Assembly: GCF_000010805.1 (NCBI RefSeq) | Contig: NC_012522.1 | Coordinates: forward strand, 4,402,001 to 4,466,000 | Source: Rhodococcus opacus B4 | Lineage (GTDB): Bacteria; Actinomycetota; Actinomycetes; Mycobacteriales; Mycobacteriaceae | DNA length: 64,000 nt | Direction of reading: 5' to 3' | In this document: piece by piece, positions 1 through 64,000 of the stretch | Layout: each line of letters opens with the position of its first letter | Numbering within the stretch: position 1 is the first letter of the stretch | Program-made: the position numbers and the translations under genes | Notes under the pieces: generated by a model | The model's input: the letters and a program-made list of their open reading frames with translations, nothing else | What the model was told of the DNA's origin: nothing | The model's database searches: none

Positions 1-908
<908 letters not shown>

Positions 909-912
909 GGGG

Positions 913-1641
913 TCAGAGCTGGTAGGTGGGTTCGCGCTTCTTCACGTACGCGATGACGCGGTAGGTGATCGGCATGACCAGCACCTCCACGAGGGTCTTC
1001 CACAGGAAGCCGACGATCACGTAGTTGACGAAATCGCTCCACGTGCTGATGCCGATCGCGCCGGCCGCGATGGAGCAGAAGATGAGGGTGTCGGCGAACT
1101 CACCGACGATGGTGGATCCGATGAGCCGCGCCCACAGGTGCTTCTCCTTGGTCCGCTCCTTGATCAGGACCAGCGTCACCGAGTTCAGCATCTGCCCGAC
1201 GAGATAGCCGGCCAGCCCGGCGAGCAGCAGTCGCGGGTAGACGCCGACGACGGACCGCAGCGCTTCCTGGTTCTCGTAGAAGTCGGCGGACGGCAGCTCG
1301 ATGAGGAGCCAGAAGCAGAACGCGGCCAGGATCAGGGCACCGAAGCCCAGGTAGATCGCGCGACGCGTGGACTTGAACCCGTACACCTCGCTGAGCACGT
1401 CGCCGAGGATGTAGGCCAGCGGGAACAGGAAGAAGCCGCCGTCCGTGATGACCGGCAGGATCTGCAGCGGGCCGATCGTGAGCGACGAATCGGCGAAGAA
1501 TGCGACGCCTTTCGTCGCGCAGATATTCGAGATCAGCAGCGTCGCGGTGAACAGGGCGACGAACGTGGGGTAGTACCCCCGGCTGACGTGCGCGAACGTC
1601 GCGTGGTCGTCTGGCTTGGTCTGCTGATCTGAGGCTGTCAC
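913..1641 (-). CDS. yhhQ: Queuosine precursor transporter (YhhQ/QPTR family)
   Basis: This is a 242-residue integral membrane protein with about six hydrophobic segments, beginning near LFTATLLISNICATKG, a typical YhhQ start. Further family features are the GPLQILPVITDGGFFLFPLAYILGD-type segment and the C-terminal SWSDF-like loop. The family imports preQ0/preQ1 (in some lineages queuine). GTG 1641 is preferred, preceded by GGATGGCGGC; TTG 1653 is an in-frame alternative. The gene converges on tgt, and with gluQ nearby this suggests that the cell scavenges the base and does not rely on genes in this window for synthesis. The family assignment is strong; which base is carried is inferred. Confidence 0.9.
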   Translation of the reverse strand: MTASDQQTKPDDHATFAHVSRGYYPTFVALFTATLLISNICATKGVAFFADSSLTIGPLQILPVITDGGFFLFPLAYILGDVLSEVYGFKSTRRAIYLGFGALILAAFCFWLLIELPSADFYENQEALRSVVGVYPRLLLAGLAGYLVGQMLNSVTLVLIKERTKEKHLWARLIGSTIVGEFADTLIFCSIAAGAIGISTWSDFVNYVIVGFLWKTLVEVLVMPITYRVIAYVKKREPTYQL

Positions 1642-1685
1642 GCCGCCATCCAAGCACCTGCACGGGGAGGGGCGCGAATCAGGAA

Positions 1686-1738
1686 CGGGTGAACGTACCT
1701 TTTGTCCGGTCTGAGGCGTTGAAAGGTACGTTCACCCG
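1686..1738. terminator. Long perfect hairpin (class C palindrome)
   Basis: Arms CGGGTGAACGTACCTTT (1686-1702) and its exact complement (1722-1738) enclose a 19-nt loop. It follows the RDD gene (reverse strand) and precedes the transporter gene, so it probably terminates the former. It resembles the hairpin at 2461-2508 in its GGGTGA(A/G)CGT stem end. Confidence 0.75.
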
Positions 1739-1771
1739 CGCGGATCGGTCGTGCCAGGTCCGACCCCCGGG

Positions 1772-2377
1772 CTAACCCTGGACGACGCGCGTGCCGCCGG
1801 CCAGCTCGTCGTGCTTGCCCTGCTTGGTGGGGCTGCCGTTGATCGTCACGGCGATGACGATCGCCGCGACGAAACCGAGCAGTCCGAACAGGAACCCGAG
1901 AAACGGGAACCCGCCGAGTGCGGCGAGGACGTAGAAGCCGTTCCGGGTCAGCGACTGCTGCTGGGTGGGCAGTCCGCCGTTCGGGCCCTCGACGCGCAGC
2001 CCCAGAACCTGCTTGCCGACGGTCTGCACCCGCGTCGTCTCGAGGAACACGAAGTAGCCCACGGCGGCGGCCGCGGTGAGGATCGCGCCCAGGACACTGC
2101 CCAGGAAGGTGCCCAGCACCAGCGAGATGACGATGGTGACCACGGCCGTCGGAATGCCCACGATCAGGCCGTCGATCACCCGCGCCCCCAGGCGGGGAAG
2201 GAGTTCGCCCGGCCGGGACGGGTTGAATCCGAAATCGGGCTGCGCGAACGGCTGGGTGCCGAACTGCTGCGCCGAGTCGAACTGCGGCGGCGCGCCGAAC
2301 TGCTGCCCGTACTGCTGCTGCCCCGCCCCGTTGTAGTGCGGCTGCCCCTGATTGGGATCGAATCCGCCAGTAGTCAT
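1772..2377 (-). CDS. RDD family membrane protein with Gln/Pro-rich N-terminus
   Basis: The protein has 201 residues. ATG 2377 is chosen because GAGGGGGA lies 6-7 nt upstream; a longer frame to 2425 lacks such support. Residues 1-60 are a low-complexity Gln/Pro/Gly/Phe tail starting MTTGGFDPN. The RDD domain follows, with LGARVIDGLIVGIPTAVV (the conserved R and D of the first helix), FLETTRVQTVGKQVLGLRV and two further hydrophobic helices. RDD proteins are poorly characterised; some act in Na+/H+ exchange or osmotic tolerance. The next reverse-strand gene starts with almost the same MTTGG(F/Y)DPN, so the two may be recognised or anchored alike. No function is claimed beyond the family. Confidence 0.85.
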   Translation of the reverse strand: MTTGGFDPNQGQPHYNGAGQQQYGQQFGAPPQFDSAQQFGTQPFAQPDFGFNPSRPGELLPRLGARVIDGLIVGIPTAVVTIVISLVLGTFLGSVLGAILTAAAAVGYFVFLETTRVQTVGKQVLGLRVEGPNGGLPTQQQSLTRNGFYVLAALGGFPFLGFLFGLLGFVAAIVIAVTINGSPTKQGKHDELAGGTRVVQG

Positions 2378-2460
2378 GTGTTCCCCCTCGAATCGTCTCG
2401 GATGACGCCTGAGCACCTTACGCAAGGGGTGGGAGTGGCTCGAGTGACGGGAGTAGCAAA

Positions 2461-2508
2461 ACGGGTGAGCGTGCTACCGCCCAGAGGGGCGGGAGCACGC
2501 TCACCCGT
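2461..2508. terminator. Perfect hairpin after the proline-rich membrane protein gene
   Basis: Arms ACGGGTGAGCGTGCT (2461-2475) and its complement (2494-2508) continue, after one mismatch, into a second 6-bp GC stem closing on a short loop. It lies 14 bp past the stop of the 2522-3529 gene on the reverse strand. The architecture of about 15 bp, one mismatch, then 5-6 bp matches the element at 863-908. Confidence 0.75.
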
Positions 2509-2521
2509 GGGGAGCGAACGG

Positions 2522-3529
2522 TCAGGCCGAGACGTAACGGCCGGTGAGCACGCGGTATGCGTAGGTCGACGCGATGATCGTGATCGGGATCGAGACGAGA
2601 AGTCCGACACCGCAGAGGATTGCACCGACGATGTTGATGCCGACGAGGGCCAGGGCCAGCAGCAGGACCGGCCCTACGTTCTGCGAGATCACGCGGAAAC
2701 TCGACTTGATGCCGGTGATCGCGTCCTCGTTCTGGTCGATGACGAACTGCAGCGTCCACCAGGTCAGGAAGATGACGATGAGACCGGGGATGATGAGCAG
2801 GACGAAACCGATGGTGGTGGCGACACCGATGATGACGCTGGCGATGATGATCGCCCCGACGTTGGTGAACTGGAAGAACGAACCGAACGCCGGCTTGTTG
2901 CCGTCCACCTCGTGCAGCGCGCCCCGCACGAGCGCCGCGTTGATCAGGTAGCCGACGATGGTGGTGACGATCGTGCCGATGATGCGCCACACCGAGAACG
3001 CCGCGCTCATGTCGGACGACGTGCTGAAGCCGCCGAAGACGAGGTTCAGCACCACCTGGATGACGGCGGCGATCAGCAGGATGCCGATCCAGATGAGCGC
3101 GTTGTCCTTGAACTTGTTCCAGCCGTAGCCGATCGCGTCGCCCACGGAGAACTGTCCCGGCGTCCGCCCGGGGGCGCCGTAGTCCGACATCGGCGGGGGC
3201 GGCGGATATCCGCCGGGCGGCGGTCCCTGCGGAGGGGGCGGGTAATTTCCCTGCGGCGGCGGGTAATTTCCGCCGGGCGGCGGTCCTTGGGGCGGCGGCG
3301 GGTAATTACCGGGAGGCGGCGGGTAGTTACCACCGCCCGGCGGTGGGTAGTTTCCGCTGGGAGGCGGTGGCGGATATCCGCCGGGCGGCGGTCCCTGCGG
3401 CGGCGGAGGGTAATTTCCGGGGGGCGGTGGATATCCGCCGGGCGGCGGTGGAGGATTGCCCTGCGGGGGGTATCCGCCCTGGTCACCACCTTCGGGTTTG
3501 TCGTTAGGGTCGTATCCACCAGTCGTCAT
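2522..3529 (-). CDS. Multi-pass membrane protein with long proline-rich N-terminal repeat tail
   Basis: This is a 335-residue protein. ATG 3529 has GAGGGGATCAC upstream. Residues 1-135 are tandem Gly-Asn/Gly-Tyr-Pro4-5 repeats (GNYPPPP, GGYPPPP, QGPPPGG). About five or six membrane helices follow, starting at FSVGDAIGYGWNKFKDNALIWIG. The helical part resembles DUF975/glycerophosphoryl-diester-phosphodiesterase-type membrane domains of actinobacteria (from memory). The tail is expected in the cytoplasm and may serve as a protein-binding platform. It shares its first residues with the RDD protein next to it and diverges from the DUF4190 gene. The repeat tail makes homology searches noisy. Confidence 0.75.
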   Translation of the reverse strand: MTTGGYDPNDKPEGGDQGGYPPQGNPPPPPGGYPPPPGNYPPPPQGPPPGGYPPPPPSGNYPPPGGGNYPPPPGNYPPPPQGPPPGGNYPPPQGNYPPPPQGPPPGGYPPPPPMSDYGAPGRTPGQFSVGDAIGYGWNKFKDNALIWIGILLIAAVIQVVLNLVFGGFSTSSDMSAAFSVWRIIGTIVTTIVGYLINAALVRGALHEVDGNKPAFGSFFQFTNVGAIIIASVIIGVATTIGFVLLIIPGLIVIFLTWWTLQFVIDQNEDAITGIKSSFRVISQNVGPVLLLALALVGINIVGAILCGVGLLVSIPITIIASTYAYRVLTGRYVSA

Positions 3530-3658
3530 GTGATCCCCTCAGCAAGTGTTGAATGCTCGCGCGTGACAGTGCGAATAAACACTACGTGGACAATCCTTTA
3601 CTCGCCTCCCTTTGGTCTGCTTCCTCTCCTGCGGTTTTGATGCTTTACGCTGGTTATC

Positions 3659-4273
3659 GTGACTAATTCTGGGGGATCGGACGATTCGAATCCGTACAAC
3701 GGGCAAACGCCGCCGACTTACGGCGAGGTTCCGCCCTTGCCGCGCGACGGATACGGGGTCGACGAATCCGGTTATCCCACCTATTCGGCGCCCACCGAGA
3801 AGTACCCCGACTATCAGCAGCCGGGCGCGTACGGGACTTCGCCGAATCCGTATGCCGCGCCTCATCAGTACGGCGGCGACCAGTACGGCGCCCCCAGCGG
3901 GCAGCAGTACGGCGCACCCAACCCGTATGCCGCCCCGAATCAGTACGGTGCCCCCAACCAGTACGGCCAGTACGGCGGTCCCGCTCCGCAGTACGGCGCC
4001 CCGAGCCCGTACGGCGCGCCCTACCCGCAGTCGCGCGGGACCAACGGACTCGCGATCGCCTCGCTGATCACGTCGATCGTCGGCGGATGCTTCTACGGCG
4101 TCGGCTCGATCGTCGGCATCATCCTCGGCATCGTGGCGCTGGGCCAGATCAAGCAGTCCGGCCAGGAAGGCCGGGGGCTCGCGATCGCCGGAATCGCCAT
4201 CGGCGGCGCCTACGTCGTCGGATGGATCCTGTTCTTCGTGATCATGCTGATCGCGGCGGCGTCGGGGGCCTGA
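3659..4273 (+). CDS. DUF4190 domain membrane protein with Tyr/Pro/Gln-rich tail
   Basis: This is a 204-residue protein starting at GTG 3659. Residues 1-125 are low complexity with repeated QYGAP and NPYAAP units. Residues 128-200 hold the DUF4190 domain: two hydrophobic helices, NGLAIASLITSIVGG and GLAIAGIAIGGAYVVGWILF, with the family's intervening LGQIKQSGQEGRGLAIAGI. The function of DUF4190 proteins is unknown. No Shine-Dalgarno is evident, so the mRNA may be leaderless. It forms, with the two preceding reverse-strand genes, a cluster of membrane proteins carrying disordered proline- or glutamine-rich tails. Its 3' end overlaps gluQ by 32 bp in convergent orientation. Confidence 0.82.
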   Translation: MTNSGGSDDSNPYNGQTPPTYGEVPPLPRDGYGVDESGYPTYSAPTEKYPDYQQPGAYGTSPNPYAAPHQYGGDQYGAPSGQQYGAPNPYAAPNQYGAPNQYGQYGGPAPQYGAPSPYGAPYPQSRGTNGLAIASLITSIVGGCFYGVGSIVGIILGIVALGQIKQSGQEGRGLAIAGIAIGGAYVVGWILFFVIMLIAAASGA

Positions 4274-5198
4274 CCACCCACGGTTCGCGGTGCAGGCGGG
4301 CCGGGTCGAACCGGGCGAGGAGGGTCCCGAGATCCACGACCTCGCCCGGGGCCGCGAGTCCGAGTGACGCCGCCAGCACCCCGAGGACGTCGCTCGGTGT
4401 GCGTCCCAACGCTTTCTGATCGGTGAGGGTGACGGCGCCGTCGCGTTTCGCGAGCCGTTTGCCGTCCCCGTTGAGGGCGAGCGCCACGTGTGCGTAGGCG
4501 GGGGCGGCGAGCCCGAGCAGTCCCGCGAGATACGCCTGACGGGGCGCGGAGGAGAGCAGGTCGTCGCCGCGCACCACCTGATCGATCCCCTGGGCGGCGT
4601 CGTCGACGACCACCGCGAGGTTGTACGCGGGGGTTCCGTCGCCGCGGCGTAGCACGAGGTCGTCCACCATTCCGGAGTAGCTTCCGTGCAGGACGTCGTC
4701 GATGGTGAACGACGTGACGGTCGCGCGCAGTCGCAGGGCCGGTGGTCGTCCGCCGGCGAGGCGGTCGGCGCGCTCGTCCGGTGTCAGGTTGCGGCAGGTC
4801 CCCGGGTAGGCGCCCTGCGGTGCGTGCGGGGCCGACGCCGCCTTCAGGATTTCCCTTCTCGTGCAGAAGCACTCGTATGTGAGTCCGGCGGCGTGGAGTT
4901 CGGCGATGGCGGCGTCGTACCGCGGCAGCCGGTGCGACTGCGACACGACGTCGCCGTCCCAATCGAGCCCGAGTTCCGCGAGGTCGGCCAATTGCCGGTC
5001 CCGGGCGCCGTCGCGGACGCGGTCGAGGTCCTCGACGCGCAGCAGGAACCGCCGGCCGGTGGACCGGGCGAACAGCCAAGCCAGCAGGGCCGTCCGCAGG
5101 TTGCCGAGGTGCAGGTCGCCGGACGGGCTGGGCGCGAACCGTCCCGCACCCTTCGCCGGATGTGACAGCGGTGCACTTTGACGAGACGGATGTGACAT
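4242..5198 (-). CDS. gluQ: Glutamyl-Q tRNA(Asp) synthetase
   Basis: GluQ-RS activates glutamate and attaches it to the cyclopentenediol of queuosine-34 in tRNA-Asp; it lacks the anticodon-binding half of GluRS. This 318-residue protein has GRFAPSPSGDLHLGN (HIGH-type motif) near residue 20, the family's short C-terminal part, a zinc-type CFC...Y...C cluster at about 120-140, and KRLAKRDG (KMSKS-type). ATG 5198 is the only start that keeps the whole N-terminus, yet its first codons fall in a 47-bp sequence also found at 47042-47088, and no clear Shine-Dalgarno precedes it. tgt and the precursor transporter are close by, a coherent queuosine set. Confidence 0.92.
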   Translation of the reverse strand: MSHPSRQSAPLSHPAKGAGRFAPSPSGDLHLGNLRTALLAWLFARSTGRRFLLRVEDLDRVRDGARDRQLADLAELGLDWDGDVVSQSHRLPRYDAAIAELHAAGLTYECFCTRREILKAASAPHAPQGAYPGTCRNLTPDERADRLAGGRPPALRLRATVTSFTIDDVLHGSYSGMVDDLVLRRGDGTPAYNLAVVVDDAAQGIDQVVRGDDLLSSAPRQAYLAGLLGLAAPAYAHVALALNGDGKRLAKRDGAVTLTDQKALGRTPSDVLGVLAASLGLAAPGEVVDLGTLLARFDPARLHREPWVVRPPTPPRSA

Positions 5199-5205
5199 CG
5201 GGCCG
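5159..5205. repeat. 47-bp dispersed repeat, copy 1 (overlaps the gluQ start)
   Basis: The 47 bp running from GATGTGACAGCGGTGCA to CGGGCCG align without gaps to 47042-47088 with about four fifths identity. Each copy has GTGACA twice, in direct orientation. Here the repeat supplies the ATG and first residues of GluQ on the reverse strand. Confidence 0.6.
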
Positions 5206-5210
5206 AGGGG

Positions 5211-5822
5211 TCAGCTGGCCAGTTCGATCGACGACGACGGCACGACATCGGCGCCCTGCAGAATCATGCCGATCTGGACGTGCAGGGCGTGCTCGAGGTA
5301 CTCGGCCGGGTACAGATCCGGACTGCCGATCGCCTCGACGGCGAGGCCGTCGACGGTGGCGAGGAGAAGCGCCGCACGGGTTTCCGCTTCCGGGGTGCCG
5401 ATCCCGATGAGCACCGCGGACAGCCCGGTGCGGATCGTGAAGAGGGTCGTGCGCCGGATCTCGGCGAGCGACGGGGAGGTGGCCGCCCGCACGGCGAACG
5501 CCGCCCTGACGTGCGCCTCCCGCGACCGTGACTCGTCGAGGGGGAGCAACTGCGACATCGCGGCGAACAGGGCCTGGGCGGGGTCGCCGCCGCGGTCGAT
5601 CTCCGACAGCCGGGTGAGGAGCTTGTCGACGAGGGTTCGCAGCGCGAACGCGAACATCTCGTCCTTCGTGGAGAAGTGGTGCTGCACGGCGCCGATGGAC
5701 ACACCCGCCTTCTTGGCGACCTCGCGCACGCTGGCACCCTCGAGTCCCGACTCGGCCGCGACGTCGAACAGGGCCGCAGCCAGGTGTTCGGGGCTGGTGG
5801 ACGAGTATCGGCGTTCGCGCAT
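5211..5822 (-). CDS. TetR family transcriptional regulator
   Basis: This is a 203-residue regulator. The helix-turn-helix is seen in VREVAKKAGVSIGAVQHHFSTKDEMFAFAL, residues ~35-65. The C-terminal half is helical with a hydrophobic ligand region. ATG 5822 is chosen over TTG 5852 because the longer form would start inside a perfect operator-like palindrome at 5841-5855, which then sits 19-33 bp upstream of the start. Autoregulation is therefore likely. It is followed on the same strand by gluQ, 12 bp downstream, with no obvious functional link. The ligand and targets are unknown. Confidence 0.85.
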   Translation of the reverse strand: MRERRYSSTSPEHLAAALFDVAAESGLEGASVREVAKKAGVSIGAVQHHFSTKDEMFAFALRTLVDKLLTRLSEIDRGGDPAQALFAAMSQLLPLDESRSREAHVRAAFAVRAATSPSLAEIRRTTLFTIRTGLSAVLIGIGTPEAETRAALLLATVDGLAVEAIGSPDLYPAEYLEHALHVQIGMILQGADVVPSSSIELAS

Positions 5823-5840
5823 GGCTCGAACATTACTTGC

Positions 5841-5855
5841 GTATTGAATCAATAC
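5841..5855. promoter_or_regulatory. Probable TetR operator GTATTG-AAT-CAATAC
   Basis: A perfect inverted repeat with hexamer arms and a 3-bp centre lies just upstream of the TetR gene at 5211-5822. Its size and position fit a self-repression operator. Confidence 0.6.
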
Positions 5856-5901
5856 ACGCGTCAGGCGCCCGTGTCGCCGCGAGTGGCGGGTGTGATGCCG
5901 G

Positions 5902-6480
5902 TTATCGGCGGACGTACGTCAGGAAAATCATCCCGCTCTCGAACGCGCGGGTCGAGGTCAGCCGGAATCGCTGGGGGTCGAATTCGCCGTCGAACAGTGG
6001 AATGCCGGTGCCGATCGCGACGGGGTTGAGCTTGATCCGGAGTTCGTCGACCTCCGGTTGCAGCGCGGCGGCCAACTTCCCGCCGCCGCACAGCCAGATG
6101 TCCTTGCCGTCCTCCTTCTCGAGTTCGCGCACCTTCTCGATCGGATCGCCCGACACGATCTCGACGTCCGGGTCGGGCGACGCCGTGAGTGTCGTCGAGA
6201 ACACGTACTGCCGCAGATGTGCGTACGGGCTGGTCACGCCGAGGTCGAGGCTGGGCTGGTAGGTGGCGCGGCCCATGAGCAGCGTGTCGAAATGCCGGTT
6301 GGGGGCATCGATTCCCATCGCTGCCCGCACATGGGTGGGGACCGTCTCGGGGTACTCGGCGATCATCACGGGCATGTGATCACCCTCGAGTTCGAAGACG
6401 GTGCCGCTGGGGTCCGTGCCGTCGGCGCCGGCGATGAATCCGTCGATGGTGGTGGCGACGTAGTAGACGAGTTTTCGCAT
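5902..6480 (-). CDS. Dihydrofolate reductase-like/RibD C-terminal family reductase
   Basis: This is a 192-residue protein with the RibD_C fold. It starts MRKLVYYVATTIDGFIAG (N-terminal strand with the conserved D-G), then has DTLLMGRATYQ (nucleotide-binding turn), KDIWLCGGGKLAAALQ (the GGG NADPH loop) and a short C-terminal strand pair. Family members reduce pterin- or pyrimidine-like substrates with NADPH, but most stand-alone copies have no proven substrate. ATG 6480 has GGGAGG 7 nt upstream. It is divergent from a TetR gene, with 84 bp between them, so it is the likely target of that regulator. Confidence 0.83.
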   Translation of the reverse strand: MRKLVYYVATTIDGFIAGADGTDPSGTVFELEGDHMPVMIAEYPETVPTHVRAAMGIDAPNRHFDTLLMGRATYQPSLDLGVTSPYAHLRQYVFSTTLTASPDPDVEIVSGDPIEKVRELEKEDGKDIWLCGGGKLAAALQPEVDELRIKLNPVAIGTGIPLFDGEFDPQRFRLTSTRAFESGMIFLTYVRR

Positions 6481-6510
6481 GGAAGGCCTCCCGCAGTCCG
6501 GCAACTACTC

Positions 6511-6529
6511 CATTTGTAGTACTATGACC
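6511..6529. promoter_or_regulatory. Intergenic operator/promoter candidate
   Basis: The 84-bp gap between the reductase and the TetR gene contains the palindrome TAGTACTA (6517-6524) inside an AT-rich stretch, with a further CTAC/GTAG inverted pair around it. This is the only symmetric sequence seen in the gap and fits a shared operator. The evidence is weak. Confidence 0.4.
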
Positions 6530-6564
6530 GAAGTGGTTGCAAGCTCTTTTTTCGAGGAGTGTCG

Positions 6565-7146
6565 ATGGCACAGAATCCGGAACGACGTGCGGCCCTCGTG
6601 AACGCGGCGATCGAAGTGCTTGCGCGGGAGGGCGCCCGCGGACTCACCTTCCGTGCGGTCGACGCGGAGGCCGAGGTGCCGAAGGGTACGGCGTCCAACT
6701 ACTTCGCCAACCGCGACGACCTGTTCGACCAGGTCGGCAAACGGATTCACGAGCGGATGGGACCCGACCCGTCGGTGATCGAGGACAGCGTCCGCAAGCC
6801 GCAGGATCTCGACCTCGTGATCGAGTGCATGCAGGGATTGTTCGGCCGGATCACCCGTGACCGCACGGGCTATCTCGCCCTGCAGGAATTGCGGCTCGAG
6901 GCGGTCCGCCGCCCCGAACTGCGTACCACGCTGACCCGCACGATCTCCGAGAACCTGGAGCGCGACATCGGGTTTCACCTCGGCTCGGGGCTTCCCGGTG
7001 ACCGCGGCACCGTCGTCATGCTCTATCTCGCGATGAGTGGGCTCATCGTCGAGCACCTGACGCTGCCCGGGGTGCTCGAGGGCGTCGACACCGAGCGGCT
7101 CATCGCCGATCTCGTGACCCGAGCCGTCGCTACGCCGGACGCCTGA
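6565..7146 (+). CDS. TetR family transcriptional regulator
   Basis: This is a 193-residue regulator with HTH residues ~28-60: LTFRAVDAEAEVPKGTASNYFANRDDLFDQV. ATG 6565 has GAGGAG eight bases upstream. It is divergent from the RibD/DHFR-like gene and probably controls it and itself. Its 3' end overlaps the convergent acyltransferase gene by 17 bp. The inducer is unknown. Confidence 0.86.
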   Translation: MAQNPERRAALVNAAIEVLAREGARGLTFRAVDAEAEVPKGTASNYFANRDDLFDQVGKRIHERMGPDPSVIEDSVRKPQDLDLVIECMQGLFGRITRDRTGYLALQELRLEAVRRPELRTTLTRTISENLERDIGFHLGSGLPGDRGTVVMLYLAMSGLIVEHLTLPGVLEGVDTERLIADLVTRAVATPDA

Positions 7147-7798
7147 GCGCGTAGTCGTCCACGTACTCCTGGCCGGACAGCGTCATGAGGGCGTGCATCA
7201 GTTCGTCCGTCGCGGCCCGGACGACGTGCCGGTTGTCGCGCAGTTCGGCGAATCGGGAGAAGTCGAGCGGCTCACCGACGGTCACCGTCACCCTGCCGAA
7301 CCGCCACATCCTCGATCCGGCGGGGTTGACCCGCCGGGTGCCGTGCATGGCGATCGGCACGACCGGGGCGCCCGTGGCGAGCGCGACCCGGGCGATTCCG
7401 GTCTTGCCCTTGTGGAGCCGGCCGTCGGGCGACCGGGTGCCCTCCGGGTAGATTCCCCAGACCCTGCCGTCGTCCAGGATCTTCCGTGCGGTGTTCAGGG
7501 CGGATTCGGCGGCCGAGGCCCCGGATCGGTCGATCGGCAATTGCCCGGCCGCGGTGAAGAACCAGCGTTTCGCCCGCCCCTTCACGCCGCCCTCGGTGAA
7601 GTACTCGCTCTTGGCGACGAACGTGATGCGGCGGCGCACCATCAGGACGAGGAAGAACGAGTCGACGACGGTGAGGTGGTTGCTCGCCAGGATCACCGGC
7701 CCCGACGCCGGGATGTGGTGTGCGCCGTGGATCGCGGGCCGACCGAAGATCCGCAACACCGGTCCGATCAACACATGTTTGAAGATCCAGTACCACAC
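7130..7798 (-). CDS. 1-acyl-sn-glycerol-3-phosphate acyltransferase family protein
   Basis: This PlsC-fold acyltransferase has 222 residues. It shows the catalytic NHLTVVDS (HX4D) block near residue 38, the TFVAKSEYF and GQLPIDR segments, and the substrate-binding YPEGTRSPDGRLHKGKTGIARVAL block. GTG 7798 is preferred because AGGAG lies 7 nt upstream and it gives the usual VWYWIFKHVLIGPVLR start; a longer frame to 7861 would run through the operators of the divergent TetR gene. It probably transfers an acyl chain to lysophosphatidate or a related acceptor at the membrane. Control by the divergent TetR is likely. Confidence 0.86.
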   Translation of the reverse strand: MWYWIFKHVLIGPVLRIFGRPAIHGAHHIPASGPVILASNHLTVVDSFFLVLMVRRRITFVAKSEYFTEGGVKGRAKRWFFTAAGQLPIDRSGASAAESALNTARKILDDGRVWGIYPEGTRSPDGRLHKGKTGIARVALATGAPVVPIAMHGTRRVNPAGSRMWRFGRVTVTVGEPLDFSRFAELRDNRHVVRAATDELMHALMTLSGQEYVDDYALRRPA

Positions 7799-7828
7799 GG
7801 TGGACTCCTGACTCGCGCGCCGAAGGGA

Positions 7829-7868
7829 GTAGACATTGTCTACGGACGACATGATAGACACTGTCTAC
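7829..7868. promoter_or_regulatory. Tandem TetR operators (two TAGACA-N-TGTCTA-type palindromes)
   Basis: Site 1, GTAGACATTGTCTAC (7829-7843), and site 2, ATAGACACTGTCTAC (7854-7868), have centres 25 bp apart. They fill the gap between the acyltransferase start (7798) and the TetR start (7869). Two near-identical palindromes in a divergent promoter region strongly suggest cooperative repression of both genes. Confidence 0.75.
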
Positions 7869-8438
7869 ATGGGTGGAGAAGTGCAACCCCTGCGGGTGCG
7901 ACTGATCGGCTGCGGGCGGGAACTACTGGACGAGGGCGGCATCGACGCCGTCGGGCTGCGCGCCGTTGCCCGGCACGCGGGGGTCTCGCACGGTGCGCCG
8001 CGGCGGTACTTCCCGACCCACAAGGCCCTGCTCGCCGCGATCGCGGCGTCGGGATTCGCGGACCTGTCCGAAGACCTCCGGTCGGCGGTCGCGTCCGAGA
8101 CGGACCCGGTCGCGCGGCTGCGGCAGACCGCGCACCGGTACCTCGCGTTCGCAGGCACCCACCGCACGCTGTTCGAGTTGATGTTCCGTCACGACCTGCT
8201 CGAGGGCTCGGGCGAGGACCTGCGGCAGCACTCGAAGCCCCTGTTCGAGACGGTCGTCGCGCTCGCCGCAGACGCCGGCGCCGCGAAGCCGGACGTGGTC
8301 GCGTTGAACCTGTGGACCCAGCTGCACGGGGTGGCGACCCTTCGCGCCACCCGCAGCATCGAGGTGATCGCCGGCGACGTCGACGTGGACGCCTTCGTGG
8401 CGCAGCTGATCGACCTACATCTCAGGGGACGGGTATGA
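7869..8438 (+). CDS. TetR family transcriptional regulator
   Basis: This is a 189-residue regulator. The HTH is in AVGLRAVARHAGVSHGAPRRYFPTHKALLAAI, residues ~25-55, and the C-terminal half is TetR_C-like (LRQTAHRYLAFAGTHRTLFELMF). ATG 7869 is chosen because upstream starts at 7836 and 7851 lie within the two operators. The divergent acyltransferase is the probable target, suggesting control of lipid remodelling. It overlaps the convergent phosphoesterase gene by 17 bp. Confidence 0.85.
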   Translation: MGGEVQPLRVRLIGCGRELLDEGGIDAVGLRAVARHAGVSHGAPRRYFPTHKALLAAIAASGFADLSEDLRSAVASETDPVARLRQTAHRYLAFAGTHRTLFELMFRHDLLEGSGEDLRQHSKPLFETVVALAADAGAAKPDVVALNLWTQLHGVATLRATRSIEVIAGDVDVDAFVAQLIDLHLRGRV

Positions 8439-9960
8439 CGGCGCGCGGCAGGTCGGCCCGCAACTCCACATCGGTGACGAAGTCCCCGTCGCCGGGCTCG
8501 TAGCGCCGCTGCGGATCGAAGTCCTCCACCCGGAAGCTGTCCAGGGTGGGAGAGTGCGTCGTGACGGCGAGGGTTCCGCCGTCGACGTCGAACTGCAGCA
8601 GGCGCTGGAACCCGGTCTCGCGGAGGCCGTTCACCGTGAAGTACTGGTAGTCGGCCAGCAACTCCACGACCTTCCGGTCGGTGTCGCCCACCTTCCGGTC
8701 GGTGACCGTCGTCTGCCCGTCGACGTGTCCCGCGAGGACCAGGAAGACACTGTCGAACGGGACGACGAGCCGGTTCCAGATCTGCTGTCCCGCACTGGTG
8801 CCGATGTCGCCGAACCCGCTCATCCGCAGCGAGCCGTCCTCGTCCAGGTAGTAGTGGCTGCCGACCACCACGTTGCGGTCCGGATGGTCGGCGAGCACGT
8901 CCTCGGCCCATTGCAGGACGTGCTCGGGCGGGTTGTAGCCGATGTAGAGCATCAGGAATTTCGCGCCGGCGATGTCGAGTAGGTCGTAGTGCGCCGAATT
9001 GTCCGTGTCCGTAACGGATTCACCCCAGTACGGCTGGTCGCGGAACCGCCACGGCCCGAAGAACTCGTTGTACAGGGCGTGGTTCTTCTCGTGTTCGCCG
9101 GGAATGAGCCGTCCGCCGACGTTCCACAGGTTGTCGTGGTTGCCGGGCAGGACGCCGTACGGGACGCCCGCGTCCTCGAGCGTTGCCATCGCCCGGTCCG
9201 CCACCTCGAACTCGGGCCGCGCGCGGGACTCGGGCGCCCCCGGGCGGATCCAGCTCTGGACGAGGTCGCCGGTGTGCATCGAATACGCGATCTTGCGTTC
9301 GGCGGCGTTGTCGGCGGTCCAGCGGGTCATGTCGAAATACACCTCCGGCCGGTCCCGGGACACGTACTGGGTGTCGGAGAGGTGCTGCAACGCGAAGTCG
9401 TACGTGTCCGGGTCGGCGAACTGCTGATCGGCTGTCGCGTTGGACTCGCGGAAACTCCGGTCCCGCCGCGGGCCGTCGATGACGAGGATCTGCGCGGAGT
9501 CCGCGTCCTCGATCCGGGTGGACAGGGTGACCGGGCCGCCCGGTTCGGACGGCTGCGCCGTCGCGACCGGTTCACTCCAGCTGCCGGCTTCCTCGTCCCA
9601 CACGTGCATCGCGAGGTCGTCGAGATTCACCGAATGCCCCTGCCAGGTGACGTCGGTGTCGGCGGTGTCCGGGGGAAACCGGACCTCGTATCGCATGTAC
9701 GGGTACTCGCCGAAGCCGTGGCTGGTGGCCGACGTGCCGTTCGACTCCTCGCCCGGAACCCGCTGCGAGGGGGTGGCCTCACCGGTGGTCCCGGCGAACA
9801 TCACCGCCGACGCCAGCGGCGCCGACGTGGTGAGGCCACGGGCAGGCAGTCCCGACGCGCCGCGGGGCTCGGGATCGGCCAGCGCCACCATGTCGCCGCC
9901 GAGCAGTGCCGCGGCGAGTGACACCGCAGTCAGCGCGGCAAACCTTCCCGGCACGCTCAT
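8422..9960 (-). CDS. Secreted metallophosphoesterase
   Basis: This is a 512-residue exported protein with a signal peptide of about 29 residues ending ALA-DPEP. After an N-terminal beta-rich region (to ~185) comes a calcineurin-like domain: LQHLSDTQY (~193), HTGDLVQ (~229), PGNHDN (~272), VVGSHYYLDED and LAGHVDGQ. The first metal motif has SDTQ where DxH is usual, a substitution seen in several extracellular subfamilies. It probably hydrolyses phosphoesters in the envelope; the substrate is not predictable. ATG 9960 begins MSVPGRFAALTAVSLAAALL. The gene appears monocistronic. Confidence 0.85.
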   Translation of the reverse strand: MSVPGRFAALTAVSLAAALLGGDMVALADPEPRGASGLPARGLTTSAPLASAVMFAGTTGEATPSQRVPGEESNGTSATSHGFGEYPYMRYEVRFPPDTADTDVTWQGHSVNLDDLAMHVWDEEAGSWSEPVATAQPSEPGGPVTLSTRIEDADSAQILVIDGPRRDRSFRESNATADQQFADPDTYDFALQHLSDTQYVSRDRPEVYFDMTRWTADNAAERKIAYSMHTGDLVQSWIRPGAPESRARPEFEVADRAMATLEDAGVPYGVLPGNHDNLWNVGGRLIPGEHEKNHALYNEFFGPWRFRDQPYWGESVTDTDNSAHYDLLDIAGAKFLMLYIGYNPPEHVLQWAEDVLADHPDRNVVVGSHYYLDEDGSLRMSGFGDIGTSAGQQIWNRLVVPFDSVFLVLAGHVDGQTTVTDRKVGDTDRKVVELLADYQYFTVNGLRETGFQRLLQFDVDGGTLAVTTHSPTLDSFRVEDFDPQRRYEPGDGDFVTDVELRADLPRAVIPVP

Positions 9961-9999
9961 GACCCGAGGTTACAAGCGCGGCCGGGAAGGTGCCGGTCG

Positions 10000-10560
10000 T
10001 CAGGCCTTGCGGCCGAGGAACGCGAGGACCCGGGTCTGCTCGTCGGCGTCCGCGGGCACGTCCACGGCCGGACCGCACACCCCGGCCGTGCGGATGTTGT
10101 CGCCCAGTCCCTCGGCGACGCCCCCGACCCACGTCAGGTCCTCGGCGGGAATGGTCTCGTCGAGACCGGTGGCCCGGGCCAGGTCCCAGCCGTGGATCAC
10201 CAGGTCGAAGCAGTAGAAGCTGTCGACCGTCTTTCCGAGGTCGGTGCGGCCGAAGTGCCCGTCGTACTCGCGGCCCGCCTTGGCCGGATCGTCGAGGATC
10301 TCCTGCATGCCGTCGCGCGTCGCCGCCCACGCGGCAACCGGGTCGTCGTCGACGGACGGCGGCTCCGGCAGTTCCAGATCGACGACGGTGACGATGTAGC
10401 GCTGCGTGTCGATCACGTGCCGCACGACGTCGCGGGCCGTCCAGCCGTCGCACGGAGACGCGTCGTCCCAGCGTGCGGCGGGCACGGATTCGACGCGCTT
10501 CGTGAACTTCGCGGCGAGGTCGCGGTAATGGACTGCGGGAGTTTCGGTTGTCGAGGTCAT
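10000..10560 (-). CDS. TIGR03086-like metal-binding protein (DinB/mycothiol-dependent fold)
   Basis: This is a 186-residue protein of the actinobacterial DinB-like family. It has HYRDLAAKF, the SPCDGWTARDVVRHVID segment with a metal-ligand His, and YCFDLVIHGWDLARATG with a second His and Asp. Some relatives use mycothiol as a cofactor; none of that can be assigned here. Its ATG overlaps the stop of the upstream AraC gene (ATGA at 10557-10560), so translation is coupled. The AraC protein therefore probably controls, or functions with, this protein. Confidence 0.82.
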   Translation of the reverse strand: MTSTTETPAVHYRDLAAKFTKRVESVPAARWDDASPCDGWTARDVVRHVIDTQRYIVTVVDLELPEPPSVDDDPVAAWAATRDGMQEILDDPAKAGREYDGHFGRTDLGKTVDSFYCFDLVIHGWDLARATGLDETIPAEDLTWVGGVAEGLGDNIRTAGVCGPAVDVPADADEQTRVLAFLGRKA

Positions 10561-11366
10561 GCTGCCGATTCTTCTCCCTTCCGGCGTCCCCGGGCTTGAA
10601 CATTTCCGACATCGACGACGGACTCCGTCCCGTGCCAGCCGGGGGCCTCACTGGCGAGCAGGTCGGACGGCGTGAGCGAGGAGATCCGCCGGCATTCCCG
10701 CGACAGGTGCGCCTGATCGCTGTAGCCGGCGGTGGCGGCCAGGTCGGCGAGCCCGGACCGCGGCCCCGACTGCGCCAGCGCCATGAACCGTTGCAGCCGC
10801 AGGATTCCGCGGAGCGTCGCGGGACCGTATCCGAACGCGTCGTTGCATCGCCGCTGCAGTTGCCGTTCCGTGACGGACGCGGCGTCGGCGAGCGCGCCGA
10901 CGTTCCACGAGTGCCGGGCCAGGGCCTGCCGCACGGTGCCGATGAGCGGGTCGGCCTCCGGCCCGCGGTTCCGCCACGCGCGCACGGCGCTCTCGAACAG
11001 GGCGATTCGTTCGGCGTCGCCGGACGCGTTGTCGAGCCGGTCGGTCAGTTTCCGCTCCCACGTGGACCCGAGTACGTCGCCGAGACCGACCCGGAGGTTG
11101 CGGACCTCGGCCGCCGACGTCCGCAGCAGATGCGGGCCGGCACCGGGACGGAAACGGACACCGACGGATTCGGTGCCCGGCGGCAGCGTGAACGACCAGG
11201 CGGTGGTCTCGGGACCGCACACCCGGATCCCCACGCCCCGGATCCACAGGATGTCCATGCAGGCGTCGGGCACCAGCAGATGCTCGCCCTGCGTGCGCGC
11301 GGACCACCCGCACACCAGGGTGCGCGCGAGGTCGGGTGCCGGCGAGGTCGGCGCGTACCAGCCCAT
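10557..11366 (-). CDS. AraC family transcriptional regulator
   Basis: This is a 269-residue protein when started at ATG 11366 (MGWYAPTSPAPDLARTL). The frame is open to GTG 11462, and neither start has a strong Shine-Dalgarno. The N-terminal part resembles DUF6597-type sensor domains (LLVPDACMDILWIRG, GVRFRPGAGPHLL). The C-terminal AraC-type HTH runs over the last ~95 residues: VGALADAASVTERQLQRRCNDAFGY and DLAATAGYSDQAHLSRECRR. It is coupled by ATGA overlap to the DinB-like gene. The inducer is unknown. Confidence 0.86.
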   Translation of the reverse strand: MGWYAPTSPAPDLARTLVCGWSARTQGEHLLVPDACMDILWIRGVGIRVCGPETTAWSFTLPPGTESVGVRFRPGAGPHLLRTSAAEVRNLRVGLGDVLGSTWERKLTDRLDNASGDAERIALFESAVRAWRNRGPEADPLIGTVRQALARHSWNVGALADAASVTERQLQRRCNDAFGYGPATLRGILRLQRFMALAQSGPRSGLADLAATAGYSDQAHLSRECRRISSLTPSDLLASEAPGWHGTESVVDVGNVQARGRRKGEESAA

Positions 11367-11521
11367 GGACAGAAGCGTAATTCCGGATACCGACACGTGC
11401 GCGACCCTCACATCGCCCGAAGTGCCCGCACCGGCACGTAACTCGAGGTGAACTGTATGCACGGGTCCGCAGAGGTTCCCCGGAGGCCCGCCACTTCGCC
11501 GTCACAGAGAACGAGGACTCC

Positions 11522-12037
11522 ATGAGACGAACATGGGCGCTGGCAGCGATCGCCGCCGTCAGCCTGACCTTCTCGAGTTGCGCCTACGACAGCACCGATT
11601 CCGGCGACACGGGCGGCAACGCCCCGGTGTCCCCGACGCCGACGTCTCCACCCGCCGCGCCCGGAACACCCGTCCTGAAGATGGGCCCCACGACGCTCGG
11701 CGAGGTGATGGTCGACGAAGGTGGGATGACGGTCTACGTCTACGACAACGACGAGGTCGGCTCCGGTGCCAGTTCCTGCCGGGACACCTGCCTGCAGTCG
11801 TGGCCGCCGGTCACCTCCGTGACCGAGAACCCGACGGTGCAGGGGCTGAAGGAAGTCGTCATCGACACCATTCCCGCGGCGGACGGCACCCACCAGCTCA
11901 CCGTGAACGGCCGCCCCGTGTACCGGTACAAAGACGACGACGAACCCGGTGACGCATACGGGCAGGCGGTCGGCAGCGTCTGGTGGACCCTCGACTCCGC
12001 GGGCAACCCGGTCACGACAACTGCGGGCGGCGAGTAG
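11522..12037 (+). CDS. Predicted lipoprotein with Yx(F/W/Y)xxD repeats
   Basis: This is a 171-residue lipoprotein. The signal peptide ends in the lipobox LTFSSC (Cys ~20), followed by a Pro/Thr/Ser linker. The mature domain has two repeats with the family signature, VYVYDND (~75) and VYRYKDDD (~130), and a Cys pair in SCRDTCLQSWPP. Proteins of this type (COG4315) are surface lipoproteins of unknown function, sometimes in electron-transfer contexts. Its 3' end overlaps the convergent DUF1275 gene by 26 bp. Confidence 0.84.
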   Translation: MRRTWALAAIAAVSLTFSSCAYDSTDSGDTGGNAPVSPTPTSPPAAPGTPVLKMGPTTLGEVMVDEGGMTVYVYDNDEVGSGASSCRDTCLQSWPPVTSVTENPTVQGLKEVVIDTIPAADGTHQLTVNGRPVYRYKDDDEPGDAYGQAVGSVWWTLDSAGNPVTTTAGGE

Positions 12038-12695
12038 CGCGGTCGATTCTCAGGTGGACGGTGACGGTCAGCGCCGCGGACAGCGCGGCAGCGAACCACA
12101 GGGCGTCCAGCCCGATCCAGCGGTGCGCGAGAGCGCCCGTCACCGCTCCTGTCACCAGGCCCGCCCACAGCGCGAGATGTCGTAGCCACGCCCACCGCGG
12201 TCCGCCGAACAGTGCCGCGGCCAGCCGGTGGCCCATCTTCACGAGGGCGCCCGTCATGTAGGTGAGGCCGATGGTGACCTCGCCGTCCTTCTGGAAGAAA
12301 GAGTTTTCGGCGCCCATGGCGAGCAGCATCGCGCCGACGGCCACGGTGCTCGCCCCGAAGGTCGCGGCGACGGCGCCTGCGATCAGGAGCCCCGACACCA
12401 CGGCGAGCACCGTCGTCCGGGCGGGCAGCCGCGTGCGATCGGACAGGTGCACGACGACGGCACCCAGGGCGCAACCGAGGACGAACGTGCCGATGACCGC
12501 CGCGGCGGTCAGCGCGGGCGCCCACGTTCCGTCCGCGAAATCGACGCTGAACCGGGTGAGATTGCCGCTCATGAACGCGACGAAGAACCCGCCGAGTGTG
12601 ATGAATCCGAGCGCGTCGACGTAGCCGGCCAGCGCGGACAGCACCACCGCCAGCGCGAGCATTCGCCTGCTGTCGTCGATCGGCACATCACACAT
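12012..12695 (-). CDS. DUF1275 (YoaK-type) membrane protein
   Basis: This is a 227-residue membrane protein with about six helices. The DUF1275 hallmarks are LSALAGYVDALGFITLGGFFVAFMSGNLTRF near the N-terminus and AENSFFQKDGEVTIGLTYMTGALVKMGHRLA in the middle. ATG 12695 begins MCDVPIDDSRRM; the frame is open further upstream into the neighbouring gene, but that part is antisense-shadow composition. Function is unknown for the family. It is separated from the upstream esterase by a strong terminator. Confidence 0.86.
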   Translation of the reverse strand: MCDVPIDDSRRMLALAVVLSALAGYVDALGFITLGGFFVAFMSGNLTRFSVDFADGTWAPALTAAAVIGTFVLGCALGAVVVHLSDRTRLPARTTVLAVVSGLLIAGAVAATFGASTVAVGAMLLAMGAENSFFQKDGEVTIGLTYMTGALVKMGHRLAAALFGGPRWAWLRHLALWAGLVTGAVTGALAHRWIGLDALWFAAALSAALTVTVHLRIDRATRRPQLS

Positions 12696-12713
12696 CAAAC
12701 ACCGCGGGAAACG

Positions 12714-12749
12714 ACAGCGGCCCCCGATCCGGAGATCGGGGGCCGCTGT
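12714..12749. terminator. Perfect 16-bp hairpin terminator
   Basis: Arms ACAGCGGCCCCCGATC (12714-12729) and its exact complement (12734-12749) enclose a CGGA tetraloop. It lies just past the stop of the mycolyltransferase-like gene on the reverse strand and before the DUF1275 start. Confidence 0.85.
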
Positions 12750-12760
12750 GGCGTGAATGC

Positions 12761-13720
12761 TCAGGCGGTGCCGAGGGCGGGCGCGAGAGTGCTGGCCCAG
12801 GACTCGTGCAGGCGGTCCTGCCAGTAGGGCCACGTGTGGAGGCCCTCGTCGGCGATGTGCGTCTGCACGTTGGCGCCTGCGGCCTTCGCCGCGGGGACGA
12901 AGGACCTGCTGCTCAGGCCGGAGGCGGTCTCGAGGGGAACCGTCTGGGAGAACTTCACCGGGTCGAACGAGTCGCTGTCCGGGTCGACGGTCGGGTCGCC
13001 GGCCGCCGCACCCGCACCGGACGAGATGTAGACGGACTTGCCGCGCAGTGCGCCGACGTTGAGCAGCGGATCGTTGCGAAGCCACGCAGCCGACGGCCAG
13101 AAGCCCCACATGTTCAGCGCGTTGCCGCCCATCTGGGCGACGGACACCTGAATGCCCTGCGCGAAGCCGGGCGAGCTGGCCGTCGGGTAGCCGCTGTAGG
13201 ACGCGACGGCCTTGTAGAAGTCGGGGTGGTGGGTCGCGAGGTTCAGCGCGGAGGTGCCGCTCATCGACAGACCGGCGACCGCGTTGTTCACGCCGTCGCT
13301 GCCGAACTGCGAAGCCATCACCGGGGGCAGTTCCTGGGTCAGGAAGGTCTCCCACTTGACGCGGCCCAGCTTCGGGTCGTCGCGCAGCCAGTCGGAGTAG
13401 AAGGTGCCGCCGCCGCCGAACGGGATGACCACGTTGACGTGCTTGCCCGCGAAGAAGTTCTCCACGTCGGTCTCGATCAGCCAGCCGTTGTTGTCGTCCG
13501 GCGCGCGCAGACCGTCGAGCAGGTACAGCGTCGGCGCGGGACCGCCGCCCGCGGCCTTCAGCACCTTGACCGGAATGTTCTTGTTCATCGCCGGTGAGTA
13601 CACCGAGATCACGGCCGAGTCGGCATGCGCGATGCCGGTTCCGGCCAGTACGGACACGAGGCCCGATGCCAACACTGCGACCAGGCCCACGATCAGCGCG
13701 CGGGTGCGACGTATCGCCAT
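12761..13720 (-). CDS. Antigen 85/mycolyltransferase-type alpha/beta-hydrolase
   Basis: This is a 319-residue secreted esterase with a signal peptide of ~33 residues ending AHA-DS. The Ag85-type features are TLYLLDGLRAPDDNNGWL (~62), the nucleophile elbow GLSMSGTSAL (~148), the conserved WGFWPSAAW region, and DEGLHTWPYWQDRLH with the catalytic His. Mycolyltransferases move mycolic acid between trehalose monomycolate, arabinogalactan and trehalose dimycolate at the outer envelope. A role in mycolate transfer is likely but not certain, since some paralogues have other acyl acceptors. ATG 13720 is used. This gene is a strong marker of a mycolate-containing actinobacterium. Confidence 0.87.
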   Translation of the reverse strand: MAIRRTRALIVGLVAVLASGLVSVLAGTGIAHADSAVISVYSPAMNKNIPVKVLKAAGGGPAPTLYLLDGLRAPDDNNGWLIETDVENFFAGKHVNVVIPFGGGGTFYSDWLRDDPKLGRVKWETFLTQELPPVMASQFGSDGVNNAVAGLSMSGTSALNLATHHPDFYKAVASYSGYPTASSPGFAQGIQVSVAQMGGNALNMWGFWPSAAWLRNDPLLNVGALRGKSVYISSGAGAAAGDPTVDPDSDSFDPVKFSQTVPLETASGLSSRSFVPAAKAAGANVQTHIADEGLHTWPYWQDRLHESWASTLAPALGTA

Positions 13721-13886
13721 CCGAATGTCCTTCTATCTCGTAACAGACACTGCACAGCGAACGCTGCACCGGAGACGATAACAGGAAGATAACGGGTTGC
13801 GCCCGGTGTGGCCTGGGATTCTCGGCGCCGAAGGGTTCGCGGGCGGCAGTCCGGGGCGGCGCCACCGGTTTGCCCGGAGATGCAAA

Positions 13887-13926
13887 GAACCCCTGTGAAC
13901 CGCTTCGCAGCGGTTCACAGGGGTTC
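13887..13926 (-). terminator. Intrinsic terminator of tRNA-Ser
   Basis: A perfect 18-bp stem, GAACCCCTGTGAACCGCT with its complement (13887-13904/13909-13926), has a 4-nt loop. On the reverse strand it directly follows the tRNA and is trailed by a short T-rich TTCTTT sequence. Confidence 0.88.
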
Positions 13927-13929
13927 CTG

Positions 13930-14017
13930 TGGCGGAGGATAGGGGATTTGAACCCCTGAGGGCGTTAACCCAACCCGCGTTCCAGGCGAGCGCCATAGGC
14001 CACTAGGCGAATCCTCC
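13930..14017 (-). tRNA. tRNA-Ser (anticodon GGA)
   Basis: This is an 88-nt class II tRNA with encoded CCA. Acceptor arms GGAGGAT and ATCCTCC pair. The anticodon arm CTCGC-CTGGAAC-GCGGG presents GGA. A long variable arm (TTGGG...CCCTC region) and the T arm AGGGG-TTCAAAT-CCCCT follow. The long variable arm and GGA identify serine, reading UCC/UCU. Confidence 0.96.
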
Positions 14018-14076
14018 GTGGAGGAGCATACCCAACGACCACGGCTCACCGTTAAACGACCAGGTGGCCGCCGGTT

Positions 14077-14571
14077 CTACCCCCACTTCAACTGGCTGAG
14101 GGCATGCTCGGCGAGCGGCGCGGACCGGTCGCAGGACGTGTCCGGGTTGGCGGTCGCGTCGAGACCGAACTTCGTCTCGATCGACAGGGTGCCCGCGTCG
14201 GTGGTGACCTCGAGGATGCACTGGTATTTGCTCTCGGCGAGCGCCCGGCCTTCGAGCCCGCCGACGCCGACCGTGCGTAGCGGGTCGACCGGTTCCGGCG
14301 CGCTGGTAGTGGTGACCGTCACAGTGTTCAGCGCCTCGGGTTTGCCCCACGTGCAGGCGCGACGTTCCGGACTGTCGGTGGCGACGCCCTCGCCGGCGCC
14401 TGCGGTCAGAAGCGGCGCGAGCGTCGAGTCGTCCGCGAGCGAGCACGCGTCGGCCGCGTCCCAGCTGACGGCATCGGATGTGGCTGCGTCTTCGCTGCTC
14501 CCGCCGCACGCCGACAGTGCTGCCACGACGGCGGCGAGGGTCGCCACGTGTGCTGTCCTTCTGAGTTTCAT
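14077..14571 (-). CDS. DUF3558-like lipoprotein
   Basis: This is a 164-residue lipoprotein: MKLRRTAHVATLAAVVAALSAC with lipobox LSAC, then a Ser/Asp-rich linker and a compact domain starting WDAADACSLADDSTLAPLL. Cys pairs (CSL, ACTWGKP, YQCILEV, SCDRS) suggest disulfides. DUF3558-type lipoproteins are common in mycobacteria and relatives; their roles are mostly unknown. ATG 14571 is used. It is divergent from ffs and has no operon partner. Confidence 0.75.
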   Translation of the reverse strand: MKLRRTAHVATLAAVVAALSACGGSSEDAATSDAVSWDAADACSLADDSTLAPLLTAGAGEGVATDSPERRACTWGKPEALNTVTVTTTSAPEPVDPLRTVGVGGLEGRALAESKYQCILEVTTDAGTLSIETKFGLDATANPDTSCDRSAPLAEHALSQLKWG

Positions 14572-14699
14572 CCCGATCCTTTGCCGACGGTGGCCGAATG
14601 CGGGGGCGACCGTAGCACTGGCCCCGGTCCGACGTGCGGTGTCGGGCCGGGGCCGGGGTGGATCCCGGCAGCGGCTCGGGGCCGTCTACACTCTGTGGT

Positions 14700-16133
<1,434 letters not shown>

Positions 16134-16137
16134 AAGC

Positions 16138-16182
16138 ACACGTCCGGCCGCTCACCTGTTCCGGGTGAGCGGCCGGACGTGT
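16138..16182. terminator. Perfect 19-bp bidirectional terminator
   Basis: Arms ACACGTCCGGCCGCTCACC (16138-16156) and its exact complement (16164-16182) enclose a 7-nt loop. It sits between the convergent aminotransferase and DUF1206 genes, 4 bp after one stop and 2 bp before the other. Confidence 0.88.
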
Positions 16183-16184
16183 CT

Positions 16185-17021
16185 CTACATCCTGGCGTAG
16201 CGCGCCATCACGAAGCTGTACACCCCGTACGCGGCGATGCCCAGCGCCGCGAGGATCAGCAGGAACTGCCCGAACGGCGCCGAGCCGAGGGTCTTCACCG
16301 CGCCGTCGATGCCGGTGGCCTTGGACGGGTCGGAGTTGAAGACCGCCACGATCACCAGCACGCCGGCACCCGCGATGACGAGCCCCTTGGCCACGTACCC
16401 GACCACGCCGAGCGGTTCTACGAACCTCGACGGGGTGCCCTTCAGATCGTCCAGGAAGTTCTTGGCCGCCCCCTTGTAGACGTGGTAGCCGCCGACGCCG
16501 ATGGCGACCAGAGCGACGACGATCAGGACGAACTTTCCGCCGCCGGACTGCATCAGCCGGGCGCTGAGTCCGGCGTTCTGCTCGCCGCTGGACTTGCCGC
16601 CGCCCCGCGCGAACTGGACTGCCGAGAACGCGAACGCGAAGTAGACGACGGCCAGGCTGAGCGCCTTGACGCGATCCATCGCCGACGTCCCGCCGTCGTT
16701 CCCGTCGGACTGTTCGGAGGGGTGCGGGCCGACGATCGTCTCGGCGAGCCGCCACAGCGCCATCGCGACGAACACGATCGCCGCCACCCAGAGCACGAAC
16801 CGCCCCCCGGGTTTCGACGCCAGCGTGCCCAGCGCCCCGGACTGATCGGCGTTGCCGCCGCTGCCGAACGCGAGCTGGAGGATGATGTACGCGATCAGCA
16901 GATGCACGAAACCGCTCATCACGTGTCCCGCGCGGGCCACCCGCTCGAACGTGGTGCTGTCCGTAGCGCGATCCACGGCTCCGCTGAATCCGCTGGCTCG
17001 GTTCGCTTCGTTCTGGGCCAT
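16185..17021 (-). CDS. DUF1206 membrane protein
   Basis: This is a 278-residue protein with six predicted helices arranged as three repeats of about 85 residues, each with a glycine-rich hydrophobic hairpin (SGFVHLLIAYIILQLAFG, KALSLAVVYFAFAFSAVQF, EPLGVVGYVAKGLVIAGAG). This three-fold repeat is the DUF1206 pattern; function is unknown. ATG 17021 has AAGGA 8 nt upstream; the longer frame to 17096 is not supported. Confidence 0.83.
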   Translation of the reverse strand: MAQNEANRASGFSGAVDRATDSTTFERVARAGHVMSGFVHLLIAYIILQLAFGSGGNADQSGALGTLASKPGGRFVLWVAAIVFVAMALWRLAETIVGPHPSEQSDGNDGGTSAMDRVKALSLAVVYFAFAFSAVQFARGGGKSSGEQNAGLSARLMQSGGGKFVLIVVALVAIGVGGYHVYKGAAKNFLDDLKGTPSRFVEPLGVVGYVAKGLVIAGAGVLVIVAVFNSDPSKATGIDGAVKTLGSAPFGQFLLILAALGIAAYGVYSFVMARYARM

Positions 17022-17106
17022 CGGGTGTCCTTCGGGTCGTGCGACGGACCGGAGTCCCTTGACCGTAGTCGTACCCGGTATCGGCCGGGCCGACACCGGG
17101 TGAGCG

Positions 17107-18117
17107 CTATTGCACTGAGCTCGTGACGCGGTCGATCAGGTTGGATGCGCTGTAGTAGTCGAGCCGGAAGCTGTCCTTGCCGAGTCCGGTCACCTGCTTC
17201 TTCTCCACGGACGGCGTCTGCTGCAGAGTCGGATCCGCGAGGAACCGCTCGGCGTCCGCCGCGTCACCGATCACGATGAACGTGGTGTTGCCGGGCACCG
17301 CCCGGGGCAGGTTCTCCTGCCCGGCAGGCACGACGTCCTTGCGGCCGGCCATGATGCCCTTGTCGGCGGAGTTGATGTCGGCCGGCAGCTCGGCGAGCGA
17401 GAATCCGAGGCGTTCCAGCAGAATGCCCTGCGCCGATTCGGCGGTGAACATCCGCGACTCCTCGGGCGAGTTGTAGGCGAGCACGTTCACCGGGTTCGCC
17501 GCGGCGACCTTGCCGCCGAGCGCTGCCTTGGCGTCGTCGAGTTGCTGGTCGAACTTCGCGACGAGGGCGTCGGCCTGGTCCTCGGCCCCGATGGCGGCCG
17601 CGATCTGATCGCTGAGGTCCTGCCACGACTTGTCGTCGTACCGCAGCACCACGACGGGCGCGATCTGCTTCAGCGTGTCCACCTGATCGGCCGCCGAGTC
17701 GCCGCCCGTCGCGGACACGAAGATGAGGTCCGGATCTGCGGCGGTGATCTTCTCGACGTTGGGTTCGCCCTGGTAGAGCGTCTCGACGCCGCGCTCGGCG
17801 GCGATGTCGGCCCACTGCGTGAACAGGCCGTTCTCGTCGGTCACGTCGCTCGGACGCTGGGCGCCGGTGCCGATCAGGGGTGCGTCGAGGGCGAGCAGCG
17901 AGCCGGTGAGGGTGACGCTGGTCGAGACGATCCGCTCGGGCTCGAGCTCGATCGTGACGCTGCCCGTCTCGTCGGTGACGGTGCGCGGCCACCCCTGGTC
18001 GGACGCAGCGGTGGTGCCGGTGGTCGCGGACTCGGGAGCGGGATCGGACGAGCACGCGGCTGCGCCGATCCCGACGGCGAGGACAGCGGCAGCTGCCAGT
18101 GAGCGGCGAAGTTTCAC
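17107..18117 (-). CDS. fecB: Iron-siderophore ABC transporter substrate-binding lipoprotein
   Basis: This is a 336-residue lipoprotein: MKLRRSLAAAAVLAVGIGAAAC (lipobox AAAC), then a periplasmic-binding type III domain with IELEPERIVSTSVTLTGSLLALDAPLIGTG, DPDLIFVSATGGDSAADQVDTL, VVVLRYDDKSW and a long interdomain helix. It binds a ferric siderophore for an importer encoded elsewhere. GTG 18117 is chosen, with AGAGAG upstream. It is divergent from the enterochelin-esterase-like gene across an IdeR-type box, so low iron should induce both. Assignment to the FecB/FepB type is by motif; the symbol denotes family only. Confidence 0.87.
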   Translation of the reverse strand: MKLRRSLAAAAVLAVGIGAAACSSDPAPESATTGTTAASDQGWPRTVTDETGSVTIELEPERIVSTSVTLTGSLLALDAPLIGTGAQRPSDVTDENGLFTQWADIAAERGVETLYQGEPNVEKITAADPDLIFVSATGGDSAADQVDTLKQIAPVVVLRYDDKSWQDLSDQIAAAIGAEDQADALVAKFDQQLDDAKAALGGKVAAANPVNVLAYNSPEESRMFTAESAQGILLERLGFSLAELPADINSADKGIMAGRKDVVPAGQENLPRAVPGNTTFIVIGDAADAERFLADPTLQQTPSVEKKQVTGLGKDSFRLDYYSASNLIDRVTSSVQ

Positions 18118-18152
18118 AGTGGACTCTCTTTCGCAGGGGTAAGGAATCTGAT

Positions 18153-18171
18153 TTAGGCTAGCGTTACCTAC
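18153..18171. promoter_or_regulatory. Iron box (IdeR/DtxR-type operator)
   Basis: TTAGGCTAGCGTTACCTA (18153-18170) matches the IdeR/DtxR 19-mer consensus TTAGGTTAGSCTAACCTAA at most positions and lies between the two divergent iron genes. Fe-IdeR would repress both. The match is by eye to a known consensus. Confidence 0.7.
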
Positions 18172-18189
18172 ATTCGAATGGGGAAGTGG

Positions 18190-19413
18190 ATGCTGAAACG
18201 GGTGCCCGGACCGGAGCGCCGCGTCGTGCGCACACGAGCGATCGACGACCTGGGGCCCGACGACCTCCCCGCGTTCTGGGACCGACTCGCCGCCGCGGGC
18301 AGCCCCCTCGTCGAACGGGACGGAGCCGACCGCGGTTGTGTGATCGCGACGTTCTGCTGGCGGGACCCGGAAGGCGACGCACGCGGCTCGCGCACGCGGC
18401 ACGTCTACCTCGACGCCAACGGGATCACCGACCGATCCCGGCCGGAACGGGCCGCGCTGACGCGGCTGGCCGGCACCGACCTGTGGTCGCTGTCGATCGA
18501 GGTCCCCGAGAACTGGCGTGGCGCCTACCGGTTCATTCCCCGTGCGGATCAGCTGTCGGGGCCGGGCGACACCCCGGGCTGGCAGTGGTGGCGGGACGTG
18601 CTCGCCGGCGCACGACCCGACCCGTTCAACCCGTTGCCCACCCGTCCGGTGCAGGCCGGCGACTGCTCCGAGGCAGCGATGCCCGCCGCGCCCGCGCAGC
18701 GCTGGTGGACCGACCGGCCCGGCCGCGGCGAACTCCACGAGACGACGTTCCCGCTGTCGGGCACGCGACGGTCGGTGTGGATCTACGAACCGCCGGGACT
18801 CGCCGCTCGATCCCGTCCGGTGGTGGTGCTGTTCGACGGCCGGACGTGGGCGGTCGACCTGCCGATCGCGGGCGCCGTCGACGCGCTCGGACCTGCGGGG
18901 CACCGGGTTCCGCTCGTCGTGATGGTCGACAGCGTCGGACCCGAACTGCGAACCGGGGAACTCGGCTGCGGCCCCGCATTCGCCGCCGGTCTCACCGCAG
19001 AACTGCTCCCGTGGCTGCGACGGGAATGGGCCGTCACCGACGACCCGGCATCGACGATCGTGGCCGGTTGCAGCCTGGGCGGTCTGACCGCCTGCTACCT
19101 CGCGCTGACCGCGCCGCACGTGTTCGGGTGCGCCGTCAGCCTGTCCGGGTCGTTCTGGTGGCCGGGATCCGGGCCGGGAGTGTCGTTCCAGGACCTCGTC
19201 CGCGCCGCCGCCCCGTCGCGCAGCCGGTTCGGCATCGAGGTGGGGACACTCGAATGGATGCTCGTCGAACCCGCCCGCGAAGTCCGCGACCTGCTGGTAG
19301 ACGCCGGCCACGACGTGCGGTACCGGGAGTTCTGCGGAGGCCACGACGCGCTGCACTGGCGAGACGGACTGATCGGCGGAATCGCGGCAATGCTGGGCCC
19401 TACCCAGCAGTAA
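18190..19413 (+). CDS. fes: Enterochelin esterase-like siderophore hydrolase
   Basis: This is a 407-residue protein. The N-terminal domain (~1-150) resembles Fes N-domains (RDPEGDARGSRTRHVYLDANGITDR, WRGAYRFIP). The C-terminal esterase D-type hydrolase has VVVLFDGRTWA, IVAGCSLGGLTACYLAL (nucleophile Ser) and CGGHDALHWRDGL (His). It opens catecholate siderophore esters in the cytoplasm to release iron. ATG 18190 has GGGGA 5-6 nt upstream; ATG 18178 is an alternative. The divergent binding protein and shared iron box support the role. Confidence 0.87.
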   Translation: MLKRVPGPERRVVRTRAIDDLGPDDLPAFWDRLAAAGSPLVERDGADRGCVIATFCWRDPEGDARGSRTRHVYLDANGITDRSRPERAALTRLAGTDLWSLSIEVPENWRGAYRFIPRADQLSGPGDTPGWQWWRDVLAGARPDPFNPLPTRPVQAGDCSEAAMPAAPAQRWWTDRPGRGELHETTFPLSGTRRSVWIYEPPGLAARSRPVVVLFDGRTWAVDLPIAGAVDALGPAGHRVPLVVMVDSVGPELRTGELGCGPAFAAGLTAELLPWLRREWAVTDDPASTIVAGCSLGGLTACYLALTAPHVFGCAVSLSGSFWWPGSGPGVSFQDLVRAAAPSRSRFGIEVGTLEWMLVEPAREVRDLLVDAGHDVRYREFCGGHDALHWRDGLIGGIAAMLGPTQQ

Positions 19414-19421
19414 TGCAGTGA

Positions 19422-19430
19422 TGTGGATAA
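19422..19430 (-). promoter_or_regulatory. DnaA-box-like TTATCCACA
   Basis: A perfect consensus 9-mer (reverse strand) lies 70 bp upstream of the HhH-GPD gene. The same 9-mer occurs upstream of both AbiEi-like genes. No origin-like cluster is seen, so a role is unproven. Confidence 0.4.
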
Positions 19431-19499
19431 CTCTGTGAGTAAACCGCCCGTCTCGGTGAAGGTCGCACCGGCCCGATGGTGGGATGGCAGGATCGAATC

Positions 19500-20093
19500 A
19501 TGGCACGCACGCTGAACCTGGTAGGGGATCCGGACGCCGACGCACTCCTCTCGAGTGATCCGCTGGCGTTGCTCATCGGGATGCTGCTCGATCAGCAGGT
19601 TCCGATGGAGACGGCGTTCGCGGGCCCCAAGAAACTCGACGACCGGATCGGCGGCCTCGAGGTGCACCGCATCGCGGAGATGGATCCGGACGAGTTCGCG
19701 GCCGTCTGCTCACAGACTCCCGCCGTCCACCGGTTTCCCGGATCGATGGCCACCCGCATCCAGTCGCTCTGCGCATACCTCGTCGAGAACTACGACGGCA
19801 GCGTCGAGGCGCTGTGGACCAGCGGCGACCCCGACGGCAAAGAAGTCTTGAAGCGGCTGAAGGCACTGCCGGGGTACGGCGACCAGAAGGCCCGCATCTT
19901 CCTGGCGCTGCTCGGCAAGCAGATCGGTGTGGAGCCGACGGGCTGGCGCGAAGCGGCAGGCGACTACGGCACCGAGGGATCCCGGCGTTCGATCGCGGAC
20001 GTCGTGGACGACAAGAGCCTCCACGAGGTCCGCGAGTTCAAGAAGGCCGCGAAGGCCGAGGCGAAGAAGGCCGCGGCAGCGAAGAAGAAGTAG
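19500..20093 (+). CDS. HhH-GPD type base-excision DNA repair protein with Lys/Ala tail
   Basis: This is a 197-residue protein with DPLALLIGMLLDQQVPMETAF (N-terminal helix of the HhH-GPD fold), VHRFPGSMATRIQSL and LKALPGYGDQKARIFLALLGKQIG, an HhH-type hairpin (LPGYGDQKA). It ends in a basic KKAAKAEAKKAAAAKKK tail, which could bind DNA nonspecifically. It probably belongs to the actinobacterial uncharacterised glycosylase-like group; no catalytic Lys/Asp pair can be named with confidence. ATG 19500 starts MARTLNLVGD. It converges with amtB, 6 bp away. Confidence 0.82.
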   Translation: MARTLNLVGDPDADALLSSDPLALLIGMLLDQQVPMETAFAGPKKLDDRIGGLEVHRIAEMDPDEFAAVCSQTPAVHRFPGSMATRIQSLCAYLVENYDGSVEALWTSGDPDGKEVLKRLKALPGYGDQKARIFLALLGKQIGVEPTGWREAAGDYGTEGSRRSIADVVDDKSLHEVREFKKAAKAEAKKAAAAKKK

Positions 20094-20099
20094 GCACTG

Positions 20100-21446
20100 C
20101 TACTCCGTGGCGTCAGGCTTCTGCTTCCGTTCCACGTCGAGTTGCCGCCTGCGTTCGGCGTCGTGCATCCACGGGAAGACGCTGTTGCCCTGGCCGCCGC
20201 CGATCGGTCCGTGGCCGAGCACGCCGTGTTCGTAGGCCGATTCGGCGTGCAGTGCGAGGTCGATGCCGGAGGATTCGTCCTCGGCGCTCACCCGGAACCC
20301 GAAGATCCGGTCGATCAGCTTGCCCAGCCCGAACGTCACCCCGAACGCGTACAGGGCGACCACCACCACGGCCAGCACCTGCTTGCCGAGTTGCGCGAAC
20401 CCGCCCCCGTAGAGGAGGCCTTCGGCGCCGCCCGTCATCACCTCGGTGGCGAGCAGCCCGATCAGGATCGTGCCGACGATGCCGCCCATGAGGTGTACGC
20501 CCACGACGTCGAGCGAGTCGTCGTATCCGAGGCGGAATTTCCAGCCGACGGCGAACGAGCAGACCACACCGGCGACCGCGCCGACGATCACCGCGCCGAC
20601 CATGCTCACGGTGCCGCAGGACGGGGTGATCGCGACCAGGCCCGCGACGACGCCGGACGCCGCACCGAACGTGGTGGGGTGACCGTCGCGCTTCTGCTCC
20701 ACGAGCAGCCAGCCGAGCAGGCCGGTGCAGCCGGCGACGAGGGTGTTCAGAAAGATCGCGGCCGCGGTGCCGTCGGCGGCGAGCGCCGAGCCCGCGTTGA
20801 AACCGAACCAGCCGAACCACAGCAGTCCGACACCGAGCAGCACCAGCGGCAGGTTGTGAGGGCGCATCGACTCGGACTTGAATCCGAGCCGCGGGCCCAG
20901 GACCAGAGCCAATGCGAGGCCGGACGCGCCGGACACGATCTCGACGACCAGCCCGCCCGCGTAGTCGAGGGCGCCGAACTGCGCGATCCAGCCCTGCGGG
21001 TTCCACACCCAGTGCGCGACGGGCGCGTAGACGACGAGGGCCCAGACGGGCACGAAGATCATCCAGGCCGAGAACTTGGCCCGGTCGGCGATCGCACCGC
21101 TGATCAGCGCGGCGGTGATGATCGCGAACGTCAGCTGGAACGTGGCGAACAGGATCTCCGGGACCTGCCCGTGGACGGTGGTCGGGTCGATGCCCGCCAT
21201 CCCCAGGTGCTCGAGCCCGCCGATCAGTCCGCCGCCGATGTCGTCGCCGAAGATGAGGGAGTACCCGGCCACCAGCCACGCGACCGTGACGAGCGCGATC
21301 GACACGAAGCTCATCATGATCATGTTCAGTACGCCGGTGGAGCGGACCATCCCGCCGTAGAACAGGGCGAGCCCCGGGGTCATCAGCAGGACCAGCGCGG
21401 TACTGATCAGAAGCCAGGCGGTTGCTCCGGCGTCGATTGCAGGCAC
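20100..21446 (-). CDS. amtB: Ammonium transporter
   Basis: This is a 448-residue Amt/MEP/Rh channel with 11 helices. It shows STALVLLMTPGLALFYGGMVRSTGVLNMIMMSF (N-terminal signature), the Phe gate region, CGTVSMVGAV, twin-His segments VAHWVW and VGVHLMGGIVGT, and a C-terminal cytoplasmic tail of ~50 residues that would contact a PII protein. GTG 21446 is chosen because GAGGAGA lies 6 nt upstream. No glnB or glnD follows; the gene ends convergently with the repair gene. Confidence 0.93.
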   Translation of the reverse strand: MPAIDAGATAWLLISTALVLLMTPGLALFYGGMVRSTGVLNMIMMSFVSIALVTVAWLVAGYSLIFGDDIGGGLIGGLEHLGMAGIDPTTVHGQVPEILFATFQLTFAIITAALISGAIADRAKFSAWMIFVPVWALVVYAPVAHWVWNPQGWIAQFGALDYAGGLVVEIVSGASGLALALVLGPRLGFKSESMRPHNLPLVLLGVGLLWFGWFGFNAGSALAADGTAAAIFLNTLVAGCTGLLGWLLVEQKRDGHPTTFGAASGVVAGLVAITPSCGTVSMVGAVIVGAVAGVVCSFAVGWKFRLGYDDSLDVVGVHLMGGIVGTILIGLLATEVMTGGAEGLLYGGGFAQLGKQVLAVVVVALYAFGVTFGLGKLIDRIFGFRVSAEDESSGIDLALHAESAYEHGVLGHGPIGGGQGNSVFPWMHDAERRRQLDVERKQKPDATE

Positions 21447-21633
21447 GACATTCTCCTCACACACCCGGACGAAACCAGGCGCGGAAAATCACGATGACCG
21501 CGGGCCGTTTCAACTGTGATGCCGATGCGTTGCGAACGTGTTACGCAATCCGGTCGGGTCCGGATTTCCACCTGTGAGTTGGGCCCCGAGCAGGCGCTTC
21601 GACCACCCGGGCCGGGCTGTCGGGGACCGCCGG

Positions 21634-21639
21634 TAGTCT
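21634..21639 (+). promoter_or_regulatory. -10-like TAGTCT for a leaderless dnaX transcript
   Basis: TAGTCT ends 6 nt before GTG 21646, which would place the transcription start on the initiation codon. No Shine-Dalgarno is visible. The match is a single hexamer, so this is tentative. Confidence 0.35.
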
Positions 21640-21645
21640 TTCCGC

Positions 21646-23889
21646 GTGGCCCTGTACCGGAAGTACCGACCCGCATCCTTCGCCGAGGTGGTGGGGCAGG
21701 AGCACGTCACCGAACCACTGAGCACCGCCCTCGACGCCGGACGGATCAACCACGCGTATCTGTTCTCCGGTCCCCGCGGCTGTGGCAAGACGTCGTCTGC
21801 CCGCATCCTGGCCCGATCGCTGAACTGCGTGGAGGGCCCGACCTCGACGCCGTGCGGCTCGTGCCCCTCGTGCGTGGCGCTCGGACCCGGCGGGTCGGGC
21901 AACCTCGACGTCACCGAACTCGACGCGGCCAGCCACGGTGGCGTCGACGACACCCGTGAACTGCGCGACCGCGCGTTCTACGCGCCCGCCGAGTCGCGGT
22001 ACCGGGTGTTCATCGTCGACGAGGCCCACATGGTCACCACGGCGGGTTTCAACGCCCTCCTCAAGATCGTGGAGGAGCCGCCCGAGCACCTCATCTTCAT
22101 CTTCGCGACCACCGAACCCGAGAAGGTGCTGCCGACCATCCGTTCGCGCACCCATCACTACCCGTTCCGGCTGCTCGCGCCGACGACGATGCGGGGGCTG
22201 CTGGAGAAGATCTGCCAGCAGGAGAGCGTTCCGGTCGCCGACCCGGTGTATCCGCTGGTCATCCGGGCCGGCGGGGGATCCCCGCGTGACTCGCTGAGCA
22301 TCCTCGACCAGCTCCTCGCCGGCGCCGGCGACGAGGGCGTCACCTACCCGCGCGCGCTCGCGCTGCTCGGTGTCACCGACGTCGCGCTGATCGACGACGC
22401 CGTGGACGCGCTGGCCACCGGCGACGGTGCCGCGCTGTTCGGGACGGTCGACCGGGTGATGGACGCCGGGCACGATCCGCGGCGGTTCGCCGTCGACCTG
22501 CTCGAGCGCCTGCGCGACCTCATCCTGATGCAGGCGGTCCCCGACGCCGCCGAGCGCGGCCTGGTCGACGCTCCCGGCGACGTGCTCGAGCACATGCGCG
22601 CCCAGGTCCAGCGGATCGGTCCCGCCACGCTCACCCGGTACGCCGAGGTGATGCACGCCGGACTCGGCGAGATGCGCGGCGCCACCGCCCCCCGGCTGCT
22701 GCTCGAGGTGATGTGCGCCCGGATGCTGCTGCCGTCGGCGTCCGATGCGGAGTCGGCCGTGCTGCAGCGACTCGAACGCGTCGAACGCGGACTTCCGCCC
22801 GCCGGGACGGCGCCTGCTGTCGACGGGGAACACCCTGCGGCAGCGCCGGCTCGCGCGCCCGAACGGCCCGCCGAGCCGGAACCGGAGCCGAAGTTCCAGC
22901 GACCGTCCATGCGCCAGGCCGCAGCGGCCACCGTGCCCCCGCCGCCCGAGCCGGAACCCGAACCGATGCCGCGGCCGGTTCCGGAGCCGACGCCGGCTCC
23001 CGTTCCCGAACCGGAGCCGACGCCACAGCCCGAGCCGACTCCCGTTCCGGAGCCGACACCACAGCCCGAGCCGGCGCCCGTTCCGGAGCCGATGCCGGAA
23101 CCCGAGCCGACGCCGCGGCCCGTGCCCGAACCGGCGCCTGAGCCGACGCCTGCTCCCGAACCCGAGCCGACTCCAGAACCGGAGCCGCCGCTCGCACCCG
23201 AGGTGGAAGCTGCACCTGCCGCATCGGCGGGTCCGGATGCCGCCACACTGCGCGAGGCCTGGAATTCGCTGCGCGAGAAGGTGAGTCAGCGGAACAAAAT
23301 CCTGCCCGCGATGTTGTCGGCCGCGACGGTGCACGACGTGCAAGGCAACCGCCTGATCCTGGCGCACCCGGTCCCCAACCTGGGTGCCCGGATCGCGTCG
23401 CCGCACAACGCGCAGGTGATCGCCGAGGTCCTGTCCGAGATGTTCGGCGGCACCTGGGAAGTGGAGTATCAGGCCGGCGCCCCGACGGCGCCGCCTCCAC
23501 CGGTCGCGAAGGCCGCGGCGGCGCCGGCGAAGCCGGCAGGCGCTCCCCGGTTCTCCCGTCCCAGCCAGGAGAGGGCGGCGCAGCGCCCGCCGCAGCAGCA
23601 GTCCGACACGCGGAACTCCGACGCGGGTCCGGGTGCGGCGCAGGCACGACCGTCGTCCGAGCCGGACGACGACATCCCGCCGCCGGAAGCTCCCGACTAT
23701 CCGGACGATCCCGGGCCGGTCGATTACGAGGCCGTGTCGTCGACGCCGCCCGTCTCCACACCCGAGGACGAGGAAGAGATGTTCAAGGAGGCGGCGGAAC
23801 CCGTCGACCCCGCGACACGCCGTGACCCGGAGGACGTGGCGTTCGAACTGCTCAAGGACATGCTCGGGGCGAAGAAGCTCGAGGGCTGA
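21646..23889 (+). CDS. dnaX: DNA polymerase III subunit gamma/tau
   Basis: This is a 747-residue clamp-loader ATPase: [21 protein letters not shown], Walker [16 protein letters not shown] (~42), zinc cluster [16 protein letters not shown] (~61-76), Walker [10 protein letters not shown] (~124), sensor 1 [11 protein letters not shown] and SRTHHYPF. The middle (residues ~400-525) is a Pro-Glu-Pro-Thr repeat tract of unusual length. The C-terminal domain (from ~535, [13 protein letters not shown]) would contact the polymerase alpha subunit and DnaB in the tau form. GTG 21646 fits the family N-terminus. Position after ffs/aspT matches mycobacteria. Confidence 0.95.
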
Positions 23890-23965
23890 ACCGGGCGGCG
23901 CGGTCCCGGCACGTCGGGACAATCGCCCCTGGTGCCCGGGACGCCGGGTGCCCGATCGTCGTCTC

Positions 23966-24664
23966 ATGAGCACAGTGAATGTTCCAGACGGCGTGCAGAA
24001 CGAGGTCCCGGCGACCGCGCGACCGCGAAGTGGCCGGTGGTGGGCGTACGTCGGGATCCTGGCCGGTGTGGCCGGGATCGTCGGCATCCAGGCGAGCATG
24101 TCGGTCGACGCGGTGTACGTGGAGGCGTCGGCCGGCGACGCGGTCGCCATCATGAACGGCCTCGCCGGCCAGCGCACCGGGATTCTCGTGATGCACGTGT
24201 CGATCATGACCGCGGCGCTGCTGATCCTCGTCTTCGCCGCCGGGCTGTCCCAGCGCCTGCGGGCAGCGTTGCCCGCCGAGAGCATCCTGCCGTCGGTCGC
24301 GGCGTTCGGGCTGGTCCTGACGTCGGCGGCGTGCCTGCTGGGGACCGGGCTGACCACCGAGCTGGTGTTCGGCCTCGGTGACACGAGCCGGCTGGTGCCG
24401 GAGTTCGCGGTGGTCGGCGGCCACTGGATGGGCACGATTGCGTGGCTGTGGGCGGGCGCAGGTGTCAGCGCGCTGGCGGTGGCCGCGGCACTGCTCCGGG
24501 GACACGCGGGCCCGCGGTGGATCGGCTGGGTGAGCCTGGTCCTGGGCCTGGTGACCGCCGTCATCGGCGTCTCACCGCTGCAGTACCTCGCCGGGTTCAC
24601 CGGACCGCTGTGGGTGCTGGTGAGCGCGATCGGATTCGCTTTCGCCGACACCGTGCGCGAGTAG
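23966..24664 (+). CDS. Six-helix membrane protein of unknown function
   Basis: This is a 232-residue protein starting at ATG 23966. It has a short polar N-terminus and six hydrophobic segments (WWAYVGILAGVAGIVGI, GILVMHVSIMTAALLILVFAAG, LPSVAAFGLVLTSAACLL, MGTIAWLWAGAGVSALAVAAALL, RWIGWVSLVLGLVTAVIGV and a last helix near the C-terminus). No family is recognised with confidence. It precedes the sensor kinase by 44 bp on the same strand and may be an accessory sensor or a target of that system; this is an inference from position. Confidence 0.72.
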   Translation: MSTVNVPDGVQNEVPATARPRSGRWWAYVGILAGVAGIVGIQASMSVDAVYVEASAGDAVAIMNGLAGQRTGILVMHVSIMTAALLILVFAAGLSQRLRAALPAESILPSVAAFGLVLTSAACLLGTGLTTELVFGLGDTSRLVPEFAVVGGHWMGTIAWLWAGAGVSALAVAAALLRGHAGPRWIGWVSLVLGLVTAVIGVSPLQYLAGFTGPLWVLVSAIGFAFADTVRE

Positions 24665-24708
24665 GGGAGATACTCGTTCGCATCATGGTGAAGCAGAAGG
24701 ACACTCGA

Positions 24709-26646
24709 ATGACCGAGGGGTCGGCGGGTGCGGGCGGTGCGCCCGTACCCGCTGCTGTCATGGCGGTGTCCGCGTGGGTTCTGGTCGTTCTGTCGGTGGT
24801 GGCGTTCGTCCGGGCAGATCCGGGAATCGGCTCGAATCAGCTGTTCTTCCTGGTGGACGTCGTCGGGGCGGCGGTCTACGGGACCGTGGCCGGCGTCGTC
24901 CTCGCCCGCCGGGTGCACCCGGTGCCGATCATTCTGGGCCTCACCGCGATCGGCGTGGGTATCGCCGCGCTGAGCTACAGCTACACGCAACTCGCGCTCG
25001 TGCGTCCGGGGCTGCCGTGGGTCGACGCGCTGTCGCCGCTGCAGAACACCGCGTGGATTCCCGGGACGCTCAGTCTGTTCCTGATCGTGCCGTGGCTGAT
25101 CCGCGACCACCCGCTCGGCGTCGGCGCGAAATGCGGTGTCCTCGCGGGTATCGCCGCGACGGTCTGGTACTTCTGGGCACGCACGTTCACGGGGATCCCG
25201 GCGGTCTGGGTGATCGCGCCGGTGCTCGTGGCCGGCTTCGCGGCGGCAGCGGACTGCGGGTGGAGGTGGCGTCACGGCCCGCCCGCCGAGCGTGTGGGTC
25301 TCGGGTGGATGTGTCTGGGCACGGCGCTGATGACGGCCGCGTACATCCCGTTGGTGCTGCCCGCGTCGATGCCGGGACTGTGGGTGCTCAACCCGTTGGT
25401 GCACTTGGCTGTTCAGGCGTTCTATCCGGTCGCGATCCTGGTGTGCATTCTGCGCCAGCGCATGTGGGGGCTGAATCTGGCCGTCAGCCGCGCGACGGTG
25501 GCGGGCACTCTCACCGTCCTGCTGCTGGTGCTGTACGTGGTGGTGGCGACGGCCCTGACGGCGCTGCTGCCCGACGGTGATTCGGCCGGGGCGCAGGTGG
25601 TCGCGGCGGGTGTCGTCGCGGTCGCGGTGCAGCCGGTGCGTTTGTGGCTGCAGCGGAGGGTTCACCGCCTGGTGTACGGCGAGGATCCTGCGCGGGCCGT
25701 CCGCACCCTCGGCAGGCAGTTCGGCAGCGCCGAGACCCCGGAACAACTCCTCGAGGGTCTCGCTGCCGGTGTCGGCGTCGCGTTGCGGCTCGAATCCGTG
25801 ACCGTGCGGCGCACCAGCGGGATTGCCGCGGTATGGGGTTCGGCGACGGGGCCCGCCGAGTCGGTGGAGTTGGTCCACCGCGGCGCGGCGCTGGGGACGA
25901 TGGTCGTGACAGCGCCGCCGGGGGAAGCGCTGGGGACGCGCACCCGCCGGTCGCTCACCGAACTGTCGGCGGTGGTGACGGCCGGTCTCGTCGTGCTGCA
26001 GTCGGCGGAGAACCTGCAGGAGGCGCGACGCCGGCTGGCGTCCGTGCGACTGGAGGAGCGGCAGATGATCCGGCGCGAACTCCACGACGGGCTGGGTCCG
26101 TCGCTCGCGGGCATCCGGCTCGGCCTGCAGGGCGCCCGGAACCTGCTCGGCTCGGATCCGGTCGCCGCCGCCGAACTCATCGACGCGCTGCAGGAGCAAC
26201 TCGACCATCAAGTGGAGGGCGTCCGGCAGCTGTCGCGCAGCATGTTCCCGCCGGTGCTCGACGAACTCGGACTGGTCCCGGCGCTGCACGAACTGGCGGC
26301 CAACCAGTCGCGCAGCGGATTCCAGCTGCGGGTGCAGGCCGATCCGCCGCCGCGACTGGGCGCGGAGATCAGCGCGGCGGCGTACGGGATCGTCGTCGAG
26401 GCCGTCACCAACGCGCGCCGTCACAGCGGTGCCGACGGCTGCCGGGTCGACGCCACGTTCGCCCGGGAGGTGCTGACGGTCGTCATCCACGACGACGGCT
26501 GCGGGTTCGATCCGGCCGGGGGCGGCGGCGTCGGAACCCGGTCGATGCGGGAGCGGGCCCACGAACTCGGCGGCACCCTCCACATCGAATCCGGCCGTCC
26601 GACAGGCACGGTGGTCACCGCCCGGCTACCGTTGACCGCATCATGA
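24709..26646 (+). CDS. Membrane-bound NarL-type sensor histidine kinase
   Basis: This is a 645-residue kinase. Residues ~1-325 hold eight to ten helices. A GAF-like segment (residues ~350-430) follows. The HisKA_3 dimerisation box is EERQMIRRELHDGLGPSLAGIRLGL, with the phospho-His near 459. The HATPase domain shows EAVTNARRHSGA (N box), VIHDDGCGFDPAGGGGVGTRSMRERA (D/G boxes) and HIESGRPTGTVVTARLP. ATG 24709 has AAGGA 8 nt upstream; ATG 24685 is an alternative. It overlaps its response regulator by ATGA. The signal is unknown. Confidence 0.88.
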   Translation: MTEGSAGAGGAPVPAAVMAVSAWVLVVLSVVAFVRADPGIGSNQLFFLVDVVGAAVYGTVAGVVLARRVHPVPIILGLTAIGVGIAALSYSYTQLALVRPGLPWVDALSPLQNTAWIPGTLSLFLIVPWLIRDHPLGVGAKCGVLAGIAATVWYFWARTFTGIPAVWVIAPVLVAGFAAAADCGWRWRHGPPAERVGLGWMCLGTALMTAAYIPLVLPASMPGLWVLNPLVHLAVQAFYPVAILVCILRQRMWGLNLAVSRATVAGTLTVLLLVLYVVVATALTALLPDGDSAGAQVVAAGVVAVAVQPVRLWLQRRVHRLVYGEDPARAVRTLGRQFGSAETPEQLLEGLAAGVGVALRLESVTVRRTSGIAAVWGSATGPAESVELVHRGAALGTMVVTAPPGEALGTRTRRSLTELSAVVTAGLVVLQSAENLQEARRRLASVRLEERQMIRRELHDGLGPSLAGIRLGLQGARNLLGSDPVAAAELIDALQEQLDHQVEGVRQLSRSMFPPVLDELGLVPALHELAANQSRSGFQLRVQADPPPRLGAEISAAAYGIVVEAVTNARRHSGADGCRVDATFAREVLTVVIHDDGCGFDPAGGGGVGTRSMRERAHELGGTLHIESGRPTGTVVTARLPLTAS

Positions 26647-27317
26647 GCGCGGGCACGACACATTCCACCACCTCGTCCATCCGGGTAGCCGTCGTCGACG
26701 ACCACCCGGTGTTCCGGCTCGGGATGGCCGCGTTGCTGTCGACGCTGGACGGCATGGAGGTGGCCGCGCAGGCCAGTTCCGTCGCCGAGGCGCTCGACGT
26801 CGTGGACGGGGACGTCGACGTGGTGCTGATGGATCTCGAACTCGGGGACGGTTCGGGGGTGGACGCCACCCGGCGGCTCCTCGAGCGGCACCCCGCGCTG
26901 CGCGTGCTCGTGGTCACCATGCACGAGGACGACGAATCGCTGGTCGCGTCGGTGCGGGCCGGGGCGCGCGGTTACCTGGTCAAGGGCGCAGATCCGGGGG
27001 AGGTCGAACGGGCGGTCCGGGCGGTCGCCAACGGCGAGATGATCCTCGGCGCCGCGGTGGCGGCCCGTGCGATGAGTTTCATGGCCGCCTCGCGCCGGAT
27101 GGAGCCCGCGGTGTTCCCCGAACTCACCGACCGCGAACGGGAGGTCCTCGACCTCGTCGCCCGCGGCTACGACAACGCGAGCATCTCGCGCCGACTGGTG
27201 CTGAGCCCGAAGACGGTGCGGAACCACGTGTCGAACGTGCTCGCCAAGCTGGGCGTGCCCGACCGTCCCGCAGCCATCGTGCGGGCGCGGGACGCGGGCC
27301 TCGGACTCGACACCTGA
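26643..27317 (+). CDS. NarL/LuxR family response regulator
   Basis: This is a 224-residue protein. The receiver domain has VAVVDDHPVFRLGM, the phospho-acceptor VVLMDLELGDGSG (Asp ~64), MHEDDES and YLVKGAD (Lys ~114). The C-terminal LuxR HTH is LTDREREVLDLVARGYDNASISRRLVLSPKTVRNHVSNVLAKLGV. Its ATG overlaps the kinase stop, so the pair is translationally coupled and almost certainly cognate. Targets are unknown. It converges with the amidase gene across 10 bp with no terminator-like hairpin. Confidence 0.92.
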   Translation: MSAGTTHSTTSSIRVAVVDDHPVFRLGMAALLSTLDGMEVAAQASSVAEALDVVDGDVDVVLMDLELGDGSGVDATRRLLERHPALRVLVVTMHEDDESLVASVRAGARGYLVKGADPGEVERAVRAVANGEMILGAAVAARAMSFMAASRRMEPAVFPELTDREREVLDLVARGYDNASISRRLVLSPKTVRNHVSNVLAKLGVPDRPAAIVRARDAGLGLDT

Positions 27318-27327
27318 GGCGTCGGAG

Positions 27328-28977
27328 TCACACCGCCGCAGTGGAGGTGGTCGGCACGAATCGGATGCCCGGACCGGTGTCGTCCGTGTTGGTCGCGGTG
27401 GGCCCGGCGCCCGGGGCCGCGACCCGCACCTCGGGGATCTGCCGGGGCGCGTCGGCGAGCGGCGGCTGATCCCGCCACACCGGCTGCGCCTCCTGCAGTT
27501 CCAGCACGATGGAGATCAGCGCCGCCTCGGACCACGGGACCCCGCCCAGTTGCACGCCGAACGGGATGCCGGTGGCCGCGGACCGGCCGACCGGCGTGCA
27601 GACGACCGGGGCACCCGTGTAATTGGCCCAGAAATAGTTCTCCCGCGCACCGGCGAACACACTCGAGTCGGAGAGGGCGTCGCGACGTACCCCGTCGGTG
27701 GGCGCGCCGGGACGCAGAATCGCATCCAGCCGGTGGTCGGCGAACATCCGGTTGTAGTCGTGCTGGAAACGCAGGCGCGCGCGTTCGAGGGCGAAGTAGT
27801 CGGCGACAGGCAGGACGAGGCTCGCCATCGCCGCGGTCGCCGCGAGCGCCGACTCCGGGTCGTACGCCGGGAGGCGGTCCGCGAACTGCCGGTGATACGA
27901 GCCGAACTCGGCGTAATCCCCGCTCAGCAGACCCGTCGGGACCTCGGGCTCGGTGACGTCGACGATCTCGCCGCCCAATGCGCGGACTCCGTCGAGGAAC
28001 CCGGCGAACAAGGTCCCGATCGAGCCGGGCAGGTCGTCGGCGACACCGTGCGGAAGCCCGAAGCGCTTGCCGGACAGCGGACGCGTCCCGCCCACAGCCG
28101 TCAGCGGGTACCCCTCCGCGGGAACGTCGGGGCCTACGGACGTGCTGGGATCGTCGACGTCGACGCCGGCCATGTGGCTCAGGAGCAGCGAGGCGTCGGC
28201 GACACTGCGGCCCATCGGACCGGTGTGATCGCGCGTCCAGGTCAGCGGAATCACCCCGCTGGTGCTGCACCGCCCGAACGTCGGTTTGATCGAGGTGATC
28301 CCGCACGCGCTCGCGGGGATACGCAACGACCCGCCGGTGTCCGTCCCCAGCGCGCAGGGCGCGAACCGGGCGGCGAGGGCCGCGGCGCTCCCACCGGACG
28401 AGCCGCCCGGCGAATACCGGACGTCCCACGGGTTCCCGACCTGCGGCGTCGCGGTTCCGATGGCGAACTCGTGGGTGTGCGCGTGGCCCATCAGCACCAT
28501 GCCCGCGTCGCGCAGTTGCCGCCACACCCCGGCGTCGCCGGCGGCGATGTTGCCGTCGAGGACGCCACTCGACGCGGTCACGGGCAGCCCGGCCACCGCG
28601 TACAGATCCTTCAGCGCGATCGGCAACCCGCAGACCAGTGGCGCGGACCCTGCCGCCAGTCGCCGCGCGGCCGACTCCGCGGCCTCGTAGGCCTGCTCGG
28701 GGTAGATCCGGATCCACGCCTCGATGCCGCCGTCGTGCGCGGCGCTGCGCGACAGGCACGCGTCGAGCAGTTCGCGCGGATGCAGCGCCCGGGACTGCAA
28801 CAGCGACGCCGCCTCGACGGCGCTCAGCAGTGCCGGATCGGACGCGGAAATCGAGGCGGGCGAGGGCAGGCGCCGGGCCGGGCTCGCGGTCGCGCCGGCA
28901 CGCCCCAGCCCGGCAACGGTTACCGCACCCGCGGTCGCGGCGCCGAACAGTTGCCGGCGGGACAGTCGGGTGGTCAC
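27328..28977 (-). CDS. Tat-exported amidase (amidase signature family)
   Basis: This is a 549-residue enzyme. The N-terminus [25 protein letters not shown] is a twin-arginine signal. The amidase-signature Ser-cisSer-Lys triad is intact: [13 protein letters not shown] (Lys ~122), [14 protein letters not shown] (~190-200) and [16 protein letters not shown]. It should hydrolyse an amide outside the cytoplasmic membrane; the substrate cannot be told from sequence. GTG 28977 has GGAG ~10 nt upstream. It diverges from fadA. Confidence 0.88.
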
Positions 28978-29115
28978 AGCGTTTTCTCCTCCGCTCGGGT
29001 CGCGTCGAGCGCCGCGCCATTACAGCACGAAACGGTGGGCCGGGCAGGGTCGAGGTCGCCCGGTCGTGATCGCCTGGGTCACGATCCAGGATCGCTTCGG
29101 TCCTTCCTACTGTTT

Positions 29116-29129
29116 TGCAACACGTTCTA
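29116..29129. promoter_or_regulatory. KstR-like operator TGCAACACGTTCTA
   Basis: This 14-mer fits TnnAACnnGTTnnA, the published KstR (cholesterol-catabolism repressor) consensus in mycobacteria, at every fixed position. It lies 84 bp upstream of the fadA start in the divergent amidase/fadA gap. Other TetR-type lipid regulators use similar sites, so the regulator identity is inferred. Confidence 0.55.
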
Positions 29130-29212
29130 AGGTGGACGTGCCGGGGTATGCCCCGTGCAGAGCGCCGTGTGCACGGTCGGCGTCGACGCAGATAAGGAAG
29201 GAACACTCCACA

Positions 29213-30427
<1,215 letters not shown>

Positions 30428-30456
30428 CCGCCCGGACCATCAGGAGACTTGAAGCA

Positions 30457-32595
30457 GTGAGCGAGCAGAACATCATCAACTGGGAGCAGGACGCCGACGG
30501 CATCGTCGTGCTCACCATCGACGATCCCAACCAGGGCGCGAACACCATGAACGACGCCTACATCTCCTCGATGAAGGCGACCGTCGACCGCCTCGTCGAC
30601 GAGAAGGACTCCATCACCGGTGTCGTGATCACGTCCGGCAAGAAGACGTTCTTCGCCGGCGGCGATCTGAAGAACATGATCAAGGTCGGCCCGGAGAACG
30701 CCGACGAGATCTACAGCCACAGTGTCGCGATCAAGTCGGATCTGCGCCGCCTCGAGACGCTCGGCAAGCCCGTCGTCGCCGCCATCAACGGTGCCGCGCT
30801 CGGTGGCGGACTCGAGATCGCGCTGGCCACGCACCACCGCGTCGCCGCGGATGTGAAGGGCGTCAAGATCGGCCTGCCCGAGGTCACCCTCGGCCTGCTG
30901 CCCGGCGGCGGTGGCGTCGTCCGCACCGTCCGCATGCTCGGTCTGCAGAACGCCCTCATGCAGGTGCTGCTCCAGGGCCAGCAGCGGGGACCGGTGCAGG
31001 CCAAGGAGGTCGGACTCGTCGACGAGGTCGTCGCCTCCGTCGAGGAACTGGTGCCCGCCGCGAAGGCGTGGATCAAGGCCAACCCCGAGGGCGGCGTCCA
31101 GCCGTGGGACAAGAAGGGCTACCGGATCCCCGGCGGCACCCCGTCCACCCCGGCGTTCGCCGCGAACCTGCCCGCGTTCCCCGCGAACCTGCGCAAGCAG
31201 CTGAAGGGCGCGCCCATGCCGGCGCCGCGCGCCATCATGGCCGCTGCCGTCGAGGGGTCGCAGGTCGACATCGACAACGCGCTCCTCATCGAGGCCCGCT
31301 ACTTCACGTCGCTGGTCACCGGTCAGGTCGCGAAGAACATGATCCAGGCGTTCTTCTTCGACCTGCAGGCCATCAACTCCGGGGCGTCCCGTCCCGAGGG
31401 CATCGAGAAGACCCCGATCACCAAGGTCGGTGTGCTCGGCGCCGGCATGATGGGCGCCGGAATCGCCTACGTCTCCGCGAAAGCCGGCTTCGACGTCGTC
31501 CTCAAGGATGTCACCATCGAGGCCGCCAACAAGGGCAAGGCGTACTCCGAGGGCATCGAGGCCAAGGCGCTGTCGCGGGGCAAGACCACCGAGGAGAAGT
31601 CGAAGGCGCTCCTCGACCGCATCACGCCGTCCGCCGACCCCGCCGACTTCGCCGGTGTCGACTTCGTCATCGAGGCCGTCTTCGAGTCGCAGGACCTCAA
31701 GCACAAGGTGTTCCAGGAGATCGAAGACATCGTCGACCCGAAGGCGCTGCTCGGCTCGAACACGTCGACGCTGCCGATCACCGGCCTCGCGACGGGTGTG
31801 AAGCGCCAAGAGGACTTCATCGGAATCCATTTCTTCTCGCCCGTCGACAAGATGCCGCTCGTCGAGATCATCCGCGGCGAGAAGACATCCGACGAGGCCC
31901 TCGCCCGTGTCTTCGACTACGTGCAGGCCATCCGCAAGACGCCGATCGTCGTCAACGACTCGCGCGGCTTCTTCACCTCCCGCGTCATCGGCACGTTCAT
32001 CAACGAGGCCATCGCCATGCTGGCGGAGGGCATCGAGCCCGCCACCATCGAACAGGCAGGCATGCAGGCCGGCTACCCGGCGGCACCGCTGCAGCTGTCC
32101 GACGAGCTGAACCTCACGCTGATGCAGAAGATCCGCAAGGAAACCGCGGAAGCCGCGAAGGCCGAAGGCAAGGAACTGCCCGCCGACCCGGCAGGCGACG
32201 TCATCAACACGATGGTCGACAAGTTCGACCGCAAGGGCAAACTCGGCGGCGCCGGCTTCTACGACTACGCCGACGGCAAGCGCGCCGGCCTGTGGCCCGG
32301 GCTGCGGGAGAACTTCGGTTCCAAGGAACTCGAAGTGCCGTTCCAGGACCTCATCGAACGCATGCTGTTCATCGAGGCCATCGAAACGCAGAAGTGCTTC
32401 GACGAGGGCGTGCTCCTCACTACTGCCGACGCCAACATCGGCTCCATCATGGGTATCGGCTTCCCCGCCTGGACCGGCGGTGTGTCGCAGTACATCCAGG
32501 GCTACGACGGCGGCCGGGCCGGCTTCGTCAAGCGCGCCGAAGAACTCGCCGCCAAGTACGGCGAGCGCTTCACCCCGCCGGCGTCGCTGAAGTAG
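30457..32595 (+). CDS. fadB: Fatty-acid oxidation multifunctional enzyme (enoyl-CoA hydratase / 3-hydroxyacyl-CoA dehydrogenase)
   Basis: This 712-residue bifunctional protein hydrates enoyl-CoA and oxidises 3-hydroxyacyl-CoA. The N-terminal crotonase fold (~1-190) has FFAGGDLKNM, INGAALGGGLEIALATHHRV and LPEVTLGLLPGGGG. The NAD domain begins VGVLGAGMMGAGIAYVSAKAG (~326), with SNTSTLPIT, the catalytic IHFFSPVDKMPLVEII and DSRGFFTSRV. The C-terminal domain repeats the HAD fold. GTG 30457 has AGGAG 12 nt upstream. The TAG stop is the first element of a class B palindrome. Confidence 0.94.
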   Translation: MSEQNIINWEQDADGIVVLTIDDPNQGANTMNDAYISSMKATVDRLVDEKDSITGVVITSGKKTFFAGGDLKNMIKVGPENADEIYSHSVAIKSDLRRLETLGKPVVAAINGAALGGGLEIALATHHRVAADVKGVKIGLPEVTLGLLPGGGGVVRTVRMLGLQNALMQVLLQGQQRGPVQAKEVGLVDEVVASVEELVPAAKAWIKANPEGGVQPWDKKGYRIPGGTPSTPAFAANLPAFPANLRKQLKGAPMPAPRAIMAAAVEGSQVDIDNALLIEARYFTSLVTGQVAKNMIQAFFFDLQAINSGASRPEGIEKTPITKVGVLGAGMMGAGIAYVSAKAGFDVVLKDVTIEAANKGKAYSEGIEAKALSRGKTTEEKSKALLDRITPSADPADFAGVDFVIEAVFESQDLKHKVFQEIEDIVDPKALLGSNTSTLPITGLATGVKRQEDFIGIHFFSPVDKMPLVEIIRGEKTSDEALARVFDYVQAIRKTPIVVNDSRGFFTSRVIGTFINEAIAMLAEGIEPATIEQAGMQAGYPAAPLQLSDELNLTLMQKIRKETAEAAKAEGKELPADPAGDVINTMVDKFDRKGKLGGAGFYDYADGKRAGLWPGLRENFGSKELEVPFQDLIERMLFIEAIETQKCFDEGVLLTTADANIGSIMGIGFPAWTGGVSQYIQGYDGGRAGFVKRAEELAAKYGERFTPPASLK

Positions 32596-32653
32596 GCGGC
32601 TCCGCCGCCCGTGCGCCTTTTTGGTAGCTGCAACAACCGAAAAGGCGCACGGG
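32595..32653 (+). repeat. Class B palindromic element, copy B1
   Basis: It has two parts: a small hairpin GGCGGCTCCGCC whose first G is the last base of the fadB TAG stop (32595-32606), then a large 18-bp hairpin CCCGTGCGCCTTTTTGGT (32608-32625) with its complement (32636-32653, one wobble) and a 10-nt loop. It is forward-oriented and upstream of the first AbiEi-like gene. It may act as the fadB terminator. Confidence 0.8.
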
Positions 32654-32658
32654 GAGGG

Positions 32659-32709
32659 TTATCCACAACTTCGCGGTTATCCACAGGCAAAGTGGATAAC
32701 CGCGTTTTT
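32659..32709. promoter_or_regulatory. DnaA-box-containing hairpin with T5 tail upstream of AbiEi-like gene 1
   Basis: Two direct TTATCCACA 9-mers (32659-32667 and 32677-32685) and a reversed GTGGATAA (32692-32699) are present. The second and third form a perfect 13-bp stem (CGCGGTTATCCAC, 32672-32684, with 32692-32704) followed at once by TTTTT (32705-32709). It could be a terminator/attenuator, a DnaA-type binding site, or both. It ends 31 bp before the start codon. Confidence 0.6.
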
Positions 32710-32740
32710 GTCGGCTTCGGAGTCGGATGCGCATCGCACG

Positions 32741-33787
32741 ATGCGCCGTATGACCGACATCGATATCCCAGACTTCCAGCGCCTCGTCGACACCCAGTTC
32801 GGAATCGTCACGCAGGCCCAACTCGAGCCCTTCGGCTTCACTCGGGGCAGGGTTCGTCATCTCCTGGACACGGGGCAGTGGCGCCGTGTTCTCCAAGGCG
32901 TCTACGCCGTCACCAACGGCCCGTTGACCCGCGACATGATCCTGTCCGCCGCTCTGCTCTACGGTGGCGGGCATTCGATGCTCAGCCACGTCACCGCCGC
33001 CGAGGAATGGGGGATGGTCGTACCCCGAGACGGCGAGCCGATCCACATCACGGTGCCGTACGGGAAGTCATCGCGGTGCCAGAACGCGACGGGCATGCGT
33101 CCGTCACGTAAGCCGGGCAATCCGATTGCGGTGTCCACACCACTACATCCCGGCGTCGTCGTACATCGATCCAGGGCACACGAATACATTGCCGTCGACA
33201 CCGACCCGCCACGCACGTCGCGAGCCGACACCGCACTCGACCTCGCCATCGCCGAGCCCACGGCCCGGGACGCCTACACCCGGCTCATCGCCCTCGTGAC
33301 CAATGCCCGGATCCCACTGCGCGACATCCGGCGACGCATGGAGGAGCGACGCCCGCGTCGATACCGCAAGGCGCTCGTGGACGCGGTACGCATGCTGGCC
33401 GACGGAGTCCAGTCGGTGCTCGAATACCGCTACGCCACTGACGTCGAGGATGCGCACGGGCTTCCCCGGGCGCGGCGGCAGTCACCCGTGGTCGTGGACG
33501 GACGCACCCTCTTCGAGGACTGCGACTACTCCGATCACGGTGTACCGCTCATCGTGCGACTGGACGGTCGCCGCGCGCATGCCATGGCGGAGGTCGCATT
33601 CCGGGACCGTCGACGCGACAACGCCGCGGAACTGCAGGGGCGGCCGCGACTGGTCTACGGGTTCGACGAGGTGACGAAGAATCCCTGCGTGGTGGCCCGT
33701 GAAGTGGAGACCGTCCTGGTGCGGGAGGGGTGGGTCAGGCCGGGGGAGATGCCGTGCCCGGCCTGTGCGCCTTTCTGGTTGTCCTAG
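32741..33787 (+). CDS. AbiEi-type N-terminal domain fused to DUF559/Vsr-like nuclease domain (paralogue 1)
   Basis: This is a 348-residue protein (ATG 32741; ATG 32750 also possible). The N-terminal winged-helix part is IVTQAQLEPFGFTRGRVRHLLDTGQWRRVLQGVYAV; the middle is SAALLYGGGHSMLSHVTAAEEWG and ITVPY. The C-terminal part (LFEDCDYSDHGVPLIVRLDGRRAH...FRDRRRDNAAEL) resembles the PD-(D/E)xK fold of DUF559, but Arg stands where many DUF559 proteins have Glu before the LDG. It ends CPACAPFWLS, encoded in a palindrome. It is closely related to the 41539-42555 gene. There is no adjacent AbiEii toxin, so an antitoxin role is unsupported. Confidence 0.75.
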   Translation: MRRMTDIDIPDFQRLVDTQFGIVTQAQLEPFGFTRGRVRHLLDTGQWRRVLQGVYAVTNGPLTRDMILSAALLYGGGHSMLSHVTAAEEWGMVVPRDGEPIHITVPYGKSSRCQNATGMRPSRKPGNPIAVSTPLHPGVVVHRSRAHEYIAVDTDPPRTSRADTALDLAIAEPTARDAYTRLIALVTNARIPLRDIRRRMEERRPRRYRKALVDAVRMLADGVQSVLEYRYATDVEDAHGLPRARRQSPVVVDGRTLFEDCDYSDHGVPLIVRLDGRRAHAMAEVAFRDRRRDNAAELQGRPRLVYGFDEVTKNPCVVAREVETVLVREGWVRPGEMPCPACAPFWLS

Positions 33788-33818
33788 CAACCAAAAAGGC
33801 GCACGGGCGCGAAGCGCC
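33763..33818 (-). repeat. Class B palindromic element, copy B2
   Basis: Reverse-oriented: the small hairpin GGCGCGAAGCGCC (33806-33818) shares one base with the TAG stop of the cfa-like gene. The large hairpin pairs CTGTGCGCCTTTCTGGTTG (33763-33781) with 33788-33806. Its other arm carries the last codons and stop of AbiEi-like gene 1. Together with B1 it forms an inverted pair around that gene. Confidence 0.8.
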
Positions 33819-35119
33819 TACTGCCACCACGGCCGGAGCGGGACGTGCGCCTCGCCCTTGGGGCCGAGTTTGACGGCGAGGACCTGGTGCAGCTGAACGA
33901 CGTTGCGTTCGAAGCCGAGTCGCGACCCGGCCATGTAGAGGCCCCACACGCGGGCGGTGCCTTCCCCGACCTCTTCGACGCAGGCGTCCCAGTTGTCGAC
34001 GAGGTTCTGGCACCATCCGGCGAGGGTGAGTGCGTAGTGTTCGCGCAGGTTCTCCTCGTGCCGCACCTCGAGTCCGACGTTCTGGATCTCGGTGATGATG
34101 CGCCCGGAGCCGGTGAGTTCGCCGTCGGGGAAAACGTACCGGTCGATGAAGCCGCCCGCGCGGGCCTGACTCTGGTTGTCAGGCCGGGTGATGCAGTGGT
34201 TCAGCAGCCGGCCGCCTTCGCGGAGTTTGCTCTGCAGCAGACCGAAGTAGGAGGGGTAGTTGCCGACGCCGATGTGCTCGGTGAGGCCGATGGAGGAGAT
34301 GGCGTCGAAGCCGGTTTCGGGGACGTCACGGTAGTCGGAGAACCGGACCTCGGCGAGATCGGACAGCCCTTCTTCTGCGATGGCCTTCTGCGCCCATTCG
34401 GCCTGTTCGCGGGACAGGGTGACGCCGATGACCTTGACGCCGCGGCGTGCGGCGAACCGGACCATCGATCCCCAGCCGCAACCGATGTCGAGGAGGCGGT
34501 CGCCGGGCTGGAGGCCGAGCTTCTCGAAGACGAGACGGTATTTGTTTTCCTGGGCCTCTTCGAGGGTCTGCTCGGCGTTCTCGTAACACGCGCACGTGTA
34601 GGTCATGGACGGGCCGAGGACATACTCGTAGAAGGTGTTCGAGACGTCGTAGTGGTGGTGGATGACCTCGGCGTCGCGGGACTTGGAGTGCCGCAGTCCT
34701 TCCGCGACGCGCCGCCACCGCGGGAGGTGCTCCTGCGGCGGAGGGGCGATGGGGCGCAGCAGGTCCCAGCCGAGTGAGCGCGTGATCGCGGCGAGCGTCA
34801 GCGCCGACGGACGACGGAAGTGCAGTTCGTCGCCCATGACGCGGAGGATCTCGTACGGGTCGCCGGGGTGGACGCCGCGGGCCTCGAGGTCGCCGGACAC
34901 GTACGCCCGGGCCATGCCCAGGTCGCCGGGGGCGGTCGCCAGGTAGGTGGTGCCGCGGGTCGTCTTGAGGTGGAGGCCGTAGGGGGCGTCCTCCGGGCCT
35001 GCGGCGCTGCCGTCGTAGGCGGAGAACCGCAGGGGGAGCATGCCGTCGGACAGAGTTTCGAGAATCTCTGCGATGGTCAGCTTGTGGTCTTGCGAGCGTG
35101 AAGCTTTCAGAGTTGTCAT
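33818..35119 (-). CDS. Cyclopropane-fatty-acid synthase family SAM methyltransferase
   Basis: This is a 433-residue enzyme with a CFA-type N-terminal domain, then HHHYDVSNTFYEYVLGPSMTYTCACYE, the SAM site LLDIGCGWGSMVRFAARRGVKVIGVTLS, SIGLTEHIGVGNYPSYF and INHCI-like GRLLNHCITRPDN. The ATG overlaps the stop of the FAD oxidase (ATGA at 35116-35119). This coupled pair matches the TmsB/TmsA (BfaB/BfaA) pattern, in which the methyltransferase makes a 10-methylene fatty acyl phospholipid that the partner reduces to 10-methylstearate. A plain cyclopropane synthase is the alternative. TAG ends in class B element B2. Confidence 0.85.
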   Translation of the reverse strand: MTTLKASRSQDHKLTIAEILETLSDGMLPLRFSAYDGSAAGPEDAPYGLHLKTTRGTTYLATAPGDLGMARAYVSGDLEARGVHPGDPYEILRVMGDELHFRRPSALTLAAITRSLGWDLLRPIAPPPQEHLPRWRRVAEGLRHSKSRDAEVIHHHYDVSNTFYEYVLGPSMTYTCACYENAEQTLEEAQENKYRLVFEKLGLQPGDRLLDIGCGWGSMVRFAARRGVKVIGVTLSREQAEWAQKAIAEEGLSDLAEVRFSDYRDVPETGFDAISSIGLTEHIGVGNYPSYFGLLQSKLREGGRLLNHCITRPDNQSQARAGGFIDRYVFPDGELTGSGRIITEIQNVGLEVRHEENLREHYALTLAGWCQNLVDNWDACVEEVGEGTARVWGLYMAGSRLGFERNVVQLHQVLAVKLGPKGEAHVPLRPWWQ

Positions 35120-36600
35120 CGACGTTGCACCGCCTTGGAGAAAAGGTCCAGTAATCGTGATTTGGGGTCGTAGCGTTTTTTCAGTTCCGTGTATCGATCG
35201 CCGCCGTAGTAGAGGCGTTCGAAGTCTTCTCGTGAATAGTACGAATCGGAGTAGAGGGACTTGTGTCCGTCGAAGTCGCTGACCTTGTCCTCGATCAGTC
35301 GATTCGCCGCCCCCTCGGGCCGGCCCGGGACGATGGGTACCGAGGACCAGAAGCCGATGTTCACGTACGTGCGTTTCGGTTCGAGGGGGTACAGGGGCCA
35401 CGGGCGCTGCGACGACGCTCCGGCGGGGGCGGGTTCCCGCAACCGCAACGGGCACAGCCACAGCGGCTCGATGGGGATCTCGTCCAGGAACCAGCGAACG
35501 AAGTCGGCGGTGCGCTCGATGGGCACTTCGACGTCCTGGACGACGCGTTCCCGCGGCGGGTTGCCCTTGCGCTGCTCGAGTCGGTCGCCGATGTCGTACT
35601 TGTGGTCGAGGGCGATGAGCTTCCAGTAGAAGCTGCTGCGGAGGAGCCTCTTCGGCCACAGCCTGCGGATGGTGGGGTTCTGGGCGCCGAAGGCGCGCGA
35701 GCACCAGAACCAGTCGGTGTCCCAGCGCCACAGGTAGTCTCGGATGCTGAGTTTGTCCGTTTTGGGGTGGTTCACGGAGCTGTGCTGGATGGAGCGGTAG
35801 AAGATGTTCCGCCCGGTGTAGTCGCTGACGGGTCCGCCCTCGTCGGTCTGATGGCCCAGTGTCAGGTAACTCTCGGACTCGGTGAAGACGACGCCGTCCA
35901 GGTAGTCGACGGGGACGCCGTCGTGGACGCGGTCGGTGACGATGCGATCCATCGCCGACTGCAGCTCGTTCAGGGAGTCGAAACGCAGATGCCGCAGTGC
36001 CACATACCGTTTGACGGGCTCGAGCTGGATGCGCAGACGGGTCGAGTAGCCGAGGGTTCCGTAGGAGTTGGGGAACCCCCAGAACAGGTCTGAGTTCTCG
36101 CCTTCCGGTGTCGCGGTGACGATGTCGCCGTTGCCGGTGAGGACGTCGATCTCGAGGACCGATTCGTGGGGCAGCCCGCTGCGGAACGACGTCGACTCGA
36201 TGCCGAGGCCGGTGACCGCGCCACCGAGGGTGATGGTCTTGAGCTGCGGAACCACCAGCGGCGCCAGCCCATACGGCAGGGTGGCGTCCACCAGGTCCTC
36301 GTAGGTGCACATCCCGGCGACATCCGCGGTCCGGGCCTGCGGGTCGACGGAGATGACCCCGCCGAGGCCGGAGACGTCGAGGCCGGGTGCGCTGGTCTGC
36401 GCTCGGGCCCGGAACAGGTTGGACGTCTTCTTCGCGAGCCGCACCGTGGCGTCCGTGGGAATCGCACGGTAGGACGCGAGGAGACGCTGGACGCCGGCGC
36501 GGTGAGCGTCGATTCCCGTGACGGGCAGAGTGCGATGCGCACGGAAGGGGCGTCCACCCTCCCGCATGCTTTTCAGTAGTTCAACCGAAGAGGCAGCCAC
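35116..36600 (-). CDS. FAD-binding oxidoreductase coupled to the CFA-type methyltransferase
   Basis: This is a 494-residue vanillyl-alcohol-oxidase-type flavoprotein. The FAD-binding segment is SVDPQARTADVAGMCTYEDLVDATLPYGLAPLVVPQLKTITLGGAVTGLGIES (residues ~84-135), with FWGFPNSYGTLGYSTRLRI further on. The C-terminal half is the substrate cap (YPLEPKRTYVNIGFW). In the Tms/Bfa system the partner reduces a 10-methylene to a 10-methyl chain. GTG 36600 is the longest start, with AAGG very near; ATG 36567 is possible. It is translationally coupled to the methyltransferase. Confidence 0.84.
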   Translation of the reverse strand: MAASSVELLKSMREGGRPFRAHRTLPVTGIDAHRAGVQRLLASYRAIPTDATVRLAKKTSNLFRARAQTSAPGLDVSGLGGVISVDPQARTADVAGMCTYEDLVDATLPYGLAPLVVPQLKTITLGGAVTGLGIESTSFRSGLPHESVLEIDVLTGNGDIVTATPEGENSDLFWGFPNSYGTLGYSTRLRIQLEPVKRYVALRHLRFDSLNELQSAMDRIVTDRVHDGVPVDYLDGVVFTESESYLTLGHQTDEGGPVSDYTGRNIFYRSIQHSSVNHPKTDKLSIRDYLWRWDTDWFWCSRAFGAQNPTIRRLWPKRLLRSSFYWKLIALDHKYDIGDRLEQRKGNPPRERVVQDVEVPIERTADFVRWFLDEIPIEPLWLCPLRLREPAPAGASSQRPWPLYPLEPKRTYVNIGFWSSVPIVPGRPEGAANRLIEDKVSDFDGHKSLYSDSYYSREDFERLYYGGDRYTELKKRYDPKSRLLDLFSKAVQRR

Positions 36601-36815
36601 ACCTTGACGCTATCCCTCTCCGGGGGTTCAAGCCACGCATATCGGCGCGCGCGACCCAAGATTCACACAAATGTCTCATCAATGTGCGGGTCGCGACCAT
36701 GCCGAAGTGAGCTACCTCACAATAGATTGCCACGTCATCGCCCGGAGTCGAGGACGGCAGGCAGGATGAGAGGAGGAAGCAGTTTCGTACAAATCGTACA
36801 AGAGGAGTCAGAACA

Positions 36816-37250
36816 GTGGGCCAGGTCAGCGCGAGCAGTTCGATCACCGTCGCAGCCACACCGGAGAAGACGCTCGCGGCGTTGACGGACTACGAGACGG
36901 TGCGTCCGCGCATCCTCTCGGAGCAGTACCTGGACTACCGCGTCCTCGAGGGCGGGCAGGGCGGCGGCACCGTCGCGCAGTGGACGCTGAAGGCCACCGA
37001 GAAGCGGTCCCGCGACATCAAGGCGACGGTCACCGTGGCGGGGAACACGATCACCGAGACGGACGCGAACTCTTCGCTCGTCACCACCTGGGTCGTCGCG
37101 CCGAGCGGCAGCGGGTCGACCGTCACCACGACCACCGAGTGGAAGGGTGCCGGCGGCATCGGCGGCTTCTTCGAGAAGACGTTCGCCCCGCTGGGCCTGA
37201 AGAAGATCCAGGGGCAGGTGCTGGCGAATCTCGAGCGCGAACTCGGCTGA
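36816..37250 (+). CDS. SRPBCC family protein (Rv3718c-like)
   Basis: This is a 144-residue START/Bet v1-like protein beginning [34 protein letters not shown], with strands and a C-terminal helix ([27 protein letters not shown]). The fold binds hydrophobic ligands; no ligand is known. GTG 36816 has AGAGGAG eight bases upstream. A tandem TCGTACAA sits just before it (36784-36800). Order with ebfC and recR matches M. tuberculosis Rv3718c-Rv3715c. Confidence 0.84.
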
Positions 37251-37366
37251 CCCGGTCCCGTTCGCTCCGGCGCCGTCGACGCGAGTCGCCGGGCGGCGTC
37301 GGCGCCGGACCGCGCGGACGGTCACGGTCTACGCTGGCAGGGGAAACAGCAGAAAGGACCACGTCA

Positions 37367-37708
37367 GTGCAACCAGGTGGACAACCCGACATGTCGCAGC
37401 TCCTCGCGCAGGCGCAGCAGATGCAGCAGCAGCTGATGGCCGCGCAGCAGGAGATGGCCGAGGCCGAGGTCACCGGGCAGGCCGGTGGCGGACTCGTGAC
37501 CGCGACGGTCAAGGGGACAGGTGAGGTGGTCGGTCTGAAGATCGATCCGAAGGTCGTCGATCCCGACGACGTGGAGACTCTGCAGGACCTCGTGATCGGT
37601 GCGATCGAGGACGCGTCGAGCAAGGCGCAGGAGATCGCGGCGCAGAAGCTCGGTCCGCTCGCGGGTGGATTCGGTGGGGGAGGCCTGCCCGGCCTCCCCG
37701 GTTTCTAG
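37367..37708 (+). CDS. ebfC: YbaB/EbfC nucleoid-associated protein
   Basis: This is a 113-residue protein. The Gln-rich helix [53 protein letters not shown] and the YbaB core ([27 protein letters not shown]) are clear. The family forms dimers that bind DNA and is nearly always next to recR. GTG 37367 has AAAGGA 8 nt upstream, and a -10-like TACGCT lies ~35 nt upstream. Ends 9 bp before recR. Confidence 0.93.
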
Positions 37709-37717
37709 AGGCGCGGC

Positions 37718-38326
37718 GTGTACGAAGGTCCGGTTCAGGATCTGATCGACGAGCTGGGCAAACTGCCCGGCGTCGGGCCGAAGAGCGCGCAGCGCATCGC
37801 GTTTCACCTGCTCAGTGTCGAGCCGCCGGAGATCGACCGGCTCAAGAACGCGCTGCAACGGGTGCGTGACGGCGTCCAGTTCTGCGTGGTGTGCGGCACG
37901 GTGTCCGACAAGGAACACTGCCGCATCTGCGCCGATCCGCGCCGGGACCGCACGGTGATCTGTGTGGTCGAGGAGCCGAAGGACGTGCAGGCCGTGGAGC
38001 GCACCCGCGAGTTCAAGGGCCGCTACCACGTCCTCGGCGGCGCGCTGGACCCGCTGTCCGGGGTGGGCCCGGACCAGCTGCGTATCCGGGAGTTGCTCGC
38101 GCGCATCGGTAATCAGGAGGACGGCGTCGACGTTTCCGAGGTGATCATCGCGACCGACCCCAACACGGAGGGGGAGGCCACCGCGACGTATCTGGTGCGG
38201 ATGCTGCGGGACTTCCCCGGTCTCACGGTCAGCCGGCTCGCGTCGGGGCTGCCGATGGGCGGCGACCTCGAGTTCGCCGACGAGCTCACGCTGGGCCGGG
38301 CGTTGTCGGGGAGGCGCACGCTGTGA
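37718..38326 (+). CDS. recR: Recombination mediator protein RecR
   Basis: This is a 202-residue protein with all RecR parts: an HhH ([17 protein letters not shown]), a zinc finger ([16 protein letters not shown]), TOPRIM ([31 protein letters not shown]) and a C-terminal Walker-like [25 protein letters not shown]. It acts with RecF/RecO in gap repair. GTG 37718 gives the usual N-terminus. It overlaps the TetR start (GTGA). Confidence 0.96.
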
Positions 38327-38895
38327 CGTCGGATCCGGGCACGGCGGCGCCCGTGAAGCGGACGGCCGAGCAGTCGCGCTCGCTGATCGTCGACGCGGCC
38401 GGGCGGGCGTTCGCGACGCGTCCGTACCGGGAGATCACGCTCAAGGACATCGCCGAGGATGCCGGGGTCAGCGCACCGCTGATCATCAAGTACTTCGGGT
38501 CGAAGGAGCAGCTGTTCGACGCACTCGTCGACTTCCGGTCCGCCGCAGAGGTGCTGTTCAGTGGTCCGCTGGACGGTCTCGGGGAGCGGATGGTGTCGAT
38601 GTTCGCGCGGCCGCTCGAGCCGTACAAGCCGCTGTCGCTGAACATCCTGTTCATGAGCGGGCCGAGCGAGGAGAGCAGCCGCAAGCTGCGCGCCAACTAT
38701 TCGGCGCAGATGATCGACGCGCTGGCCGAACGGCTGCCCGGGCGCGGTGGCCGGCTGCGCGCGGAACTGGTGATGTCGATGCTGACGGGTCTCGCGGTCA
38801 TGCGCCGCAAGATGATGCAGGAGCATGCGACGGGCACCCCGGACGAGGTGGTGGCGCACTACGCCCCACTGGTGCAGGAGTTGCTCGACGGCTGA
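38323..38895 (+). CDS. TetR family regulator, probable repressor of the adjacent MFS exporter
   Basis: This is a 190-residue regulator. HTH residues ~35-65 are [31 protein letters not shown], and the C-terminal ligand domain is helical. The start GTG overlaps the recR stop. An 18-bp inverted repeat (38919-38960) separates it from the MFS gene 85 bp downstream. The likely logic is repression of the exporter, relieved by a transported compound. Confidence 0.87.
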
Positions 38896-38918
38896 GGGGC
38901 GGATTGTCCGGCTTGCGG

Positions 38919-38960
38919 GGTAAATGATTGTTCACCTAATGTGGTGAACAACTATTTACC
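38919..38960. promoter_or_regulatory. Large inverted-repeat operator upstream of the MFS gene
   Basis: GGTAAATGATTGTTCACC (38919-38936) faces GGTGAACAACTATTTACC (38943-38960) with 16 of 18 positions complementary and a 6-bp spacer. It ends 20 bp before the MFS start. The size suggests binding by two TetR dimers. Confidence 0.7.
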
Positions 38961-38980
38961 AGCTGCGCGAGGGGTGACAC

Positions 38981-40438
38981 TTGACGATCTCGTTGCCGCG
39001 CCCACTGTCGGCGCTCGCGGATCAGCCCGTCGCGTCCCCCGCATCGGCCAACGGATCGCGTTACCTCTTCCCGATTCTCGCGTTCGCGGGTGTCTTCCAG
39101 GCCGTCCTGCAGACGGTCATGGTGCCCCTCCTGCCCAGCATGCCGGCGTTCACCGGCGCGAGTCAGACGTCGGTGTCCTGGCTGATCACCACCACCCTCC
39201 TGGTCGGCGCGGTCGTCACCCCGATCTTCGGCAGGCTCGCCGACATGTTCGGCAAGAAGCGGATGCTTGTCGTCGCGTTCGTCTTCATGACGATCGGCGC
39301 GTTGATCTGCGCCGTGACGGCCGACATCGCCTTCCTGATCTTCGCGCGGGGACTGCAGGGTGCGGGCGCCGCCGTCATCCCGGTCGGAATCTCGATCCTC
39401 CGAGACGAGCTGCCGCGCGAGAAGGTCCACGGCGCCATCGCCATGATGAGCTCGACCCTCGGGATCGGCACCGCGCTCGGACTGCCCTTCGCGGCCGCCG
39501 TCGCCGAGTACTCCAACTGGCACGTCCTCTTCTGGGTCATCGCGGGAATCGGACTCGCCGTCACCACGGCCGCGGTGCTGTTCATCCGCGAGTCCCAGGT
39601 GCGGTCGGGCGGGCGGTTCGACGGCGTCGGCGCCGTCGGCCTCACCGCCGCGCTCGTCTGCCTGCTCGTCCCGATCACCCAGGGCAGCTCGTGGGGCTGG
39701 GGAAGTCCCGCGGTGCTCGGCATGTTCGGGTCCGCGGTGTTCCTGTTCGCGCTGTGGGGATATCAGCAGCTGCGCAACCGGAACCCGCTCGTCGACCTGC
39801 GGGTGTCGGCGCGACGGTCGGTGCTGCTGCCCCACGTCACGGCGCTGCTCGTCGGGTTCGCGTTCTACGGCAACGCCCTCATCACCACGCAGTTGCTGCA
39901 GACGCCCCGCGGCGACGCCGGCTACGGGCTGACGATCCTTCAGGCCGCGGTGTGCCAGCTCCCGACGAGTCTGTCGATGATCGTCTTCGCGCAGGTCGGC
40001 GCCCGGGTGTCCGAGCGCTACGGGTCCAAGGTGACGATCCTGTCGGGCGCGATCTGCCTCGTCCTCGGCTACGCGCTGCACACCGTGCCACACAAGGAGC
40101 TGTGGATGGTGATCGCCGCGCTCGGCGTCGCGGCTGTCGGCACCGCTCTGGTGTACAGCACGCTGCCGATGCTGATCGTCCGGGCCGTGCCGTCCACGCA
40201 GATGGCCGCGGCCAACGGCGTCAACGTGTTGCTGCGGACGATGGGCACGACCATGTGCAGTGCGGTCGTCGCGACGGTCCTGGCGGCGAGCATGGTCGGC
40301 GGCGTCGCGTCCGCCGCCGGATTCTCGATCGCCTACGGGGTGTGCGCCGTGCTGGCGGTCCTGGTGTTCGCGGTGTCCCTGGCCCTGCCCGGGCACGATC
40401 GGGCGAAGAAAAGTCTGGTGGAACCTCTTGTGACGTAG
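38981..40438 (+). CDS. MFS drug/metabolite exporter (DHA2-like, 14-TM)
   Basis: This is a 485-residue transporter with about 14 helices, PTIMVPLLPSM-like start (LQTVMVPLLPSMPAF), motif A GRLADMFGKKRMLV, motif C-like GLGIGTALGLPFA and EYSNWHVLFWV. TTG 38981 is chosen since GAGGGG lies 6 nt upstream. It is probably a proton-driven efflux pump, controlled by the upstream TetR protein. Substrate unknown. Confidence 0.87.
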   Translation: MTISLPRPLSALADQPVASPASANGSRYLFPILAFAGVFQAVLQTVMVPLLPSMPAFTGASQTSVSWLITTTLLVGAVVTPIFGRLADMFGKKRMLVVAFVFMTIGALICAVTADIAFLIFARGLQGAGAAVIPVGISILRDELPREKVHGAIAMMSSTLGIGTALGLPFAAAVAEYSNWHVLFWVIAGIGLAVTTAAVLFIRESQVRSGGRFDGVGAVGLTAALVCLLVPITQGSSWGWGSPAVLGMFGSAVFLFALWGYQQLRNRNPLVDLRVSARRSVLLPHVTALLVGFAFYGNALITTQLLQTPRGDAGYGLTILQAAVCQLPTSLSMIVFAQVGARVSERYGSKVTILSGAICLVLGYALHTVPHKELWMVIAALGVAAVGTALVYSTLPMLIVRAVPSTQMAAANGVNVLLRTMGTTMCSAVVATVLAASMVGGVASAAGFSIAYGVCAVLAVLVFAVSLALPGHDRAKKSLVEPLVT

Positions 40439-40515
40439 ATCACTCGCGTGTATCGTCAGTGATGCGGATCGAGGAAATGTACCTGTGAGCAGAGAAAACT
40501 CGAGAAGCAGAGATC

Positions 40516-40545
40516 CGGCCGAGAATGCAGAAGCATTCCCGGCCG
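40516..40545. terminator. Hairpin between the convergent MFS and ArsR genes
   Basis: CGGCCGAGAATGC (40516-40528) pairs with GCATTCCCGGCCG (40533-40545) with one mismatch and an AGAA loop. It lies 77 bp after the MFS stop and 19 bp before the ArsR stop. Confidence 0.65.
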
Positions 40546-40564
40546 AACCCCTGTCTGGGGGTCT

Positions 40565-40891
40565 TCACTCCTCCATCGACTCCGCGATCTCCTTGATGGC
40601 GGCCAAACGGCGGTCCCACTCGGCCCCGATCCGTTCCAGCGTCCGTGCCGTCTTGTTCAGTTCGGCGCCCAGCGCGCGGTAGCGGACCTCTCGGCCCACC
40701 TTCACCGACTCCACCAGTCCGCAGGCCTGCAGCGCGGTCAGATGCTTCGCGATGGCCTGCCGCGACACCGGAAGCCGGGTGGCCAGCGACGACGCCGACT
40801 GGTCGGACCGTCCGAGTTCGGTCAGGATCTCCCAGCGAGTCTCGTCCGACAGCGCCGCGAACACCGAGGCCAGTTCGGAATACGTGCTCAT
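40565..40891 (-). CDS. ArsR/SmtB family regulator
   Basis: This is a 108-residue winged-helix regulator: LASVFAALSDETRWEILTELGRSDQSASSLATRLPVSRQAIAKHLTALQACGLVESVKVGREVRYRAL. It has no metal-binding Cys pairs, as in the metal-independent SdpR-like group that pairs with AHSA1 proteins. ATG 40891 overlaps the stop of the SRPBCC gene (ATGA), so the two are co-translated. It probably represses the operon through the paired TGCAAC sites upstream. Confidence 0.87.
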   Translation of the reverse strand: MSTYSELASVFAALSDETRWEILTELGRSDQSASSLATRLPVSRQAIAKHLTALQACGLVESVKVGREVRYRALGAELNKTARTLERIGAEWDRRLAAIKEIAESMEE

Positions 40892-41334
40892 GCCTTCACG
40901 CCGTGCAGGTACGCGACCAGTTCGTCCAGTTCCGCCTGCCACCCCTGGACGTTGCCCTCGCGGGCCCGCATCTGGTCGGCGACGTCGCGGTCGAGGGTGT
41001 CGAACCCGGTCTCCACGACGGTCAGTTCGGTGCCGGAGTCGTGCTCCGACAGCGTGAACCGCACCAGGGTGGAGTTGCCGACCACCGGGTCGGCGTCGAT
41101 GTCGGCGGCCCAGCGGAATCCGAAGGTGTTCGGTTCGTCGACCTCAGTGACGACGGCGCGGGCGGTGCCGTGCTCGTCCCACGTGAAAGCGGCCTTCCCG
41201 CCGACCGTGAGGTCGAGCGACGTGCGCTGCCCGAACCACTGGCTGATCTTGTCGGGATCCGTGATCGCCGCCCACACCGCCGATCTCGGGGCATTGACGA
41301 CAACGGTCCGGGTGATGCTGCTCGACGCGTCCAT
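40888..41334 (-). CDS. SRPBCC/AHSA1-type protein
   Basis: This is a 148-residue Bet v1-like protein: ITRTVVVNAPRSAVWAAITDPDKISQWFGQRTSLDLTVGGKAAFTWDEHGTARAVVTEVDEPNTFGFRW and LTVVETGFD. The family is often paired with ArsR regulators in actinobacteria; its biochemical role is unknown. ATG 41334 is used. It is first in a two-gene operon behind two ArsR-type operators. Confidence 0.85.
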   Translation of the reverse strand: MDASSSITRTVVVNAPRSAVWAAITDPDKISQWFGQRTSLDLTVGGKAAFTWDEHGTARAVVTEVDEPNTFGFRWAADIDADPVVGNSTLVRFTLSEHDSGTELTVVETGFDTLDRDVADQMRAREGNVQGWQAELDELVAYLHGVKA

Positions 41335-41364
41335 GGTGGACCACCTTCTCGACGACGGATGATG

Positions 41365-41415
41365 TGCAACTCCATGGTTGCACCCTTTTCGACATTCTGC
41401 AACTGTACGGTTGCA
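41365..41415. promoter_or_regulatory. Two TGCAAC-N6-GTTGCA operators
   Basis: Site 1 is 41365-41382 (spacer TCCATG) and site 2 is 41398-41415 (spacer TGTACG). Centres are 33 bp apart, about three helical turns. They lie 31 bp upstream of the SRPBCC start and fit an ArsR dimer site. Confidence 0.7.
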
Positions 41416-41420
41416 CCCCC

Positions 41421-41464
41421 AGGTGAGTGGCGAAGCGTGCCCGCGGGCGCCTTATCACTCACCT
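41421..41464. repeat. Class A palindromic element, copy A2
   Basis: The ends AGGTGAGTG...CACTCACCT are intact; the inner stem (GCGTGCCC/GGGCGCC) is degenerate. It lies 74 bp upstream of the second AbiEi-like gene start. Confidence 0.6.
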
Positions 41465-41466
41465 GG

Positions 41467-41487
41467 TTATGCACAGCCTGTGGATAA
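41467..41487. promoter_or_regulatory. DnaA-box-like inverted pair upstream of AbiEi-like gene 2
   Basis: TTATGCACA (41467-41475) faces TGTGGATAA (41479-41487), making a near-palindrome with a 3-bp centre. The same 9-mers occur upstream of the paralogue at 32659-32699. It lies between class A element A2 and the start codon. Confidence 0.55.
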
Positions 41488-41538
41488 CTGGGCCTGACGG
41501 GGCGATCCGTGTCGGGGAGGGCCGACACCGTTTCCGGC

Positions 41539-42555
41539 ATGGAACACGACTCATGGCAGGCGCTTCTCGACGCCCAGGACGGCGTCGTCACCACGGCACA
41601 GCTACGGGCGCACGGCGTCAGTGCCACCGCCCTCCGGCACCGGGTGGTCACCGGCCAATGGCTGAGGGTGTTTCCCCGGGTCATCGCGGTGACCAACGGC
41701 CCGCTCACCCGCCCGATGGCCCTCTCCGCCGCGCTGCTCTACGGCGGCGACCGCGCGATCCTCAGTCACCGGACCGCGGCCGAGGAATGGGGGATGCTCC
41801 GCATCGACGACCCGTCCGCACCGGTCCACATCACCGTGCCCTACAAGTGCTCGGCGGTGAACCAGGGGTCGACGGTACGCGCACCGGGCGGCCCCCGCCC
41901 GACCTCCGCCGGCAACGCTCTCGTGCACGGCGGTGTCGTGGTCCATCGGTCGCGGGCGTTCGGGCACATCTCCGTCCCGTTCCGCCAACCCCGAACATCC
42001 AAGGCCGACACGGTGATCGACGTCGCGGCGTCGGAAGCAACCCCCAAGGACGCTGCCGCGCGATTGATCGAGGCGGCCACCAACGGCAAGGTCCACGTCG
42101 ACGCCCTCCGCCGGAAACTCGAGCTCCGGCGCCCGTACCGGCACGCGACGGACATCGCCGGCGCCGTGACGCTGCTCGGCGACGGCGTCCAATCCGTCCT
42201 CGAGCACCGGTACGCCCTCGACGTCGAGAGGTCGCACGGACTGCCGGCCGGAAAGCGTCAGATGCCGCACGTCGTGGACGGCCGAATTCTGTACGAGGAC
42301 GTCGACTACAGCCCGACCGGCGTCCCGCTGATCGTCCGGCTCGACGGGCAGCAGTACCACAGCGGACAGCAGTCCCGCTTCCGTGACCGCCGCCGCGACA
42401 ATGCCGCGGAACTCGCCGACCGTCCGCGGTTGGTCTACGGGTGGGACGAGACCACCCGCGACCCCTGCGGGGTGTTCGAGGAGGTACGCCGGGTGCTGGT
42501 CCGCGAGGGCTGGACCGACACGTCGCACCGCTGTCCCGCCTGCCCACGTGAGTGA
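41539..42555 (+). CDS. AbiEi-type N-terminal domain fused to DUF559/Vsr-like nuclease domain (paralogue 2)
   Basis: This is a 338-residue paralogue of the 32741-33787 protein; long identical blocks include VTNGPLTR, SAALLYGG, TAAEEWGM, ITVPY, DGVQSVLE, PLIVRLDG and FRDRRRDNAAEL. ATG 41539 starts MEHDSWQALLDAQDGVVTTAQL (winged helix). The nuclease-like part is YEDVDYSPTGVPLIVRLDGQQYHSG. The C-terminus SHRCPACPRE shares CPAC with the other copy. No toxin gene is adjacent. Its stop lies in class A element A3. Function is unknown; regulation, nuclease or repeat-maintenance roles are all guesses. Confidence 0.75.
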   Translation: MEHDSWQALLDAQDGVVTTAQLRAHGVSATALRHRVVTGQWLRVFPRVIAVTNGPLTRPMALSAALLYGGDRAILSHRTAAEEWGMLRIDDPSAPVHITVPYKCSAVNQGSTVRAPGGPRPTSAGNALVHGGVVVHRSRAFGHISVPFRQPRTSKADTVIDVAASEATPKDAAARLIEAATNGKVHVDALRRKLELRRPYRHATDIAGAVTLLGDGVQSVLEHRYALDVERSHGLPAGKRQMPHVVDGRILYEDVDYSPTGVPLIVRLDGQQYHSGQQSRFRDRRRDNAAELADRPRLVYGWDETTRDPCGVFEEVRRVLVREGWTDTSHRCPACPRE

Positions 42556-42637
42556 AAAAGCGTGTCCGGGGGCTCTTTCCCACTCACCTGCGCAGGTGAG
42601 TGGGAAAGAGTGCGGGACCACACTTTGCCGCTCACGT
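42545..42637. repeat. Head-to-head pair of class A palindromic elements (A3 and A4)
   Basis: A3 spans 42545-42589 and A4 42594-42637, in opposite orientation. The junction CTCACCTGCGCAGGTGAG is a perfect palindrome, longer than either element's own end. A3 contains the stop of AbiEi-like gene 2; A4 ends 3 bp before the gatD stop. The arrangement can terminate both convergent genes. Confidence 0.75.
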
Positions 42638-42639
42638 AC

Positions 42640-43350
42640 CTAGACGCGCAGACGCTCCCGGCGCAGCTGCTCGACCTCGGGCAGGTCGAGGGGGGCGAGT
42701 TCGTCGACGCCCAGCGCCCGCTTCAGCAGCAGGTCGGCGAGTTCGGGGTTGCGGGCGAGCGCGGGTCCGTGCATGTACGTGCCGATCACGGAACCCTGGA
42801 CGACGCCCTCGAGCCCGTCCCCGACACCGTTGCCGACGCCGTGCGTGACCCGGGCGAGGCCACGGGCTCCGGCGCCGAGTGTGGTTCCGCCGCGGTGGTT
42901 CTCGAACCCCGACAGCGGCTGCGTCAACCCGTCGATCTGCGGGGTCGTGATCACCTCGCCGATGGACCGCGTCGCCTGCGGGGACGTGGTGACGTCGAGC
43001 ATCGACACACCGTCGACGCGTTCGCCGCTCGACGTCTCGTACCAGTTGCCGAGCACCTGGATGGCGGCGCAGATCGCCAGGACGGGGGCGCCGCGTTCGG
43101 CGGCCTTCTGCAGGCCGGGGTACTTGGCGAGGTGCCGGGTGGCGAGGCGCTGCGCCGAGTCCTCGGCGCCGCCGAGCGTGTACACGTCGAGGGACTCCGG
43201 GACCGGGTCGTTCAGCGTGATCTCGACGATCTCCGCGTCGTAGCCGCGCATCCGCAGTCGCTGCCGGAGGATCAGGGCGTTGCCGCCGTCGCCGTAGGTG
43301 CCCATCACGTCGGGCAGCACCAGGCCGATGCGGACGGTCGAGTCAGGCAT
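42640..43350 (-). CDS. gatD: Lipid II isoglutaminyl synthase, glutaminase subunit
   Basis: This is a 236-residue class I glutamine amidotransferase. The nucleophile is in PVLAICAAIQVLGNWYE (Cys ~94), followed by GFENHRGGT and the catalytic His in GTYMHGPALARNPELADLL. GatD feeds ammonia to MurT, which amidates the D-Glu of the lipid II stem to D-isoglutamine. Its start overlaps the murT stop by 8 bp. Matches Rv3713 (CobQ2) in synteny. Confidence 0.93.
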   Translation of the reverse strand: MPDSTVRIGLVLPDVMGTYGDGGNALILRQRLRMRGYDAEIVEITLNDPVPESLDVYTLGGAEDSAQRLATRHLAKYPGLQKAAERGAPVLAICAAIQVLGNWYETSSGERVDGVSMLDVTTSPQATRSIGEVITTPQIDGLTQPLSGFENHRGGTTLGAGARGLARVTHGVGNGVGDGLEGVVQGSVIGTYMHGPALARNPELADLLLKRALGVDELAPLDLPEVEQLRRERLRV

Positions 43351-44596
43351 TGCGCGCCTCCTTCGCGATGGCGGTGTTGAGGTCGCGGAACGCGGTGTAG
43401 TTGGCGAGCACCTCGACGCGTCCGGGTGGGCAGGACGCGATGGCCCGCAACGGGTTCGGGTCGAGCGTGTGCTCGACGCCGGCGTAGGTGAGGCGGACGG
43501 CGAGGTCGGTGCCGCGTTCGCCGGCCGCGACCACCTTGACGCCCTCGAAGTGCTCGAACCGCACGTCCCACAGCCAGGACAGGTCCTCGCCGTCGGGGAC
43601 CTGCCCGTTGACGGCGATCACGAGTCCGTCGACGGTGGGGTCGATCATCGACAGCGCTTCCTGCCAGCCGGCGGGGTTCTTGGCGAGCAGCATGTGCACG
43701 GAGTGCGACCCGACCTCCACGGTGCTGTACCGGCCCGCGACCTCCTGCACGGTGGCCGCGGCGGCGACCGCGTCCTCCGCCTCGGCGCCCATCGCGACGG
43801 CCGCCGCGACGGCCTGCGCGGCGTTGCCGCGGTTCGCGCGCCCGGGCAGGGCGAGGGTCATCGGGATCTTGAGACCGTCGGGCCCGTACAGGTTTTCGTC
43901 GTCCAGCCACCAGTCGGGGGTGGGGCGCGCGAAGTCGGATCCGGTGCTGCGCCAGTGCGAGCCCTCCCAGACGATGGGTTCGCCGGTGCGCGGACAGCTG
44001 GCGGCGTCGCTGGCCCAGCCGCCGCCCGCGGCGACCCAGACGACGTTTTTCGCGTCGTAGGCCACCGAGGTGACGAGGACGTCGTCGCAGTTGGCGATCA
44101 CGACGGACTCCGGGTGCGCGGCGACGCAGGCGCGGAGTTTGCGTTCGATCATGTTGATCTCGCCGACGCGGTCGAGTTGGTCGCGGCTGAGGTTGAGCAG
44201 GACGAGGGCTTCGGGGTTGACGGCGTCGCTGACATGCGGGACGTGGAGTTCGTCGACCTCGAGGGCGGCGAGGGGCGCGTGGACGCGGGTGCTCAGTGCG
44301 GCGACGATGCCGGCGTCCATGTTGGCGCCGTCGGCCTGGGTCGCGACCTCACCGAGCGTGGAGAGCGCCGCCGCGGTCATCCGGGTGGTGGTGGACTTGC
44401 CGTTGGTGCCGGTGATCACCGCGGTGCGTCGCCGGGCGCCGAGCTGTTCCATCAGCGTCGGGTCGATCTTGAGGGCGATCAGGCCGCCGATCATCGATCC
44501 CTTGCCGCGTCCTGCCTTCTGCGACGCCCAGGAGGCGGCCGCCGCTGCGCGCAGGGCGAGCTTGCCGCGCGTGGTGATCCCAGTTCCAGTACTCAC
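43343..44596 (-). CDS. murT: Lipid II isoglutaminyl synthase, Mur ligase subunit
   Basis: This is a 417-residue Mur-ligase-fold protein. The P loop is RTAVITGTNGKSTTTRMTAAAL (~58), then MDAGIVAALS, LNLSRDQLDRVGEI (ATP/substrate region) and the C-terminal DUF1727 domain (GRYSTVEVGSHSVHMLLAKNPAGWQEAL). The zinc-ribbon region keeps only one Cys (SCPRTGEP), unlike the four-Cys staphylococcal enzyme. GTG 44596 (VSTGTGITTRGK) is chosen; the longer frame runs into a palindromic repeat. Operon with gatD. Confidence 0.92.
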   Translation of the reverse strand: MSTGTGITTRGKLALRAAAAASWASQKAGRGKGSMIGGLIALKIDPTLMEQLGARRRTAVITGTNGKSTTTRMTAAALSTLGEVATQADGANMDAGIVAALSTRVHAPLAALEVDELHVPHVSDAVNPEALVLLNLSRDQLDRVGEINMIERKLRACVAAHPESVVIANCDDVLVTSVAYDAKNVVWVAAGGGWASDAASCPRTGEPIVWEGSHWRSTGSDFARPTPDWWLDDENLYGPDGLKIPMTLALPGRANRGNAAQAVAAAVAMGAEAEDAVAAAATVQEVAGRYSTVEVGSHSVHMLLAKNPAGWQEALSMIDPTVDGLVIAVNGQVPDGEDLSWLWDVRFEHFEGVKVVAAGERGTDLAVRLTYAGVEHTLDPNPLRAIASCPPGRVEVLANYTAFRDLNTAIAKEARNA

Positions 44597-44621
44597 TCCG
44601 CGAGTTTTGCACAGGGTCAGG

Positions 44622-45539
44622 TCAGACGCCGACTCGCGCGGGCGGAGGTGAGTGCGAAAGTGTGCCCGGACGCACATTGGCACTCACCTGGGTGGCGGCG
44701 GCACCGGCGATGACGACGGCCCCGCCGATCAGCGACAGGACACTCGGCTCCTCGTGCAGCACCAGCCAGGACGCCCCGATCCCGACGATGGGGACCAGCA
44801 GGGTGAACGGCGCGACCGTGCCGACGGGGTAGCGGCTGAGCAGCGCCGTCCACAGACCCGAGCCCGCGACCGTGCCGAGGATCACGATGTAGGCGAGGCC
44901 CGCGAGGGCGAGCGGGCCGGTGCCCTCCGACGACGACGTCAGGGAGTCCCAGCCGGCCGACGGGCCCTCCACCGCGAACGACAGCGCCAGCATCGGCAGC
45001 GGCGGAATGACGCACATCCACAGCATCAGGCGCATCGGCTGGTCGGACGCGGCCTTGCGGTTGCCGATGTTGCCCACCGCCCACGACAGTCCCGCGAGCA
45101 GCGTCAGGGCGACCGGTAGCAGTGCGGCGTGCTGGGCGCGGTCCCAGCCGATGAGCGCCATCCCGGCCATCGCGACGAGCAGTCCGCCGACCTGCGTCGG
45201 CCGCAGGCGCTCTCGCAGCAGGACCGCGCCGAGGACCACGGTGAACGGTGCCGAGGACTGCAGCACCAGCGACGCCAGTCCGGTCGGCATCCCGACGTGC
45301 ATGGCCCAGAACAGGAACGCGAACTGGCCGACGCCGAACCCGAGGCCGTACACGAGCAGCCACTTCAGCGGGACCTGCGGACGGGGAACGAACAGGATCA
45401 CCGGGATCGCGATGACGAAGAATCGCAGCGCCGCGAAGAAGAACGGCGGGAAGTGGTCGAGGCCGGCGCGGATGGCGAGGAAGTTGAGCCCCCAGAGGAC
45501 GACGACGGTGAGTCCGAGCAGCCGGTCGCGGGAGGTCAT
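44622..45539 (-). CDS. EamA/DMT superfamily exporter
   Basis: This is a 305-residue transporter with ten helices in two EamA repeats: LLGLTVVVLWGLNFLAIRAGL, WLLVYGLGFGVGQFAFLFWAMHVG, SAPFTVVLGAVLLRERLRPTQVGG and VAPFTLLVPIVGIGASWLVLHEEPS. It probably exports a metabolite or amino acid. ATG 45539 has GGA 5 nt upstream. Its last ~20 residues (QVSANVRPGTLSHSPP...) are encoded by class A element A5, an acquired tail. It is divergent from the LysR gene at 45612. Confidence 0.86.
   Translation of the reverse strand: MTSRDRLLGLTVVVLWGLNFLAIRAGLDHFPPFFFAALRFFVIAIPVILFVPRPQVPLKWLLVYGLGFGVGQFAFLFWAMHVGMPTGLASLVLQSSAPFTVVLGAVLLRERLRPTQVGGLLVAMAGMALIGWDRAQHAALLPVALTLLAGLSWAVGNIGNRKAASDQPMRLMLWMCVIPPLPMLALSFAVEGPSAGWDSLTSSSEGTGPLALAGLAYIVILGTVAGSGLWTALLSRYPVGTVAPFTLLVPIVGIGASWLVLHEEPSVLSLIGGAVVIAGAAATQVSANVRPGTLSHSPPPARVGV
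44646..44689. repeat. Class A palindromic element, copy A5, inside the exporter CDS
   Basis: AGGTGAGTGCGAAAGTGTGC ... GCACATTGGCACTCACCT forms a stem with a GC tetraloop region. It is translated as the C-terminal tail of the exporter. It lies 50 bp upstream of the murT start. Confidence 0.65.
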
Positions 45540-45611
45540 GCATTCCATCGTGAGGGCCGGAAACAATCAGGACAAGCGCATAAAAGTGCACCATCGATGT
45601 AGTTTTGCTAC

Positions 45612-46505
45612 ATGGACGCGACCCGGCTGCGTGTGCTTCGCGAGCTGGCGGACCGCGGGACGGTGGCGGCGACCGCACAGGCGTTGTCGATGACGCCGTC
45701 GGCGGTGTCGCAGCAGCTCAAGATCCTCTCGCGGGAGGCCGGGGTGACGCTGCTCGAACCGGCGGGCCGCCGGCTGCGGCTCACCGACGCCGGTCAGGCC
45801 CTCGTCGTCCGCGCCGACGACGTCGTGGCCGCCCTCGATCGCGCGGCGGCGGAGATGAGCGCCTACCGCGGGTCGCCGCGCGGGCGGGTGCGGGTCGCAC
45901 TGTTCCCGTCCGGCGCCGCGCTGCTGCTGCCGGGACTGCTGGACGCACTCGCGGGCAGCGGGGTGGACGTGCAGGCGCGCGACGAGGACCTCCCGGCCGC
46001 CGCGGTCCCCGCCCTTCTCGCCGATTACGACGTGGTGCTGACCCATCGCGACGAGCGGGCCCCGGACACGTCCTCCCCGCGAGTGACGGCCGAGCCGCTG
46101 ATGCGCGAACCCATCGACCTGATCCTGCCGCCCGGCCACCCGCTCGCCGGACAGGATGCGGTTCGCCCGGACCAGTTGGCGGACGAGCGGTGGATCAGCG
46201 TGCGCGGCGGGTTTCCCGTCGACGACGTGCTGATGTCGGTGGCCGCCGCGACCGGTGTGCAGCCGCACGTGGCGATGCGCATCAACGACTTCCGGGTCAT
46301 CGAGGAACTCGTCGCCGGCGGTCACGGCGTGGCCCTGCTGGCCCGGCACGCGGTGACCAGTCGCTCGGTGGTCCAGCTTCCCCTCGCGGGGGTGCGCGCC
46401 GCCCGCATCTACGAATTGGCGCGAAGGCCCGCAGCCGACGACGTTCCCGCCGTCGCCACCGTGCTGCAGGCGTTCCGGGACGTCGCGGCCCGGATCGCGG
46501 AGTGA
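45612..46505 (+). CDS. LysR family transcriptional regulator
   Basis: This is a 297-residue regulator. HTH: LRVLRELADRGTVAATAQALSMTPSAVSQQLKILSREAGVTLLEPAGRRLRLTDAGQAL. The substrate-binding domain ends with the usual VAGGHGVALLARHA block. It starts 72 bp from the divergent EamA exporter, so a regulatory link is likely. ATG 45612 is used. Confidence 0.88.
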   Translation: MDATRLRVLRELADRGTVAATAQALSMTPSAVSQQLKILSREAGVTLLEPAGRRLRLTDAGQALVVRADDVVAALDRAAAEMSAYRGSPRGRVRVALFPSGAALLLPGLLDALAGSGVDVQARDEDLPAAAVPALLADYDVVLTHRDERAPDTSSPRVTAEPLMREPIDLILPPGHPLAGQDAVRPDQLADERWISVRGGFPVDDVLMSVAAATGVQPHVAMRINDFRVIEELVAGGHGVALLARHAVTSRSVVQLPLAGVRAARIYELARRPAADDVPAVATVLQAFRDVAARIAE

Positions 46506-46522
46506 AGGGGCCGGAAACGGAA

Positions 46523-46549
46523 GAAGGCCCGCCGAGTGGGCGGGCCTTC
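46523..46549. terminator. Bidirectional terminator between LysR and SHOCT genes
   Basis: GAAGGCCCGCC (46523-46533) pairs exactly with GGCGGGCCTTC (46539-46549) around a 5-nt loop, between two convergent stops. Confidence 0.8.
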
Positions 46550-46565
46550 CGGTGAAAACGGACGC

Positions 46566-46946
46566 TCAGCTGCTCAGCGCCTTCGCCTTCAGCGTTTCGT
46601 ATTCCGTCTGCGTGATGGTGCCGGCATCGAGGAGGGCCTTCGCGTCGGCGATCTGCTCGGCCGAGGACTTGCCCGCGACGGACCGGATGTAGCTGTCCTG
46701 CGCCTGCTTCGCCTCCTGCGCGGCCGCCATCGACCGCTCGGCCATGCTCTTGCTCCGGGTGATGAGGTACACGAGCGCGGTCAGCAGGGGGACGAAGAAC
46801 AGGAAGACGATCCAGATCGCCTTCACCCAGCCCGACGTCTTATGGTCGCGGAACAGGTCGGTGATGATGGAGAACAACAGGATCAGGTACGCCACGAAGC
46901 CGAAGGTGACGATGATCACCCAGAGAAAGTCCCAGAAAGAGTCCAT
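46566..46946 (-). CDS. PLDc_N/SHOCT domain membrane protein
   Basis: This is a 126-residue protein with two helices (FLWVIIVTFGFVAYLILLFSIIT, WVKAIWIVFLFFVPLLTALVYLITRSKSM), an Ala/Gln/Glu-rich coil and a C-terminal SHOCT motif (SSAEQIADAKALLDAGTITQTEYETLKAKAL). It probably is a small membrane adaptor; SHOCT regions mediate oligomerisation. No further role can be read. ATG 46946 is used. Confidence 0.84.
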   Translation of the reverse strand: MDSFWDFLWVIIVTFGFVAYLILLFSIITDLFRDHKTSGWVKAIWIVFLFFVPLLTALVYLITRSKSMAERSMAAAQEAKQAQDSYIRSVAGKSSAEQIADAKALLDAGTITQTEYETLKAKALSS

Positions 46947-47041
46947 TGCAGCGCTCCATTCACAGTCGAATTCACTCTGCGCTGACTATCGCACCGGGCC
47001 GGAGCGTCCGCGTCATCCGAAACAGGTGAAATGCGGCGCCC

Positions 47042-47088
47042 GATGTGACATCGGTGCAGTGTGACCAGACCGCGGTGACATTGGGCCG
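47042..47088. repeat. 47-bp dispersed repeat, copy 2
   Basis: This is the gap-free partner of 5159-5205, from GATGTGACATCGGTGCA to TTGGGCCG. It lies in the non-coding gap between the SHOCT gene and the carboxylase terminator, in no gene here. Confidence 0.6.
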
Positions 47089-47123
47089 TCCAAAGCCCCA
47101 CAACGCGGCACCCCCGCGAAACG

Positions 47124-47163
47124 CCGAACGGCCGCGACACCGGTAGGTGCCGCGGCCGTTCGG
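47124..47163. terminator. Terminator of the carboxylase gene
   Basis: CCGAACGGCCGCG (47124-47136) pairs exactly with CGCGGCCGTTCGG (47151-47163); the 14-nt interior contains a further CACC/GGTG pair. It directly follows the carboxylase stop on the reverse strand. Confidence 0.8.
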
Positions 47164-47170
47164 GTGGGGA

Positions 47171-52657
<5,487 letters not shown>

Positions 52658-53075
52658 CTGTTATCGCTCCGTTTCCGTAAAACTCATTGATCCGCAGAGT
52701 GTTTCGATGGCCAAGGCCATGTCCGCCGAGGACTGGGTGCCGCCTTCGCGGACACGTGCACCCCTGCACAACCCGCTTGACTACCTCCAGGGGCGCCCCC
52801 GAACGCGATCGTCGGCCCTGCGTCATTGCGGGGCCGATGCTCGGGGAATGCGAGCATAACGTCGAAAATATGTACCCGCGCGTAACTTCTGCGAGGGCCC
52901 GATCGGGCTTGTCAAGTCTTCAAGGACTTGCGTGTCGACCCTACGAGAGAGTAAGGAAGCCGGAATTCCGTCGAACTGGGCATCCTTCGGCGAGTTACCT
53001 GCAACTCGTTGTCACGGAGTCGGTTTCGTCCGGTTTGTCGAGATGTTCTCGCAGACGGGAACTTTCACACGGAAG
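52658..53075. other. 418-bp gap with no gene seen
   Basis: It lies between the ctaD stop and the carboxylase start, both reverse strand. It contains the 12-bp palindrome GCCCGATCGGGC (52897-52908), a loose CAAGTC/GACTTG repeat beside it (52912-52929), and the AT-richer carboxylase promoter region near 52660-52690. No RNA gene, convincing ORF or class A/B element was seen. Confidence 0.6.
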
Positions 53076-54815
53076 TTACTGGGGGTTCACCTTCGGTTCG
53101 ACGGCCACGGGTTCGGTCGCGTGCGCCACCGCGCCCCGCAGGCCCACGTGCGCCTCGCGGTGCATCCGGTCGACCATGTGCGGATAGTGGAGCTCGAACG
53201 CCGGCCGCTCGGAGCGGATGCGCGGCAACTCGGTGAAGTTGTGCCGCGGCGGCGGGCAGCTTGTCGCCCACTCGAGGGAGTTGCCGAAACCCCACGGGTC
53301 GTCCACCGTCACCACCTCGCCGTACCGGTAGCTCTTGAAGACGTTCCAGACGAACGGCACCGTCGACGCCCCGAGGACGAACGCGAACACCGTCGACACG
53401 GAGTTGAGGACGGTGAAGCCGTCGGAGGGCAGATAGTCGGCGTAGCGGCGCGGCATCCCCTCCGCGCCGAGCCAGTGCTGGACGAGGAACGTGCCGTGGA
53501 AACCGGTGAACGTGGTCCAGAAGTGCCACTTGCCGAGCCGTTCGTCGAGCATGCGTCCGGTCATCTTCGGGAACCAGAAGTAGATGCCGGCGTACGTGGC
53601 GAAGACGATCGTCCCGAACAGCACGTAGTGGAAGTGGGCGATCACGAAGTAGCTGTCCGTGACGTGGAAATCAAGCGGCGGGCTCGCGAGGATGACGCCG
53701 GTGAGGCCGCCGAAGATGAACGTGATGAGGAAGCCCAGTGAGAACAGCATGGGTGTCTCGAACGTCAGCTGACCCTTCCACATGGTGCCGACCCAGTTGA
53801 AGATCTTCACCCCGGTGGGCACCGCGATCAGGAACGTCATGAACGAGAAGAACGGCAGCAGCACCGCGCCGGTCGCGTACATGTGGTGCGCCCACACGGC
53901 GATCGACAGGGCCGCGATGGCGATCGTCGCGTAGACGAGCCCGCTGTACCCGAACACCGGTTTGCGGCTGAACACCGGGAAGACCTCGGTGACGATGCCG
54001 AAGAACGGCAGCGCCACGATATAGACCTCCGGGTGACCGAAGAACCAGAACAGGTGCTGCCACAGCAGCACGCCGCCGGTCGCCGGGTCGTAGAGGTTCC
54101 CGCCCAGGTGCCGGTCGACGAACAGCCCCATCAGCGCGGCGGTGAGGATCGGGAACGCCACCAGGATCAGGATGCTGGTGACGAAGATGTTCCACGTGAA
54201 GATCGGCATCCGGAACATGATCATCCCCGGCGCCCGCAGGCAGATGACCGTCGTGATCATGTTGACGCCGCCGAGGATGGTGCCGAGACCGGACAGCGCG
54301 AGCCCCATGATCCACAGGTCGGCGCCGACGCCCGGCGAGTGCAGCGTGCTCGTCAGGGGCGAGTACGCGGTCCAGCCGAAGTCCGCGGCGCCTCCCGGAG
54401 TGATGAAGCCCGCGATCGCGATGGTCCCGCCGAACAGGAACGCCCAGTAACTGAACGCGTTGAGACGGGGGAACGCGACGTCGGGGGCGCCGATCTGCAG
54501 CGGCAGGATGTAGTTGGCGAACCCGAACACGATCGGTGTCGCATACAGCAGCAGCATGATCGTGCCGTGCATCGTGAACAGCTGGTTGTACTGCTCGTTC
54601 GACAGGAACTGCAGGCCCGGGACGGCCAGTTCGCCGCGGATCAGCAGCGCCATCAGACCGCCGGCCATGAAGAAGGCGAACGACGTGATCAGGTACAGGA
54701 TCCCCAGGTCCTTGGGATCCGTCGTCGTGATCATCTTGTAGAAGAAGCTGCCCTTGGGGCGGCGCCGGGCCGGATACGGACGGACCGGACGATGCTGTTG
54801 AAATGCCAGATTCAC
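53076..54815 (-). CDS. ctaD: Cytochrome c oxidase subunit I
   Basis: This is a 579-residue aa3-type subunit I with 12 helices. It shows the heme a ligand [15 protein letters not shown], the CuB ligands [14 protein letters not shown] and [11 protein letters not shown], heme a3/heme a His in [12 protein letters not shown], and the K/D-channel residues of the family. It reduces oxygen at the membrane and pumps protons. GTG 54815 has GGGGGGCGTC just upstream. Its C-terminus is extended and charged, as in actinobacteria. No ctaC/ctaE is beside it. Confidence 0.95.
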
Positions 54816-54920
54816 GACGCCCCCCGAAGGGTCCGAGGCGGTTCGGGTCCGGTGTGGACTCCGTTACCAGGGTAGTTCCCCGAGACCCCGAGGGAGCCGA
54901 TTTTTGCGGCCGGAAACGAC

Positions 54921-54957
54921 GCTGCCGCAGGTGCGCGGGAGGCGCGCCTGCGGCAGC
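54921..54957 (-). terminator. leuA terminator
   Basis: GCTGCCGCAGGTGCGC (54921-54936) pairs with 54942-54957 with one wobble and a 5-nt loop, 16 bp past the leuA stop on the reverse strand. Confidence 0.8.
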
Positions 54958-54973
54958 GGTGGTGCGGAAGCGG

Positions 54974-56920
<1,947 letters not shown>

Positions 56921-56986
56921 TCAGCACTGTACTCCGGGCACCGTCGTTCGCGTGCCGGGGTTCGAAGTCCGAGTGAGGAGAGAGCG

Positions 56987-58012
56987 GTGGGCCGCAGCGC
57001 GACGGTGGTATCACCGCTGGTGGCCGCGGGTTTTGCGATGCTGCTGGCGGCATGTTCCGGCGTCGTCGCGGGGGCGCCGAGCGTCGCCGGGGCAGGTGAG
57101 CCGATCTACGGCCTGCCGGTCAGCGAGCACACCCGCGCGGAATTGGCCGTCGCCGCCGCGGCGCGCGACCTCGCGCCGTGTGGACTGCTCGACCGGGAGC
57201 TGGTCGCCTCGTTCGGGCAGGTCACCGCGTACGGGCCCGTCGGCGACCTGTCGACGTGCCACGCCGAATTGGTGCCTCCCCGCGGCACCGCCACCAATCC
57301 CGTCTGGGTCGAGGTGACGGTGGGTGAACGCGAACCCACGGAAGAAACCGGTGCGGGGGAGGCGACGTCGGGGATCGAGGTGCGTCCCGCGGTCGGCGCG
57401 CTCCCGGGCACGTGCACCCTCTACTTCGCGCTGCCGCCGGTACCAGACGTGCGAGACGATGTGGCAGCGAGGCGCTGGGGGCACGTGTCGTACCTCGACG
57501 GGGCGGGCGGAACTGGCGACTCCGCCGCCGGCGACGACTGCGCCGAAGCGCGCACGGTGCTCGGCTCGGTCGTGGGCAGGCTGAGGTCCTCGACGTCCGG
57601 GCTGTCGGATGTTCCTCTCGCGCAACAGGACCCGTGCCGGGTGGTCGAGAAACTGTCCGGGCGGGGCGTCGAGACGTTCACCCCGGGCAGCCGCCCCTAC
57701 GAGTGTCTCCTGACCCTCGGCGGCGGCGCCGAGGCGTCCGTGCAACTGGCGCTGTCGCCGGAACCCTCGCCGGCCGGCGGCCCCGAAACAGTCGAACTCG
57801 ACGGCAAGCCGTTCACGTTCTTCCGGGACGCGCTGTCGTGCCACTACTACTTCTATCCGGGTGCGGTGTTCGACACGAACCTGCCGTCGAGCCCGGCGAG
57901 CGAACGGGACAAGATCGGTAACCGGCTGACGGCGTCGGTGGCGGCGTCCGCACCGAGCTGCGTCGACGCCGAAACGCTGGTGCTCGCCGCGGCCGAAGTG
58001 TTCGACTACTGA
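56987..58012 (+). CDS. Two-domain DUF3558-like lipoprotein
   Basis: This is a 341-residue lipoprotein: GTG 56987 with GAGGAG ~8 nt upstream, a signal ending in lipobox LLAAC, and two related Cys-containing halves (PCGLLDRELVASFG... and PCRVVEKLSGRGVETF..., each followed by ...C...). The DPC-type start and Cys spacing suggest DUF3558 repeats. Function unknown. It is divergent from leuA and coupled to the next gene. Confidence 0.75.
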   Translation: MGRSATVVSPLVAAGFAMLLAACSGVVAGAPSVAGAGEPIYGLPVSEHTRAELAVAAAARDLAPCGLLDRELVASFGQVTAYGPVGDLSTCHAELVPPRGTATNPVWVEVTVGEREPTEETGAGEATSGIEVRPAVGALPGTCTLYFALPPVPDVRDDVAARRWGHVSYLDGAGGTGDSAAGDDCAEARTVLGSVVGRLRSSTSGLSDVPLAQQDPCRVVEKLSGRGVETFTPGSRPYECLLTLGGGAEASVQLALSPEPSPAGGPETVELDGKPFTFFRDALSCHYYFYPGAVFDTNLPSSPASERDKIGNRLTASVAASAPSCVDAETLVLAAAEVFDY

Positions 58013-58013
58013 G

Positions 58014-58364
58014 ATGAACACACAGGTCGATGTCGCCCGGGCCTACCTGGACGCGCTGCTCAGCCACGACGGCAACTCGGTGCCCATCGAACCCCGGGCG
58101 GTTCGGTACGAGATGGGGCTGAAGACGGCTTTCTCCGGAAATCACCTGCGCCGAAGCCTGTCCGGCGGTCCGCAGTACCGGGTGATCCGGGCGATCCGCG
58201 ACTGCGTGTGGACCGTCGACGGCGACGACGTCACCGTCGACTACCTCTTGGACGCCGGACTCCTCGGCCGCACCCTCGCGACGGTCCGGGTGGTCGAGAC
58301 GTTCCGGATCCCGCCGCACGACCTGCGCATCCACCGCATCGACGCGAAGATTCGGCGCCCGTGA
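58014..58364 (+). CDS. Small NTF2-like (DUF8021-type) protein
   Basis: This is a 116-residue protein: VDVARAYLDALLSHDGNSVPIEPRAVRYEMGLKTAFSGNHLRRSLSGGPQYRVIRAIRDCVWTVDGDDVTVDYLLDA. The helix-then-strands pattern resembles nuclear-transport-factor-2-like folds. Its ATG is 1 bp past the lipoprotein stop, so the two are co-translated. Function is unknown. Confidence 0.7.
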   Translation: MNTQVDVARAYLDALLSHDGNSVPIEPRAVRYEMGLKTAFSGNHLRRSLSGGPQYRVIRAIRDCVWTVDGDDVTVDYLLDAGLLGRTLATVRVVETFRIPPHDLRIHRIDAKIRRP

Positions 58365-58428
58365 TCTCTCTGCCCTGACCGGACCGCCCTGATCGCGCAC
58401 CGAACCCGCTGCCGCGCAGGTTCTCCCG

Positions 58429-58473
58429 CACGTGAGTGGCAAAGTGTGCTCGCGCACGCTTTGCCACTCACCT
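58429..58473. repeat. Class A palindromic element, copy A6
   Basis: The perfect 13-bp arms GTGAGTGGCAAAG (58432-58444) and CTTTGCCACTCAC (58459-58471) enclose GTGTGC/GCGCAC, in a CACGTG...CACCTG frame. It lies between the convergent small protein and pirin genes and ends 5 bp before the pirin stop. Confidence 0.8.
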
Positions 58474-58477
58474 GGGG

Positions 58478-59443
58478 TCAGGCGAGCGTTTCGTGCGCTG
58501 CGGGAACGGAACCCAGCCGGCCGGCCTGGAAGTCCTCGAACGCCTGCAGCACCTCGGCTCTGGTGTTCATCACGAACGGTCCGGCCATCGCCACGGGCTC
58601 GCGGATCGGCTTGCCGCCGAGGACGAACACCTCGAACGACTTGGTCCGCGAATCCTGCGTGTCGGCCGCGGCGATCGTCAGGGTGTCACCGCGTCCGAAG
58701 ACGGCAGTCTGGCCCATCCGGATCGGGCGGCGCTCCGAGCCGGCGAGGCCGTCGCCCGCGAGGACGTAGGCGAGCGCGTTGAACTCGGGGTTCCACGGCA
58801 GCGTCAGGCTCGCACCCGGCGCGACCGTCGCGTGGACGAGGCTGATCGGCGTGTAGGTGGACCCGGGACCGTGGTGACCGTCCACGTCGCCGGCGATCAC
58901 GCGAACGAGGGCGCCGCCGTCGGGCGAGGACAGCAGGGCCACCTTCGCGCCGGTGATGTCCTGGTAGCGCGGTGCGGCCATCTTGTTGTCGCGCGGCAGG
59001 TTCACCCACAACTGGACGCCGTGGAACAGGCCGCCGCTCGTCACCAGATGCTCGGGCGGGGTCTCGATGTGCAGGATGCCGCCACCCGCGGTCATCCACT
59101 GGGTGTCGCCGCCACCGATGGTTCCACCGCCGCCGTTCGAATCCTGGTGCTCCATGATGCCGTCGATCATGTAGGTGACGGTCTCGAAGCCGCGGTGCGG
59201 ATGCCAGGGTGTGCCCTTGGGTTCACCGGGTGCGTAGTCGACCTCGCCCATCTGATCCATGTGGATGAACGGGTCGAGGGCCGGCAGGTCGATGCCGGCG
59301 AACGCGCGGCGCACCGGGAAGCCTTCGCCCTCGTACCCGACGGGTGCGGTGGTGAGCGAACGGACCGGGCGGTCGACGGCGCCGGGAGCAGGTGCGTCGA
59401 TACGCGGCAGGGCAAGGATGTTGTCGACCGTCACGGCTGGCAT
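58478..59443 (-). CDS. Pirin family protein
   Basis: This is a 321-residue bicupin. The N-terminal cupin has the metal site: DPFIHMDQMGEVDYAPGEPKGTPWHPHRGFETVTYMIDGIMEHQDSNG and WMTAGGGILHIETP. The C-terminal cupin and a tail with VLGGKPIREPVAMAGPFVMNT follow. Pirins may have quercetinase-like dioxygenase or redox-sensing roles. ATG 59443 is used. It is divergent from nothing obvious; upstream 59444-59521 holds no hairpin. Confidence 0.9.
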   Translation of the reverse strand: MPAVTVDNILALPRIDAPAPGAVDRPVRSLTTAPVGYEGEGFPVRRAFAGIDLPALDPFIHMDQMGEVDYAPGEPKGTPWHPHRGFETVTYMIDGIMEHQDSNGGGGTIGGGDTQWMTAGGGILHIETPPEHLVTSGGLFHGVQLWVNLPRDNKMAAPRYQDITGAKVALLSSPDGGALVRVIAGDVDGHHGPGSTYTPISLVHATVAPGASLTLPWNPEFNALAYVLAGDGLAGSERRPIRMGQTAVFGRGDTLTIAAADTQDSRTKSFEVFVLGGKPIREPVAMAGPFVMNTRAEVLQAFEDFQAGRLGSVPAAHETLA

Positions 59444-59521
59444 GGGGTGTCTCCTCGTACTCAGGTAATTGATTGTTCAACTACTTCATGGTGTGTAACA
59501 CCCGACTGGGAAAAAAATTCC

Positions 59522-59577
59522 CTGTGCGCCTTTCTGGTTGCTGGAGCTACCAGAAAGGCGCACGGGCGCGGAGCGCC
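59522..59577 (-). repeat. Class B palindromic element, copy B3
   Basis: Small hairpin GGCGCGGAGCGCC (59565-59577) is 2 bp from the TAG stop of the DUF732 gene; the large hairpin pairs CTGTGCGCCTTTCTGGT (59522-59538) with 59549-59565. Same order and orientation relative to a stop codon as B1 and B2. No AbiEi-like gene is nearby. Confidence 0.8.
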
Positions 59578-59579
59578 TC

Positions 59580-59993
59580 CTAGTTGAGGACGTTCTCGTG
59601 GTCCGGGCAGTACCGCGTGATCGCGCCGATGATGTACGGGTAGACGCCGTCGGCGGTGAGCATCGGTGTCCACTCCTCACGCACCTGGTCGAGGGGCTTG
59701 CCCGCGTCGAGGGCGGTGCAGATCTCGCCGGCCTGATGCACCGCCAGGTCGTCGTCGGTGACGGTCTGGTTGTTCGCGCGCAGGTAGGCCAGGTAGTCGG
59801 CGGCCGTCTTCGGATCGTCGGCGACCGAGAACACTCGGCTGCCGGGGGCGGTGGCGGCGGTCGTCCGCGCCGCCACGGACGCCGAGGCGGCCGTCGTCTC
59901 GGATGCTGCGGTGTCGGTGTCGCCACCACCGCAGGCGGTGAGGAATGCCGCGGAGCAGACGGTGAGGGCGGTCAGAGCAAGGGTGCGGCGCAT
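59580..59993 (-). CDS. DUF732-containing lipoprotein
   Basis: This is a 137-residue lipoprotein: signal with lipobox LTAC, Ala/Thr-rich linker and a C-terminal DUF732 domain (YLAYLRANNQTVTDDDLAVHQAGEICTALDAGKPLDQVREEW...YPYIIGAITRYCPDHENVL) with the conserved Cys pair. Common in mycobacteria and relatives; function unknown. ATG 59993 is used. Confidence 0.84.
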   Translation of the reverse strand: MRRTLALTALTVCSAAFLTACGGGDTDTAASETTAASASVAARTTAATAPGSRVFSVADDPKTAADYLAYLRANNQTVTDDDLAVHQAGEICTALDAGKPLDQVREEWTPMLTADGVYPYIIGAITRYCPDHENVLN

Positions 59994-60087
59994 GGGGCGT
60001 GTGATTCCTTTCGAGGCCTGTGACGGCGACGATCGTATCGCCTGCCGGGCCGGTGTTCCCGGCGGCGATCACCCACACTGTTCCCGG

Positions 60088-63000
60088 TCAGAGACCGCGA
60101 TCGATCAGGTCCAGGATCTCCTCGCTCGTGGCCGCGTGAATCTTGTCGACCGCGGCGGCATGCGCGTCGTCGGACGTTCCGACCTCGGCCAGCAGGCTTC
60201 CGAGGCGTTGCGCGATGGCCGACCGCGCCTCGGCGTCGTCGCCGAGTTCGGCGATGGTGGCGCGGAGGCGGTCGACGTCGGCGAGCGCCACCGACATCGG
60301 ATCCGGAACGAGTTCCGAGCGCAGGAACTCGGCGACGGCCCGCGGATTCGGGTGGTCGAACACCATGGTCGGCGGCAACCGCAGCCCCGTGGCCGCACCG
60401 AGATGGTTGCGGAGCGCGACGGCCGCGAGTGAGTCGAAGCCGAGTTCCTTGAACGCCTGGTCGGGGTCCACCGAGTCCGACGCGTCGTAGCCGAGCACGG
60501 TGGCGGCCCCGCCCCGCACGAGGTCGAGCATCAGGTGCCGCTGTTCGGGGATCGACAGGTCGGCGAGTCGCTGCGCCCAGTCCGACGGTCCCGACCCGTT
60601 CGGTCCGGTCACGACCGAGTCCGATCCCGCGGCGTGCGGGCGCGACTCCCGGATGAGGCCCCGCAGCGGGGCGGGAACGTAGGGTGCGGCCGAACCGGAG
60701 TGGTCGAACCGCGCGGCCGCGACGGTGGGTGCGCCGGCGGCCAGCGCGCTGTCGAAAAGGGCCAGGCCGTCGGCTGCGGGCATCGGGACCATCCCGCTGA
60801 GGCGGGCGCGGGCGAGGTCGATGGCGCCGAGGTTGTCGGTCATGGCGCTCGGCGTCGCCCACATGCCCCACGCGATCGAGAGCCCGGGCAGCCCGAGTGC
60901 GTGCCGGTGATGGGCGAGGGCGTCGAGGAACATGTTGGCGGCGGCGTAGTTCGCCTGCCCGGGAGCCCCGAGGACGCCGGCGAGCGAGGAGAACACGACG
61001 AACGCCCGCACGTCGCTGTCCGCGGTCAGCCGGTGCAGGTGCCAGGCGGCGTCGACCTTCGGCCGCAGGACGGTGTCGAGCCGCTCGGGCGTGAGCGACG
61101 CCAGGGTGCCGTCGTCGATGACGCCCGCCGCGTGGATCACCGCCGTCAGCGGATGCTCGGACGGTATCCCTGCCAGCAACCCGGCGACCGCCGACGCGTC
61201 CGCGGTGTCGCAGGCGACGATGCCGACCTCGGCACCCAGATCGCTCAGTTCGCGCCGCAGGCGGTCGCTGCCCTCGGCGCCGGGCCCGCGTCTGCTGGTC
61301 AGCAGCAGGTGCCGGGCCCCGTGCCCGGTCACCAGGTGGCGGGCGACCAGCGACCCGACCGTGCCGGTGCCGCCGGTGATCAGCACGGTGCCGCCGGGAT
61401 CGAACGGCGTCGGTTCGTCGACGACGGCCATACGCCGCAACCGCGGTGCGCACAGGGTGCCGTTCCGGGCCGCCACCTGCGGTTCCCCGCTCGCCAGTGC
61501 CGACATGATCGCGGCCTCGGCGTCCGACGTGTCGTCGAGGTCGATCAGCACGAACCGGTCCGGGTTCTCGTTCTGCGCGGAGCCCACCAGACCCCACACC
61601 GCCGCGGCCGCGAGGTCGGGACGAGCGTCGCGGTCCTGGCCGTCGTCGGTGACCACGGCGTTGCGGGTCACGATCACGAGCGGGTTGTCGGCGAACGTGT
61701 CGTCGTCCAGCCACTCCTGCAGCAGTCGCAGCACCCGCGCGCACAGTTCGTGGGTCGCGTCCGGGCCGTGGTCGCCGTCGGTCGCGCACCCGGCCAGCAC
61801 CGTCCACGGGCGCCGGTCGCCTTCCTCGGGTCCGGACTCCATCGCGATCCGCAACGCCTCCAGGTCGGGACACCCCGGGAACGTCGAACCGATGCCCGGG
61901 TCGCCGAACCCGTCGGCGCCGAGGACGACCACCGGTCCGCGAGGCTCGGACGGCGCGACCTCCACCCTGATCCAGGCGGTCCGGTGCAGCCGCAGGGGTG
62001 CCGGACGGCCCCCGTCTGTCGTCCTCTGCGCCACGCCCAGCGCATCGACGGTCAGCACCGGCTCACCGGCGGGGTCGACGGCGGCGATGCGATGCCGCCC
62101 GTCGTCGCCGGGCGTGAACCGCGCGGTCACCGCGTCCGCACCGACGGTGTGCAGCCGGATCCCCGACCAGGTCTGCGGCCAGCCGTCCCACCCGAGGAGG
62201 GGTTCGATCGCGGCCTGCAGCAGCTCGGGGTGGATGCCGAATCCGGTCGTGTCGACACCGTCCCCGAGCCGCACCTCCGTTTCGGTGTCGTTCGGATTCT
62301 CTTGTGGCACTGCGGCGGACGAGCCGACGACGTCGTCGATCGTGGCCGACGCGTTCCGGACCCAGCTGTCCGGGCTGTCGGTGTCACCCGACCTCGACGA
62401 GACGGTGACGGTGCGGGCCCCGGTGGTCCCCGGCGGCGACACGAGCACCCGGATCGACGCCAGCCCCGACGTCGGGAGGACGAGCGGGTGCTGCAGGGTG
62501 AGTTCGTCGATGTGGTCGAGACCGACGTGGTGGGCCGCGTGCAGGGCGAGTTCGACCGGTACCGCGGGCAGCACCGTCTTGGCCTCTCCGTTGTCGGGTG
62601 CCGGGGAGTCGCCGTCGTCGACCGACGGTGACACGAGCCAGGGGTCCCGGTGCAGCGACAGCTGTCCCGTGAACAGGGTCGCGTCGTCGTCGAGGGTCAC
62701 CGCGGCACCGAGCAGCGGATGATCGGACGGGGTCAGTCCCAGTTCGGTCGGATCGCCGGTGTTCCGGACGGCCGCCGTCGGCCAGTAGGAGCGGCGCTGG
62801 AATGCATACGTGGGCAGGGCCACTCGGCGTCGGCCGGGCAGCACCCGATCCCAGTCGACGGTGGCGCCCTGCACGTAGGCGGCGGCGACCGCCTCGATGA
62901 TCCCGTACGCCTCGTCGTCACGCCCGGGCAGTGTGGCGATCGTGTTCGGGACGACCTCGGCGGCGAGTGCCGCCAGGGTCGCACCGGGACCGACCTCGAC

Positions 63001-64000
63001 GAGGCGGGTGACGCCGAGTTCGTCGAGGGCGCGCACGCCGTCGTGGAACCGCACCGTGTGCCGGATGTGCCGGGTCCAGTAGTCCGGCGACACGAGTTCG
63101 TCGGCGGTGGCGACGCGTCCGGTGACGTTGGAAACGACCGGAATCCTCGGCGGCTGCGCCGTCAGCTTCGACAGCACGGCGGCGAACTGGTCGAGGATCG
63201 GATCCATCAGGGTCGAGTGGAAGGCCCGCTCGACCCGCAGGCTCGTGGTCTTCAGTCCGGCGGCGGACAGTTCGGCGGCGACCGCGTGCACGTCGCGTTC
63301 GCCGCCGGCGAGGACGACGGATTCGGCGCCGTTGACGGCCGCGAGGTCGACGCGGCCGTCGATCCGCGGCAGGATGTCCTCCTCGCGGGCCCGGACGGCG
63401 ATCATCAGGCCGGGCTTGGTCGACTGCATCAACCGTCCACGATCGCCGACCAGGGCGGCCGCATCGGGCAGGCTGAACACGCCCGCGACGTGGGCCGCTG
63501 TGATCTCGCCGATCGAATGGCCGATCAGGTAGTCGGGAGTGATGCCCCACTCCCGCAGCAGCCGGTACAGCGCGACCTCGATGGCGAACAGCGCCGGCTG
63601 CGTGTATTCGGTGCTGTCGAGCTTGGCGCCGTCGTCCTTGTCCCAGATCACCTGCCGCACCGGGGTTTCCACATGCTCGTCGAGTACGGCGCAGACCTCG
63701 TCCAGTGCGGTCGCGAACACCGGGTAGGCGTCGTAGAGGCCGCGACCCATCCCGATGCGCTGCGCGCCCTGGCCGGTGAACATGAAGGCCGTCTTGCCGC
63801 GGGCGCTCGTCCCGGTGACGACGTTGCCGCCGGGGCGTTCCGTGACGATGCGGGCGAGTCCGTCGCGCAGGTCGTCCAGCGTGTCCCCGATCACCGCGGC
63901 GCGGTGGGTGAAACCGGATCGGGTGGTGGCCAGCGAATAGGCGAGGTCGGCAGGGTCCGGGAGTTCGGTCTCGCTGGTGTCGAGGAATTCCGCCAACCGG
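60088..64000 (-). CDS. Type I modular polyketide synthase, C-terminal AT-DH(degenerate)-KR-ACP part (cut by right edge)
   Basis: About 1303 residues are visible; the upstream ketosynthase lies beyond the window. Acyltransferase: [27 protein letters not shown] and ERAFHS, the malonyl-CoA-type signature. Dehydratase region ([13 protein letters not shown]) lacks the catalytic HxxxG His and has Gln in place of Asp in [12 protein letters not shown], so it looks inactive. Ketoreductase: [38 protein letters not shown] (Ser/Tyr intact) and IDDGTL, a B-type feature. Acyl carrier: [12 protein letters not shown] (phosphopantetheine Ser at ~60435). No thioesterase follows; the protein ends LDLIDRGL. The product is unknown. 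Confidence 0.9.

Follow-up and report, generated by a model that had tools for sequence, protein, structure and literature searches.

An AbiEi/DUF559-like gene and the ~40-bp palindromes around it probably form a palindrome-partner system, similar to the REP/RAYT pairs but built on an unrelated, non-HUH protein. We regard this as the best reading of our comparison of a 64,000-nt stretch of Rhodococcus opacus B4 (the window) with related genomes, and a partnership of gene and palindromes is well supported at the sequence level. The initial annotation of the window had offered, among other readings, a REP-element/partner-gene pair, and this idea is strengthened by matching flanks (52 of 54 loci), by copy number that follows the partner and by in-place exchange of palindrome class.

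The partner gene and its palindromes in the window

The partner gene (gene 1) follows a fadB-type gene (3HCDH and ECH domains; TAG stop at 32593-32595) and is followed, on the opposite strand, by a cyclopropane synthase-type gene (cfa; CMAS domain; TAG stop at 33818-33820). The features of this locus, and a further class-B palindrome of the window, are:

32593 to 32653, forward strand: B1, consisting of the fadB TAG stop, a small hairpin (GGCGGC-TCC-GCCGCC) and a class-B core at 32611-32650
32659 to 32704, forward strand: leader with two DnaA-box-like TTATCCACA (32659-32667 and 32677-32685) and a hairpin at 32672-32704
32750 (ATG) to 33787 (stop), forward strand: gene 1, AbiEi_4/DUF559-like, 345 aa, with an N-terminal domain at aa 8-135 and a C-terminal DUF559-like domain at aa 196-335
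33765 to 33820, reverse strand: B2, consisting of a class-B core at 33765-33804, a small hairpin and the cfa TAG stop at 33818-33820
59524 to 59563: third class-B palindrome, adjoining a TAG; genome G010 has class C here

As the initial annotation had described, B1 and B2 are inverted around the gene, the TAG stop of gene 1 sits inside the B2 loop, and DnaA-box-like motifs lie in the 5' gap along with a hairpin, whose stem we measured at 13 bp. Complementarity between B1 and B2 was 83% across 53 nt. Four TTATCCACA-type 9-mers were found in the window vs. 0.05 expected, and TTRTCCACA was present in 44 of 73 partner-gene leaders vs. 0.0025 expected per leader. The stretches bearing B1 and B2 folded far better than shuffled sequences (z –5.75 to –6.10; 0 of 200 shuffles). 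Their outer edges are the TAG stops of fadB and cfa, and B1 and B2 double as 3'-end elements of these neighboring genes. Across the 8.83 Mb of the genome (G000), the class-B 40-bp palindrome was matched exactly at 60 places and the reversed control pattern at none, so these palindromes are not chance occurrences.

The initial annotation had also raised the possibility of a mobile 1.2-kb cargo unit, a transposable element with the palindromes as its terminal inverted repeats, and had looked to variation in the locus among strains. Variable presence was indeed seen across 28 genomes of the genus: the gene is not invariably fixed, since nine genomes have cfa without gene 1 between fadB and cfa, an absence that, like the bracketing inverted palindromes, would suit a cargo unit. 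Mobility found no support. Gene 1 lies directly 3' of fadB, at the same fadB-cfa place, in 16 of the 28 genomes and not at different sites with target duplication; in G024 it is on another contig because fadB sits at a contig end. Two of the nine loci without the gene (L090 and L091) display an apparent loss of the gene with a partial leader remnant, as judged by eye, and the palindromes are themselves the 3' ends of the neighbors and exist in ~60 copies, mostly without a partner gene alongside. We therefore consider the cargo model very improbable.

Matching flanks and copy number

AbiEi/DUF559-like partner genes form a broad actinobacterial family. The best 80 of 128 relatives provided 76 distinct named loci, five of which were left out of the flank comparison because they lie at contig ends. 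Among the 71 usable loci, palindromes flank the gene on the 5' side in 62, on the 3' side in 60 and on both sides in 54, answering the initial annotation's question of whether homologues elsewhere carry such flanks; one or both palindromes are missing in 17. The class of the flanking palindrome varies from gene to gene, and in 52 of the 54 two-sided loci, which represent seven named genera, the flanks are of one class (inner-arm similarity ≥0.8). Inner-arm similarity was 0.908 within loci vs. 0.422 between loci, and 0 of 10,000 permutations were as high, a comparison in which the loci are not independent because orthologues and near-identical loci were counted. Two two-sided loci match poorly (L237, 0.40; L268, 0.70), and in seven of the 54 the 5' copy is matched best by a palindrome other than the gene's own 3' copy. 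Other palindromes in the named loci were of the local gene's class in 16 of 30 cases, with a mean match of 0.048 to the classes of other loci.

We also compared palindrome distance with protein distance for 60 of 62 loci; two with internal stops as framed were dropped here, and their palindromes were kept in the flank comparison. Palindrome distance tracked the N-terminal domain (partial correlation 0.42, 0/1000, n = 60) but not the C-terminal domain (0.06, 136/1000, n = 60). By this measure, palindrome sequence co-varies with the N-terminal half and not with the C-terminal half.

Copy number can be compared with partner presence for class F, the class beside gene 2. Nine genomes with an intact gene 2 and class F next to it (on both sides in eight, on the 5' side only in G009) contain 46-89 copies, including 76 places in G000. 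The number is 12 in G027, where gene 2 is a fragment, and among the 18 other genomes a search pattern restricted to the outermost 10 bases per arm found one copy in G020 and none in 17. In three of the genomes with no class F (G001, G002 and G011), gene 2 is present but is accompanied by class E.

The window also contains a second partner gene, 56% identical, which we took as cognate to class H:

866 to 905: dispersed class-H palindrome
41420 to 41465: imperfect class-H-type palindrome on the 5' side of gene 3, identified by eye
41479 to 41487, reverse strand: DnaA-box-like TTATCCACA in the gene 3 leader
41539 to 42555, forward strand: gene 3
42573 to 42610: 3' palindrome of gene 3
58432 to 58471: dispersed class-H palindrome

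G027 carries a deletion of gene 3, and its class-H palindromes are eroded: both arms were recognizable in four copies and one arm in eight, vs. 25 and four, respectively, in G000 and G010 combined (Fisher p = 0.0016). Class F, counted in the same way in a sampled 400 kb of G027, displayed no erosion (10 with both arms, none with one arm). That class copy number follows partner presence is well supported by these genome counts. Orphan palindromes do persist. G003 has 30 class-B copies by a refined pattern and no partner-gene match at E ≤ 0.001, and G015, G017, G021 and G023 have 2-11 class-B copies with only weak partner homologues. Both the G003 orphans and the lack of class-F erosion in the portion of G027 sampled speak against strict dependence on the partner.

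These same observations would be expected if the palindromes were spread by an unrelated factor, such as recombination or a different transposase that acts on hairpins, with the AbiEi-like gene hitch-hiking or regulating itself. Such a factor would not account for the way class agrees gene by gene (52 of 54 two-sided loci, seven named genera), nor for a copy number that follows the partner and a class that follows the N-terminal domain, and we think it quite unlikely.

Two allele types and exchange of class B for class C

Gene 1 exists as two deep alleles (type I and type II), which interleave across species. The flank tree, in which the upstream flank of G016 is shorter, needs six type changes, while the N-block tree has one split at 100/99. 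Trans-species alleles of this kind, along with the match of PADLOC AbiEi models to the N-terminal half of all 13 family members scanned, would fit a defense or toxin-antitoxin gene under balancing selection with incidental palindromes. The neighbors of gene 1 are metabolic, however, and neither is an AbiEii toxin, and the matching flanks and dispersed cognate copies would be left unexplained; this explanation strikes us as extremely improbable.

The allele type is linked to palindrome class. The class-B share of all class-B and class-C copies was higher in six type-I genomes than in ten type-II genomes (one-sided p = 0.0015), a comparison made without the 11 genomes that have no locus-1 gene and without G018 (0 B/28 C), whose 65% identical gene has no type. 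In each of the five sister pairs within the flank tree, the share was higher for the type-I member. Two genomes depart from the overall pattern: G004 (type I; B/C = 14/41), with a type-I gene flanked by class B (5') and class C (3'), and G006 (type II, 9% contamination; 38/28).

Comparison of orthologous sites between type-I genomes (G000 and G027) and a type-II genome (G010) revealed class exchange in place. Class-B sites of G000 are class C in G010 at six of seven placed sites and those of G027 at nine of ten, where the two site sets overlap and both partner-gene flanks are included (elsewhere, 4/5 and 7/8, respectively); type-II genomes carry class C at the B1 site. All three genomes share class B at one site. 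Class was kept between G000 and G010 at all placed class-F (7/7) and class-H (8/8) sites; the G000 sites that could not be placed in G010 were 2/9 for class B, 4/11 for class F and 3/11 for class H. Identity at the B-to-C sites was 45% in the core, 84% at 21-60 bp and 90-92% at 61-310 bp, and replacement is confined to the central ~40 bp, with the flanks kept. In the single case of a class-C site of G000 with class B in G027, alignment is also poor in the flank at 21-60 bp (43%). Two class-C calls stand outside the swap counts: G000 4385171, which on visual inspection is a terminator following a tRNA-like end, and G010 143573, an apparent chance match. What is mobile at the window locus is the allele block (B1, leader and N-terminal half), and at other gene ends it is the class of the 40-bp palindrome.

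The position of the palindromes at gene ends also invites an explanation in which nothing has moved: the protein would be a site-specific DNA-binding terminator or roadblock factor, and the palindromes its operators, both at the 3' ends of genes and beside its own gene, maintained by selection. By the simple ORF criterion of this analysis, at least one gene-like ORF ends at 55 of the 57 class-B elements examined and two end at 34, and of the 89 stops, 65 are positioned 16-20 nt ahead of the palindrome and 76 are TAG. The co-variation with the N-terminal domain fits as well, and AbiEi antitoxins bind inverted repeats and autoregulate, according to the available portion of PMC7319586. Entire 40-bp palindromes have been swapped with their flanks kept, however, which calls for a copying mechanism, and exact class F (outer 10 bases per arm) is lacking in 17 of the 18 genomes without the class-F gene. 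We judge a terminator or roadblock factor unlikely and favor the palindrome-partner system.

Likeness to known systems and a possible mechanism

The AbiEi-type winged helix (PF13338) was found in all 13 members at E ≤ 1, with the window protein just under the cut-off (24.3 vs. 25 bits). The only Pfam matches of the 13 members up to E = 1 were AbiEi_4, AbiEi_3_N, DUF559 and DUF2016, with no transposase or HUH tyrosine (Y1) domain among them. A direct DUF559 match was obtained for just two members (best E 0.12), and hhalign comparison with AbiEi-DUF559 proteins gave 98.7% for the whole length and 96.3% for the C-terminal domain, with three sequences on that side, all of which match DUF559 and REase_MTES_1575 in Pfam. 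The DUF559 motif E-x-DG reads R-L-D-G in 18 of 18 aligned family rows, making the cutting activity of this domain uncertain; the acidic residues of SxLE and ED are invariant. Scans of Pfam, NCBIfam, PADLOC, PDB and Rfam produced no ready name for the system. Rfam gave three matches on 31500-35000 at E ≤ 5, all far below gathering scores; the plasmid comparison gave no match, and the phage comparison gave one 29% match, to an unannotated contig.

Mycobacterial TRITs are repeated rho-independent terminators, sequence-conserved hairpins found in many copies right after stop codons, and the Rhodococcus hairpins are alike in these respects. They differ in their symmetry, with a stop codon frequently found at either edge, and in flanking a cognate gene; we know of no flanked cognate protein gene for TRITs. 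The C-terminal domain resembles DUF559/REase_MTES_1575/Vsr-like nucleases in profile, EDxHD homing endonucleases being linked to Vsr. Unlike EDxHD homing endonucleases (PMC6083498), the partner has no intron, intein or single target gene, and its cognate sites are dispersed palindromes. The N-terminal AbiEi_4 winged helix is shared with AbiE type IV toxin-antitoxin systems, as far as the accessible text of PMC7319586 and PMC3985639 describes them, but the C-terminal half is DUF559-like and neither neighbor (3HCDH/ECH, CMAS) is an AbiEii nucleotidyltransferase gene.

The closest parallel is the REP/RAYT REPtron, which the accessible parts of PMC3733652 and PMC8266576 describe as high-copy extragenic palindromes, 20-40 bp long and tagged with GTAG or CGTC, mostly near gene 3' ends, and a RAYT gene, often flanked by the same REPs, that encodes an IS200/IS605-type HUH tyrosine transposase. 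Partner and repeat co-evolve, and species with several REP families have repeat-specific RAYTs. The Rhodococcus palindromes are likewise dispersed, high-copy and at gene 3' ends, with a partner gene flanked by cognate copies. Unlike REPs, the element is a 40-bp GTG...CAC core, and unlike a RAYT, the partner protein combines an AbiEi winged helix with a DUF559-like half and gave no transposase match. These parts of the two papers contain no mention of one REP class being swapped for another in place.

In the mechanism we propose, the N-terminal AbiEi-like winged-helix half would recognize one class of ~40-bp GTG...CAC palindrome, two copies of which flank the partner gene while tens sit at gene 3' ends, where they may serve as bidirectional terminators. 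The C-terminal DUF559-like (PD-(D/E)XK-like) half would nick or cut DNA at palindromes, and repair or strand transfer would then copy the cognate palindrome into the cut site, with the protein itself thereby doing the replacing. Such copying would spread and homogenize the cognate class and, upon exchange of the partner allele, replace the other class in place. More tentatively, the partner protein may drive genome-wide conversion, such that a newly acquired allele rewrites the palindromes of dozens of gene ends in place to its own class, one by one. If so, a protein that is not a transposase would be rewriting gene ends in a drive-like manner, and G004, with its type-I gene and 41 class-C vs. 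14 class-B copies, would be a genome caught shortly after an allele switch.

To our knowledge, the agent behind many families of bacterial palindromes has yet to be named. One large group, the CGTC REPs, is apparently without a dedicated transposase (available portion of PMC3733652). In the literature outside subscription journals, as far as its text was accessible, we found no report of such a system among work on Rhodococcus palindromes, terminators or RAYTs, no paper on AbiEi together with DUF559, and nothing on palindromes in the DUF559 literature; the accessible part of a REP survey (PMC12306157) includes neither Rhodococcus nor RAYT. The partner protein looks like a second, unrelated kind of agent for very abundant actinobacterial palindromes, and because the allele types differ in class at orthologous sites of close relatives, the spread and gene-end placement of REP-like palindromes become directly testable.

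Palindromes and partner gene at the fadB-cfa locus

The initial annotation had described an AbiEi/DUF559-like gene between two palindromes, with DnaA-like boxes in the 5′ gap, and we confirmed the positions of both palindromes, the gene and the boxes in the sequence:

32593-32610, small GC hairpin
32611-32650, core of B1, the class-B palindrome 5′ of the gene
32750-33787, plus strand, partner gene (locus-1 gene, 345 aa)
33765-33804, core of B2, the class-B palindrome 3′ of the gene
33805-33820, small GC hairpin

The stretches containing B1 and B2 gave folding z-scores of -5.75 to -6.10, equalled by 0 of 200 shuffles, and the exact pattern of the 40-bp core occurred at 60 places in the 8.83-Mb genome (reversed control, 0). 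The full element is nested, in the order TAG, small GC hairpin, 40-bp palindrome, small GC hairpin, CTA, although only one small hairpin is intact in many copies. By our own ORF criterion, two gene-like ORFs ended at 34 of 57 class-B elements inspected, one at 21 and none at 2, while 65 of 89 stops lay 16-20 nt ahead of the palindrome and 76 of the 89 were TAG. B1 is the 3′-end element of the fadB-type gene and B2 that of the CMAS (cfa-type) gene. The small hairpins (TAG-GGCGC-TTC-GCGCC, or variants in which the changes are paired), also seen in class-B loci L019-L073, hold the neighbouring genes' stop codons. Two palindromes of another type lie at 1689-1735 (GTGAACGTACC...) and 2465-2504 (GTGAGCGTGC...), at the same sites in both other compared genomes, the G027 copy of the former being visible in part.

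The N-terminal half of the partner protein is AbiEi-like. Profile comparison makes the C-terminal half DUF559-like, and the E that normally precedes xDG is an R here. When the C-domain was controlled for, palindrome distance was correlated with N-domain distance across 60 proteins (0.42; 0/1000 permutations); it was not correlated with C-domain distance when the N-domain was controlled for (0.06; 136/1000). The leader, between B1 and the gene, carries TTRTCCACA, which resembles a DnaA box, in 44 of 73 loci at a median position of -93, where the remainder of these loci predicts 0.0025 per leader; it is perhaps a DnaA- or replication-linked operator. TTATCCACA is also present on the minus strand at 19422-19430, with no AbiEi-like gene found alongside.

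The fadB stretch was matched in all 28 genus genomes, and a protein search gave matches, several of them weak, in 24. The partner gene lay directly 3′ of fadB in 16 of the 28 loci, and nine had cfa and no such gene; cfa was absent from the fetched stretch in G024 (contig end), G025 and G013, the G024 locus-1 gene sitting on a different contig. Where the gene is missing, fadB and cfa are separated by a single hairpin; that of L104 is class B-like, and those of L100-L103 and L106 have different sequences. The leader is partly retained in L090 and L091, as judged by eye; L097 (G020) has a 749-nt gap that contains no AbiEi-like gene and none of the 40-bp palindromes tested for, and the gene of L095 (G022) is broken across two frames. 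In L089, where G024 contig C11 ends, a possible insertion element seems to interrupt the class-C palindrome after fadB.

Allele type and exchange of palindrome class

We profiled identity to G000, the genome of the window, in G010, G006, G005, G026, G016 and G009. Identity was 88-100% in fadB, dropped to 33-70% from 32614 to ~33153 (B1, leader and aa 1-135), returned to 73-98% in the remaining gene, fell to 53-56% at B2 and was again 82-100% in cfa up to 34053. The N-terminal block of G008, G027 and G004 resembles that of G000 (78-98%); within the R. erythropolis group, I-like alleles occur in G011 and G012, and II-like ones in G001, G002 and G022. The flank tree required six allele-type changes and the N-block tree a single I/II split (support 100/99), with a program warning about long branches meeting.

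Type-I loci have class B on each side and type-II loci class C or a relative of it; G004 is mixed (B 5′, C 3′). Genome-wide, class B made up more of the B and C copies in type-I than in type-II genomes (one-sided p=0.0015). Because genomes are not independent, we also used sister pairs of the flank tree (type I/type II: G000/G010, G008/G005, G004/G016, G011/G002 and G012/G022), and the type-I member had the larger B share in 5/5 (sign test, 1/32); the G000 fork does not separate G000, G010 and G006, and the direction is the same with G006.

Genome-wide class B/class C counts by allele type
Type I: G000 57/9; G008 45/18; G027 40/2; G004 14/41; G011 20/10; G012 18/13
Type II: G010 15/33; G006 38/28; G005 8/47; G026 11/44; G016 5/29; G009 13/41; G024 7/34; G001 3/21; G002 15/18; G022 9/22

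The comparison of orthologous gene ends covered 456 kb in G000 and 400 kb in each of the other two genomes, G010 and G027. Seven of nine G000 class-B sites could be placed in G010, where six were C and one B; all 11 from G027 could be placed (nine C, one B, one without an element). The two B-to-C sets overlap, and the partner gene's own flanks contribute two sites to each. Between the type-I genomes G000 and G027, B was kept at 7/7 sites, and one G000 class-C site was B in G027. Class was unchanged between G000 and G010, which share the paralogues gene 2 and gene 3, at 7/7 class-F and 8/8 class-H sites. At B-to-C sites the central ~40 bp were 45% identical, but identity rose to 84% at 21-60 bp and to 90-92% further out, so the exchange is not an import of long tracts.

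Paralogues, partner loss and distant relatives

Gene 2 (G000 C5:5331914) lies between two class-F palindromes in G000, G004, G005, G006, G008, G010, G016 and G026, has class F at its 5′ end in G009, and lies between two class-E palindromes in G001, G002 and G011. Class-F copies numbered 76 in G000, 89 in G004, 71 in G005, 85 in G006, 79 in G008, 46 in G009, 89 in G010, 48 in G016 and 79 in G026; the class occurred once in G020 and was absent from 17 genomes. G027, with gene 2 reduced to a fragment that has no F beside it, has 12 exact copies genome-wide and deletions at single sites, and class F was uneroded in its sampled stretch by arm count (10/0, vs. 11/1 and 12/0). Gene 3 (window 41539-42555), the second partner gene in the window, pairs with class H. 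It is missing from G027, where an 80-bp remnant is left, and class-H sites with both arms/one arm recognisable numbered 14/1 in G000, 11/3 in G010 and 4/8 in G027 (Fisher p=0.0016). G003 has 30 class-B copies and no detectable partner gene; these may be orphans, reflect recent loss, or have a partner overlooked by the search.

From the best 80 of 128 relatives we fetched 76 named loci, in Rhodococcus, Rhodococcoides, Prescottella, Antrihabitans, Williamsia, Pseudonocardia, Saccharopolyspora, Amycolatopsis and unnamed Pseudonocardiales. Among the 71 with room, a palindrome lay 5′ in 62, 3′ in 60 and on both sides in 54, so that 17 missed one or both. Within-locus similarity was at least 0.8 in 52 of the 54 pairs, the others being L237 (R. 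jostii, 0.40) and L268 (Williamsia, 0.70). The general palindrome GTGAGYGG-N24-CCRCTCAC had 24-313 copies in 13 of 14 non-Rhodococcus genomes (controls, 0 or 1) and none in Williamsia. Over the rest of the named loci, 16 of 30 palindromes shared the class found at the gene itself, and the match to classes taken from other loci averaged 0.048. L162, L168, L172 and L173, which belong to a protein clade further removed, were flanked on both sides by further classes, and other members of that clade had one palindrome or none. The L168 gene (G001:C1:4791300-4795000) lies between GAGCGAA...TTCGCTC palindromes, and a similar palindrome is the single fadB-cfa hairpin in several species that lack the locus-1 gene (cf. 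L100-L103). In Amycolatopsis pittospori (G037), the GTGAGTGGCGATTCGGGTT... class is commoner than the L304 class among the places listed, and we therefore predict a second partner gene in that genome.

Nature of the partnership

The simplest account, and to us the probable one, is a REP/RAYT-like partnership using a different protein, in which the partner protein would bind the palindrome, may cut it and may copy it. Specificity, copy-number dependence, in-place class exchange and the erosion of class H in G027 are established by these comparisons. Strict dependence of the palindromes on the partner is counted against by the class-B copies of G003, the uneroded class F in the sampled stretch of G027 and the 17 incompletely flanked loci. 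The G027 class-F result also weighs slightly against the REP/RAYT-like partnership and slightly toward a role of the partner protein as a DNA-binding terminator or roadblock factor, an explanation that we still consider unlikely. An HUH transposase is the defining feature of RAYTs, and the partner protein here lacks it; the system is therefore an analogue of REPtrons and does not belong to them.
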